From Fimbriimonadaceae bacterium (lineage in GTDB: Bacteria; Armatimonadota; UBA10988): a stretch of 63,695 bases of DNA. The translations under genes were made by a program, and so were the position numbers. The stretch lies in the NCBI GenBank assembly GCA_020850355.1, contig JADZEX010000069.1:1-63695 (forward strand), written 5' to 3'. This document shows positions 1-63,695 of this stretch, one piece after another (the stretch's first letter is position 1; every line of letters starts with the position of its first letter). The notes under the pieces are model-generated. The model had not been told where the DNA came from. It did not search any database and worked only from the letters and a program-made list of their open reading frames with translations.

Positions 1-2
1 CG

Positions 3-602
3 GCGGTGCGCGAGCAGGTGCGGCGCTCGACGGTCTGGATCCGCGCGCAGGTCGCCGAGGGCGAGTCCGAGGGCAGCGGCTTCGTCTCGCGCCAGGGCTG
101 GGTCTTGACCAACGCCCACGTCGTCGAGAACTCCCGCAGCGTGCAGGTGGTCTTCGATTCGGGGACGCCGCAGCACCGCGCCCGGCCGGCGCGGGTGGTG
201 CGAGTCGGGGCGCCCGGCACCGCGCAGGACATCGCGCTGCTGGCGGTCGACACGGCTGGGGTGCCCCCGCTGCGGCTGGCCGACCTCGACAAACTGCCAC
301 AGGGCTCGCCGATCGCGGCCTTCGGGTTCCCGCTCGGCGCGTCGGTGGCGGCCAGCGGGCGCGGCCCGGAGATCAGCCTCCGGGGCGGCCGCGTCAGCGC
401 CTTCCGGCGTGACGGGGCGGGTAAGCTGGAGTGGGTCGAGAGCGACATGCTGATCGAGGTCGGCAGCAGCGGCGGGCCGGTGGTGACGCCCGAGGCGCGA
501 GTCGTCGGTCTCTCAACGATGGTCGTCGGGCCGCTGCTGCGCACGGCTCGCGTGGTTCCCAGCACCAACCTGCGGGCCTTCGCGCCGCAGGCGGTGCAGT
601 AG
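3..602 (+). CDS. Trypsin-like serine protease, 5' end cut by window
   Basis: This is a chymotrypsin/HtrA-fold serine protease domain. The catalytic triad is readable: His in TNAHVVE, Asp in QDIALLAVD and Ser in GSSGGPVV. The spacing fits the trypsin_2 protease domain of DegP/HtrA enzymes. No PDZ domain follows, because the protein stops about 45 residues after the active serine. The frame is open to the left edge. A GTG at 6 could serve as a start, but it would leave no signal peptide and very little sequence before the domain, so the gene is probably truncated by the window. The product is likely an exported or envelope protease, but the missing N-terminus would decide that. It lies 15 bp before the sulfatase-fold gene on the same strand. 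Confidence 0.8.
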   Translation, partial: AVREQVRRSTVWIRAQVAEGESEGSGFVSRQGWVLTNAHVVENSRSVQVVFDSGTPQHRARPARVVRVGAPGTAQDIALLAVDTAGVPPLRLADLDKLPQGSPIAAFGFPLGASVAASGRGPEISLRGGRVSAFRRDGAGKLEWVESDMLIEVGSSGGPVVTPEARVVGLSTMVVGPLLRTARVVPSTNLRAFAPQAVQ

Positions 603-617
603 GTCAAGGAGCTGGAC

Positions 618-1970
618 GTGTCCGAACCGTGCAATGTGCTGCTGCTGTCGCTGGACACCCTCCGCGCCGATCGCCTCGGCTGCTACGGGTACTGGCGCAA
701 CACCTCGCCGCATCTCGATGCGTTGGCCGAACAGGGCGTGCTGTTCGAAACCTGCATCGCGCCCTTCATTCCGACGTTCCCGGCGCACACCACCTTCCTG
801 AGTGGTCAGGATGTCTTCGCGCACCGCGTGATCGGACAGCATGGCGGGCCGCAGGACCCGGTCTGCGATGAGAGCGTGCCGCTGCTGGCCGAACGGCTAC
901 GCGACGCCGGCTGGTACACCGCCGCCGCCGACAACCTCGGCCGCTGGTTCCAGCGCGGCTTCGAGCGGTACCAGGGTTACCAGTGGGAGCGCGACACCAA
1001 GGTGCCCTGGCGCAAGGCCGAGGCGGTCAACGGCGCGGCGCTGCCGGTGCTGCGGGAGTGCCTCGAGCAGGACAAGCCCTGGTTCTGCTTCCTGCACTAC
1101 TGGGACCCCCACACGCCCTACCTGCCGCCGCCGCCGTTCGACCGGATGTTCTACAGCGGCGACGAGAAGGACCCCCACAACCATAGCGCCGACCGGATGT
1201 GGTCGGAGTACGACGCGCTGCGCGACTACTTCCGCTCCTGGATGCCGGGCGTCACCGACATCGAGTTCCCGGCGGCGCAGTACGACGCCGAAATCGCCTA
1301 TATGGATAGCTGCCTGCAGCACCTCTGGCAGTTCCTGGAGGATGAGGGCTGCTTCCAGGACACCCTGGTGATGATCACCGCCGACCATGGCGAGGAGCTC
1401 ACCGAGCACGAGATGTGGTACGACCACCACGGCCTCTACGACACCAATCTGCACGTGCCGCTGATCATGCTGCACCCCGAGCTGCCGGCCGACGAGCGGC
1501 TGGGCGGGATGGTCACCCACCTCGACCTCGTGCCGACAGTGCTCGACGCCTGCGGCCTCGCAGTCGGCGACGAGCTGCCGGGGCGGAGCCTGTTGCCGTT
1601 GGTGGAGGCCGGGGCCGACACCGGTTCGGTCGGGGAGACCTACCTGATCGAAAGCACCTGGATGAAGAAGTACGGCTGGCGGACCAACGAGTGGAAGCTG
1701 ATCATCGACATCGAGGATCCGCACCACGGCACGCCGCCGGTGGAGCTGTACCACCTGCCGACCGATCCCGACGAGCAGCAGAACCTGGCGGCAACCCACC
1801 CCGAGATTGTGACGGCCCTGCGGACGCGCTGCGAGGCACACCGCGAGCGGCGCGTCGCCGCGACCGGACGCCCGGATCCGCTGCTGGCGGCCGGCATCGC
1901 GATTCGCAAGATCGGCAATCCGGAGGCGGCCGTGCCCGAGGATCCGCGGCGCAAGCAGAGCGGCGCGTAG
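618..1970 (+). CDS. Sulfatase/alkaline-phosphatase-fold hydrolase with Thr in the nucleophile position
   Basis: This 450-residue protein is a sulfatase-family (PF00884-type) hydrolase starting at GTG 618. The N-terminal metal-site motif LDTLRADRLGCYG (D13) and the metal motif TADHGEEL (D256, H257) are present. A DPHTPY segment at about 163 and HHGLYDTNLHVPLI at about 270 also fit the family. The segment that should hold the Cys or Ser converted to formylglycine (CxPSR-like) instead reads TFPAHTTFLSG, placing Thr53 where Cys is expected. This resembles the TFPNH nucleophile site of NPP-type phosphodiesterases. A classical sulfatase is therefore unlikely; a phosphodiesterase or phosphonate hydrolase is more plausible (inference). 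No signal peptide is visible. A strong hairpin follows at 1995-2022. Confidence 0.85.
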   Translation: MSEPCNVLLLSLDTLRADRLGCYGYWRNTSPHLDALAEQGVLFETCIAPFIPTFPAHTTFLSGQDVFAHRVIGQHGGPQDPVCDESVPLLAERLRDAGWYTAAADNLGRWFQRGFERYQGYQWERDTKVPWRKAEAVNGAALPVLRECLEQDKPWFCFLHYWDPHTPYLPPPPFDRMFYSGDEKDPHNHSADRMWSEYDALRDYFRSWMPGVTDIEFPAAQYDAEIAYMDSCLQHLWQFLEDEGCFQDTLVMITADHGEELTEHEMWYDHHGLYDTNLHVPLIMLHPELPADERLGGMVTHLDLVPTVLDACGLAVGDELPGRSLLPLVEAGADTGSVGETYLIESTWMKKYGWRTNEWKLIIDIEDPHHGTPPVELYHLPTDPDEQQNLAATHPEIVTALRTRCEAHRERRVAATGRPDPLLAAGIAIRKIGNPEAAVPEDPRRKQSGA

Positions 1971-1994
1971 CCGCCGGCCACCCATCGCGCTTCA

Positions 1995-2022
1995 GCCGCC
2001 CGCTCCAGGTGGAGCGGGCGGC
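1995..2022 (+). terminator. GC-rich hairpin after the sulfatase-fold gene
   Basis: A perfect 12-bp inverted repeat, GCCGCCCGCTCC / GGAGCGGGCGGC, flanks a 4-base AGGT loop. It begins 24 bases after the stop codon at 1970. The downstream T run is weak (CCGGTTTGGG), so this is terminator-like rather than a textbook intrinsic terminator. Confidence 0.6.
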
Positions 2023-2107
2023 CCGGTTTGGGATGGCAGGTCTGGCGCGGTGGCTGGCGAAGCTGGCGCCACCACCGGCTGGCCGGCGGGGTCACTGGGA
2101 GAAGCTG

Positions 2108-3826
2108 ATGCCACGAGGGCGACTGGCGAGCGGTGCCTGGGCGGTGCTGGCCTGGCTGGCGGTGACCGCACCGGCCAGCGCGATGCCGCCGTTGACGGCG
2201 AGTCCCGAAGAGACCGCGCGGATCCAGGCCGCGCTGCCGGCCGCGGCGCTGGTGAAGCCGCTCCAGCCGCGCCGGCTGCTGATCTTCGACCTCAACGTGA
2301 TCTACGGCGGGCACGGCTCGATTTCCACCGCCAACACGGCCTTCACGCTGCTGGGGCAGCGGACCGGGGCCTGGGAGACGGTGGTCAGCCGCGATCCGGC
2401 GGTCTTCGCGGCCGACAGCCTGCGGACCTTCGACGCGGTGTTCTTCAACAACACCGTCGGCAACCAGTTCGAGGACCCGACGTTGCGCCGCAACCTGCTG
2501 GAGTTCGTGCTCGGCGGCGGCGGCCTGATGGGCGTCCATGGCACCACCGTCGGGTTCACCCGCTGGAACGAGGGCGCCAAGGACGACTGGCCGGAGTTCG
2601 GCCTGATGATCGGCGCCCGCGGCGCCGCGCACGGCGCCGGGGACGAGGCGGTGGTGGTCCGCAACGAAGACCCCAGCCATCCGGTGAGCGCCACGCTGCC
2701 CGCCGAGTTTGAGGCCAACGACGAGTTCTTCCGGTACGGCGCACCCTACTCCCGCGACCGCGTCCGCGTGCTGCTGAGCCTGGACAACGCCAAGTCGGCG
2801 GCGCGGCAGGGCATCGAGCGCCTGCCGCGGATGCGTGAGGACGACGACTACCCGGTGGCCTGGGTCCGCAACTACGGCCAGGGGCGGGTCTTCTACTGCA
2901 GCCTGGCACACCAGCCGAAGTCGTTCTGGGACCCGGCGCTGCTGAGGTTCTACCTGGCGGGGGTGCAGTTCATCCTGGGCGACCTGCCGGCGCCGACCAT
3001 CCCCAGCGCCAAGCTGACCCCCGCGCTGCGGGCGCAGGAGCAGCTCGGCTGGCGGCTCGGGGTGGAGGCCTACACCTTCCACCGCTTCACGCTGTTCGAA
3101 GCCATCGACAAAGTGGCCCAGCTCGGACTGCCCTACATGGGCGGCCTGAACTTCCAGAAGGTCAGCGCCAGCATACCCAAGAACCTCGACCCGAACCTGA
3201 CCGACGACGAGATCCAGCAGGTTCGCCTGAAGCTCGACGCCGCGGGCGTGCGGATGTTGACCTACTACTACCAGAACATCCCCGGCGATGAGGCCGGCTG
3301 CCGCAAGGTCTTCGATTTCGGGCGCAAGCTGGGCATCGCGTGCTTCATGGCCGAGCCGGCGCCGGAGGCGTTGCCGACGATTGACCGCTATTGTCAGGAG
3401 TATCGCATCCAGGTGGCGCTGCACAACCACGACCAGCAGGCCTCGCCGCACTACTGGAGCCCGGAGGCGCTGCTGCGGACGATCGCCGGCCGCAGCCGCT
3501 GGATTGGGGCCTGCGCCGACGTCGGCTATTGGATGCGCGGCGGGCAGGACCCAATCGCCGGCGTGCGCGCGCTGGGCGACCGGCTGCTGACGCTCCAGAT
3601 GCACGACCTGCACGCGCTTACCGCCGACGGTCACGACGTGCCCTGGGGCACCGGCGCCGGGCAGAGCGAGAAGCAGCTGCTGGAGCTGCACAAGCTGGGG
3701 GTGCGGCCGACGATGGTCGGGCTGGAGTACTCCTACAACTGGCTGGAGTCGCTGCCCGAAATCGCGCAGACCGTTGGGTTCTTCAACGAGCTGAGTCTGC
3801 GGACCGCCGCGGGAGGCAAGCCATGA
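2108..3826 (+). CDS. Secreted ThuA-domain / xylose-isomerase-like TIM-barrel fusion
   Basis: The 572-residue protein starts at ATG 2108 behind the Shine-Dalgarno sequence GGGAGAAG. The frame is open far upstream, but only this start gives a signal peptide (hydrophobic core, then TAPASA). Residues ~54-295 form a ThuA/GATase-like domain, recognisable from IFDLNVIYGGHG, NNTVGNQF, GGGGLMGVHGT and a C-terminal GQGRVFYCSLAHQP block. Residues ~315-570 are a sugar phosphate isomerase/epimerase TIM barrel. Its candidate metal residues are in FMAEPAP (Glu), HNHDQQ (His), CADVGYW (Asp) and MHDLHAL (His). Both domains are usual in secreted sugar catabolism of planctomycete-type bacteria. The stop overlaps the next start (ATGA at 3823), so it is probably translationally coupled to the Gfo/Idh gene. 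The substrate is unknown. Confidence 0.85.
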   Translation: MPRGRLASGAWAVLAWLAVTAPASAMPPLTASPEETARIQAALPAAALVKPLQPRRLLIFDLNVIYGGHGSISTANTAFTLLGQRTGAWETVVSRDPAVFAADSLRTFDAVFFNNTVGNQFEDPTLRRNLLEFVLGGGGLMGVHGTTVGFTRWNEGAKDDWPEFGLMIGARGAAHGAGDEAVVVRNEDPSHPVSATLPAEFEANDEFFRYGAPYSRDRVRVLLSLDNAKSAARQGIERLPRMREDDDYPVAWVRNYGQGRVFYCSLAHQPKSFWDPALLRFYLAGVQFILGDLPAPTIPSAKLTPALRAQEQLGWRLGVEAYTFHRFTLFEAIDKVAQLGLPYMGGLNFQKVSASIPKNLDPNLTDDEIQQVRLKLDAAGVRMLTYYYQNIPGDEAGCRKVFDFGRKLGIACFMAEPAPEALPTIDRYCQEYRIQVALHNHDQQASPHYWSPEALLRTIAGRSRWIGACADVGYWMRGGQDPIAGVRALGDRLLTLQMHDLHALTADGHDVPWGTGAGQSEKQLLELHKLGVRPTMVGLEYSYNWLESLPEIAQTVGFFNELSLRTAAGGKP

Positions 3827-5187
3827 AGGACGCCACCAACCCGGCCGCCGTGACGCGCCGGCAACTGCTCTGCGGCGCGACCGCCGCGGGGGTCGGAGCG
3901 TTGCTCGGACCAGTCCGGGCGCGGGCCCAGGTGGCCGCCAACGCGCGGCTCAACGTCGCGGTGATCGGCCTCGGCGCGATGGGCCGCGGGCACCTCGGCT
4001 GGGCGCTGGGCGACCCGGCGCTGCAGGTGGTGGCGGTCTGCGATGTCGATCGGCTGCGGGCCGAAGAGAGCTTGCGCCGCGCCGAGACGGCCTACGCCGA
4101 CCGCGCCGGCAGCAGCGGCTACCGCGGACCCCAGGCGATCAACGACTACCGCGAGATCCTGGCGGACCCGGCGGTCGACGCCGTGGTGATCGCCACCCCC
4201 GACCACTGGCACGCGCTCCAGGCAATCGACGCCGCCAAGGCCGGCAAGGATGTCTACTGCGAGAAGCCGATCTCGCTGACCATCGCCGAGGGCCGGCGGG
4301 TGCGCGAGGTGATGCGGCAGTACGGCTGCATCTTCCAGACCGGCACGCAGTACCGCTCGATCGCCACGCTTCGCAAGGTCGTGGAGTTTGTGCGCGGCGG
4401 CGGCCTGGGCCAGGTGCAGCACGCCTTCACGCTCTGGTCACGGGTCGAAGGAGGCTACACGCCGGTCAGCTACCCGCTGCCGGCGGAGCCGGTGCCCGCC
4501 GGGTTGGACTGGGACCTGTGGGTCGGCCCGGCGCCGTGGCGGCCGTACAACAGCCGGTTCCACCGCAACCCGCTCCCCGGGGTGGTGCCCTGGGCCTTCT
4601 GCGACGACTTCGGCGCGGCCTCGGTGACCTGGCATCACTCCCACGCCGCCGACGTCACGCAGTACGCCCTGGGCGTTGAGGAGACCAGCCCGGTCGAGAT
4701 CCACCACCCGGTCGACGGCAAGTTCCCGACGCTCACGATGCGGTTCGCCAACGGCGTGCTACTGCATCTGGTGGACGACTGGGGCGTTGTCAAGTCGGTC
4801 TACCAGGCGGTCCCGGCCGACGCCCGGCTGGAGGGCAACTTCGGCGGCGTCTTTGTCGGCGAGCGTGGCTGGCTGAGCGCGCTGTACGGCAAGGGCCGCT
4901 GCGAGGGTCAGCCCGAGGGGCTGTTCGCCGAGATGGGGATGCCGCGGCACGAGGTGGGTTGGGGCAACGACCACCACCGCAACTGGCTGGACTGCCTCGC
5001 CAGCCGCGCCCGGCCGCAGACCGATGCGGAGCTGGGGCACCGCGCCGCCGCGATCGGCCACCTCGCGCACATCGCCTTCAAGCTCCACCGCAGCTTGCGC
5101 TACGACCCGGTCAAGGAGAGCTTCGTCGACGACAGCGAGGCCAATCGGCTCTGCTCGCGGGCGCTGCGCGAGCCCTGGCGGATGTAG
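3823..5187 (+). CDS. Tat-exported Gfo/Idh/MocA family oxidoreductase
   Basis: This 454-residue NAD(P)-dependent oxidoreductase starts at ATG 3823, overlapping the previous stop. The N-terminus carries a twin-arginine signal (TRRQLLCG, hydrophobic stretch, ARAQ), which predicts export of the folded cofactor-loaded protein. A Rossmann motif, VAVIGLGAMGRGHLG, begins near residue 45. The family EKP motif is CEKPISLT, and the typical DHWH segment precedes it. The C-terminal alpha/beta domain contains WHHSHAADV and GNDHHRNWLDC, as in the planctomycete-type subgroup. It probably oxidises a sugar handled by the adjoining ThuA/TIM-barrel protein (inference from coupling). Confidence 0.9.
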   Translation: MKDATNPAAVTRRQLLCGATAAGVGALLGPVRARAQVAANARLNVAVIGLGAMGRGHLGWALGDPALQVVAVCDVDRLRAEESLRRAETAYADRAGSSGYRGPQAINDYREILADPAVDAVVIATPDHWHALQAIDAAKAGKDVYCEKPISLTIAEGRRVREVMRQYGCIFQTGTQYRSIATLRKVVEFVRGGGLGQVQHAFTLWSRVEGGYTPVSYPLPAEPVPAGLDWDLWVGPAPWRPYNSRFHRNPLPGVVPWAFCDDFGAASVTWHHSHAADVTQYALGVEETSPVEIHHPVDGKFPTLTMRFANGVLLHLVDDWGVVKSVYQAVPADARLEGNFGGVFVGERGWLSALYGKGRCEGQPEGLFAEMGMPRHEVGWGNDHHRNWLDCLASRARPQTDAELGHRAAAIGHLAHIAFKLHRSLRYDPVKESFVDDSEANRLCSRALREPWRM

Positions 5188-5197
5188 CGAGGACACC

Positions 5198-7501
5198 ATG
5201 CGACGTCACGTCCTGACTGCTGGACTGCTGCTGGCCGCGCTGCCGCTGCTGGCCGCGACGACCCCCGAGACGCTGAATGACAGGACCCGGCTGGGGCAGC
5301 GCTTCACCAGCCTCCGGCACCTCGCCGCGGTGGCGGTTTGCGTGCCAAGCTGGTCGGACAACGAAGGCGGCCTGACGCTGACCCTCTGGGACACCCCCGA
5401 GCGCGGCAAGAACCTCGCCAGCCGCGTCGTCACCGGGGTTCGCGACAACGAGTATGTCGAGCTGCGACCGGCGGAGCCGCTGCCACCGGGGAGCTACTAC
5501 TGGGAGATCAGCGACCGCACCGGGACCACCCGGATCGGGCTCTACTGCAATGAGCTGGAGGCCGAGAGCGCCGACTGCGCCTGGTTCGACGGGCAGCCGG
5601 CGGCGAAGCGCCGGTTTCTATTTCAACTGGTCGCGGCCAGCCTGCCGCGGCAGCAACTGACCGCGCTGCTGGCGGCCCTGGCGGGGACCGACGCGGAGCT
5701 GAAGGAGGCCGCCTGCCGGCAACTGGCGGTCTTTGGCAGCGCCGAGGCGGTGCCCGCGCTGGCCGCCCTGCTGGCCGACGCCAAGTTCGCGCACCTCGCC
5801 CGCTACGCGCTGGAGGGACTCGCCGACCCGGCGGTCGATGTCGCCTTCCGCGAGGCGCTCCACAAGCTGACCGGCCGGCTGCTGGTGGGTCTGCTCAACT
5901 CGGTGGCGGTGCGCCGCGACGGTGGCGCCGTGGGCCGCCTGGCCGAACTGCTGAAAGTTGCCGACCCGGAGGTCGCCGGGGCCGCGGCGGTGGCCCTCGG
6001 CCGGATCGGCACGCCCGCGGCCGCGGCCTCCTTGGAAGCGGCGTTGCCCGGTCCAGAAAGCGTGCGCGGCGAGCTCTACGAAGGCGCTTTGGAGTGTGCC
6101 TCGCAACTGCTGGCGGCCGGTCGCAGCGGCCCGGCGACGGCGCTGTTCGACCGGCTGCGGCTGCCGCCAGCGCCGCGCGTGGTGCAGCGGGCGGCGACCC
6201 GCGGTGCCGTCTTGGCGCGCGGTCCGGCCGGCCTGGCCCTGCTGCAGCAACTGCTCCGCAGTGGCGACTCCGAGCAGCTCTGGGCGGCCATGTGGGTGGT
6301 CCAGCAGGAGTGGCCGCAGCCGGGAATCACCCTGGCGGTGGCGGCCGAGCTGCGCGGCCTGCCGGCGGCGACGCAGGTGGCGGTGATCGAAGCGCTGGGC
6401 CACCGTCGCGACCGGGCAGCGGTGCCGGCCCTGCAGCAGTGCGCCAGCGCCGGCGAGCTGCCGGTGCGGCTGGCGGCGGTGCGGGCGCTGGCGAAGCTCG
6501 GGCCGGCCGCCGCGCCGGTCCTGCTGCCGTTGCTGGCCGACGCCACGCCCGAGCTGCGGCAGGCGGCCCTGGCGAGTCTGGCCGCGCTGCCCGCCGAGCC
6601 GCTGGCGGCGGCCGCGCGCGAGTTGCTGGCACACCCCGAGGCGGCCCGTCGGCGCGACGGGCTGGCGCTGGTGCAACGCCGCAGCCTGCCCGCGATGGGC
6701 GACCTGCTGGCGGCGGCGTTGCGCGACCCGGCGGTGGAGGTGCGGCAAGACGCCGCCAAGGTGCTGACCGAACTCGGTGGCGCGGCGCAGGTGCTGGCGC
6801 TGCGCGAGGCACTGCTGACCGCGGCGGGCGGGCCCCCGGCGGCCGGCCTCGAGAGCGCCTTGGCGGCGGTCGCCGGGCGGGCCGGCGCGGCCGAGACGGT
6901 CGCCGCGCAGTTGGCCGACGGCCTGCCGCTGCTGGCCCCCGTGGTGCAGGCGAGCTTGCTGCGGGTGCTCGGCACGGTCGGCGGCCAGCGCGCCCTGCAG
7001 GCGGTCGTGGCGGCCTCCGGCGGCCCGGCCGGCGAAGTCCGCACGGCCGCGCGGGAGGTGCTCTGCGACTGGCGAACGACCGCCGCGGCGCCGACGCTGC
7101 TGCCGCTGGCGCGCGACGCCGCCGCCGGTGCCGACGCGCTGAAGGCCCTGCGCGCCCTGCTACGGTTGGCCGGCGACGCCGACCTGCCGGCCGACCAGCG
7201 GTGGGCGCTCTGCCAGGAGGTGCGGCCGCTGGTGCAGCGCGAGGCCGAGCAGAAGCTGCTGCTGGCCGCCCTTGGCACTTTCGCCACGCGGGCCGCGCTG
7301 GACCTGGTGCTGCCCTACCTGGAGCCCGCGGCCACCCGTGAAGAAGCCTGCAGCGCGCTGCTGGCGGTCGCCGACAAGCTGGCCGGCGGCGCCGAGGCGG
7401 CGCAACTGGTCGCGCCGCTGACCCAGGTGGTGCAGCGGTCGGGCAACGCGGAGACCGTCAAGCGCGCGCAGGCGCTGCTGGCGCGGGTCACACCCCAATG
7501 A
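5198..7501 (+). CDS. Secreted HEAT-repeat protein
   Basis: The 767-residue protein starts at ATG 5198 with an obvious signal peptide (RRHVLTAGLLLAALPLLAA). Residues ~20-150 form a small beta-rich domain with WDTPERGKNLA and YYWEISDRTGTTRIG. The rest is a long alpha-helical HEAT/PBS-lyase repeat solenoid, with units such as ALAALLADA, DPEVAGAAAVALGRIG, ELPVRLAAVRALAKLG and DPAVEVRQDAAKVLTELGG recurring every ~30-40 residues. Such solenoids are scaffolds; no catalytic residues are visible. The gene lies 10 bp after the Gfo/Idh gene and probably closes that operon. Confidence 0.8.
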   Translation: MRRHVLTAGLLLAALPLLAATTPETLNDRTRLGQRFTSLRHLAAVAVCVPSWSDNEGGLTLTLWDTPERGKNLASRVVTGVRDNEYVELRPAEPLPPGSYYWEISDRTGTTRIGLYCNELEAESADCAWFDGQPAAKRRFLFQLVAASLPRQQLTALLAALAGTDAELKEAACRQLAVFGSAEAVPALAALLADAKFAHLARYALEGLADPAVDVAFREALHKLTGRLLVGLLNSVAVRRDGGAVGRLAELLKVADPEVAGAAAVALGRIGTPAAAASLEAALPGPESVRGELYEGALECASQLLAAGRSGPATALFDRLRLPPAPRVVQRAATRGAVLARGPAGLALLQQLLRSGDSEQLWAAMWVVQQEWPQPGITLAVAAELRGLPAATQVAVIEALGHRRDRAAVPALQQCASAGELPVRLAAVRALAKLGPAAAPVLLPLLADATPELRQAALASLAALPAEPLAAAARELLAHPEAARRRDGLALVQRRSLPAMGDLLAAALRDPAVEVRQDAAKVLTELGGAAQVLALREALLTAAGGPPAAGLESALAAVAGRAGAAETVAAQLADGLPLLAPVVQASLLRVLGTVGGQRALQAVVAASGGPAGEVRTAAREVLCDWRTTAAAPTLLPLARDAAAGADALKALRALLRLAGDADLPADQRWALCQEVRPLVQREAEQKLLLAALGTFATRAALDLVLPYLEPAATREEACSALLAVADKLAGGAEAAQLVAPLTQVVQRSGNAETVKRAQALLARVTPQ

Positions 7502-7554
7502 GCGGGCAGTGTACGATTCCGACGGCCAACCGGCACCTACCGCGGAGGTGAGGC

Positions 7555-8460
7555 TTGGCCGAGTTGCCGGTGATGATCAACGACAGCCGCCCGCCCGGCC
7601 TGCGCGAGACCCTCGCGGAGATCTGGGCGCGGCGGGAGCTGGTCCTGCAGTTCACCCGACGCTCGGTGCAACTGCGCTACAAGAACAGCCTGTTGGGTGT
7701 GATCTGGTCGCTGGCGCCGCCGCTGCTGTTCATCTTCACGATCACCGTCGTGCGCAAGCTGTTCTTGCGGCAGGACGTGCCGAACTACTCGGCCTACCTG
7801 ATGCCGGCGATGTTCGCCTGGACCTTCTTCACGACCACCATCACCGAGTCCTGTTCGGCGCTGCTCGAAAACGCGGCGATGGTGCGGCGGATCTACTTCC
7901 CGCGCGAAGTGCTACCGCTGACCGTGCTGGGCATCAACCTGGTGCACCTGCTGATCGCGCTGGCGATCTCGGTCTTCTACTTCATGGCCCTGCGGATCTT
8001 CCCGTGGCAGGTCGACTGGGAGGTGCTGCGCCTGTTGCTGGTGATCCCGGCGCAGTGCTGCATCATCCTCGGGATTGGCCTGGCGGTCAGTGCCATCAAC
8101 GTGCTCTACGAAGACGTCAAGTATCTGGTGACGGTGGCGGTGCAGTTGCTGCTGTACGCCGTGCCCTTGCTCTACCTGATTGAGAACGTCGCCAGCGCGG
8201 CGCAGCGGCCGTGGGGCAACGCCTTCGCCGAGGCCTGGATCCGGCCGCATCTGGTGGAGCTGTATCTGCTGAACCCCTTCTGCGCCATTTTGGTGCTCTA
8301 CCAGAAGGCGCTGCTCCCGCCGGTGCAGGGCACACCGGTGCCGGCCTTGCCGTGGAGCTGGGGCCTCTTGGCGCAGACCTGGCTGATCGCCCTGGGCATC
8401 CTCTGGCTGGGCTACCTGATCTTCCAGCGCACCAAGTGGACGGTGGTGGAGCGGCTGTGA
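7555..8460 (+). CDS. ABC-2 type polysaccharide export permease (Wzm-like)
   Basis: A 301-residue integral membrane protein of the polysaccharide/polyol-phosphate exporter family. The N-terminal hallmark ELVLQFTRRSVQLRYKNSLLGVIWSLAPPL precedes about six membrane segments, near residues 60-75, 82-100, 120-145, 155-180, 187-207 and 275-293. With the ATPase encoded next it would export a lipid-linked glycan across the inner membrane. The start chosen is TTG 7555, preceded by GGAGG about 7 bases upstream; ATG 7573 is an in-frame alternative. Its stop overlaps the ATPase start (TGATG at 8458-8462). Confidence 0.9.
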   Translation: MAELPVMINDSRPPGLRETLAEIWARRELVLQFTRRSVQLRYKNSLLGVIWSLAPPLLFIFTITVVRKLFLRQDVPNYSAYLMPAMFAWTFFTTTITESCSALLENAAMVRRIYFPREVLPLTVLGINLVHLLIALAISVFYFMALRIFPWQVDWEVLRLLLVIPAQCCIILGIGLAVSAINVLYEDVKYLVTVAVQLLLYAVPLLYLIENVASAAQRPWGNAFAEAWIRPHLVELYLLNPFCAILVLYQKALLPPVQGTPVPALPWSWGLLAQTWLIALGILWLGYLIFQRTKWTVVERL

Positions 8461-9218
8461 TGCATGACCTGCCGGCGATTGAGGTGCAGCAGGTCGCCAA
8501 GAGCTTCCGGGTGGTGCACCAGTCCTCGACCCTCAAGCGCGCGGCGCTGGACCTGCTGCGCAACCCGCGGCGGCGGGTCGACCGGGTGCCAATCCTGCAC
8601 GAGGTCAGCTTCAACGTCGCCCGCGGGGAGGCAGTCGGCGTGATCGGCCGGAACGGCAGCGGCAAGAGCACCATCTTGACGCTGTTGGCCGGGATCTACC
8701 GACCCACGAGCGGACGAATCATCGTCCGCGGTCGGATCGGCACCCTCTTGGACCTCGGCGCTGGGATGCACCCCGACGTGACCGCCGAGGACAACGCCGT
8801 GGTGGCGGCGATGATCTGCGGCCTCTCGCGGCGCGAGGCGGTCGACCGGTTGCCGGCGATCCTCCGCTTCGCCGGGCTGGAAGCCGTCGCCGACACGCAG
8901 GTCAAGCACTTCAGCTCTGGCATGATCCTGCGGCTCGGTTTCAGCGTAGTGATTCAGGCCCGGCCCGACGTGCTGCTGGTCGACGAGGTCCTGGCGGTCG
9001 GTGACGAGGGTTTCCAGCAGCGCTGCCGCGCGTCGATTGCCGAACTCCGGGCCAGCGGCTCGACGGTGGTCTTCGTGTCGCACGACCTCGACTCGATTGC
9101 CGAGGTCTGCGACCGGGTGCTGTGGCTCGACGCGGGCCGGATTCGGCTGGCAGGCACCGCTGCCCAGGTGCTGCCGGAGTACCGCGTGGCGATGCGTGAC
9201 GACCCGGTCAGCCGGTGA
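8460..9218 (+). CDS. ABC transporter ATPase for polysaccharide export (Wzt/TagH-like)
   Basis: A 252-residue nucleotide-binding subunit with Walker A GRNGSGKST, signature FSSGM, Walker B VLLVDEVLAVGD and H-loop FVSHD. The GTLLDLGAGMHPDVTAEDN block is typical of O-antigen/teichoic-acid export ATPases. It lacks the C-terminal carbohydrate-binding domain of long Wzt proteins, so it probably serves a system in which chain termination is not sensed by the ATPase. The ATG at 8460 overlaps the permease stop by one base. Its 3' end overlaps the converging GT4-methyltransferase gene by 11 bp. The neighbouring glycosyltransferases probably make its cargo. Confidence 0.92.
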   Translation: MHDLPAIEVQQVAKSFRVVHQSSTLKRAALDLLRNPRRRVDRVPILHEVSFNVARGEAVGVIGRNGSGKSTILTLLAGIYRPTSGRIIVRGRIGTLLDLGAGMHPDVTAEDNAVVAAMICGLSRREAVDRLPAILRFAGLEAVADTQVKHFSSGMILRLGFSVVIQARPDVLLVDEVLAVGDEGFQQRCRASIAELRASGSTVVFVSHDLDSIAEVCDRVLWLDAGRIRLAGTAAQVLPEYRVAMRDDPVSR

Positions 9219-11229
9219 ACCAGCCGGTCGGCGGCAGGCCCTGGAGCAGCACATACTCCGAGGCGCCGTGGTCGGGCGAGAGGTTCAAGCGGACCAGGGT
9301 GAAGCCCAGCTCGCGCCCGCGCGCCAGGACTGCTTCCGGCCGCGCCACCTCGTAGGGCAGGCCGCCCGCCCAGTCGACATGGTCGCGCCACATCGACATC
9401 CCGCGCTGCGCCTGGTGCGCCCGCCAGTGGGCGAAGGGGAGCGGGTTCTGCAGGTGTTTCAGCCGGCCCCAGGCCCAGCGGCTCTCAAACCAGGCCGCGA
9501 CCGCCAGGGCCGTCAGCGGTTGCAGGGCAGGATAGCGGTTGTAGAAACGCTTCACCGCCGACCATCGCCGGCTGGCCGAGCCCTGGTCGTTGTAGAGACT
9601 GACGAACAGCAGGCCGCCGGTGGCCACGCGTTCGGCAGCCAGGGCAAACGCCCGCCAGAGGTCGCCGGTATGGTGCAGCACCCCCCAGGAGTAGACCACG
9701 TCGAAGTGCCCCAGCGTGCTCAGGAACGCGGCGTCCAGGGCCGAGCCCTGCTGCGCTGGCCAGGCCAGCCCGGTGCGTGCCTGCAGTGCCTGCACACAGG
9801 CCACCGCCGTGGGATCGAAGTCGATCGACACGACCTCGGCCCCGAGCCTGGCCGCCGCCAACGAGAACAGCCCCGAGCCGCAGCCCAGATCGAGGAAGCG
9901 CCGACCGGCCAGGGACTCCACGCCCAGCATCCGGCTCAGCGACTCCACCGCCTGGTCCATCTGGGTGGTGGTCACCGACTCCAGGAACCGCCGCCAGTTG
10001 TCACCGAAGGCGAACCGCTGGCCGGCGGCAATCTCATCCACTGCAGTCGGCTGCGCCATGTTTGCCTCGCTCGTCACCCCACCCAGGGGGCGGATCGTAC
10101 CATACGCGGCGACCGCCTGGTCCAGCACCGCCGCCAGCCGCGCCGCATGGACCTCGGCGGTGTACCGTGCCTCCGCCCGGGCCAGGCCGCGGGCGGCCAA
10201 GGTCGCGCGGAGCGCCGGGTCGGCCAGGCGGCGCAGCACCGTGGTCAGCGCCGCAGGGTCGCCCTCGCGGAAGACCAGACCGGCGTCGCCGATCACCTCG
10301 GGGATCGCCCCGGAGCTGGACCCCACCACCGGCGTCTGGCAGAGCATCGCTTCGGCCAGCACCATGCCAAACTGCTCGGCCCAGTGGGGCGTGGTGCGGC
10401 TCGGCAGGACCAGGGCATCGCAGGCTGAAAGCGTCGTGGCGATGGCGCTGCGCGGTGTGCGGCCGAGCCACTGCACGCGCCCGCCGACGCCCAGTTGCGC
10501 GGCCAGCGCCTGCCAGCGCGACAGCTCCGGCCCATCGCCCGCGACGACCAGCCGAAATGTCGCCGGCAGCGCCGCCAGCGCGGTCAGCAACAGGTCCAGC
10601 CCCTTGTCCCAGACTGGCCGCCCGAGGAAGCCCAGCAGCAGACTGTCAAGGCCGCAGCCGCAGGCCTGGCGGACGGCGCTGCCGTCACGGCGGCCGAGTT
10701 CGTGGCGGTAGGCGCCGGGATAGACCACGGCGACCCGCGCGGCCGGCGCCCCGAGCCGTCGCAGCCGGTCGGCAGCGCCGTGCGAGGCGGCCAGCAGGGC
10801 GGCGCTGCGCGGCAGCACCCACCGTTCGGCCGCGCCGCGCAGGCCACGCGGCCAGCCCCGCCAGGCGCGGTCGACGTTTTCGAAGGAGTAGACCGCCACC
10901 GGCAGACCGCGGCGGCGGGCTGCCCAGGTGACCTGCGCCACGCCCAGTTCGCTTGGTTCGCCGAAGCAGTAGACCAGGTCGGGTCGCAAGGCGTCGAGCA
11001 GTCGTCCCAGGCCCCACCAGAGCGCATACGGATAGGGCCGCCGCGGCAGCACGGGCAGGAGGTGCAACGGGTAGCTCAACCGCCGCTGCGGATCCGGGCG
11101 GCTCAGGCCGAAGCTGCCGAGGTCGACGGCGGTCGGCTGCAGCACACTGACCCGCCAGTCCGGGCGAGCCGCCTGCAGCGCCTCGGGGACCCCTTGCGCA
11201 TCGGCCAGGCTGACCATCAAGAGGTGCAT
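9208..11229 (-). CDS. Fused GT4 glycosyltransferase and class I SAM methyltransferase
   Basis: One uninterrupted 673-codon frame encodes two complete enzymes. Residues 1-~375 are a GT4 family (GT-B fold) glycosyltransferase, with DALVLPSRTTPHWAEQFGMVLAEAM as the nucleotide-sugar binding region and LLGFLGRPVWDKGLDLL before it. Residues ~391-673 are a SAM-dependent methyltransferase with motif I FLDLGCGSGLFSLAAAR, the acidic residue in VVSIDFDP, and VVYSWGVLHHTGD. The ATG at 11229 overlaps the upstream GT4 gene by 13 bp. An internal ATG at 10059 would start a normal 283-residue methyltransferase on its own. The linker DNA resembles an intergenic region, so the fusion may be a recently lost stop codon, or the second product may also start internally. 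Confidence 0.85.
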   Translation of the reverse strand: MHLLMVSLADAQGVPEALQAARPDWRVSVLQPTAVDLGSFGLSRPDPQRRLSYPLHLLPVLPRRPYPYALWWGLGRLLDALRPDLVYCFGEPSELGVAQVTWAARRRGLPVAVYSFENVDRAWRGWPRGLRGAAERWVLPRSAALLAASHGAADRLRRLGAPAARVAVVYPGAYRHELGRRDGSAVRQACGCGLDSLLLGFLGRPVWDKGLDLLLTALAALPATFRLVVAGDGPELSRWQALAAQLGVGGRVQWLGRTPRSAIATTLSACDALVLPSRTTPHWAEQFGMVLAEAMLCQTPVVGSSSGAIPEVIGDAGLVFREGDPAALTTVLRRLADPALRATLAARGLARAEARYTAEVHAARLAAVLDQAVAAYGTIRPLGGVTSEANMAQPTAVDEIAAGQRFAFGDNWRRFLESVTTTQMDQAVESLSRMLGVESLAGRRFLDLGCGSGLFSLAAARLGAEVVSIDFDPTAVACVQALQARTGLAWPAQQGSALDAAFLSTLGHFDVVYSWGVLHHTGDLWRAFALAAERVATGGLLFVSLYNDQGSASRRWSAVKRFYNRYPALQPLTALAVAAWFESRWAWGRLKHLQNPLPFAHWRAHQAQRGMSMWRDHVDWAGGLPYEVARPEAVLARGRELGFTLVRLNLSPDHGASEYVLLQGLPPTGWFTG
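10094..10102 (-). promoter_or_regulatory. Extended -10 promoter-like element inside the GT4-methyltransferase linker
   Basis: On the minus strand the linker contains TGGTACGAT, an extended -10-like sequence (TGn followed by TACGAT), about 35 bp upstream of the internal ATG at 10059. A purine-rich GAGCGAGG precedes that ATG. No convincing -35 was found. The same TGGTACnnT form occurs in real intergenic spaces at 23398 and 35103. Confidence 0.35.
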
Positions 11230-12440
11230 CGCGCCAACCTCGGGTCGAGTTCGGCCAGCAGCGCACGCCAGTGCTGATATACCAGACCCTGCTCGAACTC
11301 GGCGACCGCCGCCGCGCGGCCGCGTTGCCCGAGCGCGGCGCGCTGGGCCGGGTCGGCCAGCAGCGCGCTCAGCGCCGCCGGCCAGGCCTCCGCCGCGTCG
11401 ACCGGCAGCAGCAGCCCGCGGTCGGGCGCCAGCAGGTCGCGGCTGCCCCCGACGTCCGCAGCGACGCACGGCAAGCCGCAGGCCAGGGCCTCCAGCAGAC
11501 TGTTCGGCATCCCCTCGCGGCGGCTCGCGAAGGCGTACAGGTCGGCCGCCCAGTAGAACCGCCGTGGATCGGGTTGGGTGCCCCACAGCACGACCTGCGC
11601 CGCCAGGCTCGCGCTGGCCACCAGCGCCTCGAGCAGTGGCCGGTCGTCGCCGTCACCAACCACCCAGAGCTGCGCCGTCGGGTGCGCGGTCAGCACCGCC
11701 GGCCAGGCGCGCAGCAGCCAGTCGACGCGCTTGCGCTCCTCGCAGCGGCCGAGGTAGAGCACCACCGGCCCGGTCGCGCCCAGCTCGTCGCGCGCCGCCA
11801 CGCGCTCCGCGGCGATCGGCGGCCGGAACCAGGCCGTATCGCGACCGTTCGGGAGGCGGCGCACCTGCGCGGCGCTGAACCCGTAGGCCCGCAGCTCGTC
11901 GTCCAGCTCGGCACTTAGCGCGACCGCCCGGTCGACCTGTCGGAAGACCCGCAGCAGCGCCCGGCCCTTGGGCGTGGCTGCCAGCTCCGCCAGCCGGCCG
12001 GCCGTATCGAGCCGCAGCACACACGGCCGGCCGGCCCGCCGGGCCGCCGTGATCGCCGCGGCGTTCCAGGGCGAGGCGCTTTGGCAGAGCAGTACGCTCC
12101 ACGGTGCCGGCCGCAGGGCGGTCAGCACCCCGCGGGCAATCGTGGCCTGCGACCCGCGGCCGCGCCACTCGCGCTCGAACAGCCGCAGCGGCCAGTCCGG
12201 CTGCGCCGCCTGCAGGGCCAGCGACTCGGGGCAGCGCTCGGTCAGCAACTGCGCCGCCAGGCCCTCCTGCTGTAGCCAGGCCGCCAGCGCCGCCGCCTGG
12301 CGTTCGTAGCCGCCGACCCGCCAGAGATGCGGCGCGAAGACCGCCACGCCGGGCTGTGAGGGCGTGCGGCCGAGCCGCCGCAGGCACTGCAGGGCCGCCA
12401 GGTCGATCGCCGCGTCGCGCAGCCGCGCCAGCGGGTTCAC
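11217..12440 (-). CDS. GT4 family glycosyltransferase
   Basis: A 407-residue GT-B fold glycosyltransferase. The acceptor side carries VFAPHLWRVGGYERQAAALA; the donor side has VVLYLGRCEERKRVDWLLRA and the family EX7E-like block ASRREGMPNSLLEALACGLP, then VAADVGGSRDLL. It starts at GTG 12440, where GTGA overlaps the AsnB stop, indicating translational coupling. The sugar and acceptor cannot be told from sequence. It belongs to the minus-strand glycan operon. Confidence 0.88.
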   Translation of the reverse strand: MNPLARLRDAAIDLAALQCLRRLGRTPSQPGVAVFAPHLWRVGGYERQAAALAAWLQQEGLAAQLLTERCPESLALQAAQPDWPLRLFEREWRGRGSQATIARGVLTALRPAPWSVLLCQSASPWNAAAITAARRAGRPCVLRLDTAGRLAELAATPKGRALLRVFRQVDRAVALSAELDDELRAYGFSAAQVRRLPNGRDTAWFRPPIAAERVAARDELGATGPVVLYLGRCEERKRVDWLLRAWPAVLTAHPTAQLWVVGDGDDRPLLEALVASASLAAQVVLWGTQPDPRRFYWAADLYAFASRREGMPNSLLEALACGLPCVAADVGGSRDLLAPDRGLLLPVDAAEAWPAALSALLADPAQRAALGQRGRAAAVAEFEQGLVYQHWRALLAELDPRLARCTS

Positions 12441-14275
12441 GACGCGCTCCGCGGCAGCGTGTCGTGCCACCGCAGTAGCATCAGCGTGGTCCACAGCAGC
12501 CGGGCCAGGTCCAGGCGGCCGGCCACGTGCTCCGCGGCCAGTCGCTGGAGGTATGCCGCATCCAGCCCCAGCGCGCCGACCGCCGGGCTGCGCACGCTGT
12601 CCTGCAGCAGCGTCGCCAGCGGGCCGCGCAGCCAGGCGGCCAGGGGCAGGTTGAAGCCGTGCTTGCCACGTTGCACCACCGCCGCCGGCAGCAGCCGCGT
12701 CGCCACCTGGCGCAGCACCCACTTGTTCTGCCCCGCCCGCAGCCGCGCCGCATCGCTGAGAGCCAAGGCCGCCTCCACCACGCGATGGTCGAGGAACGGC
12801 ACCCGGGCCTCCAGGCTGTGCGCCATCGTCATCTTGTCGACCTTCATCAACAGGTCGTCGGGCAACCAGGCGGCCAGATCGCCCCGCAGGGCGGCCTGCA
12901 GCGACCGCGCCGGACCAGCCAACCGCGGATCCTCCGGCCGCCACAGCAGGTCGGCGGGACCACCCGGCAGCAGGCGCCGCACGGTCCGTTGCGCAGCGGT
13001 CAGCGGGAAGCCGCTCCGCGGATCGATCTCGGCCGGGTCGCAGCCCCCCCGCAGCCGCCGCAGGCCGCCCCGCAGGCCGTCACGCAGCCTCCGCGCGGCG
13101 GTCCGCCAGGCTGGCTCGGCAGCGCGCGCCACCACGCTCGGGTAGTGGTCGTAGCCGGCGAACAGCTCGTCCGCGCCTTCGCCCGTCAACACCACGGTGA
13201 CCTGCTGGCGCGCCAGCCGGGCCAGCAGGTACGTCGGCAGCAGCGCCGGGTCACCACACGGCTCGTCGCAATGGCGCACCACGCCGTCCAGGGCCGCCAA
13301 CAGATCGGCCGCCTCGAAGCGCTGCGCGGTGTGCCGCGTCCCGAGGTGCGCCGCGACCTGCTGCGACCAGGGCGATTCGTCCAACCCGCTGTCGGCCGCG
13401 AAGCCGATCGAGAAGGTCCGCACCGGCTGCTCGACCAGTTCCTGCGTCAAGGCCGCGACCAGGCTGGAATCGAGTCCGCCGCTCAGGAACACCCCGAGCG
13501 GGACGTCGGCCATCAGGTGGCTGCGGACGGTCTCACGGAGCAGGGTGGTGGTCTGCTCGACCAGTTCGGCCGGGTCTGCCGCGGCGGCCGGCGGCAGGTC
13601 GCCGAGCCGCCAGTAAGTCTGCGTCCGCACAGCGCCGTCACGGATCTCGACCCAGGTCCCTGGCGGCACGCGCCGCACTTCGGCCAGCACGGTCTGCTCG
13701 CCCGGGGTGAACTGGTAGAGCAACGTGCGTTGCAGCGCCGCCTGGTCGAGCCGGGTCGAGACCTGCCCGGCGGCCAGCAGCGCGCCGATCTCCGAGGCGT
13801 AGGCGCCGCCGTCGGGGCGGGTCACCAGGTAGAGCGGCTTGATGCCGAGCCGGTCGCGGACCAGGTAGAGGGCCTGCTGGCGAGCATCGGCCACGGCGAA
13901 GGCGTACATCCCCTGCAGGCGCTCGACAAGCCCGGCGAGGCCCCACTGCTGGTAGCCGTGCAGCAGCACTTCGGTGTCGCAGCGGGTGCGGAAGGAGTGG
14001 CCCGCGGCGGCCAACTCGGCGTGCAGGGCCGGGTAGTTGTAGATCTCGCCGTTCTGCGCCACCACGAGCTGGCCGTCGCGCGAGGTGATCGGCTGGTGAC
14101 CGCCCGCCAGATCGACGATGCTCAATCGCGTTGCGCCGAGGGCGGCGATGCCGGCCGCCTCCTGACCAGCGTCATCGGGTCCGCGGTGCTGCAGGGCCCG
14201 CAGCATTGCCGGCAAGACCGTCGGCGCCAGCCGCGCCTGACCACCCCAGTGCCAGAGGCCGGCGATGCCGCACAT
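12437..14275 (-). CDS. asnB: Asparagine synthase (glutamine-hydrolysing)-type amidotransferase
   Basis: A 612-residue class II glutamine amidotransferase/synthetase. The mature N-terminal nucleophile is Cys2 (MCGIAGLW), and the glutaminase domain includes NGEIYNYPAL. The ATP-pyrophosphatase domain carries the PP-loop FLSGGLDSSLVAAL, followed by TGEGADELFAGYDHYP. These motifs and the ~600-residue length match AsnB. In polysaccharide clusters such enzymes often amidate sugar carboxylates or related groups rather than supply asparagine; the surrounding glycosyltransferases make that reading reasonable (inference). ATG 14275 lies 27 bp after the preceding GT2 gene. Confidence 0.9.
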   Translation of the reverse strand: MCGIAGLWHWGGQARLAPTVLPAMLRALQHRGPDDAGQEAAGIAALGATRLSIVDLAGGHQPITSRDGQLVVAQNGEIYNYPALHAELAAAGHSFRTRCDTEVLLHGYQQWGLAGLVERLQGMYAFAVADARQQALYLVRDRLGIKPLYLVTRPDGGAYASEIGALLAAGQVSTRLDQAALQRTLLYQFTPGEQTVLAEVRRVPPGTWVEIRDGAVRTQTYWRLGDLPPAAAADPAELVEQTTTLLRETVRSHLMADVPLGVFLSGGLDSSLVAALTQELVEQPVRTFSIGFAADSGLDESPWSQQVAAHLGTRHTAQRFEAADLLAALDGVVRHCDEPCGDPALLPTYLLARLARQQVTVVLTGEGADELFAGYDHYPSVVARAAEPAWRTAARRLRDGLRGGLRRLRGGCDPAEIDPRSGFPLTAAQRTVRRLLPGGPADLLWRPEDPRLAGPARSLQAALRGDLAAWLPDDLLMKVDKMTMAHSLEARVPFLDHRVVEAALALSDAARLRAGQNKWVLRQVATRLLPAAVVQRGKHGFNLPLAAWLRGPLATLLQDSVRSPAVGALGLDAAYLQRLAAEHVAGRLDLARLLWTTLMLLRWHDTLPRSAS

Positions 14276-14302
14276 CAGCCGCCCTCCAGCAAGCGCCGGC
14301 CG

Positions 14303-15235
14303 TTAGCTGGCCTGGGCATCGAAGTACCTCCCGGGCAGCTTGGCCCCCAGGAAACGCCGCCAGCGGCTGGCGTGGTAACGCAGCCGCACCGCCGCGCCGT
14401 CGCGTTCGGGCAAGGGCAGACACCAGCGGCCGAGCGCCTTGAGCGAGCGCGACGCGTAGACCAGCGCCGTCGGCAGCCAGCCGGCGTGCAGCCGGAGGTA
14501 GGTGTACTCGCTGTCGAAGAGCTGTTGCTGCAGGCGCCAGTTCTCCAGCCGGCCGCCCGATTGCCGGCCATGGTGGACGACCTGCGCGCCCGGGACGTAG
14601 ACCCGTTGGAAACCCGCGGCGCGCAGCTTCTGCGACCAGTCGATGTCGTCCCACCACATGAAGTACCGCTCGTCCAGCCCGCCGACACGCTGATAGACGT
14701 CCCGCCGTGTCAGCAGCGCCGCGCCGACCAGCCAGTCGACCACCGTGTTCTCGCTGGCGTCGGCGTGGATCCGGCTCTGCGCGGTGTTGAAGCGGTGCTC
14801 GAAGTGCGCTGGGAGCATCCGCAGCCAGATCTGCGGGAAGGCCCCGGCCGAGAACTGGTAGCTGCGGTCGGTGTTCAGCAGCTTTGGCGCCGCCGCCCCG
14901 ACGGCCGGGTCGGCCAGCGCGGCGACCAGCGCGTCAAGGCAGCCCGGCTCGGCCTCGGTGTCGCTGTTGAGCATGAACAGGTAGTCGCCAGAGGCTGCGG
15001 CGAGGCCCTGGTTGTTGGCCAGGACGAAGCCGACGTTGGCGGTGTTGCGGACCAGCACCGCCTCGGGGAACTCCGCGGCGACCATCTCCGGTGAGCCGTC
15101 GTGCGAGCCGTTGTCGACCACCACCGGCTCGATCCGCAACTCGCCGGCGCTCGCCGCGGGCAAGCTGCGCAGGCAGTTGCGCAGCAACTCGCAGGTGTTC
15201 CAGTTGACGATCACCACCGACACCGTGGCAGCCAT
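14303..15235 (-). CDS. GT2 family glycosyltransferase
   Basis: A 310-residue GT-A fold glycosyltransferase of the rhamnosyltransferase/WbbL-like type. It has SVVIVNWNTCELL, VVVDNGSHDGSPEMV, the DxD-equivalent FMLNSDTE, and WLVGAALLTRRDVYQRVGG followed by MWWDDIDWSQKLR. The acidic residues near WDDIDW are the usual catalytic region. The start at ATG 15235 is preceded by GAGG. Second-domain features are absent, so it probably adds one sugar per reaction from the cytoplasmic face. Confidence 0.9.
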   Translation of the reverse strand: MAATVSVVIVNWNTCELLRNCLRSLPAASAGELRIEPVVVDNGSHDGSPEMVAAEFPEAVLVRNTANVGFVLANNQGLAAASGDYLFMLNSDTEAEPGCLDALVAALADPAVGAAAPKLLNTDRSYQFSAGAFPQIWLRMLPAHFEHRFNTAQSRIHADASENTVVDWLVGAALLTRRDVYQRVGGLDERYFMWWDDIDWSQKLRAAGFQRVYVPGAQVVHHGRQSGGRLENWRLQQQLFDSEYTYLRLHAGWLPTALVYASRSLKALGRWCLPLPERDGAAVRLRYHASRWRRFLGAKLPGRYFDAQAS

Positions 15236-15246
15236 CGCAGCCTCTT

Positions 15247-16161
15247 TCAGGACGGCGGCGCCAGATTGCGCCCGAACCGCCGCGCCAGCAGGTACCTTGT
15301 TGCGAAGCGTCGCCGCGAGGTCCGGTCGGCGGCCGCCGCCGGCCATCCCCGCGCCGCCAGCCAACGCTCGGCGACCAGCCCGCTGAGCAGCCACCAGAGC
15401 AGCAGCAGCCGCGCCAGCAGCCGGCCGTGGGCGCGGGACACGAACCGGAAGTAGCTGTCGTAGCCGCGCCAGGCGGTGGTCTCGGCCGCCACGCTGGCTG
15501 CGCTGGCCCCGCCCTGGTGGCCCGCCACCTGGTCCGGCAGCACCGCCAGCAGCCAGCCCGCGCGCGCCGCCCGGAGGCACCAGTCGGCATCTTCCCAGTA
15601 CAGGAAGTATCCCCCGTCGAGCGGCCCGACGTCACCGTACCAGGCCGTCCGCCGCAGCAGCAGACAGGCGCCGGTCAACCAGTGGACCCGCACCGCGCGG
15701 CCCCCCGGTCCCTCACCCAGCGCCTGCCCGTGCGCCGCCGCATCGTCCCGTAGACGGCGCGTCAGGTGGGGCCAGGGCCGGGCGTTGAGCGGCAGCCCGT
15801 CGTCGCCGGGCCCGAGGTTCGGCGCCACCGCGGCCCAGGTCGGATTGGCCTCCAGCGCCGCCACGAGCGCCTGCAGCACCGCGGGATCGAGGTCGGCATC
15901 GGGGTTCAGCAACAGCAGGTAGCGGCCGTTCGCCAGCGCCGCCGCGCGGTTGACGCCGGCCGCGAACCCGACGTTGGTGCCGCGCAGCAAGGTCACGTCG
16001 CCGCGAGCGGCCACCAGATCGGCCGTGCCGTCGGTACTGCCGTTGTCGACGACGATCACCTCCACCGGCAGCGCCGCCGTGGCCAGCCGGTCGAGCAGCG
16101 CGGTGATGCTGGCCGCGCTCTGCCAGGTCACCAGAATCGCCGTCACGGCGGGTCGGTTCAT
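15247..16161 (-). CDS. GT2 family glycosyltransferase
   Basis: A 304-residue GT2 enzyme closely related in layout to its two neighbours: AILVTWQSAASITALLDRL, VIVVDNGSTDGTADL, LLLNPDADLDP and WLTGACLLLRR, then YFLYWEDADWCLRAARAG. A hydrophobic stretch near residues 250-265 (LLARLLLLWWLLSGLV) could associate with membrane. ATG 16161 overlaps the upstream stop (ATGA). The three consecutive GT2 genes look like duplicates that diverged in specificity. Confidence 0.9.
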   Translation of the reverse strand: MNRPAVTAILVTWQSAASITALLDRLATAALPVEVIVVDNGSTDGTADLVAARGDVTLLRGTNVGFAAGVNRAAALANGRYLLLLNPDADLDPAVLQALVAALEANPTWAAVAPNLGPGDDGLPLNARPWPHLTRRLRDDAAAHGQALGEGPGGRAVRVHWLTGACLLLRRTAWYGDVGPLDGGYFLYWEDADWCLRAARAGWLLAVLPDQVAGHQGGASAASVAAETTAWRGYDSYFRFVSRAHGRLLARLLLLWWLLSGLVAERWLAARGWPAAAADRTSRRRFATRYLLARRFGRNLAPPS

Positions 16162-17078
16162 GGCCGCGGCTCCCGCCAGGTCTGCGCCAGGGCCACCCGA
16201 AACAACTCGCGCCGCCGTGCCGCGTCGGGCCGGCCGCAGGACGCCAGCAGGCTCCACACCACCCACCGCCCACCCGCTCCGAGCAGGCCAATCGCCAACG
16301 CCAGCAGACCCGCGGCGGCGCCCTGCCAGTGGTGGAAATAGCGCCCCGCGCCGCGGTTGTTGGCGGCGATCATCGCCCCGCGGGCATGCTGCGAGCTGGC
16401 CCCGTGGTGGTGGTCGATCACCGCGCTGGGCAGGTAGCGCAGCTCCCAGCCGGCGGCGGCGAAGCGGCGGCACCAGTCGACATCCTCCCAGTACATGAAG
16501 TAGTCGGTGGGCAGCGGCCCGACCTGTTGCAGCGCGCTGCCCCGCACCAGCAGCGCGGCGCCGGTCAGCCAGCCGACCGCCGTCGGTGTCGTCAGCGCGG
16601 CCGCCGCCGGCTGGCCGAGCCAACGTGCCAGCGCCGGCAGACGGTCCAGGTTGAACTGCGCCGCGGCCCACCGCGCCAGAGTCGGCGGGGCGAAGCAGGA
16701 GGCTTGCACGCTGCCGTCGGGCAGGATCAGCCGCGGCCCGACGACGCCCACCGCGGGGTGCTCGGCGAGCTGCTCCAGCAGGGCGCGCAGCGCGCCGGCC
16801 CGGACTGTGGTGTCGCTGTTGAGCAACAACACGGCCTCGGCGGCGGCGTTCCGCAGCGCCAGGTTGTTGCCACCGGCGAAGCCCAGGTTGCGCCGGCTGG
16901 CGATCACCCGCACGGCCGGGTGGCGGGCCCGCAGCATCGCCACGCTGCCATCGCGCGAGGCGTTGTCGACCACCACGATCTCGCAGCGGCCGGGCGGCGG
17001 GTGCTGGGCCAGGGAGGTCAGGCAGCGATCCAGCAGGTCGCGCGTGTTGTAGTTGACGATCACCACGCGCAGATCCAC
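16158..17078 (-). CDS. GT2 family glycosyltransferase
   Basis: A 306-residue GT2 enzyme with VVIVNYNTRDLLDRCL, IVVVDNASRDGSVAML, LLLNSDTTVRAGAL, WLTGAALLVRGSAL and MYWEDVDWCRRFAAAG. The GTG start at 17078 is supported by GGAG about 7 bases upstream. A C-terminal hydrophobic segment (AAGLLALAIGLLGAGGRWVVWSLL region, ~255-285) may anchor it to the membrane. It is coupled to the next gene by ATGA. Confidence 0.9.
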   Translation of the reverse strand: MDLRVVIVNYNTRDLLDRCLTSLAQHPPPGRCEIVVVDNASRDGSVAMLRARHPAVRVIASRRNLGFAGGNNLALRNAAAEAVLLLNSDTTVRAGALRALLEQLAEHPAVGVVGPRLILPDGSVQASCFAPPTLARWAAAQFNLDRLPALARWLGQPAAAALTTPTAVGWLTGAALLVRGSALQQVGPLPTDYFMYWEDVDWCRRFAAAGWELRYLPSAVIDHHHGASSQHARGAMIAANNRGAGRYFHHWQGAAAGLLALAIGLLGAGGRWVVWSLLASCGRPDAARRRELFRVALAQTWREPRP

Positions 17079-17119
17079 GGTCGGCTCCGTGCAAGGGGTG
17101 GCCGCGGGCCGGCCGCGCG

Positions 17120-18220
17120 TTACAGCGGCGAGAGCTGCTCCCAGAGGTCCAGCAGCCGCAGGTAGTTGGCGGCAGTGCGCGCGTCGGTCGGACCGAACGG
17201 CCCGGCGCTGGTTGCCAACGCCATCTGGGCGCCGCCGCCCTCGAACGCCGCCTCCACGGCGGCGGTCGTCTCGGCCAGGGTGCCAGCCTCCAAGATGCGC
17301 GCCTCGACATTGCCACCGAGGGTCAGCCGCCCGGCGGCGAGCGACTTCGCCTCCGCAAACGGCAGGTCGCCATCCGGCGGCGGTTCGACCGGCTCAAAGT
17401 AATCGGCGCCGCGGGCGATCACCAAGGGCAACGTGTCGCGGACCCGCCCGTGACAGTGGACGTGCGCCAGGGCCCCGGCGGCGTGGATCCGCTCGATCAG
17501 CGTCGCCTCCGGCGCTTGCACAAACCGTTCGTAGATCGCTGGCGAAGCCATCGGGGGGGTGATCCACTCGCATCCGCCAAGCCACACCAGGTCGATGTCG
17601 CCAGCGGCCAGCAGCCACGCCAGCAGATCCAGTTCGCGGGCCAGGCACTGCGCGGTCCAAGCCTCGACCCGCTCTGGGGCGGTCAGGCAGAGCTCCAGGA
17701 ACAGCTCGTACGGCATCGCTCCCGCGACGCACACCATCGGCGACGAGATCTGTCCGCGGCGGATCGTCCGATCGTCGGCCTCCACCGGCTCGCGCGGCTG
17801 GCAGACCGCCGGCGGCAGCTCCCACGGCACGGCGGCCAGGGCCTCGACCTCGGCCACCGATTCGCACGGGTACTTCACCTGCCAGGAGGTGCGAATGCCC
17901 TGCTCAGTTCCCACAATGGCCGTCAGCACGCCGTGTGGCGTATCGATGGCCGTGGTCACGAAGCTCTGTCGCGCGGTCTCCTGGCGGGCCACCTCGCGGA
18001 TCCGTTGGGGCGGGGTAACCAGGTACCGATTGTGGTGACTGCCGAGATGGCGCAGGGCCGGCACATGGTCGTAAGCGCGGCGCGCGACCTGCTCCCAGCA
18101 CGGATCGGCGGGGCGCTCCAACGCGCTGCGGTCGGGCAGATGAAACGACTCCAGCATCAGCGGCACGCGGTCCGGCTGCTGTCGCCGGAGGGTGCTCAGG
18201 AAGCGCTCGCGGAGGGTCAC
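17120..18220 (-). CDS. URO-D-like protein (uroporphyrinogen decarboxylase / corrinoid methyltransferase superfamily)
   Basis: A 366-residue TIM-barrel protein of the URO-D superfamily. The N-terminus (RERFLSTLRRQQPDRVPLML) and the C-terminal block AGALAHVHCHGRVRDTLPLV ... ADYFEPVEPP are typical of the broad URO-D-like group, which includes MtaA/MtbA-type methyltransferases. The HVHCHG cluster could bind zinc. It is not a heme-pathway HemE: the usual HemE N-terminal signature is absent and no heme genes are near. The GTG start at 18220 overlaps the preceding stop (GTGA). Its role inside a glycan operon is unknown. Confidence 0.75.
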   Translation of the reverse strand: MTLRERFLSTLRRQQPDRVPLMLESFHLPDRSALERPADPCWEQVARRAYDHVPALRHLGSHHNRYLVTPPQRIREVARQETARQSFVTTAIDTPHGVLTAIVGTEQGIRTSWQVKYPCESVAEVEALAAVPWELPPAVCQPREPVEADDRTIRRGQISSPMVCVAGAMPYELFLELCLTAPERVEAWTAQCLARELDLLAWLLAAGDIDLVWLGGCEWITPPMASPAIYERFVQAPEATLIERIHAAGALAHVHCHGRVRDTLPLVIARGADYFEPVEPPPDGDLPFAEAKSLAAGRLTLGGNVEARILEAGTLAETTAAVEAAFEGGGAQMALATSAGPFGPTDARTAANYLRLLDLWEQLSPL

Positions 18221-19173
18221 CCGGTGGTCTCGGCCAGCCGCCGCTGGTACCAGGCGGTGGTGCGCGCAATGGCTTCGCCGAGCGGCGTGGCGCTCCTGCC
18301 GAAGGCGGCGGTGAACTTGCTGCTGTCAACCAGGTAGGGCTGTTCGAAGCTGTACTGCAGCTCCCGCAGCTCGCGGAGCGGAGTCACGAACAACCCGAGC
18401 AGCCGCAGCAGCGTCGGCCGCAGCGGGCGGAGCCGGACCGACCCGCCGGCGCAGGCGGCGATCTGCTCGCAAAACTGGCGCGGCGTCAGCGGCGGGGGGC
18501 AGGGCACGTGGAAGACCTCGCCCGCGGCCTCGGGCGCTGCACCGAGCGTCACCAGCGCGGCGCCGAAGTCGTCGATGTAGGTGTAGCTGTGCGGCAGATC
18601 AGGGTTGCCCAGGATGTCCGCCCTGCCACCCTTCAAGATCGGCTCGAAGACCCGCTCGCCGACCAGGCTGTCACGCACGAACGGCCCGAAGAAGTCGGAC
18701 CCGCGGCCGATGCAGACCTCTAGATCGCCCGCGGCGTGGGCGGCCAGGGCGCGGGTCGCCAGCGCGGCGCGCGTGCGGCCTTTGCCGCCGGCCGCGACGG
18801 GCGGCGTCTGCTCGGTCAGGAGCCGCCCCTGGTGATCGCCATAGGCGTAGAGGTTGTCACCCAGCACCAGCCGCGCGCCGCTGCCGCGCAGGCCGGTCAG
18901 GATCGACTCCAGCAGCGGCGGGAACTCGACCACCCAGCGGTGATAGGCGGGCTGGGCGCACTGGTAGACCACCCGCGCCCCGACGGTGACGTCGCGCACG
19001 GCGGCCGGGCTCCGCAAATCGGCCGCGACGACCTCGACGCCCGACCAGACCTCCGGCGCCACCCCGCCGCGGGTCACCTGCCGCACGGCCTCGCCACGCG
19101 CCTGCAATGCGCGCACCACCGCCAGGCCCAGCGGCCCGGAACCAAAGACGACATGCGCCGCGGCCATCGGCAA
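18217..19173 (-). CDS. NAD-dependent epimerase/dehydratase family protein (extended SDR)
   Basis: A 318-residue extended short-chain dehydrogenase/reductase. The Rossmann motif reads VVFGSGPLGLAVVRAL, a variant of GxxGxxG. It also has VVAADLRSPAAV and YQCAQPAYHRWVVEFPPLL, then GDNLYAYG, but the canonical catalytic YxxxK is not obvious. It resembles putative sugar epimerases acting on nucleotide sugars. TTG 19173 is favoured because GGAG lies 6 bases upstream; ATG 19167 is the alternative. It is the first gene of the minus-strand operon. The divergent 111-bp gap to the next gene shows no promoter I can defend. Confidence 0.75.
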   Translation of the reverse strand: MPMAAAHVVFGSGPLGLAVVRALQARGEAVRQVTRGGVAPEVWSGVEVVAADLRSPAAVRDVTVGARVVYQCAQPAYHRWVVEFPPLLESILTGLRGSGARLVLGDNLYAYGDHQGRLLTEQTPPVAAGGKGRTRAALATRALAAHAAGDLEVCIGRGSDFFGPFVRDSLVGERVFEPILKGGRADILGNPDLPHSYTYIDDFGAALVTLGAAPEAAGEVFHVPCPPPLTPRQFCEQIAACAGGSVRLRPLRPTLLRLLGLFVTPLRELRELQYSFEQPYLVDSSKFTAAFGRSATPLGEAIARTTAWYQRRLAETTG

Positions 19174-19284
19174 CCGACTCTCCTATCCTCTATTCGACTA
19201 CCGGCGAGTTTCCCTTCAGTCTACCCGCCGCCACGTCACGCTTCAGTTACGTCCCGCCGCAGAGTGGGTCGCGGAGCAGTGCTG

Positions 19285-22233
19285 ATGCGTTGTTGGGTCG
19301 GGTTGTGGCTCCTCTGGTGGTCGCTGCCGGCGGCGGCGGCCGTGGTCGGCATTCCCTTGAAGCCCGACCCGCCGTTCGCGATCGATGGCGACCTGGTGGA
19401 CTGGGCGACGGTGCCCGGCGGACAGCGCGTCGCGACGCCGGAGCAGGCCGTCTGGGGCGCCGCCGCCTGGACCGGACCGGCGGACCTGAGCGCCGACCTG
19501 AAGCTGGCCTGGCGCGCCGACGGCCTCTACCTGGCGGCCGACGTCACCGACGACCAGGTCCGCCAGACGCAGCGCGGCGACGGGATCTGGAAGGGTGACC
19601 ACCTCGAACTGTACCTCGACTGCCTGCCCGACCTGGAGCCGACCCGGCAGGGCTTCGGAGTCGGCCAGTTTCAGCTTGCCTTCAGTCCCGGCAACTTCCT
19701 GACGACCGGCGATCCGCTCACCGACTGCCGCCCCGAAGCCTTCGTGTACCGGCCGGGCGAGCGCAGCGCCGAGGCGATTCGGGTCGCCGCGCAGCGGTCG
19801 CCCAGCGGTTACCGCTTGGAGGCGCTGGTGCCGTTCACGGTCTTGGACCTCGACCGACCCAGCGAGGGGCAAGCCCTGCGCTACGAGCTTGGCGTCAGCG
19901 ACACGGACTCGCCGGACCCGAAGCAGGAGGCGCTGCTGACCACGCTGACGACGCGCTGGGAGCACCAGCGGGACCGCCTGCAGGAGGCGGTGCTGGCGGC
20001 CGCCACCGGTGTTGCCGCGCCGCGGCCGTTGCAGTTTGCGATCCGCCCCGCAGTGCGCCTGCAGCCGGGGCAGCGCGAGACAGTCACCTTCGACGCGCCG
20101 GCGGTCCCGCCGGGCCGGGTGGCGGCGATTGCGTTCCGCGCCCGGCTGGACACGCCGCGGGCAGCCGGCTACACCCAAGCGCTGCGCCTGACCCTCAATG
20201 GCCGGCCGCTGACCGGCGACGACTTCCTCGACCGGCCGCTGCGCACCACCAGCCGCGATGGTCGGACCGTCTCGCTGGCCGCCGGTGAGACGTTGGTGGT
20301 CTACTACAGCCCGGACTTCACCGCGCCCGACAGCCACGCCACCTACGGGTTGATGGAAGACCTCAAGAGCTGCGAGTTTGCGCTCCGCACCGGCGCCGGC
20401 CTGCGGCCGACGGGCAACCAACTGACCATCGAGCATGTCCAGCCGCGAGTCACCAACGAGCTGCTGCTGGCCGATCTGCGCCTCGAGCTGCGGCTGCCGC
20501 CGCCACCGCCGAAGCCGAAGGCCGGCCCGCCGACCGGCGAGCTGGCGCAGATCACCGCCGACCGCGTGCAGCGCACGGCATACACCGCCCGACCCACCGC
20601 CGACGGTCAGCTCGCCGTGTCGGTGAACGGGGTCACCTTCAGCGTGGCCAGCCGCTTCAGCATCCCGCGGGGCACCTGGGTCACCGGGGCCAACGAGTTC
20701 TTCGACTACCGCCGCGAGATCGAACAGCGCCCGGAAGCGGTGGTGGTGCGCGAGACCTTCACCAACCGGGGCACCGCCAACCTCGGCCTGGCGCAGCGCC
20801 ACGAGGCCAGCAGCGCGGGCCAGCCGGGGGAGTTCTGGGTCGGTGGGATCCGCCGCCCGCAGGGCGTCTCGCAGATCGCCGAGCCGCAGATTCCAACGGT
20901 CTACCTGACCAGCGGCGCCGCCGGGATTGGTCTGGTGCCGCTCAGCGACGTGCTGCGGGTGCATTGCCTAAGCTACGCCGACGGCCGCGCGGTCGGCCTG
21001 GCCGACCAGCACCTGGTGCTGCGCCCGGGCGCCAGCAGCACCGCCGAGTGGGCCATCGTACCGACCGCCCGGGCCGACTACTGGGCTTTCCTGAACCCGG
21101 CCCGCCGGCTGTTGGGCGCCAACTTCCTGCTCGACGGCGGCTTTGCCTTCCTGCGCGCCGACCCGCGGCTGACCGAACCGTGGAGCGACGAGCAGACCGC
21201 CAACTTCCTCCGCTACAAAGACGCCCGCTACGTCTGCGCCACGATCCCCAACATCGGTGGCGCGGTGGCGCATGGCACGCTCTTCCAGCAGGCCGACTAT
21301 GAAGTCTTCAAGCGCGCCTTCGAGCGCCGGCGCAAGCTGCAGCCGGGGGTCCAGAACCTGGTCTACTACCACTGCTTCATCGACGCCACGAAGGACGCCG
21401 CGGAGCGCTTCAGCGACTCGCGCACGCTACGCGCCGACGGCCGGCAGGCCGACTACGGGCAGGCCGTCTACCGGATCTTCTTGCCGCTGGCGACCAACAG
21501 CTACGGCCCGGCGATCGCCCGCAACATCGACCTGATCTTCGACACCATCGGCGCCGAGGGGGTCTATTGGGACGAGCACCAGTACAGCGCCTATCCGTAC
21601 CACTACGGCCAGCCCTGGGACGGGGTGACCGGCGACCTCAACGCGAAGTTCGAGATCAGCGGGCTGAAGTCGTCGGTGACGCTGCTGACCGAGTCCTGGC
21701 GACTGCAGCAGATGCGCCGGATCCAGGCCCGCGGGCCGCTGATCGGCAACGGCGCGCCGACCACGCAAGCGGTCGCCGCGCTGCGCTTCCCCTGCTTCGT
21801 CGAGACCGGCAGCATCACCAACTGCACCCACAATCAGCTCTACTCGCCGATCGCCCTGGGCGACCACCTCACCGAGCGCAGCGAGCGCGACGCCTACCGC
21901 GTGATGCTTGGAGCCCTCGACTACGGGTGTCTCTACCACTGGTACAACGACCTGACGGTGGTGCCGACTCACCACCACCTAACGCGGTACATGTATCCCA
22001 TCGTGCCAGTGGAGTTGCGCGCGGGGATGGTGATCGGCGAGGATCGCGTGATCACCAACCGCAGCGGGCTCTACGGGTTCGGTGACGCCGCCGCGCTGGA
22101 GGTCCATGTCTTCAACGACCAGGGCGTCGAGCAGCCGGACTTCGTCGCACCTGTGGTCACCCGCGGCGGGCAGACCTGGGCCGAAGTGCGGATCGGCGAG
22201 GACTGGTCGGCGGCGATCCTGAAGAAGCGCTGA
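19285..22233 (+). CDS. Secreted protein with CBM9-like domain and putative glycoside-hydrolase-like region
   Basis: The 982-residue product starts at ATG 19285 (GGAG 8 bases upstream) and has a signal peptide (GLWLLWWSLPAAAA). Residues ~30-230 form a CBM9-like sugar-binding domain: FAIDGDLVDWATVPGG, LKLAWRADGLYLAADVTDD and GDHLELYLD. The middle is beta-rich and not assignable. The C-terminal ~350 residues contain EGVYWDEHQYSAYPYHYG, with adjacent Asp763 and Glu764 at a strand end, and TESWRLQQMRRIQARGPLIGNG, which recalls a glycoside-hydrolase TIM barrel. The family could not be named from sequence. It is 7 bp from the following Gfo/Idh gene, suggesting a shared carbohydrate function. Confidence 0.75.
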   Translation: MRCWVGLWLLWWSLPAAAAVVGIPLKPDPPFAIDGDLVDWATVPGGQRVATPEQAVWGAAAWTGPADLSADLKLAWRADGLYLAADVTDDQVRQTQRGDGIWKGDHLELYLDCLPDLEPTRQGFGVGQFQLAFSPGNFLTTGDPLTDCRPEAFVYRPGERSAEAIRVAAQRSPSGYRLEALVPFTVLDLDRPSEGQALRYELGVSDTDSPDPKQEALLTTLTTRWEHQRDRLQEAVLAAATGVAAPRPLQFAIRPAVRLQPGQRETVTFDAPAVPPGRVAAIAFRARLDTPRAAGYTQALRLTLNGRPLTGDDFLDRPLRTTSRDGRTVSLAAGETLVVYYSPDFTAPDSHATYGLMEDLKSCEFALRTGAGLRPTGNQLTIEHVQPRVTNELLLADLRLELRLPPPPPKPKAGPPTGELAQITADRVQRTAYTARPTADGQLAVSVNGVTFSVASRFSIPRGTWVTGANEFFDYRREIEQRPEAVVVRETFTNRGTANLGLAQRHEASSAGQPGEFWVGGIRRPQGVSQIAEPQIPTVYLTSGAAGIGLVPLSDVLRVHCLSYADGRAVGLADQHLVLRPGASSTAEWAIVPTARADYWAFLNPARRLLGANFLLDGGFAFLRADPRLTEPWSDEQTANFLRYKDARYVCATIPNIGGAVAHGTLFQQADYEVFKRAFERRRKLQPGVQNLVYYHCFIDATKDAAERFSDSRTLRADGRQADYGQAVYRIFLPLATNSYGPAIARNIDLIFDTIGAEGVYWDEHQYSAYPYHYGQPWDGVTGDLNAKFEISGLKSSVTLLTESWRLQQMRRIQARGPLIGNGAPTTQAVAALRFPCFVETGSITNCTHNQLYSPIALGDHLTERSERDAYRVMLGALDYGCLYHWYNDLTVVPTHHHLTRYMYPIVPVELRAGMVIGEDRVITNRSGLYGFGDAAALEVHVFNDQGVEQPDFVAPVVTRGGQTWAEVRIGEDWSAAILKKR

Positions 22234-22240
22234 GGTGACG

Positions 22241-23395
22241 ATGCAGACCTGGCGGGTCGCGCTGGTGGGCTGTGGGCCGCGCGGCCTGGCGCAAGGTCGC
22301 GCCTACCGGGCGCATCCGCGGACGGAGCTGGTCGCCGTCTGTGACCGCCTGCCCGAACGCCGGGAGACCCTCGCCAACGAGCTCGGGGTGGCCAGCCGCT
22401 TCACCGACGCCGAGGCGATGGTGCGGTCGGTGGCGCCCGACATCGTGGCGATCCCGACGGGCACCGAGTTCCACTACCCGCTGTGTCGCCAACTGCTGGC
22501 GCACGCCTGTCACCTCGATGTCGAGAAACCGCTGTGCTGGGATCTGGCCCAGGCGGACACCCTCGTGGCGCTGGCGCGGCAGATGGCGGTGAAGGTAGCG
22601 GTGCATCACCAGACCCGCGTCGGCGGCGCCTGGCGGGCGCAGCAGGCCGCGCTGCGGGCCGGGCAGATCGGCGAGCCGCAGTGGCTGACGGCCAGCGACA
22701 AGGGCTACTACGGGGGCTTCGGGCTGCTCAATATCGGGACCCATCTGGTCACCAACCTGACTGGCCTGGTCGGCCATTGCCGCGCCGTCAGCGCCACGGC
22801 CCTGACCAACGGTAGCCCGCTGACGCCCGAGGATGTCGTGCTGGCGCCCTACGGCATGGGGCCGATCGCCGGGGAGCAGATCGTGGCGACCTTGGAGTTC
22901 GACCACGGCGTGCTCGGCACGCTGCGCTGCCAGCGCTTCGCCAAGGTCGACAGCGCCGCCTACGGCTTCGAGGTGTATGGCACCAGCGGCCGGCTGCTGT
23001 GGCGGGCCGGCCGCGCCTGGGGGTTGGCCGCGCCGCACGATCAGCCGGGCGCCAGCGGGGGCGCCTGGCAACCGCTGGAGCCCGTCGCGCCGCCGGTCAG
23101 CGACCCGACCGGGGCGGCGCAGCCCGACGAGTTGTGGTACGTCGAGGAGTTCGTGCGGGCGCTCGACGAGGACCGCGCCCACCCGTGCAGCATCGTCTCC
23201 GCCGCCCACACCCTGGAAGTGCTGCTGGGCGTCCTGGAGTCGGCGGCGTTGCAGCGGCGGGTCGAGCTGCCCCAGCCGCGGCGCGCACACCCCCTGCTGG
23301 CCTGGCGTGCCGCGCACCGGCTGCCGCCACCGCCCGAAGTACCCCGCGACTACGGCCCCTGGCTGGCCGCCGAAGAGGCCCGCTGGGTGGGGTGA
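22241..23395 (+). CDS. Gfo/Idh/MocA family oxidoreductase
   Basis: A 384-residue cytoplasmic oxidoreductase with the Rossmann motif VALVGCGPRGLAQGRAY, the EKP motif (DVEKPLCW) and an HHQTRVGGAW segment. ATG 22241 is preferred over GTG 22235 because the GTG lies within the AGGTGA Shine-Dalgarno sequence. No signal peptide is present, unlike the Tat-exported paralogue at 3823. It probably acts on a sugar or inositol-like substrate released by the preceding secreted protein (inference). Confidence 0.88.
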   Translation: MQTWRVALVGCGPRGLAQGRAYRAHPRTELVAVCDRLPERRETLANELGVASRFTDAEAMVRSVAPDIVAIPTGTEFHYPLCRQLLAHACHLDVEKPLCWDLAQADTLVALARQMAVKVAVHHQTRVGGAWRAQQAALRAGQIGEPQWLTASDKGYYGGFGLLNIGTHLVTNLTGLVGHCRAVSATALTNGSPLTPEDVVLAPYGMGPIAGEQIVATLEFDHGVLGTLRCQRFAKVDSAAYGFEVYGTSGRLLWRAGRAWGLAAPHDQPGASGGAWQPLEPVAPPVSDPTGAAQPDELWYVEEFVRALDEDRAHPCSIVSAAHTLEVLLGVLESAALQRRVELPQPRRAHPLLAWRAAHRLPPPPEVPRDYGPWLAAEEARWVG

Positions 23396-23397
23396 TC

Positions 23398-23406
23398 TGG
23401 TACACT
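23398..23406 (+). promoter_or_regulatory. Extended -10 promoter before the TauE/DUF1634 pair
   Basis: TGGTACACT lies 3 bases after the upstream stop and about 30 bases before the TTG start at 23438. It matches TGn plus a -10 hexamer (TACACT). No -35 hexamer is visible, as expected for extended -10 promoters. Confidence 0.5.
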
Positions 23407-23437
23407 GCCGGCGACCGGCCCGAAGGAGCCGGGCTCG

Positions 23438-24376
23438 TTGACCCGCAGTGCCCAGCGCTGGTTGGTGGCGATCATCCTGCTCGGCCTGGCCGCGCCGGTC
23501 GGTGCGCAGCAGGTGGGCGGTGGGCAGACCCCGCTCTGGCTCTGGTCGTTGGCGCTGCTGGCCTGCTGCTTCGCGATTGGCGTGGTGGCGGTGGTCGCGG
23601 GGATCGGCGGTGGCGTGCTGTACGTGCCGCTGGTCGACGCGCTGTTCCCGTTCCACCTCGACTTCGTCCGCGGCGCGGGGCTCTGGATTGCGGTTGCTGG
23701 CGCGCTCTCGTCCGGCCCGCGGCTGCTGCGACTGAACCTCGCCACGCTTCGCCTGGCGGTGCCCTGCGCCCTCACCGCCGCCCTCGGCTCGTTGCTCGGC
23801 GCGCAGCTCGGGTTGCGGATCCCGAAGTGGCTGGTGCAGGACCTGTTGGGTGTCCTGGTGATCCTGATCGCGGTCGTGATGTTGCGCTCCAAGGAACGCG
23901 AGGCGGTGGACGGGCGGGCGGTCGACCCCTGGGCGCGGCGCCTGCAGATGCTCGGGGCCTACCACGATCCGCTGGTCGGCGGCACGGTCCGCTGGGCGGC
24001 CCGCCGGGTGCGGCTGGGCCTGCTGCTGGTCTTCGGCATCGGCATTCTCGGCGGCGTCTTTGGCGTCGGCGCGGGGTGGGCCAAGGTGCCGACGCTGGCG
24101 CTGGTGATGGGCGTCCCGCTGAAGGTGGCCACCGCCAGCAGTGTCTTCCTGATCTCCCTGGGTGACGTCGCCGGGGCCTGGGTCTACCTGCACCAGGGCA
24201 GCGTGCTGCCGTTCATGGTGGTCCCGTCGACGATTGGCCTGATGTTCGGCGCCAAGGTCGGCGCGCGGCTGCTGGAGCGGGCCCGGCCCGAGGCGGTTCG
24301 CAAGGTGGTCTTCGCCGTGCTGCTGTTTGCCGGCGCCCGCTCGCTGCTCGCCGGGCTCGGCATCTGGGGAGGCTGA
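23438..24376 (+). CDS. TauE/SafE family sulfite/anion permease
   Basis: A 312-residue integral membrane protein. The family glycine-rich motifs occur twice, in VVAGIGGGVLYVPLVDALF and FGVGAGWAKVPTLALVMGVP, each followed by a conserved helix (ATASSVFLISLGD in the second). About eight membrane segments are seen, so both halves of the pseudo-dimer are present. TTG 23438 is preceded by AAGGAG about 9 bases upstream. The family exports sulfite, sulfoacetate or other organic anions; the substrate here is unknown. It is followed within 1 bp by a DUF1634 gene, a recurrent partner. Confidence 0.88.
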   Translation: MTRSAQRWLVAIILLGLAAPVGAQQVGGGQTPLWLWSLALLACCFAIGVVAVVAGIGGGVLYVPLVDALFPFHLDFVRGAGLWIAVAGALSSGPRLLRLNLATLRLAVPCALTAALGSLLGAQLGLRIPKWLVQDLLGVLVILIAVVMLRSKEREAVDGRAVDPWARRLQMLGAYHDPLVGGTVRWAARRVRLGLLLVFGIGILGGVFGVGAGWAKVPTLALVMGVPLKVATASSVFLISLGDVAGAWVYLHQGSVLPFMVVPSTIGLMFGAKVGARLLERARPEAVRKVVFAVLLFAGARSLLAGLGIWGG

Positions 24377-24377
24377 G

Positions 24378-24788
24378 GTGCTGCCAGACCCGTTCCCGAC
24401 CGGCCCTGGCATCCCGCCCGAGAACCGCCGTTTCGCGCGCGTTGTCGAGCGCGGCACGCAACTCGTGCTGACCTGGCTGGTGGTCAGTCACTTGGCCTAC
24501 CTGGCGGCCCCGCCGGCGGGCGTTGCGGCGCACTGGCAGCACTCGCACGGCGAGTTCCACGCCGCCACCGGGCTGCCCGTCGGCTGGGCCCAACTGGCCG
24601 ACCTGCCGGCCCCCGGGGCACTCAGCCTGGCCGGCATCGCCCTGCTGGGGCTGCTGCCGCCGCTCGCCCTGCTGACCGTCTTGCCGCTCTACTGGCGGCG
24701 CCGCGAACGGCTCTTCAGCGCCGTCGTGGTCACCACCACGGTCGTCATCCTGCTGGCCGCCAGCGGCTGGATCGCCAGCGGCCACTAG
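24378..24788 (+). CDS. DUF1634-like small membrane protein
   Basis: A 136-residue membrane protein with three hydrophobic segments, at ~35-50 (LVLTWLVVSHLAYL), ~80-105 and ~113-133. GTG 24378 follows GGGGAGG at 5-base spacing. DUF1634 proteins are known to sit beside TauE/SafE permeases, and the 1-bp gap here fits that pairing. The assignment rests on size, topology and neighbour rather than on a sequence signature. Its 3' end overlaps the converging Gfo/Idh gene by 4 bp. Confidence 0.65.
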   Translation: MLPDPFPTGPGIPPENRRFARVVERGTQLVLTWLVVSHLAYLAAPPAGVAAHWQHSHGEFHAATGLPVGWAQLADLPAPGALSLAGIALLGLLPPLALLTVLPLYWRRRERLFSAVVVTTTVVILLAASGWIASGH

Positions 24789-25987
24789 CCCCCCGCGGCC
24801 TCGACCTGGCGCTGCACGGCGTCGACGCGGCCTGCCAGGACGTCGTCGACGGTGACCGCCCGGCCGGCGGCCACCGACTCCAACAGCGCGTAGATCACCG
24901 CCACCGACCGCAGGCCCAGCTCGCCCGGCACCTCCGGCGGACAGCCGTCGCGAATCGCCGCGATGAAGTCGGCCAGCTCCGCGGCGATCAGCTTACGGTC
25001 GGTGACCGCGGACTCGTACTGGTAGCCCGCCGGCCGCGCACCCCAAAGGGCGGTCTCAACCGGGTTGAGCTGGTAGTCGGGCAGCGCCGCCAGCAGCGCG
25101 GCACCCTCCAGGTTGCCCTCCGGCCGGAGCACCACGGGACTCCGCCCACCGCGGTCGGCGGGCGCCTGCAAGGTGCCGGCGGTGCCGACGAGCAGCCGTT
25201 CGAAGCGCCCGTAGCCGGCGGTGGCAAAGTGGTGGACCCAGGCGCCGGTCGCCCCGGAGGCGAACTGCAGGGCCGCCGTGCAGGTGTCGAGGCCCTCGCA
25301 GACCACCGTCTGGGAGCTGCCCTCGGGCGGCTTCCAGAGCCGCTCGCGCTGCACTAACGCACCGACTGCCTGGACCGCGGCCAAGGGGCCGGCGAGGAGC
25401 TCCAGCAGGTAAGCGTGGTGCAGCCAGACGTCCAGCGGTAGCCCGCCCTGGGCCAGGCGGTGCCGCCAGGGCGTCCCGACGACTTGCGCGCCGCCGCTGA
25501 ACGAGAGCTGCTGCGCGAAGGTCACCGCCCCCAGCAGCCCGCTGGCCACGATCGCCTGGCAGAGCCGGTTGCCTGGGTCGCGGCGGTTGTTCTCGGCTAC
25601 CGCCAGCACCACCCCCGGCGGTTGGGCCGCCAGAATCCGCCGGCCCCGGGCGACGGTCACGGCGAACGGCTTCTCGAGGTGGACGTGGATGCCCGCCTGC
25701 AGCAGTTGCACCGCGACCGCATCATGCGTGCGGTTGGGCGTCACCAAATCGGCCGCCACGGCTCCGGACTGCGCGATCGCCTGGGTCAGGTCGGTGTAGA
25801 CCGCCGGCCGGCGGCCGAACAACTCGGCGGCCTCGGCGGCGACGCGCGCCGCGTGGTCGGCCACCGCATCGACCACCGCCACCAGCTCCAGGTGGCCGGG
25901 ACAGGCGCGCTCCAGCTCGGCCTGGCCACGCAGATGCCGCGCGCCCATCAGGCCGCAGCCCACCAGCATCAACGGCAGGCGCTCCAT
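24785..25987 (-). CDS. Gfo/Idh/MocA family oxidoreductase
   Basis: A 400-residue oxidoreductase with MLVGCGLMGARHLRGQAE at the N-terminus, TPNRTHDAVAVQLLQAG, and the catalytic EKP motif HLEKPFAVTVARG. It is the third member of this family in the window and the last gene of a three-gene minus-strand operon (TIM-barrel isomerase, DJ-1/PfpI protein, this gene). It lies 1 bp after the preceding stop. The substrate is probably a sugar or cyclitol (family knowledge). Confidence 0.88.
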   Translation of the reverse strand: MERLPLMLVGCGLMGARHLRGQAELERACPGHLELVAVVDAVADHAARVAAEAAELFGRRPAVYTDLTQAIAQSGAVAADLVTPNRTHDAVAVQLLQAGIHVHLEKPFAVTVARGRRILAAQPPGVVLAVAENNRRDPGNRLCQAIVASGLLGAVTFAQQLSFSGGAQVVGTPWRHRLAQGGLPLDVWLHHAYLLELLAGPLAAVQAVGALVQRERLWKPPEGSSQTVVCEGLDTCTAALQFASGATGAWVHHFATAGYGRFERLLVGTAGTLQAPADRGGRSPVVLRPEGNLEGAALLAALPDYQLNPVETALWGARPAGYQYESAVTDRKLIAAELADFIAAIRDGCPPEVPGELGLRSVAVIYALLESVAAGRAVTVDDVLAGRVDAVQRQVEAAGG

Positions 25988-25988
25988 G

Positions 25989-26561
25989 TCAGCTCCCGGC
26001 CACTGCGTCGCGAGCGGCGTTCAGCAGCTTCAGGAACTCCCGCATCCAGGGCGCCGAATCCCACCAGGTGCGACTGCAGACGAGATTGCCGTCGACCACC
26101 ACCGGCGCATCGACGAAGGTCGCGCCGCAGACCTCGGCGTCGAACTTGCACTTCGGCACGGTGGTCACCCGTCGGCCACGGATCACGTCGGCCGTGGCGA
26201 CGATCTCGATGCCGTGGCAGATCGAAGCCACCGGCTTGCCGGTCGCGAAGAAGTGGCGGGTGATCCGCAGCAGATCCTCGTCGTAGCGCAGGTACTCGGG
26301 GGCCCGTCCACCGGAGATCACCAGGCCGAGGTAGTCCTCTTCGCGCACGTCACGGAAGGCGATGTCGGCCGGCAGCTTGTACCCTTCAAACTCGCGGGTG
26401 ACGTCCCAGCCTGGCGGCACCTGGTGGGCGACCATGTGGATCAGCCGCGCCTCGGGCGCCGCGACGTGCAGCGTGTAGCCCTCCTCGGGGATCCGAAAGT
26501 AGGGGTAGAGCGTATCCATCTGCTCGGTGGCGTCGCCAATCACCAGCAGCACTTGGGCCAT
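25989..26561 (-). CDS. DJ-1/PfpI family protein (type 1 glutamine amidotransferase-like)
   Basis: A 190-residue DJ-1/PfpI fold protein. The nucleophile elbow PVASICHGIEIVATADV places a Cys followed by His, as in PfpI-type proteins, and LGLVISGGRAPEYLRYDE supplies the conserved upstream loop. ATG 26561 is supported by GGAG about 7 bases upstream; an earlier in-frame ATG has no such site. Family members act as deglycases, proteases or chaperones, so function is not certain. Its position between sugar genes suggests carbonyl or sugar-damage repair (inference). Confidence 0.85.
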   Translation of the reverse strand: MAQVLLVIGDATEQMDTLYPYFRIPEEGYTLHVAAPEARLIHMVAHQVPPGWDVTREFEGYKLPADIAFRDVREEDYLGLVISGGRAPEYLRYDEDLLRITRHFFATGKPVASICHGIEIVATADVIRGRRVTTVPKCKFDAEVCGATFVDAPVVVDGNLVCSRTWWDSAPWMREFLKLLNAARDAVAGS

Positions 26562-26581
26562 GGTTGTCTCCTTCGTTGACC

Positions 26582-27445
26582 TCAACCGCGCGCCACCCCA
26601 GCGGCGTCGAGCGCCCGCTGGAGCACGTCGTAGCAGAACTGCGCGCTGGCGAGCGGATCGTAGTCGGGGCGGTTGCTGACCATGCCGCTGACCTCGACCG
26701 TGAGGTAGCCTTGATACCCCAGCGCCGCCAACTGCCGCACGAAATCGGGGTAGTCGAAGTCACCTTCACCCGGCAGCAAGAAGGTGACGTGCTGGGCGTC
26801 GCCCGCAGCGTCCTTGACGTGCGTCGCCGCGGCGTGGGGCAGCATCAGGCCGGCCGCCTCGGCGACGCTGATGTCGCGCAGGACGAAGTGCGAGTGGTCG
26901 TAGTTGAACTGTAGCGCCGGCGAGTTGACCTGCTGCCGGACCCAGACGGCCTGCTCCGGCCGGTGCAGCAGCCCCCCGACATGGGGCTCAATCGCCAAGA
27001 CCATCCCGGCCGCCTGGCAGCAGGCGGCCCACGTCCCGAGGGCCTCGACCAACTGCTGCCGCTGCGCGGGCCACTGTCCCGGCGCGCCGCCGGTCGTCGT
27101 CACCAACACCGGGGGCGGCCCGCTGGCCAGGTCACCGGCCAGCTCGATCGCCGCCTGCAGCGCTGCCAGCTCCGCCGCGGGATCGGCGGCCACGGCGTTC
27201 AGGCCCAGCATCAGCGCCGGCAGCTCCAGCGGCAGGTCGGCCAGCAACTGTCGCAACTCCCGCCGCTCTGCGGCGCCGACCTGCGCGGGCGCCCCCGGCG
27301 CGGTCGGCAGACAGCACAGCTCCAGGCCGTCGTACCCGACCGCCGCCGTCGCCGCCAGCGCCTCGCGCAACGGCAGGCGCGGCATCCCGTAGTTGCCGTA
27401 CCCCAACTTCATGCCCGGACTCCCAGCCGCCGGCCGCTTGGCCAT
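26582..27445 (-). CDS. Sugar phosphate isomerase/epimerase (xylose isomerase-like TIM barrel)
   Basis: A 287-residue AP-endonuclease-2/xylose-isomerase-like TIM barrel: KLGYGNYGMPRLPLREAL at the N-terminus, the candidate metal Glu in VLAIEPHVGG, Asp/His in FNYDHSHFVLRD, His in THVKDAAGD, and Glu in YLTVEVSGM. ATG 27445 is chosen because AGGAGGTG precedes it by 8 bases; starting at Met12 would also leave the whole barrel. It is first in a three-gene operon. It probably isomerises or epimerises a keto-sugar; the substrate is unknown. Confidence 0.85.
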   Translation of the reverse strand: MAKRPAAGSPGMKLGYGNYGMPRLPLREALAATAAVGYDGLELCCLPTAPGAPAQVGAAERRELRQLLADLPLELPALMLGLNAVAADPAAELAALQAAIELAGDLASGPPPVLVTTTGGAPGQWPAQRQQLVEALGTWAACCQAAGMVLAIEPHVGGLLHRPEQAVWVRQQVNSPALQFNYDHSHFVLRDISVAEAAGLMLPHAAATHVKDAAGDAQHVTFLLPGEGDFDYPDFVRQLAALGYQGYLTVEVSGMVSNRPDYDPLASAQFCYDVLQRALDAAGVARG

Positions 27446-27651
27446 CCGGGCAGCACCTCCTCCCACTCCCCGACTGGATGCGCAGGGGGCCAGATGATTG
27501 CAGACAGATGACATGCTCCATCGGCCAGCGAGCTGACCAGGACCCCCGTAGCCCGGCCAAAAGGCTCGGTTCATCGGTCTACGAGCGCCCTGGCGAGTCC
27601 GGCCTGCCACTGCCAGATTGTTTCGTTTGTGTGTCAGCGTGGCTTTACCAC

Positions 27652-27680
27652 TTCACAAGATCGGGGGTGGCACCTATAAT
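27652..27680 (+). promoter_or_regulatory. Near-consensus sigma70-type promoter for gltB
   Basis: TTCACA (27652-27657) and a perfect TATAAT (27675-27680) are separated by exactly 17 bp. The gltB ATG follows 71 bp after the -10. This is the best promoter in the window. The rest of the 306-bp gap (27446-27651, and 27681-27751) has lower GC than its surroundings; I saw no other gene, RNA or terminator in it. Confidence 0.85.
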
Positions 27681-27751
27681 CGAAGGACCCACATTCGGGG
27701 TCTGCGGGCAGTCTGTGCCGTGGTCCCGGCCTGACCTTGGGAGTAGCAGCG

Positions 27752-32278
<4,527 letters not shown>

Positions 32279-32806
32279 ATGGGACTGGCCGGCAGCCTGC
32301 AACAGCAGCATCGGCAGACCGTCCTGGAGATGGTCGCGGCGGCTGACGGACGCCACCTGGAGGCCCTCTCACTGGCCGAGGCCCAGTGGCCCTCGGGGGC
32401 CGTCTACCTGCTGGGCTACGTCGCCGAGATGCACCTCAAGGCAGCTTACGCGCGGCTGGTGTTCGGGCGCGCAGCGGCCATTGTGGAGTGGCCGGACCTG
32501 GTCGATCAGGCCAAGCGGGACCCGGCCTGGCGTCTGCTGCTGACGACCAAGGCTGCCGGTGGCGTGCACAGCCTGACTTTGTGGAAGCAACTGCTGCTCG
32601 ACGCGCGCGCCCGGCAGCCCGGCCTGAGCCCTCTGCCGGCGACCGTGCGGCAGACTTCGCACGACGTGGTGGACTGGCTTGACCGCAACTGGGCGGTCGA
32701 GCTGCGCTACGCCGCCGAGTTCGCCACGATGCCGGAGTTCGAGGCCATGAAAATGCAGGTGGAATGGCTGACGGGCGCCTACGGTGCGCTCGTCGGAGAG
32801 AGCTGA
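32279..32806 (+). CDS. HEPN-like helical protein of unknown function
   Basis: A 175-residue, mostly helical protein starting immediately after the gltB stop (ATG 32279). The pattern AVYLLGYVAEMHLKAAYARLVF matches the helix that recurs in HEPN-fold proteins (GYxxExxLKA), followed by GVHSLTLWKQLL and a WAVELRYAAEF helix. The Rx4-6H ribonuclease motif of toxic HEPN domains is not seen. HEPN assignment is by pattern only. It is coupled to the following small gene (TGATG), and the two form a cassette inside the gltBD operon. Confidence 0.6.
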   Translation: MGLAGSLQQQHRQTVLEMVAAADGRHLEALSLAEAQWPSGAVYLLGYVAEMHLKAAYARLVFGRAAAIVEWPDLVDQAKRDPAWRLLLTTKAAGGVHSLTLWKQLLLDARARQPGLSPLPATVRQTSHDVVDWLDRNWAVELRYAAEFATMPEFEAMKMQVEWLTGAYGALVGES

Positions 32807-33120
32807 TGCCGGTTAAGCGACTCGCTGAGGTGACCACGCCCGAGCACGACGACCTGGTGTCGGCTCTGGTTGCGGAATGGCGTGGCGAGACCCACCATGC
32901 GGAGCCGACGATCATCCTGGACGAGGCGGTACCCGGGAGCGGGCCAAGCCGGGTCTATGTGGTCTGGAGCCGCTGGGAGGATCTCAGTCCGCGCGAGCGT
33001 TCAGGCGTGATCGACGAGGCGTTGCGACAAGTGGAATCGGATCCGGCGCGCCGGGCGCAGGTGACGATTACCTGGGGCTTGACCCCGGCGGATGCGAAGC
33101 AAGCCGGACTGCAAGTCTAG
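32806..33120 (+). CDS. Small conserved-looking protein paired with the HEPN-like gene
   Basis: A 104-residue protein starting at ATG 32806, overlapping the previous stop by one base. It has a predicted alpha/beta pattern: a beta strand (TIILDEAVP), another (SRVYVVWSRWEDL), then a helix (ERSGVIDEALRQVE) and a final strand (AQVTITWGLTP). I do not recognise the family. The tight coupling suggests it acts with the HEPN-like protein. The codons use more T- and A-ending triplets than gltB, a mild hint of separate origin. Confidence 0.6.
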   Translation: MPVKRLAEVTTPEHDDLVSALVAEWRGETHHAEPTIILDEAVPGSGPSRVYVVWSRWEDLSPRERSGVIDEALRQVESDPARRAQVTITWGLTPADAKQAGLQV

Positions 33121-33144
33121 GGCGGGATAGGCAGTAGGACGAAC

Positions 33145-34626
33145 ATGGGCAAACCAACCGGATTCATGGAGTACGACCGCCAAACCGCCACCCGGCGGCC
33201 GGTCGAGGAGCGGCTGCACGACTGGCGCGAGGTCTACCACGAGCCGGTGCTCAGCGTGCCGGAGATGCAGCAGCAGGGCGCCCGGTGCATGGACTGCGGG
33301 ATCCCCTTCTGTCACCAGGGCTGCCCGCTGGGCAACCTGATCCCCGATTTCAACGACCTGGTCTACCGTGACCAGTGGCGCGATGCCAGCGACCGGCTGC
33401 ACGCCACCAACAACTTCCCGGAGTTCACCGGGCGGCTCTGCCCGGCGCCCTGTGAGTCGTCGTGCGTGCTGGGCATCAACAACCCGGCCGTGACGATCAA
33501 GCAGATCGAGCTGGCGATTATCGAGCGGGCCTGGGCCGAGGGCTGGATCCGTCCGGAGCCGCCGGCCACGCTCACCGGTAAGTCGGTCGGCGTGATTGGC
33601 GCCGGGCCGGCCGGACTGGCTTGCGCCCAGCAGCTCCGCCGGGCGGGCCATGCGGTGACCGTCTACGAGCGCGCCGACCAGGCCGGCGGGCTGCTGCGGT
33701 ACGGCATCCCCGAGTTCAAGATGGAGAAGCGCCACCTCGACGGGCGGCTGGCGCAGATGCTCGCCGAAGGCGTCGAGTTCCAGACCGGCTGCCACCTCGG
33801 CGTCGACCTGGCGGCGACCGAGTTGCAGGCCCGTCACGACGCCCTGGTGTTGTGCGGCGGCGCCAGCGCTCCGCGCGACCTGCCGATCCCGGGGCGGCAA
33901 CTGCAGGGCATCCACTTCGCGGTGCCCTTCCTGACCCAGGCCAACCGCCGCGCGGTCGGGTTGACCGTGCCGGACGATGAGAGCGTCCTGGCGACCGACC
34001 GGCATGTCGTGATCATCGGCGGTGGCGACACCGGCGCCGATTGTCTGGGCACTTCGCACCGTCACGGTTGCGCCAGCGTGGTGCAGTTCGAGATCGTGCC
34101 GCGCCCGCCCGACCAGCGCGGCCACGGCAACCCCTGGCCGCAGTGGGACAACGTCTTCCGCGTCAGCAGCGCGCACGAAGAGGGCGGCGAGCGGGTCTAT
34201 CAGATCAACACCAAAGAGTTCCGCGGCGATGCCACCGGGCAGGTTCGCGAACTCGTCACGGTGCAGGTCAACATGGTCTTCGACAACGGGCGGATGACCT
34301 TCCAGGAGATCCCCGGCAGCGAGCGGGTCTACCCGGCCGACCTGGTCCTGCTGGCGATGGGTTTCGTCGGCCCCGAGCGCGGTGGGATGGTCGCCGAACT
34401 CGGTGTCGAGTTGGATCCACGCGGCAATGTCAAGTCCGATGCGCTGCGCATGACCAGCGTGCCCGGGGTCTTCACCGCGGGTGACATGACCCGCGGGCAG
34501 AGCCTGATCGTGTGGGCCATTGCCGAGGGCCGCCACGCCGCGCACGGCGTCGACACCTATCTGATGGGCCGCTCCGACCTGCCGCTGCCGCTGGCGCTGG
34601 GCCAGGATCAGCGGCCGTTCGGCTGA
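33145..34626 (+). CDS. gltD: Glutamate synthase small subunit
   Basis: A 493-residue GOGAT beta chain. The N-terminal cysteines of the 4Fe-4S clusters are in CMDCGIPFCHQGCPLGN and CPAPCESSC. The FAD-binding motif is VGVIGAGPAGLACAQQL; the NADPH-binding motif is HVVIIGGGDTGADCLGT. TAGDMTRGQSLIVWAI closes the FAD site. It supplies electrons to GltB for glutamate formation from glutamine and 2-oxoglutarate. It lies 24 bp after the small cassette. Its 3' end overlaps a converging TauE-type gene by 19 bp. Confidence 0.97.
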   Translation: MGKPTGFMEYDRQTATRRPVEERLHDWREVYHEPVLSVPEMQQQGARCMDCGIPFCHQGCPLGNLIPDFNDLVYRDQWRDASDRLHATNNFPEFTGRLCPAPCESSCVLGINNPAVTIKQIELAIIERAWAEGWIRPEPPATLTGKSVGVIGAGPAGLACAQQLRRAGHAVTVYERADQAGGLLRYGIPEFKMEKRHLDGRLAQMLAEGVEFQTGCHLGVDLAATELQARHDALVLCGGASAPRDLPIPGRQLQGIHFAVPFLTQANRRAVGLTVPDDESVLATDRHVVIIGGGDTGADCLGTSHRHGCASVVQFEIVPRPPDQRGHGNPWPQWDNVFRVSSAHEEGGERVYQINTKEFRGDATGQVRELVTVQVNMVFDNGRMTFQEIPGSERVYPADLVLLAMGFVGPERGGMVAELGVELDPRGNVKSDALRMTSVPGVFTAGDMTRGQSLIVWAIAEGRHAAHGVDTYLMGRSDLPLPLALGQDQRPFG

Positions 34627-35054
34627 TCGTCGGGGACAGCCTGCGGCGCGGCTGACGCGGTCGCCTGCTCGGCGGCCGCGGACGTCGGCTTGATGGGAAG
34701 CAAGTACTTCAATCCGGTGACGATCAACAGCACGGCAAAGACGCGCAGCAACGTCTCACGCGGCAGGCGTTGCGCCAGGTTGACGCCGATCGGGCTCAGC
34801 AGCGCGGCGGCCAGGCCACAGATCAGCACCACGGTCCACTGCAGCCGGCCGGCCCGATGGTGGGCGTAGCTGCCGCTGACGCTGGTGATCATGATGATCG
34901 CCAGCGACTGCGCGGTGGCCAGCCTGACATCCAGCTTCAGGAAGGCCATCAGCATCGGCACCATGATGATGCCGCCACCGACTCCCAGCAGGCCGGCCAG
35001 CAGGCCGCCGGCGGCGCCGATCACGAGGCACTCCAGACCTTGCGCCAGACTCAC
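34608..35054 (-). CDS. Half-length TauE/SafE family permease
   Basis: A 148-residue membrane protein containing one copy of the TauE/SafE repeat: GAAGGLLAGLLGVGGGIIMVPMLMAFL followed by ATAQSLAIIMITSVSG, with about four membrane segments. Full-length members carry two repeats (~250-310 residues), so this one must dimerise to function or be a remnant. The frame extends upstream to 35138, but GTG 35054 has GGAG 8 bases upstream and gives a sensible N-terminus. It is divergent from the large secreted protein gene. Confidence 0.75.
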   Translation of the reverse strand: MSLAQGLECLVIGAAGGLLAGLLGVGGGIIMVPMLMAFLKLDVRLATAQSLAIIMITSVSGSYAHHRAGRLQWTVVLICGLAAALLSPIGVNLAQRLPRETLLRVFAVLLIVTGLKYLLPIKPTSAAAEQATASAAPQAVPDDQPNGR

Positions 35055-35081
35055 GAAGGCTCTCCCGGGCACCGGCGTTGA

Positions 35082-35111
35082 TTGACCCCGCAGCCCGCGC
35101 CGTGGTACCCT
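35082..35111 (+). promoter_or_regulatory. Promoter for the 2227-residue secreted protein
   Basis: TTGACC (35082-35087), an 18-bp spacer ending in TGG, then TACCCT (35106-35111) form a -35 and extended -10 pair. The ATG at 35126 lies only 14 bp after the -10, so the transcript would be nearly leaderless; no clear Shine-Dalgarno sequence is visible. Confidence 0.5.
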
Positions 35112-35125
35112 CCGGCGGCAGGCGC

Positions 35126-38100
35126 ATGAAAGCGGCACTCGTCCACATCATAGCCTATCTCGCGCTGCTCGCCCCGGTCTTCGCGCAGACGACGCACCGC
35201 GAGTGGTGGGATCAAGCCGCCCGGCCGACGACGGTGCTGCCGGCGGTCTCCTGGGCCGGCCCGGCACCCCAGCTTGACGGCGACCTGATCGACTGGATCG
35301 ACCTCCCGGGGCTGCCCCTCGGCCTGGTCCACCAGGCCGGCTTCGACAAGGACTGGCGGGGCCGCGCCGACCTCTCCGCAACGATTCGCTTCGCCCGCAC
35401 CGCCGACGGGCTGCTGCTGGCGGTCGACGTGGCCGACGACCGGCTGGTCGTGGCGCCCGGCAACGACCGCACCCGCGGCGACCAGGTCCGGCTGTTCCTG
35501 GGTCCCACCCCCGCCGAAAGCCGCGCGCTGGCGCTGCTGCCCGCCTGGCAGCGCGACGGTTCGAGCAGTGCCGCGGCGGTGGTTGATCTGGATCAGCGCG
35601 ATCTGCTGCGCGGCGCACCGGTCTCCTGGCGGCAGCTCGAGAAGGGCTACCGCGCCGAACTGCGGCTGCCCTGGGCGGCGCTGCAGCCGCTCGGCCGCGA
35701 CCTGAGTGGCGCGCGGCTGGCCGTGCAGGTGATCGACTGGGACGACCCGAACGGCGAGAAGGTGGTGCTGAGCTGGCCGGCCGACCTGCAACCGCCGGCG
35801 ACGCAGCCGCCGGCCAGGCCGAAGACCAGCCCTTGGGAGCCGCCGGTGGTGGCCACGGTGGCGCGGCCCGAGCGGTTCGGCGAGCTGCGCGCGGTGGAGC
35901 GGTTCGAGCTGGAGACCGCGGCGGAGTTCCTGCCGAGCATCGTGCAACTGGGCACCGAGGCGAGCTTCTACGGCGGCGGTGAGGACGCCCGGGTGCTGGC
36001 GCTGTGCGGCCTGCCGCCGGAGCAGGTGGTCGGGCTGGACGCCTACGTGGTCGACCCGGCCGGGCAGCCGGCGCTGCTGTCGCGCGGCGATTTCTGGACC
36101 GACGGCGCGGTGCGCGGGCTGCAGTGGACCTGGGCGGTACCTTACGACTTCAGCGCGACCCACCTGCTGGCCGCCTGGATCGACCGGCCAGCGCTGGCGC
36201 AGACCCGGCTGTTCGGTCGGCTCGAGAGCATCGGCGCGGCCTATCGTGAGCATCTCGCCCGGTTGGACGCGTTGCAGCGCGAGATGCTGGCGGCGGCGGT
36301 GGCGCCGGGCTCCGACGCCCGGCGACGGCGTTACCTGGGCAGTGTGCTGATCAACCTGGAGGACAAGGCGCAGAGCCAGTCGGCCTGGGCCAGCTACCTG
36401 GCGCGCGACGACCTGGCCAAGCTGGAGGCCGACTTCAATGACCTGCGCAGCCAGTTCGCGGCGGCGCTGGACGGTCGCGACCCGTACGCCGGTCGCAAGG
36501 GCACGCTGCTGCGCGGGTACGTCTCCGACATCGACGACACGCTGCAGCACTACAGCGTCAGCGTCCCGGACTCCTGGAACCCCACTGCGCGGCTGCCGCT
36601 GGTCGTGAGCATCCACGGCTACGGCTTCGGGCGGTTCCTGGGGCACCCCGCGCCGGCCTACCCCGACGCCGTGGCGGTGGCCTGTTTCGGGCGCGGCAAC
36701 GGCGACTACAAACTGTGGTGCGAGCGCGACATCCTGACCGTGATGGACGCGATGCTGGAGGATTACGGCGTCGATCCGAACCGGGTCTACATCACCGGCG
36801 GCTCGATGGGCGGCACCGGCTCGTTCCACATGGCCTCGCTGTTCCCCGACCGCTTCGCCGCGATTGGGCCGACCGCCGCCAACGCCAACCACCACGTCTG
36901 GGAAGAGGTCTGGGGGTGGGGCCAGCGCGAGCGCACGCCGCTCTCACCGTTCCGCGACTGGATCGAGAGCACCACCTCGGCTTTTCAGTACGCCGAGAAC
37001 TACCGCAACGTCGGGGTCTACTGCCTGCATGGCACGCTCGACAACATCTGCCCGGTCGGGCATGCCCGGACGATCACCGAGCGGCTCGCCAACCTGGGCT
37101 ACGATGTCGTCTACGAGGAGTTCCCCGACGTCGGCCACGGCGGCTTCTCGGCCGCGGCGGGCAACCGGCAGAAGAACTACATGTTCAGCCGAGCCCGCGA
37201 CCCCTACCCGCGGCAGGTCACCTGGAAGACCAGTTGGCCACGCTACGACGGCACCGCCTGGCTGCGCTTGGAGCGCTTCGCGCAGGTCGCCCGCGACGCG
37301 CTGCTGGACGCGCGAATCGACGGGCAGCAGATCCGGATCACGACCGACAACGTGGCGCGGCTGCGGCTGGAGCTGAACGACCAGTTGGTCAGCGCGGACC
37401 GCCCGCTGCAGGTGCTGGTCGATGGCCAGCCGGCCTGGGAGGGAGCGCTGCCGCGCGATGGCGTGGTGCGGCTGGGGCGGGTCGGCGAACAGTGGCAGGC
37501 GGTGGAGGCGCCGCGCACGCTGGAGAAGAACGTCGCCGTCGGCGGGCCGCTGGAACACGCCTTCATGAGCCGCTTCCTGCTGGTCTGCGGCACCACGGGC
37601 GACCGCCGGACCAACGAGGTCAACCGCCGGATGACCGAGCAGTTGGCCGAGAAGTGGCGCCGCTGGGGCCGCGAGCAGCGGGCCCGCGTGAAGCTCGACC
37701 GCGACGTCACCGCCCAGGACATCGCCGACTCGAATCTGGTCTGCTTTGGTGGGCCTGACAGCAACAGCGTCGTGGCGCAGATCAACGACCGGCTGCCGGT
37801 GCGCTTCGAGGGCGACGCCGTGGTGGCCGGCGCGCAGCGCTTCCGTGGGCGCGACGTCGGCCTCAAGCTGTGCTACCCGAACCCGCTCAACCCGCAGCGC
37901 TACGTCTGTGTGCTGGCCGGGGTGACCTGGGAAGGCACCTACGACATCAACGGCCGCTTCGGCAACTTCTTCGACTGGGGCGTCTTCGACGACCGCAACT
38001 ACTTCGACTTCCTGATCTTCGACGCCCAGACCAGCCAGGAGCCCGAAACGGCGGTGCTGTTCGGGTACTTCGACCCCGACTGGAGCCTCCGCGAGGCGGT

Positions 38101-41100
38101 CACCTTCCGGGGTGACCCGGCGATCCGCGAGGCGGTCCGCCCCCGCCATCCGCCCGACCCCCTGGCGCCGCTGCCGACGGCCGACGAGGTCTACGTGAGC
38201 AGCCTCACGCCGCTCGCGGTGCGCCAGGAAAAGGGCGTCATCGGGTACGACCAGAGCTTCACCGGGCGACCCATCACCCTCGGCTCGCAGCGCTTCGAGC
38301 GCGGCTTGGGGGTGCATCCGCAGGCCGAGATCGTCTACGACCTCGAGCGCGGCTTCCAGAGCTTCGAGGCCTGGGTGGGCGTTGACCTGGAGGGCGCCAG
38401 TACCGTCAGCAAGGCCCGTGAAGAGGCCGAGCGGGTCGCCTTCCAGGTCTATGGCGACGGCCGTCTGCTGGCCGACACCGGCGAGATGCGGTGGAACACG
38501 CCGGCCCGACACATGGTCGTCAACGTCGCCGACGTCAAGGAGCTGACCCTCACGGCGCGAGCGTTGGATGGCCGCAAGTGGCTGTTCGGCGATGCCGGCT
38601 GGGGCCTGGCGCGGCTCAGCCGCCGGGCCGAGGTGCGGGTCGCCCCGCCGCCGTTGCGCCTCGGCGCCGACCGGCTCGGCCTCGATGGCGAGTGGCTGCT
38701 GGACGACGACGAGATCGGCGAGGGTGTGGCCCGCGGCGCGCAGGCTACGGCGCCGGCCGCCCAGGACCGCCGGGTGACCCTGCCGGGTACCATCCAGGCC
38801 GCGTTGCAGGCGGCCGGCGAACTGCCTGACCCGTACCGTAACGACCAGTTGACCGCCGCCGCCGAGGTCGCCAGGCGGGAGTGGTGGGTCTACCGCCGGG
38901 TCGACCTGCCGGCAGCCTGGAGCGGCCGCCGCCTCTGGCTGCATCTGTCGGGCGTCTCGCAGCAGGCCGATGTCTGGCTCAACGGCACCTGGCTCGGCGA
39001 GGCCGCCGGGCCGCACGCGCGGGTTGAGTTGGAGGCCACCGGGCCGGCACGCTACGGCGAGCGCAATCTGCTGGCGCTGCGCCTGCTGGCCGGGCCGGCG
39101 GCCTGGACCAATGTCCGCAACCCGGCGGCGCCGGCCCGCGAAGTGGTCCTCGGGCTCGGCAGCAGCTACGGTCGCGACGCGGGCGGCACCTGCCTGCCGA
39201 TCGGGGTCACCGGCGACCTGGAACTGCGGGCCAGCGGGCCGGTGCGGCTGGCGCCGTTGCGGGTCGCCACACAGTTGCCGGAAGTCAACGCGGTCGGGCC
39301 GTTGGCGCGCGTGGCCGGGATGGTGGTCGTCAGCAGCAGCCTCCGCAATCTCGACAAGACACCGCGCCTGGTGACGGTCCGCGGGCAGGTCGCCGCCCTC
39401 GATGGCCTGGACCCGGCGGTGCCCTTCGAGCGCCGGCTGCGCCTCGCCGCGCTCGAAACCGTACCGTTGCAGATCGCCATCAGCATGCCGCGGTTGCGGC
39501 TCTGGTGGCCAGCCGGGCGAGGCGGGCAGCCGGCCTGGCGGGTCACCGCCGAGGTCCGCACCGAGGACCAGGTCTCCGACGCCGGGGACGCCCGCTTCGC
39601 ACCGCGGCGGATCGAGCTGCCGGCGGCACCGGGACCGGCCAGTCTGTTGGTCAACGGTCAGCCGGTACTGCTGCGCATCGCCGAGTGGACCACGGCCGAC
39701 CGCCTGCTGCGCCCCTCGCGCGCCCGCTGCGAACAGATCCTGCGGCTGGCGCTGGAGACCGGCTTCAACGCCGTGCGGATCCCAGCGCTCAGCGGGCTGG
39801 CCGAAGCCGACTGCTACGAGCTGTGCGACGAGCTGGGCCTGCTGGTGCTGCAGGATTTGCCGCTCGAGGGCGAGGTCGGCCGGGCGACGGCGGCGACCGT
39901 CGCTGGAGCGGTCGACAGCGTGCTGCTGGCGACCCTCAACCGACCCAGCGTGGTGGCCTACGTGGTGGGCAATGACCTCGGGCTGAGCGCCGCGACGGCG
40001 GAGCGCCGGGCGCTGGCTGAAGACCGCCTCGCCGAGCTGGCGCCGGACCGGCTGAGCGTCGCGCCGACCAGCAGCGGGGCCGGCCTGGCGCAGTGGATCT
40101 TCCGCGAGCCGCAGCCCGACGCGAGCGGCGCGCGGCGAGCGCTGCCGCTGAACCTGACCCGGCTTGAGCTGCCGGGCGCGCCGCCGGCCGACCTGAGCTT
40201 CCTGGATCGCCAGGCCCTGCCGCTGGACGACGCCCTGACACCGTGGCCGCTGACCGCCTGGTGGCGCCTGCACGGGGGCAGCGATACCGATTTGCTGGCG
40301 GCGCAGCGCTGGCTCGGCGCGGCGCGCGACGAAGCCGAGCTGCTGGCCTTGCTGACGCGCTGGCAGGTCGAGCAGACGCGGCGCCAGGCGGCCGCGGCGG
40401 TGGCCAATGGCGGCGCGGTGTGCGTCGCCAACCTCAATGAGTCCTGGCCGCGCTGCGGCCCGGCCCTGGTCGCGTATGACGGCTCGCCGCGCGCGGCCCG
40501 CGATGTGCTGCGCCGGTACCTGACCGGCCCGGCGCTGGTCGCCCTGGCCAGCGACCCGGCGCCGCGGCCGGGCCACAGCGTCAGGGTCGAACTGCACGCC
40601 CGCGGAGCCGACGACCCGGCCGGCTGGGCGGCGCGGCCGAGCACCTGGCAGCAGGTCACCTGCCGGATCGAAAGCCTCGACGGGCAGGTCTGGGCGGAGC
40701 AGACCTGGGACCTGCCCGCCGGTGCCGATCCGGCGCTACCAGCGGCCGTGCTGACCTGGGAGGTGCCGCTCGATGCGCCGGCCGGCGCCTATCTGGCGAT
40801 TGCCACGGTGCCGGGCGCGGCGGTCGAGGCCGAGGTTCTCACCCTGGCGGTGCAGGCCCGCCCGCAGCACCGGGTGCGGGTGCTCTGGCTGAGCGACGAG
40901 TCGCCCTGGCCGGGGATCCAGCCAGTCGGGCGTGAGGAACTGGCCAGCGGCACCTGGGAGGTTGCCTGCCTCGGTCCGGGCCACCTGCCGCCGCTGCTGG
41001 AGGTGGAAGCCCAGGCCCTGCTGGCGGCGGTGCGCGGCGGGGCGGGACTGCTGGTGATCGGGCCGCCAACCTGGCTGGGCCCGGGCGCCGCCACCGACCT

Positions 41101-41809
41101 GCTGGCGGCCCGGCCGCTGCTGACGCCGCCGGCCGACCCGGTGCCTGGTCAGCCGGAGCTGCGGGTGACCACCCATCCGGCCCTGGCCAGCCTCGGCAAC
41201 GGTCTGCCGGCTGGCGTGCTGGGCGACTGGTACGAGCTACCGCCGACCGCCGAGGTGCTGGCCCAGTGGGGTCGCGGGCGCCCGCTGCTGGTGGAGAGCG
41301 CCGCCGGTCGCGGGCGGGTGCTGGAGATCCTGGCCGACCGCGACTACCTGCGGCGGCTCGGCGTCTGGGACCAGCGCGAGCGGTTCCTGAGCGGCCTGCT
41401 GGCGTACGCTGGCAAGCTCAGCCACGCCGACACGCAGAGCCTGCTGGCGGTCCCGACGGCGCCGCCCTTGGCCAGTCTGCGCGACCTGCCGGCCGGGACG
41501 CTGAAGCTGACCGTCGACACGGCGCCGCTGACGCTGACCGCGGACCGTCCCGAGACGCGGCTGGTGCGCCTGAAGAACGAGAGCGCCACCCCGATGCCGC
41601 TGGTGCAACTGCGCGTGAGTGGTCTGCCGCTGGGCGTCAGCGGCACCTTCAGCCAGGGCGCGCTGGTGCTGTTGCCTGGGGAGGAGAAGGCCGCGCTGCT
41701 GACGCTGCGGACCGTCCGCCGGGGGCGCCGCACCGCCACCGTGCAGCTTGCCGCCAGCGGCTGGGGCGTCCGCGCAACCAGCGTCGATCTGCCCCTGGAA
41801 GCGCGTTAG
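35126..41809 (+). CDS. Giant secreted CBM9 / alpha-beta hydrolase / NPCBM / GH2-like multidomain protein
   Basis: A 2227-residue protein with a signal peptide (IIAYLALLAPVFAQ). In order: a CBM9-like domain (~45-220, LDGDLIDWIDLPG); an esterase-type alpha/beta hydrolase (~470-690) with nucleophile Ser560 in GGSMGG, Asp639 in GTLDN and His671 in VGHGG; an NPCBM-like domain (~1020-1165, GLGVHPQAEIVYDLERGF); a GH2-type jelly roll (~1180-1330, QADVWLNGTWLGEA); a GH2 immunoglobulin-like domain; and a GH2-type barrel (~1507-1790). Candidate acid is Asp1617 (YVVGND, like the GSD of exo-beta-glucosaminidases) and candidate nucleophile Glu1681 (LELPG). A glutamine-amidotransferase-like domain (~1918-2096) and a last beta domain follow. 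It probably deacylates and trims a complex glycan (inference). The same strand continues with a membrane protein 4 bp later. Confidence 0.8.
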   Translation: MKAALVHIIAYLALLAPVFAQTTHREWWDQAARPTTVLPAVSWAGPAPQLDGDLIDWIDLPGLPLGLVHQAGFDKDWRGRADLSATIRFARTADGLLLAVDVADDRLVVAPGNDRTRGDQVRLFLGPTPAESRALALLPAWQRDGSSSAAAVVDLDQRDLLRGAPVSWRQLEKGYRAELRLPWAALQPLGRDLSGARLAVQVIDWDDPNGEKVVLSWPADLQPPATQPPARPKTSPWEPPVVATVARPERFGELRAVERFELETAAEFLPSIVQLGTEASFYGGGEDARVLALCGLPPEQVVGLDAYVVDPAGQPALLSRGDFWTDGAVRGLQWTWAVPYDFSATHLLAAWIDRPALAQTRLFGRLESIGAAYREHLARLDALQREMLAAAVAPGSDARRRRYLGSVLINLEDKAQSQSAWASYLARDDLAKLEADFNDLRSQFAAALDGRDPYAGRKGTLLRGYVSDIDDTLQHYSVSVPDSWNPTARLPLVVSIHGYGFGRFLGHPAPAYPDAVAVACFGRGNGDYKLWCERDILTVMDAMLEDYGVDPNRVYITGGSMGGTGSFHMASLFPDRFAAIGPTAANANHHVWEEVWGWGQRERTPLSPFRDWIESTTSAFQYAENYRNVGVYCLHGTLDNICPVGHARTITERLANLGYDVVYEEFPDVGHGGFSAAAGNRQKNYMFSRARDPYPRQVTWKTSWPRYDGTAWLRLERFAQVARDALLDARIDGQQIRITTDNVARLRLELNDQLVSADRPLQVLVDGQPAWEGALPRDGVVRLGRVGEQWQAVEAPRTLEKNVAVGGPLEHAFMSRFLLVCGTTGDRRTNEVNRRMTEQLAEKWRRWGREQRARVKLDRDVTAQDIADSNLVCFGGPDSNSVVAQINDRLPVRFEGDAVVAGAQRFRGRDVGLKLCYPNPLNPQRYVCVLAGVTWEGTYDINGRFGNFFDWGVFDDRNYFDFLIFDAQTSQEPETAVLFGYFDPDWSLREAVTFRGDPAIREAVRPRHPPDPLAPLPTADEVYVSSLTPLAVRQEKGVIGYDQSFTGRPITLGSQRFERGLGVHPQAEIVYDLERGFQSFEAWVGVDLEGASTVSKAREEAERVAFQVYGDGRLLADTGEMRWNTPARHMVVNVADVKELTLTARALDGRKWLFGDAGWGLARLSRRAEVRVAPPPLRLGADRLGLDGEWLLDDDEIGEGVARGAQATAPAAQDRRVTLPGTIQAALQAAGELPDPYRNDQLTAAAEVARREWWVYRRVDLPAAWSGRRLWLHLSGVSQQADVWLNGTWLGEAAGPHARVELEATGPARYGERNLLALRLLAGPAAWTNVRNPAAPAREVVLGLGSSYGRDAGGTCLPIGVTGDLELRASGPVRLAPLRVATQLPEVNAVGPLARVAGMVVVSSSLRNLDKTPRLVTVRGQVAALDGLDPAVPFERRLRLAALETVPLQIAISMPRLRLWWPAGRGGQPAWRVTAEVRTEDQVSDAGDARFAPRRIELPAAPGPASLLVNGQPVLLRIAEWTTADRLLRPSRARCEQILRLALETGFNAVRIPALSGLAEADCYELCDELGLLVLQDLPLEGEVGRATAATVAGAVDSVLLATLNRPSVVAYVVGNDLGLSAATAERRALAEDRLAELAPDRLSVAPTSSGAGLAQWIFREPQPDASGARRALPLNLTRLELPGAPPADLSFLDRQALPLDDALTPWPLTAWWRLHGGSDTDLLAAQRWLGAARDEAELLALLTRWQVEQTRRQAAAAVANGGAVCVANLNESWPRCGPALVAYDGSPRAARDVLRRYLTGPALVALASDPAPRPGHSVRVELHARGADDPAGWAARPSTWQQVTCRIESLDGQVWAEQTWDLPAGADPALPAAVLTWEVPLDAPAGAYLAIATVPGAAVEAEVLTLAVQARPQHRVRVLWLSDESPWPGIQPVGREELASGTWEVACLGPGHLPPLLEVEAQALLAAVRGGAGLLVIGPPTWLGPGAATDLLAARPLLTPPADPVPGQPELRVTTHPALASLGNGLPAGVLGDWYELPPTAEVLAQWGRGRPLLVESAAGRGRVLEILADRDYLRRLGVWDQRERFLSGLLAYAGKLSHADTQSLLAVPTAPPLASLRDLPAGTLKLTVDTAPLTLTADRPETRLVRLKNESATPMPLVQLRVSGLPLGVSGTFSQGALVLLPGEEKAALLTLRTVRRGRRTATVQLAASGWGVRATSVDLPLEAR

Positions 41810-41813
41810 TCGA

Positions 41814-43712
41814 ATGCCAACCGCGATCCGGCCACGGCTGCGGGCAGTGCTGCTGGGCACCTTGCTGATCCCGCTCAACGCCTACTTCGTGATTCAGGTG
41901 GAAGTGGTCTACGCCTCGATGCAGGCCACCAACCTGTCGCTCTTCTACAACGTGATCGGCAGCCTCACGGCGGTCGTGGCGATCAACGCCGTGGTGCGCC
42001 GGCTGGCTCCCCGCCAGGCTCTGACGACCGCCGAGGTGCGCGTGATCGGGGTCATGTTGACCGTCGCGACGGCCCTCTTCGGGGTCGACATGCTGCAGAT
42101 CTTCGTGGGCCTGTTGCCCCACGCGCACCAGTTCGCGACGCCCGAGAACCGTTGGGAGCAGCTCTTCCTGATGCACCTGCCGCCCTGGCTGGTGGTGCAT
42201 GATCGCGCCGCGCTGGATGACCTCTACCGCGGCTACAGCTCGCTCGCCGCGCCGGGCCACTGGGCCGCCTGGTCACGCCCGCTGCTGGTTTGGGGCTGCT
42301 TCCTGGCCGGCTTGCTGGCCTTCTGCGCCGGCGTCGCGGCGCTGCTGCGGCGGCCCTGGGCAGAGCACGAACGGCTGACCTTCCCGATCATCGCCCTGCC
42401 GCTGGCGCTCACCGAGCCGGGTCGGATGCTTTGGCGGGACGGCCTCTTCTGGTGTGGCTTCTTGCTGGCGACCGCCATCAACCTGTCGCGGGCACTGCAC
42501 ACCTGGATCCCCTCGTTCCCCGAGATTCGCCAGAAATGGGATGCCGCCGCCGCCTTCACGGCCCCGCCCTGGAATGGGGTCGGCTGGACACCGCTCTCGT
42601 TCTACCCCTTCGCGATTGGTCTCGGGTACCTGATGCCGTTGGAGCTGTCGTTCAGTTGCTGGCTGTTCTACCTGCTCTGGAAGGTGCAGTTGGTGGTCCG
42701 CGCGGCGATCGGCCTGGGACCGCTGGAGGGGGCCTGGATCGGGGCGCAGGGGCACGGGGCCTGGATCGGACTCGGCCTGATGGCACTCTTCACGACGCGC
42801 CGCGAACTGCTCCGCACGTTGCGCGCCGCGCTGCGTGGCAGCGACGACGGTAGTGAGGCGATGAGCCCCCGGACGGCCTGGCTGGCGATGGGCCTGGGGC
42901 TCTTGGCGATGGCCGGGATCGGCCACCGGGCGGGCTTCGCGACGCCGGCAATCGGCGGTTGGCTGGCAATCTACGCCGTGATTGTGGTCTGCATCGCGCG
43001 GATGCGTGCGGAGTTGGGTCCGCCGAGCTGCGACCTGCCGCGCGGTTCGCCGGACCGCATGATGGTGGCTTTCCTGGGCCCGGAAGCCTTCGGCCCGCGC
43101 AACCTGTCGCTGTTCTACCTGCTCGATTGGCTGACCTACAGCTATCGCGCGCATCCGGTCGGGCACCAGATTGAGAGCTTCCAGATCGGCCAGCGCAGCG
43201 GCCTGGACCTGCGCCGGCTGACCGCGATTCTGGCCTGGTCGATGCTGGTGGCCTACGTCGCCTGGTGCTGGCTGGCGCTCGACGCGGTCTACCGCTTCGG
43301 GTTCAACGCCCGCATCCGCAGCTACCTGGACGATGCCGCCAACCAGAACTGGACCGAGCTGGCGACGGTGCTGCAAGGCAAGGTGGGCGCCAACCAGGCC
43401 TACATTCGGCAGTTCCTCAGTGGGCTGGCGGTGATCGTCTCGCTGGTGCTGGTGCGGCAGCGCTTCGTGTTCTTTCCGATCCACCCGGTCGGGTACGCTG
43501 TCAACGGCAACTGGACCCTGTCGCACTTGTGGTTCAGCCTGTTCCTGGCCTGGCTGCTCAAAAGCACGCTGGTCAAGGCCGGCGGCTTACGCGCCTACCG
43601 ACGGGGGCTGCCCTTGTGCTTCGGCCTGATGCTGGGGGACTGCCTGGTCGGCGGCGGCCTCTGCCTGCTCTCAACGTTCTGGGATGCCCCAGTTCGCGGG
43701 TTCTTCCCGTAG
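41814..43712 (+). CDS. Large multi-spanning membrane protein (DUF6785/DUF6784-like)
   Basis: A 632-residue integral membrane protein starting at ATG 41814, 4 bp after the giant secreted protein. About 12 hydrophobic segments are seen, including LLGTLLIPLNAYFVIQVEVVY, LLVWGCFLAGLLAFCAGVAALL and LAVIVSLVLV. Internal charged landmarks such as WAEHERLTFPIIALPLAL, IPSFPEIRQKWDAAAAFTAPPW and GMRVRAELGPP-like RMRAELGPPSCDLP resemble the DUF6785/DUF6784 proteins of Armatimonadota and planctomycetes, which recall oligopeptide-transporter topology. The likely role is transport of products of the upstream enzyme; substrate unknown. The family name is from memory of the pattern. Confidence 0.7.
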   Translation: MPTAIRPRLRAVLLGTLLIPLNAYFVIQVEVVYASMQATNLSLFYNVIGSLTAVVAINAVVRRLAPRQALTTAEVRVIGVMLTVATALFGVDMLQIFVGLLPHAHQFATPENRWEQLFLMHLPPWLVVHDRAALDDLYRGYSSLAAPGHWAAWSRPLLVWGCFLAGLLAFCAGVAALLRRPWAEHERLTFPIIALPLALTEPGRMLWRDGLFWCGFLLATAINLSRALHTWIPSFPEIRQKWDAAAAFTAPPWNGVGWTPLSFYPFAIGLGYLMPLELSFSCWLFYLLWKVQLVVRAAIGLGPLEGAWIGAQGHGAWIGLGLMALFTTRRELLRTLRAALRGSDDGSEAMSPRTAWLAMGLGLLAMAGIGHRAGFATPAIGGWLAIYAVIVVCIARMRAELGPPSCDLPRGSPDRMMVAFLGPEAFGPRNLSLFYLLDWLTYSYRAHPVGHQIESFQIGQRSGLDLRRLTAILAWSMLVAYVAWCWLALDAVYRFGFNARIRSYLDDAANQNWTELATVLQGKVGANQAYIRQFLSGLAVIVSLVLVRQRFVFFPIHPVGYAVNGNWTLSHLWFSLFLAWLLKSTLVKAGGLRAYRRGLPLCFGLMLGDCLVGGGLCLLSTFWDAPVRGFFP

Positions 43713-43826
43713 TCGTCAAAGTCATGGCGGATGCCGGCGGGTGGTGCGTATGGAGGGAGACAAGGGGCGCCGCGCCGTGGCGAGAGCCGTTGACCGATTC
43801 CCTGGCGCTCCTGGAGGACGAGTAGA

Positions 43827-44192
43827 ATGCGCAAGAGTTTGATGCTGGGCGTCGGCGCCCTGCTGACCAGCAGCCTGTTCCTCGGCGGTTGCGCCAAGGG
43901 CCCGACCGAAGCCGAGCCCGGCCCGGTCGTCGCGACGCCGCCGGCCAGCGCGGGCGCCCCGGCCCCGGCTGGCACCCCGGCCCCGCCGGCCGCCGGCGCT
44001 CCGGCCGCTGGCGCTCCCGAAGGCGCCGTTCCGGGCGCTCCGGCTCCGGCCGCCGCTCCGGGCGCCCCGGCTGGCGCTCCCGCTGGCGCTCCCGAAGGCG
44101 CCGTTCCGGGCGCTCCCGCCCCGGCCGCCGCTCCGGCCGCTCCGGCCCCGTCGGGCTCCCCGGCTGGCGCCGCTCCGGCGGGTGGTCACTAG
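43827..44192 (+). CDS. Pro/Ala/Gly-rich lipoprotein
   Basis: A 121-residue lipoprotein with a signal peptide and the lipobox LGGC (Cys22). The mature part is almost entirely Ala, Pro and Gly and contains a 25-residue tandem repeat built around APEGAVPGAPAPAAAPG. No folded domain is expected; such segments act as flexible envelope spacers. ATG 43827 follows GGAGGA about 9 bases upstream. A strong hairpin terminator lies 29 bp after the stop, so the gene is probably monocistronic. Confidence 0.75.
   Translation: MRKSLMLGVGALLTSSLFLGGCAKGPTEAEPGPVVATPPASAGAPAPAGTPAPPAAGAPAAGAPEGAVPGAPAPAAAPGAPAGAPAGAPEGAVPGAPAPAAAPAAPAPSGSPAGAAPAGGH
44016..44138 (+). repeat. 75-bp tandem repeat within the lipoprotein gene
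   Basis: The block beginning CCCGAAGGCGCCGTTCCGGG at 44016 recurs at 44091, exactly 75 bp later (25 codons). The second copy matches for about 48 bases before diverging. Copy number could vary between strains by slippage. Confidence 0.8.
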
Positions 44193-44221
44193 TCGCACTT
44201 TCCGGCTTGGCCGGAGGCAAG

Positions 44222-44254
44222 CGGCGGAGCGGCTCTTTCGGGACCGCTCCGCCG
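44222..44254 (+). terminator. Intrinsic-type terminator after the lipoprotein gene
   Basis: An 11-bp perfect stem, CGGCGGAGCGG / CCGCTCCGCCG, encloses an 11-base loop and is followed by TTTGCTGT. The T tract is short. It separates the lipoprotein gene from nrdR. Confidence 0.7.
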
Positions 44255-44363
44255 TTTGCTGTGCGGGCCGTGCAGCAGCCGGCGTGTCATACTGCTGTTC
44301 CGCCTGGGAGCGTCGCGGCGCCCGCCGACCTGCGGCGCTGCGACGGTTCTGGGGAGGCAGGCG

Positions 44364-44825
44364 ATGAACTGCCCAGTCTGTGGCACCAACACCCGGGTGG
44401 TGGACTCGCGGACGGCCGAGGATGGGGAGTCCATCCGGCGTCGCCGCGAGTGTTGCGCCGTCGCCTGTGGCACGCGCTTCACCACCTACGAACGTCTCGA
44501 ACAGCGGCTGCTGGTGGTCACCAAGCGCGACGGCCGGCGGCAGGCCTATGACCGCGCCAAGCTCCTGGCCGGCCTGGAGCTGGCCTGCACGAAGCGGCCG
44601 ATCGACAGCCAGCGGCTGGTGGCGGTGGTTGAGGCGATCGAGCAGGAGCTGCGGCGGCAGGTGGACAGCGCGCTGACCACCGAACACCTCAGCGAGCTGG
44701 TGCTGCAACACCTGCGCGAGCTCGACGAGGTGGCCTACCTGCGATTCGCGTCGGTCAACCGCCGCTTCGACCGCGCCGCGGACTTTCGGCGCGCGGCCGC
44801 CGCGATCGAGCGGCCGGCTCCCTGA
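44364..44825 (+). CDS. nrdR: Transcriptional regulator NrdR
   Basis: A 153-residue ribonucleotide-reductase repressor: N-terminal zinc ribbon, then an ATP-cone domain (VTKRDGRRQAYDRAKLLAGL to VAYLRFASVNRRF). It binds NrdR boxes and senses ATP/dATP (family knowledge). ATG 44364 follows GGGGAGG at 6 bases. The zinc ribbon is odd: the first pair is normal (C3, C6), but the second knuckle reads RRRECCAVACGTRF (C30, C31, C35) where the family has C-x2-C. No ribonucleotide reductase gene lies in the window. A weak CATACT -10-like hexamer is at 44288. Confidence 0.92.
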   Translation: MNCPVCGTNTRVVDSRTAEDGESIRRRRECCAVACGTRFTTYERLEQRLLVVTKRDGRRQAYDRAKLLAGLELACTKRPIDSQRLVAVVEAIEQELRRQVDSALTTEHLSELVLQHLRELDEVAYLRFASVNRRFDRAADFRRAAAAIERPAP

Positions 44826-44831
44826 CCCCGG

Positions 44832-45905
44832 TCAGGTGCCCCGCCACCAGCGCCAGACGCGCAGCCAGGTGTCGCTGTCACCAAAGCCGCCCGGCTTGGT
44901 CACCACCAACGGCCCGGCCGGCTGCGCCAGCGCCGCGACCACCCCGGGCGCCAGCGATCCGAGCACTCGCAGCCAGTCGACCGCCAACGCCCGCAGGACC
45001 GCCGCCGCGGTGGCGCCGCCGGTCACGAAGAGGTGGGTGATCGGCTCTCGCTCGTGCTGGCGTTGCACCGCCGCGGCCAGCTCCGCCAGACGGTCGGCGT
45101 TCAGCGGCTGGCCGGCCGCCGGCAACTCCAGCCGGACCACCTGCGGCAGGGCCCAACTCGGCTCGAGCGACGCTTCGGCGCGCGCACGATGCACCAAGGT
45201 GCCGGCCTGCGTGACGTTGGCCGGGTGCGCGCTGCCGCATGCGAAGAGCATTGCGCTGCCACCGAAGGGACGCGTCTGCGCCAGCTCCGGCGCCACGCCC
45301 CAGCGCTGCCGGGCGAGCGCCGCGATCAGCCCACCCGACCCGACTGGGAGCACGTCCGGCGTGGTCAGCACGGCGGCGGCCAGCAGGTCGAGGTCACGCG
45401 TCGTGACGGCGTCGACGGTGATCGGGCCGGGTGGCATGGCCGCCAGCAGGGCAGGCAACCGCGGCGATCGCACCAGGCGCAGGCTGAGGTGCGGGACGCC
45501 CGGCAGCACGGTCGCCAGGTTGTGGCAACTCCCGTCGGGCAGCTTGCAGCAACCGCCGCGATAGGCCCGGCCGGCCGGCGGGTTGGCCGGACAGACCACC
45601 AGCCGCAGGGCGGGGTCGGCGCGGGTCAACGACGCCAGCTCCGCCGCCACCGGACCACGCAGCGTCGAGTCGATTTTCTTGTAGACCAGTTGTCGCCCGG
45701 CGGCGCGAAGCTGGCGCAGGCTGGCCTGCACGCCCGCGGCCGCCGCCGCGGCTGGCAGCTCACGCGTCGCCGTGTCGACGACCAGCAGGTCGGCCGCCGG
45801 CCAGTTGCCCAGCGGCACCGCAACCCTGCCGAGCGCCGTGCAGGCCGCCGCTGCCTCCAGGGCACCGGTCAGGTCATCGGCCAGCAGTGCCAAGGGCAGC
45901 GCCAA
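44832..45905 (-). CDS. Four-carbon acid sugar kinase family protein (DUF1537-like)
   Basis: A 357-residue kinase of the OtnK/DtnK type. It has the N-terminal LLADDLTGALEAAA, the substrate motif YKKIDSTLRGPVAAEL, CPANPPAGR, and the C-terminal nucleotide-binding motifs FVTGGATAAAVLRAL and VTKPGGFGDSDT. Members phosphorylate four-carbon sugar acids such as threonate, erythronate or related compounds. TTG 45905 is chosen because AGGAGG lies ~5 bases upstream; GTG 45935 is the longer alternative. No isomerase or aldolase partner is adjacent, so the substrate is open. It converges with nrdR. Confidence 0.85.
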   Translation of the reverse strand: MALPLALLADDLTGALEAAAACTALGRVAVPLGNWPAADLLVVDTATRELPAAAAAAGVQASLRQLRAAGRQLVYKKIDSTLRGPVAAELASLTRADPALRLVVCPANPPAGRAYRGGCCKLPDGSCHNLATVLPGVPHLSLRLVRSPRLPALLAAMPPGPITVDAVTTRDLDLLAAAVLTTPDVLPVGSGGLIAALARQRWGVAPELAQTRPFGGSAMLFACGSAHPANVTQAGTLVHRARAEASLEPSWALPQVVRLELPAAGQPLNADRLAELAAAVQRQHEREPITHLFVTGGATAAAVLRALAVDWLRVLGSLAPGVVAALAQPAGPLVVTKPGGFGDSDTWLRVWRWWRGT

Positions 45906-46048
45906 GGTCGCCTCCTGCGCCAGTCTTCGCGGCACCGCCCGCGATTCCCTGCGCAGGCGCTGCTGGCGGGCGCGGCCGGTGTCATGCTTTGCGAGGCCCC
46001 GCGCGCCCAGTGGGCGGGCGGCGCTGTGGCCGGGAGGTCAGGTGCGGC

Positions 46049-46843
46049 ATGGTCGAACGCCGCTACCATGCGGATCTGGAGATCGCCTGGGGGCAGCTCC
46101 CCGGCCGGCGTCGTCGCGGCCGACGCGGCGCGTTGCGCTGGCTGCCGAGCGCCACCGGTGGCTACCTCTTGCTGGCCCTCGCCAAGGGTCCCGAGGAGCT
46201 CGCCGCGGCTGGCGCCCGGCTGATCGTCAGCACCCCCCCCGGCGCCGACCTGCCGAGCTGGCTGCGCGAGCGGCATGCCGCGCTGCAAGCCGGGTTCGGC
46301 GACTCCCTCACCGCCTCGGCCATCGCGCTACGCCTGGATGGCGGCCAGCTTGACCACGCCTGGGTTGGTGACCTGCGGCTGTACCACTACCTCGCGGGCG
46401 AGCGCTGCTACCGGACCGCGGACCAATCGGTCGTCGAGGCGCTGGTGCAGAGCGGGCGATTGCCCGAAGACGAGATGCGGCGGCATCTCTTGCGGCACAC
46501 CCTGACCGCGACGTTGGGCGGCAGCGACCGTCACGAGCTGGTGGTGGCGCCGCCCGACACGGCGCTGGCCCGGCGGGAGATCGTGGCTGGCAGCACCCTG
46601 CTGGTGACCTCGGCCGGCCTGCACCATAGCCTTGGCGAAGCGGTGCTGGCCGCGCATGTGGCCGCACCTGGGGCGTCCAGCACCGTGGCCGCGGCGCTGC
46701 TCGCCGCAGCGGCCACGACGGGGGTCGATGAGGAGGCTTGGATCGCGGTGTTGCGTCCCAGCACCCCGCGACCGGCGCGGGGGCGACCGGCCAGCGCCGC
46801 GCTGGCCCGCGGCCGGGCCGCCTGGCGCACCCGCGGGCGTTAG
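46049..46843 (+). CDS. Degenerate PP2C-family protein (probable pseudophosphatase)
   Basis: A 264-residue protein that fits the PPM/PP2C fold in its second half: HAWVGDLRLYHYLAGERCYRTADQSVVEALVQSG, then DEMRRHLLRHTLTATLGG, and LLVTSAGLHHSLGE. These match the VGDSRxY ... TxDHS ... RNxLTxxLG ladder of PP2C phosphatases. However, the N-terminal NED and the DGMGG metal-binding motif are missing: the corresponding region reads LLLALAKGPEELAAAG. Without these it should lack metal-dependent catalysis and may act as a regulatory binding protein. ATG 46049 has GGAGGT 10 bases upstream. It overlaps pdxT by 4 bp at its 3' end. Confidence 0.65.
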   Translation: MVERRYHADLEIAWGQLPGRRRRGRRGALRWLPSATGGYLLLALAKGPEELAAAGARLIVSTPPGADLPSWLRERHAALQAGFGDSLTASAIALRLDGGQLDHAWVGDLRLYHYLAGERCYRTADQSVVEALVQSGRLPEDEMRRHLLRHTLTATLGGSDRHELVVAPPDTALARREIVAGSTLLVTSAGLHHSLGEAVLAAHVAAPGASSTVAAALLAAAATTGVDEEAWIAVLRPSTPRPARGRPASAALARGRAAWRTRGR

Positions 46844-47418
46844 GCGCGGGCGAGCTCCGCCAGCCAGGCGTGGACCCGTGGGTCGCTGGTCAGTTCGGGG
46901 TGAAAGGTCGAGGCCAGCAGATTGCCCTGCCGCACGAAGACCGGCTCGTCGTCGATCGCCGCGAGGGCTTCGACGCCCGGCCCAACGCTGACGAAGCGCG
47001 GCGCCCGGATGAACACCGCGGGAAACTCCGCCGCGCCCAGCGCCGCCATCGCCAACCCGCGCTCGAAGCTGTCGGTCTGTCGTCCGTAGGCGTTCCGCGC
47101 GATCCGGGCGTCGAGCAGCCCGAGGTTGTGGACGTCGTTCTCGACGACCTCGCGGCTCAGCAAGATGGCGCCCGCGCAGGTCCCCCAAATCGGCCGCCCG
47201 GCGGCGTGCAGTTCGCGGATCGCCTGGTCCACCCCGTAGCGCCGCATCAGCTTGCCGATCGTGGTGCTCTCGCCGCCCGGCAGAATCAGGCCGTCGCAAG
47301 CGGCGACCTGCTCTGGGGTCCGGACGTTGCGGGCGTCGACGCCGAGCCCCGCGAGCATCTCCAGATGCTCGCGGAAGTCGCCTTGCAGGGCCAGTACGCC
47401 AATCACTGGGCTTCGCAC
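46840..47418 (-). CDS. pdxT: Pyridoxal 5'-phosphate synthase glutaminase subunit
   Basis: A 192-residue class I glutamine amidotransferase. Catalytic Cys81 is in WGTCAGAILL, the His-Glu pair is in STFHPELTSD, and the PdxT-specific GGEST and the N-terminal VLALQGDFREH are intact. It releases ammonia to PdxS for PLP synthesis. GTG 47418 (GAGG 7 bases upstream) is chosen; an earlier ATG at 47454 would add 12 residues not typical for the family. It is 127 bp downstream of the pdxS operon end, with a hairpin between, so it may have its own promoter. Confidence 0.95.
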   Translation of the reverse strand: MRSPVIGVLALQGDFREHLEMLAGLGVDARNVRTPEQVAACDGLILPGGESTTIGKLMRRYGVDQAIRELHAAGRPIWGTCAGAILLSREVVENDVHNLGLLDARIARNAYGRQTDSFERGLAMAALGAAEFPAVFIRAPRFVSVGPGVEALAAIDDEPVFVRQGNLLASTFHPELTSDPRVHAWLAELARA

Positions 47419-47521
47419 GACAGAACCTCGGGGGTCAAGGCAGGCAGATGCCATGTTCGGAGATCGTTGAGTGTCCGCGTCGCGTCGCAGCGGGCGGGCG
47501 CGGGCAGAGGCACGCGCAACC

Positions 47522-47542
47522 CCCGCCACGGGCGTTGGCGGG
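47522..47542 (-). terminator. Hairpin at the end of the pdxS operon
   Basis: A 7-bp stem (CCCGCCA / TGGCGGG) with a 7-base loop lies 4 bp after the stop codon at 47546 on the minus strand. No T run follows in the minus direction, so the terminator assignment is tentative. Confidence 0.4.
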
Positions 47543-47545
47543 TGC

Positions 47546-47881
47546 TCAGCGGGCAGTGCTGACCGCACGAATCACGGTCCGCACATAGCGCTGGTAGTCG
47601 ATCGCCTCTTGGGCTGTCGGCTCCGCCTCACGCGCCACCGCGCGGCGATGCGCGTCGGCCAGGTCGCGGTACATCGCAGCCACCTGGGCTGGCACGTCAT
47701 GCTCTGCGACGAGGCTCCGGAGCAACTCGGCAGGCTCGGCTTCCAGCGCGGCCAGACCAACCCGCAAACCGGCCAGACGGATCGCCAGGTCCATTGCGCT
47801 GAACGACTTGGACACGGCGATCACCGGGTTGGGGTCCACCAGGACGTCACTGCGTTCCTGCACCTCAGCCGTGCTAGGCAT
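47546..47881 (-). CDS. Small hypothetical protein between pdxS and pdxT
   Basis: A 111-residue, largely helical and acidic protein starting at ATG 47881. It includes DPNPVIAVSKSFSAMDLAIRLAGLR and a helical C-terminus (MYRDLADAHRRAVAREAEPTAQEAIDYQ region). I do not recognise the family. It overlaps the upstream membrane-protein gene by 8 bp, so the two are translationally linked. No signal peptide or membrane segment is present. Confidence 0.65.
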   Translation of the reverse strand: MPSTAEVQERSDVLVDPNPVIAVSKSFSAMDLAIRLAGLRVGLAALEAEPAELLRSLVAEHDVPAQVAAMYRDLADAHRRAVAREAEPTAQEAIDYQRYVRTVIRAVSTAR

Positions 47882-48242
47882 TGCTCTGCTCCTGATTGGT
47901 CTCCACCGCCGACGCGGTGAGTCGCTGGCGGACCGCATCGTCCAAACCCGCCAGCCGATCGAGCTGGTCAGCCGCGAACAGGGTCACCTTGTGACCAGAC
48001 GGACTCTCGTACACCGTGGTGCGCCCGGCCAGCGACGTCAGCAGCGCGCGCCACTCCTGCGGGAAGCGTACCGCCTGCAGCAGCAGCCAGGCGACCAGGC
48101 CGAGACCGGTCAAGGCCTGCAGCAGGGCCACCACCTGGCCTGGCATCCAGCAGAAGACCGCCAGGGCGAGGGCGCCGCAGAGCCACCAGGGCCAGGCCTG
48201 CCGGGCCGGGCGCTCGCCACCAGCCGCGCGCTGCTCACCCAT
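47874..48242 (-). CDS. Small membrane protein between pdxS and pdxT
   Basis: A 122-residue protein with two predicted membrane helices (PWWLCGALALAVFCWMPG and VVALLQALTGLGLVAWLLL) and a charged C-terminal tail of about 45 residues facing one side (SGHKVTLFAADQLDRLAG). ATG 48242 lies 1 bp after the pdxS stop, with a GAGGGTGG ribosome-binding site. The function is unknown; co-transcription with pdxS does not by itself imply a role in B6 metabolism. Confidence 0.65.
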   Translation of the reverse strand: MGEQRAAGGERPARQAWPWWLCGALALAVFCWMPGQVVALLQALTGLGLVAWLLLQAVRFPQEWRALLTSLAGRTTVYESPSGHKVTLFAADQLDRLAGLDDAVRQRLTASAVETNQEQSNA

Positions 48243-48243
48243 C

Positions 48244-49176
48244 TCACCACCCTCGCTTAGCCAGCCGCTCTCCCTCCGGGATCTCGCTGATGTTGATCCC
48301 CACCATCGCCTCGCCGAGGCCCTTGCTGCACTCCAGCACCTTCGCCGGGTCGTCGTAGAAGGTGTTGGCCTCCACAATCGCCTTGGCCCGCCGGGCCGGG
48401 TCGCCGGACTTGAAGATGCCCGAGCCGACGAACACCGCTTCGGCGCCGAGCTGGCGCATCAGCGCCGCATCGGCCGGAGTGGCGATGCCGCCGGCCGAGA
48501 AGTTCGGCACCGGCAGCTGGCCCGTGGCGGCAATCTCTTTGAGCACCTCGTACGGCGCGCCGAGGTTCTTGGCCTCGGTCATCAGTTGCTCCGGCCCGAG
48601 CACCGTCAGGCGGCGGATGCCGTCCATCACGGTCCGCATGTGGCGCACCGCCTCGACCACGTTGCCGGACCCCGCCTCGCCCTTGGTGCGGATCATCGCG
48701 GCACCCTCGCCGATCCGCCGCAACGCCTCGCCGAGGTCGCGGCAGCCGCAGACGAAGGGCACGGCGAAGGCGTGCTTGTCGACGTGGTACATCTCGTCCG
48801 CCGGGGTCAACACCTCGGACTCGTCGATGAAGTCGACCCCCAGGGCCTGCAGGATCTGGGCCTCGGCGAAGTGGCCGATGCGGCACTTTGCCATCACCGG
48901 AATGCTGACCGCCGCCATGATGCTGGCGATCATCTCGGGGTCGCTCATGCGAGCCACCCCACCGTGCAGCCGAATGTCGGCCGGGACGCGTTCGAGGGCC
49001 ATCACGGCGGCCGCCCCGGCATCCTCGGCGATCTTGGCATGATCGGGCGTGACCACATCCATGATCACCCCGCCGCGCAGCATCTGCGCCAGTCCGACCT
49101 TCTCGCGCCAGGTGTAGGCCGGCTGCTCGGCGGCCTCGGCGCGCTTCTTCTTAGGCACCACGCTCTCCTCGTTCAC
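48244..49176 (-). CDS. pdxS: Pyridoxal 5'-phosphate synthase lyase subunit
   Basis: A 310-residue (beta-alpha)8 PLP synthase. Conserved residues: Asp in [20 protein letters not shown], the Schiff-base Lys in [14 protein letters not shown], the second active-site Lys in [16 protein letters not shown], and the phosphate-binding [14 protein letters not shown]. It makes PLP from ribose 5-phosphate, glyceraldehyde 3-phosphate and ammonia from PdxT. GTG 49176 overlaps the recR stop (GTGA), but its Shine-Dalgarno spacing is short; GTG 49158, with GAGGAG at 6 bases, is an equally good start. Confidence 0.95.
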
Positions 49177-49772
49177 AACTCCTGGCGTCCCGCCAGGGCC
49201 CGCTCCAGGGTCACTTTGTCGGCGTAGCTGAGCTCCCCGCCGACCGGCAGACCCATCGCGGGGCGCGTCACCCGGACCCCCCGCGGCTTCAGCAACCGCG
49301 CCAGGTAAGCGGCGGTCGTGTCGCCCTCGGGGGTGGGGTTCAGCGCCAGAATGGTCTCCCCGATTGTACCACCGCCGACCCGGTCCAGCAGCCCGGCGAC
49401 GCTCAGTTCCTCGGGCCCGATGCCGTCGAGCGGGGAGAGCACCCCGCCCAGCACGTGGTACAGCCCGGGGAACTGCCCGGTCTGTTCAATCGCCAGCAGT
49501 TCGCGGGCGTCGGCGACGACGCAGACCAGTTGCGCCTCGCGGCGGGGGTCGGCGCAGATCGTGCAGCGGTCGGTCTCGGCGAAGAACCCGCAGACCTCGC
49601 AGAGGTGGACCTGGGTGACGGCGTCGAGGAACGCCTGGGCCATCGCCGTGACGCGCTCACTGGGCTGCCGCAGCATCCAGAGGGCCAGCCGTTGCGCCGA
49701 CTTCGGCCCGATCCCGGGCAGCCGTTCGAGCGCCTCGACCAGCCGCGCCACCGCTCGCGGGTAGCCGGCCAC
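49173..49772 (-). CDS. recR: Recombination mediator protein RecR
   Basis: A 199-residue DNA-repair protein. It has a helix-hairpin-helix ([18 protein letters not shown]), a four-Cys zinc finger ([17 protein letters not shown]), a Toprim domain beginning at [18 protein letters not shown], and the C-terminal Walker-B-like motif [20 protein letters not shown]. It loads RecA at gaps with RecF/RecO (family knowledge). The GTG start at 49772 overlaps the ybaB stop by one base. The dnaX-ybaB-recR order is widely conserved. Confidence 0.96.
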
Positions 49773-50089
49773 TAGAGCCCGAGCCCCGGGATGTTGAGGC
49801 CGCCGGTCAACTCCCCGAGCAGCGCCTGTCCCTTGGCCTGCGCCGCGGCCTGGGCCTCCTGCATCGCCGCGGTGACGGCGTCCTGCAGAGTCTCGTTGGC
49901 GGCGGCGTCCAGCCCCAGCCGCGTGGCGTCAAGCCGGACGCTGATCAGCTCGCCGACGCCGTTCACGACGACGGTCACCAGTCCGCCACTGCTGGCCTCG
50001 ACACGCTCGTCCTTCAAGTCTTCGGCCCGCTTCTTGGCGTCCTGCATTTGTCGCATCAGGTTGCCGAGGTTCCCGAGATTGCCGAACAT
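49772..50089 (-). CDS. YbaB/EbfC family nucleoid-associated protein
   Basis: A 105-residue DNA-binding protein with the family pattern GNLGNLMRQMQDAKKRAEDL at the N-terminus and GLVTVVVNGVGELISVRLD in the central strand. ATG 50089 is preceded by an excellent AAGGAGGGAGC. The frame continues upstream into dnaX but that extension is not needed. The protein forms dimers that bind DNA with little sequence specificity; position between dnaX and recR supports the assignment. Confidence 0.94.
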   Translation of the reverse strand: MFGNLGNLGNLMRQMQDAKKRAEDLKDERVEASSGGLVTVVVNGVGELISVRLDATRLGLDAAANETLQDAVTAAMQEAQAAAQAKGQALLGELTGGLNIPGLGL

Positions 50090-50100
50090 GCTCCCTCCTT

Positions 50101-51717
50101 CTAGGGATCCAACTCCCGCGACCCCGGAAACGTCTCCAGGGCCGCCTGCACCGCACCGGCCAGATCCGCCACCGGCGGCGCCGCCGTCGCGACCGCGCTG
50201 ACCAGTTCGCCATCGACCTGCACGGCGCGGCCGAGCGCCCGGCTCAAAGCGCCGGCGATCACGTCGCGCTGACTGGGCAGCAGGCAGATGCTGAGGCTGG
50301 CCTCCCAGCCATCGAAGCCCAGGACGACCGTCTGGCCCTGCACGCGGTGCGGCACTGCCCGCAGCAGATGCGCCGACAGCGGCACCGAGTCGCGGCGCAC
50401 CGTGGCCTGGACCTGGGCCCAGACTGACTGCACCAGCGCCAGGTCCAGCGGGCCGCTGGCCGCGGCCACCGCCGGCGGTGCGGCCGGCGGCTCCGGCGGG
50501 CTGGTCCGTCGGCTCGCCTCGGTCGCCCGCGGCGCTGCGGGCGGGGTCGCTCGCGGCGGGGCCGCTTCGTGGACCGGCGGCGCCACAGCCGGCGGCGGCA
50601 GCGCCTCCGCCGGGGCCGGCAGCCGCTCCGTCACGCCCTGGGCCGCTTCGATCAGCGCCACCTCGACCACAATCCGCGGCTGCGGGTGACCCTTCAGCGA
50701 CTTGTCGCAACCCGCCAGGATCTCGGTGATCTGCATCAGCCGCGGCGGGTCGAAGCCGTCGGCTTGCGCCTGCAGCCGGTCGCGCTGCTCGGCTGGCAAC
50801 ACCCGCAGCGCTTCGGGCGCGCAGCCCAGCCGGGCCAGCAGCAGCAGCCGGACGTGCGCCAGGGCCTCGTCGATCAACGTCCGCGGGTCGCGCCCGGCAT
50901 CGAGCAGCGCGCTGACCCACTCCAGCGCCGCCGCGGCCGCGCGCTGGCGGAACGCCTCACCGAGCGCGAAGCGCTGGTCGACCGGCAAGGTGCCAAGCAC
51001 TTCCTCGACCACCGTCGCGGTGACCGCCGCGCCGCTGTAGGCGATGATCTGGTCGAGAATCGAGAGCGCATCGCGCAGGCCGCCGTCGGCCGCCCGCGCG
51101 ATCAGGTAGATTGCCGCCTCCTCGACCTCGAAGCCGGCCGCGGCGGAGACGTCGCGCAACCGGCTGGCGATGTCCTCGACCGGGACCCGCCGAAAGTCGA
51201 AGCGCTGGCAGCGTGACAGGATGGTCGCCGGCACCTTCTGCGCCTCGGTCGTGGCGAGGATGAAAACAGCGTGCGAGGGCGGCTCCTCGAGCGTCTTGAG
51301 GAAGGCCTCGAAACCTTCCTTGGTGATCTGGTGGACCTCGTCAAGGATGTAGACCTTGTAGGCACCATCGCTCGGTGCGAACTGCACGTCCTCCCGCAGC
51401 GCGCGGATGTCCTCGATCTTGCGGTTGCTGGCGGCGTCGATTTCGATCACGCAGAGGCTGCTGCCGGCGGTGATCCGCCGGCAGTTGTCGCACTCGCCGC
51501 AGGGCTCGGCGGTCGGGCCGTGGATGCAGTTGAGCGCTTTCGCGAGGATCCGTGCGACGGTGGTCTTGCCGACGCCGCGGGGACCGCAGAAGAGGTAAGC
51601 CTGGGCGGTGCGACCGAGACGAATCGCGTTCTGCAGCGTCCGGGTGACATGGCGCTGGCCATGCACTTCGTCGAAACGCTGCGGGCGATACTCGCGAGCC
51701 AGGGAGACCGACGCCAT
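50101..51717 (-). CDS. dnaX: DNA polymerase III subunit tau/gamma
   Basis: A 538-residue clamp-loader AAA+ ATPase. Walker A GPRGVGKT is at 45-52, the zinc cysteines are C64, C73, C76 and C79, the Walker B region is VYILDEVHQI, and the SRC sensor/arginine finger is in ATILSRCQRFDF. A Pro/Ala-rich linker (~365-425) leads to a C-terminal domain (~430-520) likely to contact the polymerase. I saw no A-rich slippery site for a short gamma form. ATG 51717 is preceded by GGCAGG and by the promoter at 51752-51781. Confidence 0.95.
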   Translation of the reverse strand: MASVSLAREYRPQRFDEVHGQRHVTRTLQNAIRLGRTAQAYLFCGPRGVGKTTVARILAKALNCIHGPTAEPCGECDNCRRITAGSSLCVIEIDAASNRKIEDIRALREDVQFAPSDGAYKVYILDEVHQITKEGFEAFLKTLEEPPSHAVFILATTEAQKVPATILSRCQRFDFRRVPVEDIASRLRDVSAAAGFEVEEAAIYLIARAADGGLRDALSILDQIIAYSGAAVTATVVEEVLGTLPVDQRFALGEAFRQRAAAAALEWVSALLDAGRDPRTLIDEALAHVRLLLLARLGCAPEALRVLPAEQRDRLQAQADGFDPPRLMQITEILAGCDKSLKGHPQPRIVVEVALIEAAQGVTERLPAPAEALPPPAVAPPVHEAAPPRATPPAAPRATEASRRTSPPEPPAAPPAVAAASGPLDLALVQSVWAQVQATVRRDSVPLSAHLLRAVPHRVQGQTVVLGFDGWEASLSICLLPSQRDVIAGALSRALGRAVQVDGELVSAVATAAPPVADLAGAVQAALETFPGSRELDP

Positions 51718-51751
51718 GGGAACCTGCCACCAGCGCCTCGGCGCCGGGGCG

Positions 51752-51781
51752 ATTGTACGCCACAGGCGGCCCCCTCGCCAA
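51752..51781 (-). promoter_or_regulatory. Promoter for dnaX-ybaB-recR-pdxS
   Basis: On the minus strand TTGGCG (51776-51781) and TACAAT (51752-51757) are separated by 18 bp. The -10 differs from consensus at one position, the -35 at two. The ATG lies 34 bp after the -10. Confidence 0.6.
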
Positions 51782-51798
51782 GGGTCCGTCGGGCCGAG

Positions 51799-53148
51799 TC
51801 AGTCGCGCCAGTCGGCTCCCAGCACCAGCACGACGCCCGCTTCGCCCGGCTTCAGGACGGCCGCGTTGGGGCAGCGCGACGGCGTCGGGTGGCTGCTGGC
51901 CGGCACCCCGAGCGCATTGCCAACGCGTTGCGCCGCAGCCAGGTCGGCGGCCGTGGCGCCGTAGAGTCGGCTATGGGCCTCCTGGTCGACCATCGCCTGC
52001 GGCGCCGCCAACGCCGGATAGCCGCGCTGTCGCAGTTGCTGGGCGACCAGCCGTTCCAGCCCCAGCCGGTCGCTGCCGTTGTAGACGGTCACCACCGGCC
52101 GCAGACTCGGATCGGCGACGGGCGCCGCCGGCCGCGGGGCCGCGGCGCGATGCACCTCGGCGGCGGCGGTCGGGCTGGCGATGAAGTAGCTCACCCCGCC
52201 GATCATCTTGGCGCTGCCGGGCAGGCTGCCCGTCTGGAGTTCGCTGAGCTGCGTCTGCGAGACCAGGTGGCCCAGCGCCAGGACCTGGGCCGGGCTGAGG
52301 GTCGTCTCGACCCCGGCCGCGACCGCCTGTACCACCGCCGGCAGGCGCTGCAGGCGATGCGGGTCACGCAGCGCCGCGGCGACCGCCTGCAGGAACTTCT
52401 GTTGCCGGCGGATCCGACCGAGGTCGCCCTCGGCATCCTTCCGGAACCGCACGTACTGCATCGCCCGCCGGCCGTCGAGTCGTTGCTTCCCAGGCTGCAG
52501 ATCGATCCGCAGGTCCTGCGCGCGGTCGGTGTAGCGCATCCGCTTCTCGACGGCCAACTCGACCCCGCCGAGGGCGTCCACCAGGCGTTCGAACCCGGCC
52601 AGGTCGACTCGCACCACGTGATGCAGCGGCAACTGCGTGGCGTTGGCCACTGCCTGCGCCAGCAGGGCGGCGCCGCCGCGGTGGTAGAGGGCGTTGATCT
52701 TGTGGGCACCATCGGCCAACTGCACCCGCGTGTCGCGCGGAATGCTGAGCAGGCTGAGGCGCCGGGCCGCCAGGTGGGCGGTCAGCACCATGATCGTGTC
52801 GGTGCGGTCAGCGCCCGCTTCGGCGTCGGTGCCAAGCAGCAGCAGATGCACCGGATCGGCACCGAGCAGGCTCTTGCTGGCGCTGGCGGCGGGTTCCTGG
52901 GGGCGGCTGGCGCTGGCCGGCTGACTGGCGCTGAGGGGCTGGGCCAGCGGTGGCGTGGCCGGGGCGTAACGCAGGCCGAGCCAGCCGGAGCCGCCCAGCA
53001 GGAGCAACAGCAGCAGCCAGCCGGGGCCGCGCAGGCGGTTCCGGCGGCGCCGCGGCTGCCGCGGTTGGCGCGGTGGCGGATTCCCGCCCGACCGGCGCCT
53101 CTGCTGGTTGGTCCGTTGCTGCCTCACCTCGCGCCGGCCTCCACCCAC
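51799..53148 (-). CDS. LytR-CpsA-Psr (LCP) family protein with LytR_C domain
   Basis: A 449-residue membrane-anchored protein. A basic, Arg-rich cytoplasmic tail (~1-42) precedes one membrane helix (~44-60). The LCP domain has LLLGTDAEAGADRTDTIMVLT, SLLSIPRDTRVQL and KINALYHRGG, with YVRFRKDAEGDLGRIRRQQKFLQ near the end. A C-terminal LytR_C domain begins at PVVTVYNGSDRLGLERLVA. LCP enzymes transfer undecaprenyl-linked glycans onto the envelope, so this is a candidate ligase for the glycan made at 9208-19173 (inference). The GTG start at 53148 is uncertain; GTG 53128 would shorten the basic tail. Confidence 0.9.
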   Translation of the reverse strand: MGGGRREVRQQRTNQQRRRSGGNPPPRQPRQPRRRRNRLRGPGWLLLLLLLGGSGWLGLRYAPATPPLAQPLSASQPASASRPQEPAASASKSLLGADPVHLLLLGTDAEAGADRTDTIMVLTAHLAARRLSLLSIPRDTRVQLADGAHKINALYHRGGAALLAQAVANATQLPLHHVVRVDLAGFERLVDALGGVELAVEKRMRYTDRAQDLRIDLQPGKQRLDGRRAMQYVRFRKDAEGDLGRIRRQQKFLQAVAAALRDPHRLQRLPAVVQAVAAGVETTLSPAQVLALGHLVSQTQLSELQTGSLPGSAKMIGGVSYFIASPTAAAEVHRAAAPRPAAPVADPSLRPVVTVYNGSDRLGLERLVAQQLRQRGYPALAAPQAMVDQEAHSRLYGATAADLAAAQRVGNALGVPASSHPTPSRCPNAAVLKPGEAGVVLVLGADWRD

Positions 53149-53162
53149 GGCTTGGTTCCAAG

Positions 53163-53759
53163 TTAGGCACTACGGTACAACCCGAGTTGCGCGATCCGCA
53201 AGGCCACCGCGTCCGGCACGAGGTAGCGAATCGACCGCCCCGCCGCGAGATCCTCGCGCAGGTTCGACGAGGAGAGGTCGAGCAACGGCAACGGCACCGT
53301 GTCGACCGCCGCGCGGATCGGCTCCGGGAGCCCCTCCAGCAGGTCCTCGCCGGACCACCCCGGCCGCGCCGCGACGGCCAGCCGGCAGCGCGTCAGCAGC
53401 TCCGGCCAACGCCGCCAGCGGGGAAAGTCGCGCAGCGCGTCGGCGCCCAGGATCCACCACCACTCCGCCGGCGTCGACTCGCGCTGCAGCGCGGCGACGG
53501 TCTCAATGGCGAAGCTGGGGCCGGGCCGGTCCAGCTCGATCCGGCTGGCGGTGAACTCCGGCCGGCCGCCGAGCGCCGCCGCCAGCAGCTCCCATCGCGC
53601 GGCGGCCGGCGCCCGCGCGGCGTCTTTGAGGGCCGGCTGACCGCACGGAATCCAGATCACCGTGTCTAGGTGCAGCGTCTGCCAGGCCCGCTCAGCCACC
53701 ACCAGGTGCGCCAGGTGCGGCGGGTCGAAGGTGCCGCCGTAGAGGCCAATGCGCCGCAT
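53163..53759 (-). CDS. nadD: Nicotinate-nucleotide adenylyltransferase
   Basis: A 198-residue nucleotidyltransferase of the HxGH family. It has the N-terminal GLYGGTFDPPHLAHL (His15, His18), WIPCGQPALKD, WWWILGADALRDF, and LDLSSSNLREDLAAG as the ISSTxIR equivalent, then SIRYLVPDAV. It forms NaAD from NaMN and ATP. The start at ATG 53759 (GGAGG 8 bases upstream) overlaps the preceding stop by one base. It lies 14 bp ahead of the LCP gene. Confidence 0.95.
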   Translation of the reverse strand: MRRIGLYGGTFDPPHLAHLVVAERAWQTLHLDTVIWIPCGQPALKDAARAPAAARWELLAAALGGRPEFTASRIELDRPGPSFAIETVAALQRESTPAEWWWILGADALRDFPRWRRWPELLTRCRLAVAARPGWSGEDLLEGLPEPIRAAVDTVPLPLLDLSSSNLREDLAAGRSIRYLVPDAVALRIAQLGLYRSA

Positions 53760-54169
53760 CAGTCGCGCCTCCAGGGCCAGCGCCACCGCCGCCGCGGGGC
53801 CGGCGCCAGCGGGTCGTGCCAGAGCTGCTGACCGAGCAGTTCGACCGGCACCAGGCCGCGCCGCACGACTCGCCGCAGCAGCGCCAGCTCGCTGGTCGGT
53901 CCAGTCAGATCGGCCAGCGCCTCGATCTGCGTCAGCGCCTCGGCGGCGCGGCCGGCGGCGAGGTCGCGGTAGAGCTGCTCCTGCCGCGCCGCCGCCTCGC
54001 GCAGCGTCGCGGCCAAGAGGCTCAGGTCGGCTGCGCAGCGGGCGCAGCAGTCGTTGGTGAGGGGCTGCCCCAGCCGGCAGACCGGGCAGGTGAAGGTGTC
54101 GGCGTCGACCGGCTCGAAGACCGCCCAACGGTCGGGCGCCGCGGCCGGCAGGGACTCGTCAGACCCCAT
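53759..54169 (-). CDS. Zinc-ribbon-containing hypothetical protein
   Basis: A 136-residue protein with an N-terminal zinc-ribbon-like motif, CPVCRLGQPLTNDCCARCAADL (CxxC ... CxxC), followed by a long helical segment (~50-105) and a basic Arg/Trp-rich C-terminus (PRRRWRWPWRRD). It is coupled to nadD (TGATG) and overlaps the upstream isochorismatase-fold gene by 11 bp. The basic tail could bind nucleic acid or membrane. Function is unknown. Confidence 0.7.
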   Translation of the reverse strand: MGSDESLPAAAPDRWAVFEPVDADTFTCPVCRLGQPLTNDCCARCAADLSLLAATLREAAARQEQLYRDLAAGRAAEALTQIEALADLTGPTSELALLRRVVRRGLVPVELLGQQLWHDPLAPAPRRRWRWPWRRD

Positions 54170-54953
54170 CGCGCCGCTCCGCCAACGCCTGCCGCAGGTC
54201 GCTGGTAGTGGCCGTGACGCCCCACAGCATCTCGACCGCCAGGACGGCCGCCGCGGTCAACTGCCGCGACTGCCAGGTCTCGGCCGCCTCGATCGCCAGC
54301 GTCGCGTCACGCAGGAGAACCGTGTTGTAGCCGCGCTCGGACATCGCCTTGATGCCGTAGTCGCGGTAGAGCACGCACATGTTGGCGGCGAACCCGGCGA
54401 CCAGCAGGTGCAACACCCCAAGGTGGCGGCAGACGCGGTGGAGGTGAGCGCCGTTGAGCACAACCCACTCGTCGTCGTGGGGGGTCAGCGCCGGCATGAT
54501 CCGGCGGGCCGCGCAGGTCGCCGCGACATCGCGCAGGTAGTGCGGTCGCTGCAACGGGGCCCACTCGCCGGTCCGTTGGCGAAACTCCCGCGGCGGCCAG
54601 GGGTCGCCCGGCGGGCCGCCGACCCAGCCCAGCTCAGCGTCGCCCGCCAGCCGCGTCCACTGCGGATAGTGCCGCGCCTGCTCCGCGCTGGGGGCGTGGA
54701 TCACCGCGATCCCCGCAGCGCGGCAGGCCTTCCGCGTCGGGACCACCAACGCGTCGACGATCGCCGCACTCTGGCGTTCGTGCGACCGCAGCTCGTGGGT
54801 GTCCCAGCAGTCCACCAGCAGCAGCGCCGACTGCGCCGGGCGCAGCGGCCAACGGCGGGCGAGGTGGCTGTTGGCGGTCTCCTCGCCCGGCTGATCGGGC
54901 GCCGGGATGGTCGGGTACCAGCGCACCGGCAGTTCAAACGGACCGTCACTCAT
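54159..54953 (-). CDS. Isochorismatase-fold cysteine hydrolase
   Basis: A 264-residue protein of the isochorismatase/nicotinamidase-like superfamily. The catalytic Asp48 is in SALLLVDCWDTHEL and the nucleophile Cys193 is in VAGFAANMCVLYRDYG. The region that normally carries the catalytic Lys (KxxYSAF) reads DEWVVLNGAHLHRVCRHLG, apparently lacking both the Lys and the YSAF stretch. Activity is therefore uncertain, or the Lys is supplied elsewhere. ATG 54953 is chosen; the frame is open upstream. It heads the minus-strand operon containing nadD. Confidence 0.8.
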   Translation of the reverse strand: MSDGPFELPVRWYPTIPAPDQPGEETANSHLARRWPLRPAQSALLLVDCWDTHELRSHERQSAAIVDALVVPTRKACRAAGIAVIHAPSAEQARHYPQWTRLAGDAELGWVGGPPGDPWPPREFRQRTGEWAPLQRPHYLRDVAATCAARRIMPALTPHDDEWVVLNGAHLHRVCRHLGVLHLLVAGFAANMCVLYRDYGIKAMSERGYNTVLLRDATLAIEAAETWQSRQLTAAAVLAVEMLWGVTATTSDLRQALAERRDGV

Positions 54954-55017
54954 GGGTTGGCGTCCCCAGGCGGCGATGTCATTCTGCTGTCGAAGGTCGC
55001 TACCTGCGAGGTTTCCG

Positions 55018-56949
55018 ATGCCAACCAAGCGTGCGTTCTGGTGCTGGCTGTCGGTCGTGCTCGGTCTAAGCGGCTGTGTCCAGGCGCAGCAGCAGGCGGA
55101 GTGGACCGTGGTCTTCTACATGGCCTCCGACAACGACCTGGAGGCGCCGCAGATGCAGGATCTCGAGGAGATGCTGCAAGTCGGGTCGACCGCGACGGTC
55201 AACCTGGTGGCGCTGGTCGACCGCTGCGAGAACGACGACCCCGAGGGCAACTACAGCGGCGAGGCCGTCGGCGGCATCGCCAACTGGACCGACGCGCGGC
55301 TGCTGCAAGTCGACCACGGCAAGCTGACGCAGCTCGCCAACTGGGGCGAGGTCAACACCGGCGACCCGGCCACGATCACGCGCCTCCTGAAAACCGCGTT
55401 GCAGCAGTTCCCGGCGAAGCGCACCGCCTTTGTGTTTGGCGATCACGGCATGAGCTGGATGGGCGCCTGCTGCGACGAGAGCGTCGAGGACCACGACCAA
55501 CTGACGCTGGCCGAGATCGTGCGGGGCCTACGGGAAGGGCTCGGCAATCGCAAGTTGGCGCTGGTCGGGTTCGACTGCTGCCTGATGGCGAGCGTCGAGG
55601 TGGCCCACGCGATGGCGCCGCTGGCGGAGGTGATGGTCGCCAGCGAGGAGCTCGAGCCGGGCGACGGCTGGAACTACACGCCGACGCTGCAGGCGCTGGT
55701 CGACCAGCCGACGATGGACGCCGCCACGCTGGGCCGGCAGATCGCCGACCAGTTCTACGCCTTCTTCGCCAAATCGAAGGACAAGGAGACCCGCCAGACC
55801 GCGACCGGCGTGACGCTGGCAGTGATCGACCTCGCCAAGATCGCGGCCGTCACCACGGCGGTCAAGAACCTGGCCGCCGTGACCGGCGGCGAGCTGCGGG
55901 CCAACGGGCGCACGGCCTGGCTGCCCGTGGCCGAAGCACGGGCCCAGGCGGAGGAGTACGGCAAGGACGGCGACCCCGAGGAGCCGGGGATGGCCGTCCA
56001 CGATCTGGTCCACCTGGCCAGCGAACTGCAACTGGCCCACGGCGAGGGCGCCGTCTATGACGCCGCCGAGGCCGTCTTGCGGGCCGCCAAGGCGGCTGTC
56101 GTGCACACCGTCAAGGGCCGCGGACGCCCGCAGGCCAACGGCCTCAGCATCTACCTGCCGCCCGACGGCGAGACCCTCCAGAACGCCGAGCCGGCGCCCT
56201 ACAGCGAGGTCGACTTCGCACGCGCCAGCGGCTGGCTGCCGCTGGTCGAGCAGTACGTGAAGCTGGCCGACGGCGACGAGGAAGACCCGGGCCTGGCCGC
56301 GGTGGAGGTCGCCGACGGCGCCGACGATACGCTGCTGCTGACCTCGCAGGTGGACGCCGACGACCTGGACGAGGCCTCGTTCATCCTGGGCGCCACCGCA
56401 GACGACGTGACGCTGGTGCTGGGCGTGCTGCCGGCGGCGCCCGACGAAGACGGCAAGCTGGAAATGGAGTGGGACGGCGGCTGGTTCACGATCGACGACG
56501 GCGAGCAGACGCTGATCTGTCCGATCACCGCGATGGAGGCGGTCGAGGACGAGGAAGACGCCTACTTCGCGGCGGTGCCGGTCGAACTGAAGCGGCGCAA
56601 CAAGGACACTTGGGTCGAGCTGACGCTGTTCTTCTACCTCGACTTCTCGGGCGACGAGCTGGTCGGCGAGCTGGTCTACGTCTACCGCGACAGCGAGCGT
56701 GGCGAGGTCGAAGTGGAGCTGCGCGCCGGCGACACCCTGCGCCCACTTTACCTGGCTATCGACGACGAGGGCAACGAGGAACTGATCGCCAGCGACGACG
56801 CCGACGACTGGCTGACCATCGACGACCCCGACAACCTCACCGTGGGGTACGACGCGCTGCCCGGCGGGAAGTACCTCGCCGGCTTCCTGGTCACCGACCT
56901 CGCCGGCAACACCGCCGAGGACCTCGTGGAGGTCGAACTCGAAGAGTAG
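55018..56949 (+). CDS. Clostripain family (C11) cysteine peptidase lipoprotein
   Basis: A 643-residue lipoprotein (lipobox LSGC, Cys20) with a C11 peptidase domain. The catalytic His143 is in FVFGDHGMSW and Cys188 in LVGFDCCLMASVEVAHAM, matching the HG ... FDACLM dyad of clostripain. EWTVVFYMASDNDLE (~28-42) is the family's first strand. C11 enzymes cleave after Arg or Lys. The last ~210 residues are rich in Asp and Glu and contain several DD/DDxDD stretches (ASDDADDWLTIDDPDN), possibly calcium-binding beta domains. ATG 55018 is supported by GAGG 6 bases upstream. A GC-rich hairpin follows at 56957. Confidence 0.9.
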   Translation: MPTKRAFWCWLSVVLGLSGCVQAQQQAEWTVVFYMASDNDLEAPQMQDLEEMLQVGSTATVNLVALVDRCENDDPEGNYSGEAVGGIANWTDARLLQVDHGKLTQLANWGEVNTGDPATITRLLKTALQQFPAKRTAFVFGDHGMSWMGACCDESVEDHDQLTLAEIVRGLREGLGNRKLALVGFDCCLMASVEVAHAMAPLAEVMVASEELEPGDGWNYTPTLQALVDQPTMDAATLGRQIADQFYAFFAKSKDKETRQTATGVTLAVIDLAKIAAVTTAVKNLAAVTGGELRANGRTAWLPVAEARAQAEEYGKDGDPEEPGMAVHDLVHLASELQLAHGEGAVYDAAEAVLRAAKAAVVHTVKGRGRPQANGLSIYLPPDGETLQNAEPAPYSEVDFARASGWLPLVEQYVKLADGDEEDPGLAAVEVADGADDTLLLTSQVDADDLDEASFILGATADDVTLVLGVLPAAPDEDGKLEMEWDGGWFTIDDGEQTLICPITAMEAVEDEEDAYFAAVPVELKRRNKDTWVELTLFFYLDFSGDELVGELVYVYRDSERGEVEVELRAGDTLRPLYLAIDDEGNEELIASDDADDWLTIDDPDNLTVGYDALPGGKYLAGFLVTDLAGNTAEDLVEVELEE

Positions 56950-56956
56950 CCGCGGC

Positions 56957-56984
56957 GCCGGGTGCGGGGGGCCCCGCACCCGGC
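56957..56984 (+). terminator. GC-rich hairpin between clostripain and M28 remnant
   Basis: A near-perfect palindrome (GCCGGGTGCGGGG / CCCCGCACCCGGC) with a 2-base centre begins 8 bp after the clostripain stop. It has no T tract on either side, but lies between convergent genes and could act on both. Confidence 0.55.
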
Positions 56985-57005
56985 CGGCCGCAGGTCAGAC
57001 TGCGC

Positions 57006-57345
57006 TCAGAGCGCCTTGGCGCAGGCCGCCAGGCCCTTCACCAGTTCGGCCATGTCGTTGTAGTTGAGCTTCTCCCAGGTGTCGGCGGCGGAGTGGTAGT
57101 TGGGGTCGTACTGGTACCCCGGGCTGCTCACCAGCACCGCCGCATCGCCCTGCTTCCAGAACGCCGCGTGGTCGCCCCAGGCCAGATCCGGGTCACGGCT
57201 GGAAAGGCTCCGGGTGGGCAGGCTGGTGCCCTTCGGGAAGGGCCCGACGACTTTTGGGCCAGGCTCTCGGAGGCGCTGTTGGCACCGACCAGGGCGTAGC
57301 GGTAGCGGCTCGAGAACCAGCCGCACATGTCCCACATTACGGCCG
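57006..57345 (-). pseudogene. Frameshifted 3' remnant of an M28-family zinc peptidase
   Basis: The last ~110 codons of an M28 aminopeptidase are split between two frames. The upstream part reads MWDMCGWFSSRYRYALVG, like the NxDMxG strand of M28 enzymes, then ASESLAQK. The downstream part reads VVGPFPKGTSLPTRSLSS, then GDHAAFWKQGDAAVLVSS and YHSAADTWEKLNYNDMAELV, the family C-terminus with its final zinc His. The two join in frame if one A is added to the AAAA run near 57263. The N-terminal domain with the other zinc ligands and catalytic Glu is absent. Codon-like sequence ends near 57345, at the tail-module junction. Confidence 0.75.
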
Positions 57346-57503
57346 CGCAGCGATCCTGTTTCGAACCGTCTGGATCAAATGTTTGCGTTTCTTGATCCGC
57401 TCCTGGAGCGGCCTCGCGAGCCCGTCGCAAGAGTTTCGCAACAAGCTTACCGATTCTACGGTCCGCCAGCGGTCCTGATGGGGTGAGGGATCGGAGTGGC
57501 GTG
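57346..57503. other. Junction between the peptidase remnant and the tail module
   Basis: This ~158-bp stretch is AT-richer than everything around it and has no coding-like third-position GC in any frame. It contains a short hairpin, CCGCTC/GAGCGG, near 57400. No integrase, tRNA or direct-repeat attachment core was recognised. Confidence 0.5.
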
Positions 57504-58364
57504 ATGCGGACAGCCGTGACAGCGGAGCAGGTGCGGCGGGCGTTGAGCGGCCCGGTGGCACCGGCCTGGGTGGACGGCGTCTTCGCCGCGGCGCCGAACG
57601 TGCGCTGCTGGCTGGGACCGGTCACCCTGGGCGATGTCTGCCGCTGGAGCTGCGGACCAGCGGCCTGGCGCTGGGTGGGCGGACAGGCGGTCTGTGACCT
57701 GGCGGCGGTGGCGACGGCGCGCTTGAACGCCGCGGTCTGGGCCGATGCCGCAGGCACCCCGCTGGGCGGGCCGGGCGGCGTCGATGTCACCCGCCTGCCG
57801 GCGGGCGTCGTCGACCGGCTGCTGCTGGCCAGTGATCGCGCCACGGGATACCTCCCCGACCCGCCGCCGAGCGGCCCGCCGCAGGGCCTCAGCGGCTATC
57901 ACCAGCCGACCGTCGTCTGGTTGCGCGGGCTCTTCGCGAGCGACCGCGAGTTGACGGTGGGCGTGCGGCCCTACGACTTCGCCACCCTCGCGGCGGCGGA
58001 GGCGGCAGCCACGGTGCGGCTGCCGGAAGGGGGCGAGGCGCGGGTCGAGGTGCTGGCGTGGCCGGTGATCGTCGCGGCGGCCCTCTGTGGCAGCGACGAC
58101 CCGGCCGCGCCGCCCCTCTTGACTCCCCACGAGGCGCGCCACTTGCCCTACGGCGCGGCGCGCAGCGTGGTGGAGGTGGCCGATCGGCTCAGCGAACTGG
58201 GAGGGCCCGACCCGGGCGTGCAGTTTCCAGACCACTCCGCGGGGCCGCGCCTGGACCAGCTTGGCGCTCTGGCTGCTGCGGACGACCGGCCGCTTCCCGA
58301 GCGAGCTGCGGGTGCCGCCGGCGGAGCTGCTGTGGCTCTACCGCGCCGCGAGGTGCAGCGATGA
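57504..58364 (+). CDS. Tail-module protein of unknown function; 3' end possibly frameshifted
   Basis: A 286-residue protein starting at ATG 57504 (GGAG 7 bases upstream). It is mixed alpha/beta, with WVDGVFAAAPNVRCWLGPVT, WLRGLFASDRELTVGVRPY and VLAWPVIVAAALCGSDDP. It matches no family I recognise; it belongs by position to the tail module. Its last ~50 codons are suspicious: in this frame third positions lose the GC bias. The +1 frame reads SLALWLLRTTGRFPSELRVP and ends at 58368 with normal bias. Either the sequence carries a one-base indel near 58190-58205 or a frameshift is used. The annotated stop forms ATGA with the next start, favouring this frame. Confidence 0.55.
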   Translation: MRTAVTAEQVRRALSGPVAPAWVDGVFAAAPNVRCWLGPVTLGDVCRWSCGPAAWRWVGGQAVCDLAAVATARLNAAVWADAAGTPLGGPGGVDVTRLPAGVVDRLLLASDRATGYLPDPPPSGPPQGLSGYHQPTVVWLRGLFASDRELTVGVRPYDFATLAAAEAAATVRLPEGGEARVEVLAWPVIVAAALCGSDDPAAPPLLTPHEARHLPYGAARSVVEVADRLSELGGPDPGVQFPDHSAGPRLDQLGALAAADDRPLPERAAGAAGGAAVALPRREVQR

Positions 58365-59020
58365 GTGAGCTGCAACACCGCGTCCGGAGCCGCTCCGCGG
58401 GCCGCCGTCTGACCCTCTGGGAGCGCCGAGCCACGGCCTTGGCGGCGCAGGCTGCCGCAGGCGGTCGCCGCGGGCCGGCCAGTACCCCGCGGCGGCCCGA
58501 CCGCCGGGCGGCGTCGGTTGGCCCGTCACCGGCCCAGCCGCGACAGACGTGGCGCAGCGCGGCCGCCGGGGTGGCGCCGCTGGTCCGTCCACCGGCCAGC
58601 GGGGTCGGCGCCGCACCCATCCGGGTCGCCGCGGCCAGCCAGCCGCTGCCCCGCGCCGGCCGCCGCCGTGCGGCGCCCGGACCGCTGGCCGCCGCCCTGC
58701 ACCGGCACCGGTCGGCGACGCCAGCCCGCGCCCCGCTGCCAGGCCGCGCGGCAGCCACGGCCCCGGGCGCGGTCGCGCCCCGCGGGTCGGCCACCGCTGG
58801 CCCGGCGCACGGCCGGGCCAGCGCCCCGCCACGGCGCGCGGCGGCGGTCCTGGCGGTCTCTCCGCCCGGAGCCGGCTCGGCGCCAGCCACGCTGCGGTCG
58901 CCGGTGGCGACACGGGCTGGTTGGCAACCGGCCGCGCCTGGCCCGGACGGTCGCCTGGCCGCTCCCGAGGAAACCGCCCCGGGGCGGCGCTGGCGTTGGC
59001 TGCTGGGGAGCCTGTCATGA
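58361..59020 (+). CDS. Arg/Ala/Pro-rich disordered tail-module protein
   Basis: A 219-residue, strongly basic and low-complexity protein (many RR, RRP, APG runs) that ends in a short hydrophobic segment (RWRWLLGSLS). No fold is apparent. Both ends use ATGA overlaps (58361, 59017), so it is translated as part of the chain. It could be a structural connector or a small tail-assembly protein. Coding is supported by continuous frame and operon overlaps, not by homology. Confidence 0.6.
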   Translation: MSELQHRVRSRSAGRRLTLWERRATALAAQAAAGGRRGPASTPRRPDRRAASVGPSPAQPRQTWRSAAAGVAPLVRPPASGVGAAPIRVAAASQPLPRAGRRRAAPGPLAAALHRHRSATPARAPLPGRAAATAPGAVAPRGSATAGPAHGRASAPPRRAAAVLAVSPPGAGSAPATLRSPVATRAGWQPAAPGPDGRLAAPEETAPGRRWRWLLGSLS

Positions 59021-61290
59021 GCGAGCAGCTCTTCCTGGCCGAACCGCGCCACGTTCTGGCCTCTCCGGGATTGGGCTTGCACCTCGACTTCGCGGCCGAG
59101 TCGGCAGCGCGGGTCGAACGGCTGCTGGCGCACGGCGGGCTGACCGCTGAGGGGCTCTGGTACGACGCGGTCGCCGGACACTGGATGGGCCAGCCCTCGC
59201 CGACCCTGCAGGCGATGGCGGCGGCGTCCTACGATCTGACGACCGCGAGCGCCTGGAGCGCCGTGGCAACGACCCTCAACGCGGCGGCCCAGCCGGTCGA
59301 CTGGCTATCGCACCACGCCGCCGGCGCCTGGAGCCTGATCGAACGTTCGCCCGCGCCGCTGGGGCAGGGCCGCTACCTGGCCATCTTGACCTACGACACT
59401 GCCGCGGAGGCGGGCGGGGTTGGGACCGGCTCGCCGCTGGTCGTTGAGTTCGGGGGCGTCTGGCGGCTGGAGCTGCACCGCAGCGGGCAGGCCGTGCTGC
59501 AAGAGGTCGCCCGTGATTCCGCCACGCTGCTGCCCGTCCGGACCACCTGTGCCCGCTTCCCCTGGCTGGTCCAGCCCGACTTCAGCGACCGTGACGGCAT
59601 CCTGCATTGGCTCTGGATCTACGAATGCCGCTCCCGGCTGGTGATCCGGAATCTGGCGCCGGGCCTCGGCGGGCAGCGCGCTGGGGTGGTCTGGTACGAC
59701 CGCGGCGCGGTACTCGATCCGGAGCTGGTCGAACCCGCCGGCCAGCCCGTCCGGCACGCCCTGCGCGCCGCCCCGTGGCGGCTCAGCGGCAGCGGCTATG
59801 TGGCGCTCAACCTCTCGCCACAGGCCTTCGTGCCGGGCGCCAGCCGCCTCGCGATGCCGCCCACCCGGGTCCTTGGCGGCAGTCTCCAGCGCAGCCGCGG
59901 CACCGGCCACGGCGCCGCGGTCGGCCGGGCCGTCGCCACGCTGACGGTCCGCGACGAGCATGGCAACGTCTGGCCCGGCGGCAGCGGCACGCTCGGCGAG
60001 CCGCGGCAGGCCGTCGGCTGGGACGTCGAGTGGACCACCACCGCCAGCGACACCTTCTGCCTGACCGCCGTCAACGTCGCGGTGCCACCCAGTTACCGCG
60101 CCGACGGCAACGTCGGAACCGACGTGATTGCTGTGGCTGGCGTCGCCGACAAGCAGGTGCAGGTATTTCGCGAAGGCGACCTGACCCGCGAGCGGCTCTC
60201 GGCGAGGCTGCTGGCGATGGACCTGAACCTGGCCTCCTACTGCCAGTCGAACTTGCTCGTGCGGTACGTCGTGGACGGCGTGACGCGGTTCCGGGGCCTG
60301 ACGAACCGCGCGACCTGGACTGTCGCACGGGACAGCACGCAGCCGACCGGATACCTCGATCTGGAAGCCGAAGGCCTGTGGCGGCGGTTCCGCAAGGCGC
60401 TTTGGCCTGGCGGCCAGGCGTTCGACGGGCGGCTGCTGACCGACTGCCTTGCCGACCTGCTCGCGGCGGCCGGACTGGCCAGCACCGATTACGAGTTGGC
60501 CGCCTGCTCCTTCGTCTTCCCGAAGCCGCCCGATGGCGAGGCCCCGGCGCTGGTCTTCCGGGCAGGCACCAGCGTTGATCGCATCTTGGAGGAGCTGGCC
60601 GCCAAGTGGTACGGCCGGACGCTGCGGCACTACTTCCGGCTGAGTGATGGCAAGTTCGTGCTGGCGTACACCACCGCCGGCAGCAGCGTCGCCAGCTTCT
60701 ACGAAACCAGCGCGGCAGCGGTCACGGCCGGGGTGCCCTATCAGACGATCCGGGCTGGCAGCTACCAAGAGACGCTTGACGACTCGGAGATGTACAACGC
60801 GGTCACCGTCGTCGGGCAGGACAGCGGCGGCAACCCGCTGCTGGCGAAGGCGGTGGACTGGGCAAGCATCAACGACTCCGCGGTCTGGAACTACGTCGGG
60901 GAGCCCTGGCAGTTGGTGGTGATTGACCCGGCGCTCTGCACGCAGGCGGCGGTCAACTTCGTCTGCCGCAGCCTGTTCGACCGGCACCGCTACCCGCGGA
61001 TCCATGCGCAGTGGAACAGCCTGCGGGTCGACCTGTTTCCGGGCGACGTGGTGACGTTGGTCGGTCCAAGCTACGGCGACACCTACATCATCCGCGGGGT
61101 GGCCCTGGACAAGAGCACCGCCGGCGCCGGGGCGGCCCCGGCTGGCATCGCCAGCTACGCCGCCGAGTTGATCCGCACGGTGGCCGAGGAGGGCGGCGGC
61201 GAGGAGGGCGGCGGCGGCGACCCGGAACCGGATCCTGGCGGCGGAGGTGGTGAGGAGCCGCCCGGCGGCGGTGGAGTGACACCCGGATGA
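59017..61290 (+). CDS. Phage tail / baseplate hub-like protein
   Basis: A 757-residue protein with a mostly beta N-terminal half (~1-350) and a second half resembling tail hub proteins (gpD/gp27-like): MYNAVTVVGQDSGGNPLLAKAVDWASIN, and later RYPRIHAQWNSLRVDLFPGDVVTLVGPSYGDTYIIRGVALD. That final block is typical of the hub domains that end in a short beta barrel. The last ~40 residues are a Gly/Glu/Pro-rich flexible tail. ATG 59017 and the stop both overlap neighbours (ATGA). Homology is by pattern; a spike-needle protein of PAAR/VgrG type is not visible in the window. Confidence 0.7.
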   Translation: MSEQLFLAEPRHVLASPGLGLHLDFAAESAARVERLLAHGGLTAEGLWYDAVAGHWMGQPSPTLQAMAAASYDLTTASAWSAVATTLNAAAQPVDWLSHHAAGAWSLIERSPAPLGQGRYLAILTYDTAAEAGGVGTGSPLVVEFGGVWRLELHRSGQAVLQEVARDSATLLPVRTTCARFPWLVQPDFSDRDGILHWLWIYECRSRLVIRNLAPGLGGQRAGVVWYDRGAVLDPELVEPAGQPVRHALRAAPWRLSGSGYVALNLSPQAFVPGASRLAMPPTRVLGGSLQRSRGTGHGAAVGRAVATLTVRDEHGNVWPGGSGTLGEPRQAVGWDVEWTTTASDTFCLTAVNVAVPPSYRADGNVGTDVIAVAGVADKQVQVFREGDLTRERLSARLLAMDLNLASYCQSNLLVRYVVDGVTRFRGLTNRATWTVARDSTQPTGYLDLEAEGLWRRFRKALWPGGQAFDGRLLTDCLADLLAAAGLASTDYELAACSFVFPKPPDGEAPALVFRAGTSVDRILEELAAKWYGRTLRHYFRLSDGKFVLAYTTAGSSVASFYETSAAAVTAGVPYQTIRAGSYQETLDDSEMYNAVTVVGQDSGGNPLLAKAVDWASINDSAVWNYVGEPWQLVVIDPALCTQAAVNFVCRSLFDRHRYPRIHAQWNSLRVDLFPGDVVTLVGPSYGDTYIIRGVALDKSTAGAGAAPAGIASYAAELIRTVAEEGGGEEGGGGDPEPDPGGGGGEEPPGGGGVTPG

Positions 61291-62759
61291 CCGGCACTCG
61301 CCTGACCTGGCAGTGGGACTTCAACACCGGTGCGGCCCGGCCGGACGACGGCCGCGTGGAGCTGCACCTCGCCGCGCTGGATGCCGATTGGGCGGGACTG
61401 CCGAACGACCCGCTGGTCTTCGATGTCGGCACCGTCGACGCCGGGGCGCAGACCGCCGCCGTGCAGATCAGCGCCAATGGCAACAACGCCACGCCGACCA
61501 CGGTCAGCTACGCCAGCGGCACCTGGATCTGCCGCCTGGAGCTGGAGGTCGGCGCACACTGGGCCTTCCCGTCCGGCGCGGTGCAACCGGCGATGCTCGC
61601 CCGCGGCTACGTCAACAACACGCTGGTCGGGCAGGTGACCCTCGACAACCCCGGCGTCACCAACGGCGTCGAGTGGGGCGTCTGGCGTGGCATCAAGGTC
61701 AAGCACGACCTGCCGACCTACGGCGGCAGCCCGTCGGCCAACTGCGGGTACATCCTGCACGGTCCGTGGGACAGCGACCTCAGCGGCGGCGACCTGTCGG
61801 CAATCACCGGCGGCGGCACCACGGCCTGGCGGCCGCTGCGGCCCCCGCTGGCCGGCGGGCTGTTGCGGCTGGCCGACGGCACCGAGCTGGTGGCGCGGCC
61901 GGACCCGGACAGCGGCGACACCTACCTCGATGGCGTCGGCATCTGGCGGCGCACGTCGCCGGCGGCCGCGTGGTCGAAGGTGCGCTGCTCCGACTACGCC
62001 GCCGACAACGCCCTGCAAGGCCCGGCGCACTGCGTGCTGGCCGCCTGGGAACCTTTCGCCGTGCTGCTCGACAGCGGCTTCTGGTCTGGCGACGGCGGGG
62101 CGACCTGGAGCAGCACCGCGCCGACCGCCGGCACGCCGGCCGCCGTGCTACGGGACCTGCTGGGCGGCGACCAGGCGCTGCGGCCGGCCGGGCTGCGGCA
62201 ACTGCACACCGCGCAGATCCTCGGCGCCTCGACCGGCAAGCTGCGTGTCAGCGGCTTGACGCAGACCGCCGACGGCACGGCTCTGACGTGGACCAACGCC
62301 GACCAGGTGCTGGCCAGCCCAACGGAGCTGTACACCACGCCGACCGGCTGGTTGTGGCAGCGCGGCGACGGCCGGATCGTGGTCGAAGCGCTGGTCGAAG
62401 ACGGCGTGCTGGAGTTCACCAGTGCCGACCCGTTCGGCGCCGGAGCGTGGGCGGTCGAAGCCGGCACCGTCGCCTGGACAGCCGGCACCGGACTGCTGGT
62501 CAACTCGGCGCACTGGCGCGGGCGCGACGGCCTGCACGGCGTTGCAGGCTGGCAGCAGGGCGACGGTCAGGTCAACGTCCTGTGGCGCGTCGCGCCCGGA
62601 GCGGACTGGGAAGGCCAGGCGGTCGCCACCGAGGCGACGGCGGTGCAGCCCTACCTGGTCGAGCGGCGCGACGGCCTGTGGGAGTGCGGCTGGTTGGTCG
62701 CCGGGACTTGGACGCGCTACACGGCGCCCTGGCCTGGCGGGACTTGGAGCGCCGCATGA
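61287..62759 (+). CDS. Beta-rich tail-associated protein, possibly BNR/propeller-like
   Basis: A 490-residue protein with an N-terminal beta domain (~1-130) and repeated short sequences of the type LLDSGFWSGDGGATWSSTAP, followed by further W-rich strands (TGWLWQRGDGRIVVEAL, YLVERRDGLWECGWLV). SGDGGATW is an Asp-box/BNR-like motif seen in beta-propellers of sialidase or photosystem-assembly-factor type. The function is likely host-surface recognition or structural (inference from position ahead of the fibre gene). Coupled at both ends by ATGA. Confidence 0.6.
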   Translation: MTGTRLTWQWDFNTGAARPDDGRVELHLAALDADWAGLPNDPLVFDVGTVDAGAQTAAVQISANGNNATPTTVSYASGTWICRLELEVGAHWAFPSGAVQPAMLARGYVNNTLVGQVTLDNPGVTNGVEWGVWRGIKVKHDLPTYGGSPSANCGYILHGPWDSDLSGGDLSAITGGGTTAWRPLRPPLAGGLLRLADGTELVARPDPDSGDTYLDGVGIWRRTSPAAAWSKVRCSDYAADNALQGPAHCVLAAWEPFAVLLDSGFWSGDGGATWSSTAPTAGTPAAVLRDLLGGDQALRPAGLRQLHTAQILGASTGKLRVSGLTQTADGTALTWTNADQVLASPTELYTTPTGWLWQRGDGRIVVEALVEDGVLEFTSADPFGAGAWAVEAGTVAWTAGTGLLVNSAHWRGRDGLHGVAGWQQGDGQVNVLWRVAPGADWEGQAVATEATAVQPYLVERRDGLWECGWLVAGTWTRYTAPWPGGTWSAA

Positions 62760-62986
62760 ACCGCCTCGACCGGCTGGCCGCGGACCTCGGCGCTGGCGTG
62801 CGACGGCAGGCCACCGGCAGTCGGCGGCCAGCGGCTACGGCCTTTGCCGCGCAGGCGCAGGTCGACGCGCTGGCGGCAGCACACGGCGCCGCGCCGGTCG
62901 CCGGCCAGGCCCTCGGCCCGGGCGACGGCACGCTGTTCTTCATGCTCGACATGTCGGCCCTCGACGGCGCCGACGGACTGGAGTGA
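62756..62986 (+). CDS. Small tail-module protein
   Basis: A 76-residue protein starting at ATG 62756 inside the previous stop (ATGA). The N-terminus is basic (MNRLDRLAADLGAGVRRQATG) and the C-terminus ends in FFMLDMSALDGADGLE. Short genes of this type sit before fibre genes in many phages, but I cannot name a family. Confidence 0.55.
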   Translation: MNRLDRLAADLGAGVRRQATGSRRPAATAFAAQAQVDALAAAHGAAPVAGQALGPGDGTLFFMLDMSALDGADGLE

Positions 62987-62989
62987 GCG

Positions 62990-63695
62990 ATGGCCCTGAG
63001 CCTACGCGACGGACTCGCTGTCAGGGGAGCCGCCGGCGACACCGTGCCGGCGATCGAGCTCAACGCGGTGCTGGACTGCCTCACCGCGCTGCGCCGCGCC
63101 GTCTGGGACGCCCTCGGCGGCGAGGGGATCTACTCCGGCGGGGCGTCCGTGCTGGCCGACATCGTGACGGGCACGACCTACCCGGCCTTGACCGCGGTGC
63201 TCTATGACGACAGCGGCGTGCCGTGGTCCTTCGTCAAGGCGACCGGCACGGCGATCACCTTCACCAACACCTCCGGCGCCTGCACGCTCTACCTCGTGCC
63301 AGCCCTGCTGACGGGCGTCAGCCCGTCGGCGGCGGCCGGTGGCCGGGGCGACTTCAGCCTGGTCTGCCAGCTCACCGCCAGCGCGGCCCCGGCGCACAGT
63401 CTGGTCCTTGGCGCGGGCACGGTCGCGGCCAGCGCATTCACGACCTGGACGCCGGCGAGCGTGTTCATCGACCCGCTCACGACGCTCCTCGGCGTGCCGG
63501 CGACGCGCACCCTGACCGCTGGCACCGGGCTGAGTGGTGGCGGCGACCTGTCGGCGAACCGTACGCTTAGCATCGACCAGGCCGCCGCGCTGACCCTGAC
63601 GGCGCTGTCGCCCTACGCGGAGTTGTCCTGCATCCTGACGAGTGACCAGGGCACGGTGGCCAGCGGCGACTTCGTGGCGGTCAACTGGACCAACG
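62990..63695 (+). CDS. Phage tail-fibre-like protein, 3' end cut by window
   Basis: At least 235 residues, running off the right edge with no stop. ATG 62990 follows GGAG and lies 3 bp after the previous stop. The segment TLTAGTGLSGGGDLSANRTL (residues ~178-197) is a characteristic fibre repeat found in tail fibres of many phages (LTxGxGLxGGGDLSxNRTL). Short beta segments (VWDALGGEGIYSGG, DIVTGTTYPALT) precede it. Part of the likely adhesive tip lies beyond the window. Confidence 0.75.
   Translation, partial: MALSLRDGLAVRGAAGDTVPAIELNAVLDCLTALRRAVWDALGGEGIYSGGASVLADIVTGTTYPALTAVLYDDSGVPWSFVKATGTAITFTNTSGACTLYLVPALLTGVSPSAAAGGRGDFSLVCQLTASAAPAHSLVLGAGTVAASAFTTWTPASVFIDPLTTLLGVPATRTLTAGTGLSGGGDLSANRTLSIDQAAALTLTALSPYAELSCILTSDQGTVASGDFVAVNWTN

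Follow-up and report, generated by a model that had tools for sequence, protein, structure and literature searches.

The analysed stretch of DNA (the window: the whole of contig C73, 63,695 bp, from a draft genome of 6.67 Mb in 117 contigs) ends in a compact operon that is almost certainly a phage tail module, and a set of terminase, portal, capsid and tail tube genes lies on a second contig of the same genome, C79. The best explanation of these two loci, which is given about an even chance, is a two-locus domesticated phage resembling a gene transfer agent (GTA), in which both units function as a pair and the tail has been exchanged with phages. Judged from its genes, the two-part set is a candidate GTA not described before, as opposed to a dead virus. 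A more specific proposal, placed somewhat short of even, is a GTA lineage new to Armatimonadota, built of two transcription units cut between the tail tube and chaperone genes, the head being inherited with the host for as long as the family has existed while the tail is replaced by exchange with phages, perhaps in step with recipient surfaces. If this is true, a head cluster that occurs throughout a family while its tail stands apart adds a new phylum to the GTAs, separate evolutionary paths are possible for the head and the tail of a domesticated phage, and looking for the other half becomes a simple recipe by which such systems can be told from dead prophages.

The tail operon at the end of the window

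The operon is 7.3 kb long and intact, made up of the last 6.2 kb of the window and the initial 1.3 kb of contig C70; the two contigs share an exact overlap of 127 nt, which is 63569-63695 in the window and the first 127 nt of C70. The exactness of this overlap indicates that the assembly graph branches at the join, and the second branch is absent from the source genome bin. Similarly, the end of C70 is common to the end of C69 in the same orientation, pointing to unresolved assembly-graph branches there too. The reference for the gene order below is L053 (L055 is the same contig), a siphophage contig of 28,486 bp from IMG/VR (IMGVR_UViG_3300025018_000456). The features are as follows:

57033..57364, minus strand: M28 peptidase gene remnant limited to the C-terminal ~40% and frameshifted, with the tail operon in place of its 5' part
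57504..58364, plus strand: g1, 286-aa protein in the tail assembly chaperone position; its homologue precedes the tape measure protein (TMP) gene in L053
58361..59020, plus strand: g2, 219-aa Ala/Arg/Pro-rich open reading frame in the tape measure slot, ATGA-coupled on both sides
59017..61290, plus strand: tail hub, 757 aa, with a gp27/gp44/VgrG fold in its C-terminal half
61287..62759, plus strand: BNR-like tail-tip protein, 490 aa (the BNR label is that of the initial annotation)
62756..62986, plus strand: g5, small conserved tail-tip module protein, 76 aa, with a homologue in L053 (E 5.7e-5)
62990..63695, plus strand: first 235 residues of the tail fibre (352 aa in all), in frame across the join to C70:480
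C70:492-836: 114-aa gene following the fibre
C70:836-1270: lysin candidate, 144 aa, following the 114-aa gene

All six window genes from 57504 to the edge are open, with zero internal stops. The initial annotation had described them as six genes chained by ATGA overlaps; four consecutive overlaps do join the first five, but the sixth, the fibre gene, starts 3 nt past the stop of the fifth. Its remark on host-like composition agrees with a GC content of 73.1% in the module vs 71.9% in the window and a GC3 of 0.84–0.93 in the module genes vs a host mean of 0.91. The sequence past 63695, which it had proposed to read for head genes, completes the fibre and contains the 114-aa and 144-aa genes, and from C70:1350 on it contains ordinary host genes (arrestin-N-like, copper-ATPase-like, a beta-helix-like protein and uvrB, the last being 71–75% identical to the uvrB of the family); no head genes adjoin the operon. 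No tube or sheath gene was found in the tail locus. A repeat search for att sites or duplications at the operon edges returned weak, chance-level repeats only, an Rfam scan of 52000-63695 gave zero matches, and promoter and terminator consensus scans found nothing, as expected at 72% GC.

On the upstream host side lie M28 and C11 peptidase genes. The M28 gene is broken, as had been claimed: residues ~186–304 are recognisable against an intact 304-aa relative in family genome G003 (contig C59), to which the remnant is 72–74% identical across two frames, and its match to PF04389 (E 0.0014) is below the cut-off. The missing 5' part was not found in the examined stretches of C73, C70 and C79.

Sequence libraries (Pfam, PHROG, NCBIfam) are weak or negative on the module, with the exception of the fibre motif, and its assignment came from comparison with relatives. 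The local alignment score of g1 with the gene preceding the TMP gene of L053 is 135, vs 43 ± 7 (maximum 82) in 500 shuffles; no homologue at E < 0.001 was found among 291 Armatimonadota genomes. The function of g2 is doubtful: it is composed of 25.6% A, 16% R and 14.2% P, its coding score is weak (0.04 per codon vs 0.16–0.33 in the other module genes scored), and its similarity to the L053 tape measure protein and to the open reading frame upstream of the hub on contig C75 of family genome G001 is at shuffle level. Three TMP queries found no tape measure protein in the source genome, in a search that covered the genome incompletely for further loci such as TMP and holin genes.

The hub is 48% identical to that of L053 and 45% to that of G001:C75; a tblastn search of 50,697 annotated phages gave zero matches. 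Its AlphaFold model is of moderate confidence (pLDDT 64), and the C-terminal half matches Mu gp44, T4 gp27, VgrG and PVC hubs in the PDB by Foldseek (E 1e-12 to 1e-10, down to 1.5e-12 at best; probability 1.00). The fold is that of the T4 gp27/Mu gp44/VgrG superfamily, which includes the tail-tip hub of HK97-type siphophages, while Pfam, PHROG and NCBIfam are negative or very weak, so that the sequence family is not detectable. The hub-like call is thus borne out, and the alternative named with it, a secreted non-phage family, gives way to phage hubs. The BNR-like protein is 30% identical over 461 aa to the L053 protein in the same place (E 3e-32), and small proteins occupy the place of g5 in related tail modules too. 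The N-terminal 161 aa of the fibre are 60% identical to L053 and 47% to G001:C75; zero matches were obtained in a fibre search against IMG/VR. The TLTAGTGLSGGGDLSANRTL segment, already singled out in the initial annotation as a fibre signature, matches phage tail families (PHROG, E 7e-6 to 9e-6). The 144-aa protein reaches NlpC/P60 at E 0.1 only, with zero PDB matches, and calling it a lysin is a guess from motifs and position.

The head and packaging unit and its inheritance

When terminase, portal and capsid of L053 were joined as one query, the source genome was matched only on C79, in agreement with the earlier statement that the window holds no head gene; three other genomes of the family were matched as well. 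All head genes of C79 are on one strand:

L073:10113-10556 (C79): small terminase subunit, TerS
L073:10549-11706 (C79): large terminase subunit, TerL
L073:11723-12928 (C79): portal
L073:12925-13983 (C79): protease
L073:14000-15307 (C79): capsid
Between capsid and tube (C79): 89-aa protein, 200-aa head-tail adaptor and 155-aa protein
L073:16748-17146 (C79): tail tube, 132 aa, last gene of the unit

These genes match Terminase_6N/6C, Phage_portal, Peptidase_S78, Phage_capsid and head-tail adaptor families, and in TerL the Walker A/B and nuclease motifs are still in place. For the tube, whose model is of modest confidence, the structural matches are tail tubes, with that of RcGTA among the highest-ranking. 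The flanks are host genes, with a MATE-type transporter upstream and a lipoprotein-like gene and rlmN downstream. Neither an integrase nor a replication gene was seen beside the C79 unit or the C73/C70 operon.

The family is represented by four draft genomes, the source (G000) and G001, G002 and G003. In G000, G001 and G003 no chaperone, TMP or hub gene follows the tube; instead, a strong hairpin stands there (z -4.5, -3.4 and -7.8, respectively), the hairpin sequences being different. Because hairpins are found after the tube and also between tube and chaperone in L053 (z -5.6), the head/tail split appears to follow a long-standing border separating two transcription units. The head genes themselves are rearranged in G002 and G003. 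In G002, the tube gene comes directly after the capsid gene; in G003 (L075:3079-4971), prohead protease and major capsid protein are fused in one open frame, with the tube gene directly after it. A further split of the head unit is seen in the genus of G003, where TerS and TerL (G003:C27, L076:9320-12078) stand apart from portal, capsid and tube, beside a possible transposase.

The head unit of the family is very probably a vertically inherited, domesticated one. This rests on its presence in 4/4 family genomes (one capsid each, 67–72% identical), its single clade, its host-like divergence, and its occurrence in only 7 of 287 other Armatimonadota, whose head homologues are distant (<= 38% identical). 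In the most closely read of those seven (G246), head and hub genes lie in one prophage-like stretch. In a tree with 22 IMG/VR terminases and L053, the TerL of the family form one clade (99/99), and the two genomes of the same genus pair within the family clade for both TerL (99/96) and capsid (99/98); support for the family capsid clade is 89/92. TerL, portal, capsid and tube are 60–74% identical within the family, vs 68–74% for UvrB and 62–65% for rlmN. The genes flanking the head unit differ between genomes, and host gene order is also scrambled, except beside nadD, so flank synteny is evidence neither way. In addition, pN/pS is uninformative, as synonymous sites are saturated at 90% GC3, and the amino-acid carbon cost, whose lowering marks GTAs in Alphaproteobacteria, shows no consistent saving relative to phage homologues.

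Proposed pairing of the two units, known systems and competing explanations

L053 carries both halves contiguously. Its head genes run TerL-portal-protease-capsid-88aa-adaptor-157aa-tube, the terminase end being cut by the contig, and continue past the tube as chaperone-TMP-hub-BNR-83aa-fibre, followed by an amidase gene. The head and tail genes of the source genome are the same and in the same order: C79 corresponds to L053 up to the tube, C73/C70 corresponds to the chaperone onward minus the TMP, and the window hub, BNR-like protein, small protein and fibre pair one to one with L053 genes. TerL and portal are each 51% identical between the two, and the capsid 46%; the TerL and capsid of L053 fall outside the family clade. 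L053 differs from the source in being contiguous and in having genes for a 909-aa tape measure protein, a gp10-like protein, an amidase and a RecT-like protein, plus early genes. That C79 and C73/C70 complement each other gene for gene against L053, apart from the TMP, speaks for functional pairing, as does the intactness of the module genes while the adjoining M28 relic is frameshifted; the missing gp10-like gene, the grouping of the window hub with phage, the TMP not found, the weakly coding g2 and the rearranged head genes of G002 and G003 speak against it, and the draft state of all four genomes is a further weakness.

The tail unit has another history. The hub is encoded in 13 of 291 Armatimonadota genomes, the source included, and several of these hubs belong to prophages that also encode terminase, portal, tape measure and endolysin; an alignment of the 13 hubs diverges too strongly to serve for collection scans. 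In the hub tree, the window hub and that of L053 are sisters (99/99), with the G001:C75 hub outside; a second hub type is common to G001 (C187) and G003 (C144), so that G001 carries two different tail units, and these hubs together form one clade against other Armatimonadota phages (100/99). The hub tree thus indicates that tail units are exchanged or have been acquired repeatedly. Hub history is the strongest point against the two loci as one co-evolving element, and it may reflect either tail exchange in a GTA-like system or independent prophage relics.

In the two-locus reading, the window would hold the tail transcription unit (chaperone to lysin) and C79 the other unit (small terminase to tail tube) of a domesticated siphophage, the head unit having passed down vertically from a time before the family divided into its three or more genera and the tail unit having been exchanged with related phages. 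We infer that the units work together, form a particle and package DNA. TerS and TerL would load DNA through an HK97-type portal into an HK97-type head, the tube from C79 and the hub from the window would form a short non-contractile tail, the fibre would bind the recipient, and the lysin would release or admit the particle; g2 might replace the tape measure protein, or the tail might be tapeless.

The 2022 classification (PMC9662315) treated GTAs with a known genetic basis as three groups, each exapted independently; known GTAs have lost replication genes, their loci are scattered, and they are easily mistaken for remnants (PMC9662315, PMC11841831). RcGTA (Rhodogtaviriformidae) has structural and packaging genes of caudoviricete origin, ~15 kb in all, that are distributed over several host loci and vertically inherited (PMC9662315). 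Its tape measure protein has ~216 aa and its peptidase 150 aa (PMC7296036), close to g2 with 219 aa and the lysin candidate with 144 aa, a likeness in size that is a lead only; structural matching of the C79 tube places the RcGTA tail tube among the best. RcGTA belongs to another phylum and another phage ancestor, and unlike it, the source system has its head/tail core itself cut in two, has a g2 that is not helical-looking and is known from genes alone. Among the GTA features given in PMC9662315, caudoviricete-derived structural proteins are present, the genes are fully endogenised at several loci (the C79 unit and the C73/C70 operon each lie between host genes), and co-diversification is seen in the head unit and not in the tail unit. 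Filing the system as a GTA is not justified, because three defining features (packaging of mostly random host DNA, a head too small for its own genes, delivery of DNA to other cells) are matters for experiment and co-diversification is found in only one unit. GTA family models gave zero matches against the source module, and no paper linking a GTA to Armatimonadota was found in the literature searched.

The initial annotation had left three readings side by side, and the GTA-like domesticated element emerges as the best supported because of the C79 head cluster, which lies outside the window and is common to the whole family. The prophage end becomes the main rival, well below even and still a serious possibility: the operon would be what remains, from tail to lysis genes, of an L053-like prophage that inserted near the M28 gene and lost its left half and TMP, and it would be functionally unrelated to a separate domesticated cluster on C79. 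Such a remnant would agree with the affinity of hub and fibre to L053, the truncated and frameshifted M28 gene at the left edge, the missing TMP and the two different tail units in G001. However, the remaining genes are intact and ATGA-coupled even across the lost TMP, the fragment sets in at precisely the point where the head unit stops, the L053 terminase/portal/capsid query finds no further head cluster, whether intact or decayed, and no integrase or att repeat was seen. An ordinary active prophage, with contiguous head, tail, integration and replication genes, is not what the locus contains, and the adjoining capsid and terminase cluster that the initial annotation had named as a refutation is absent.

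A split produced by assembly or binning, that is, one prophage spread over several contigs or a foreign tail contig, is improbable. The draft is in 117 contigs, and a contig break with a graph branch falls inside the fibre gene, but host genes stand on both sides of the operon (M28 and C11 peptidase; copper-ATPase and uvrB on C70), C79 is bounded by the MATE transporter and rlmN, GC and codon use equal those of the host, and related genomes are split likewise. Still less probable is the tailocin-like, headless particle of the initial annotation. Hub, fibre and lysin candidate without adjoining head genes recall one, but a tailocin has a tube, plus a sheath if it is R-type, with hub and fibre and no head or terminase; here the tail locus has neither sheath nor tube, and the only tube found adjoins terminase, portal and capsid on C79.

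Variant tail modules and lone hub genes

Related tail modules differ in gene content around the hub and fibre. In G001:C75 (L032:5033-7117), a two-domain GT2+GT4 glycosyltransferase gene overlaps the stop of the fibre gene and is followed by other genes, with no lysin seen. In G248 (L036:3754-8116) and G249 (L035), a 411-aa DNA-methyltransferase-like gene stands between chaperone and hub, the expected place of the TMP, and no tape measure gene was seen in that stretch; both clusters are prophage-like, terminase and portal being seen in G248, while G249 is a short contig. Meanwhile, three genomes of another Armatimonadota genus (G209-G211) each have one intact hub-like gene surrounded by ordinary genes, with no adjacent phage genes:

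L038:8482-10431: hub-like gene
L039:16659-18581: hub-like gene
L040:205-2151: hub-like gene

The lone hub of these genomes is possibly a domesticated hub.
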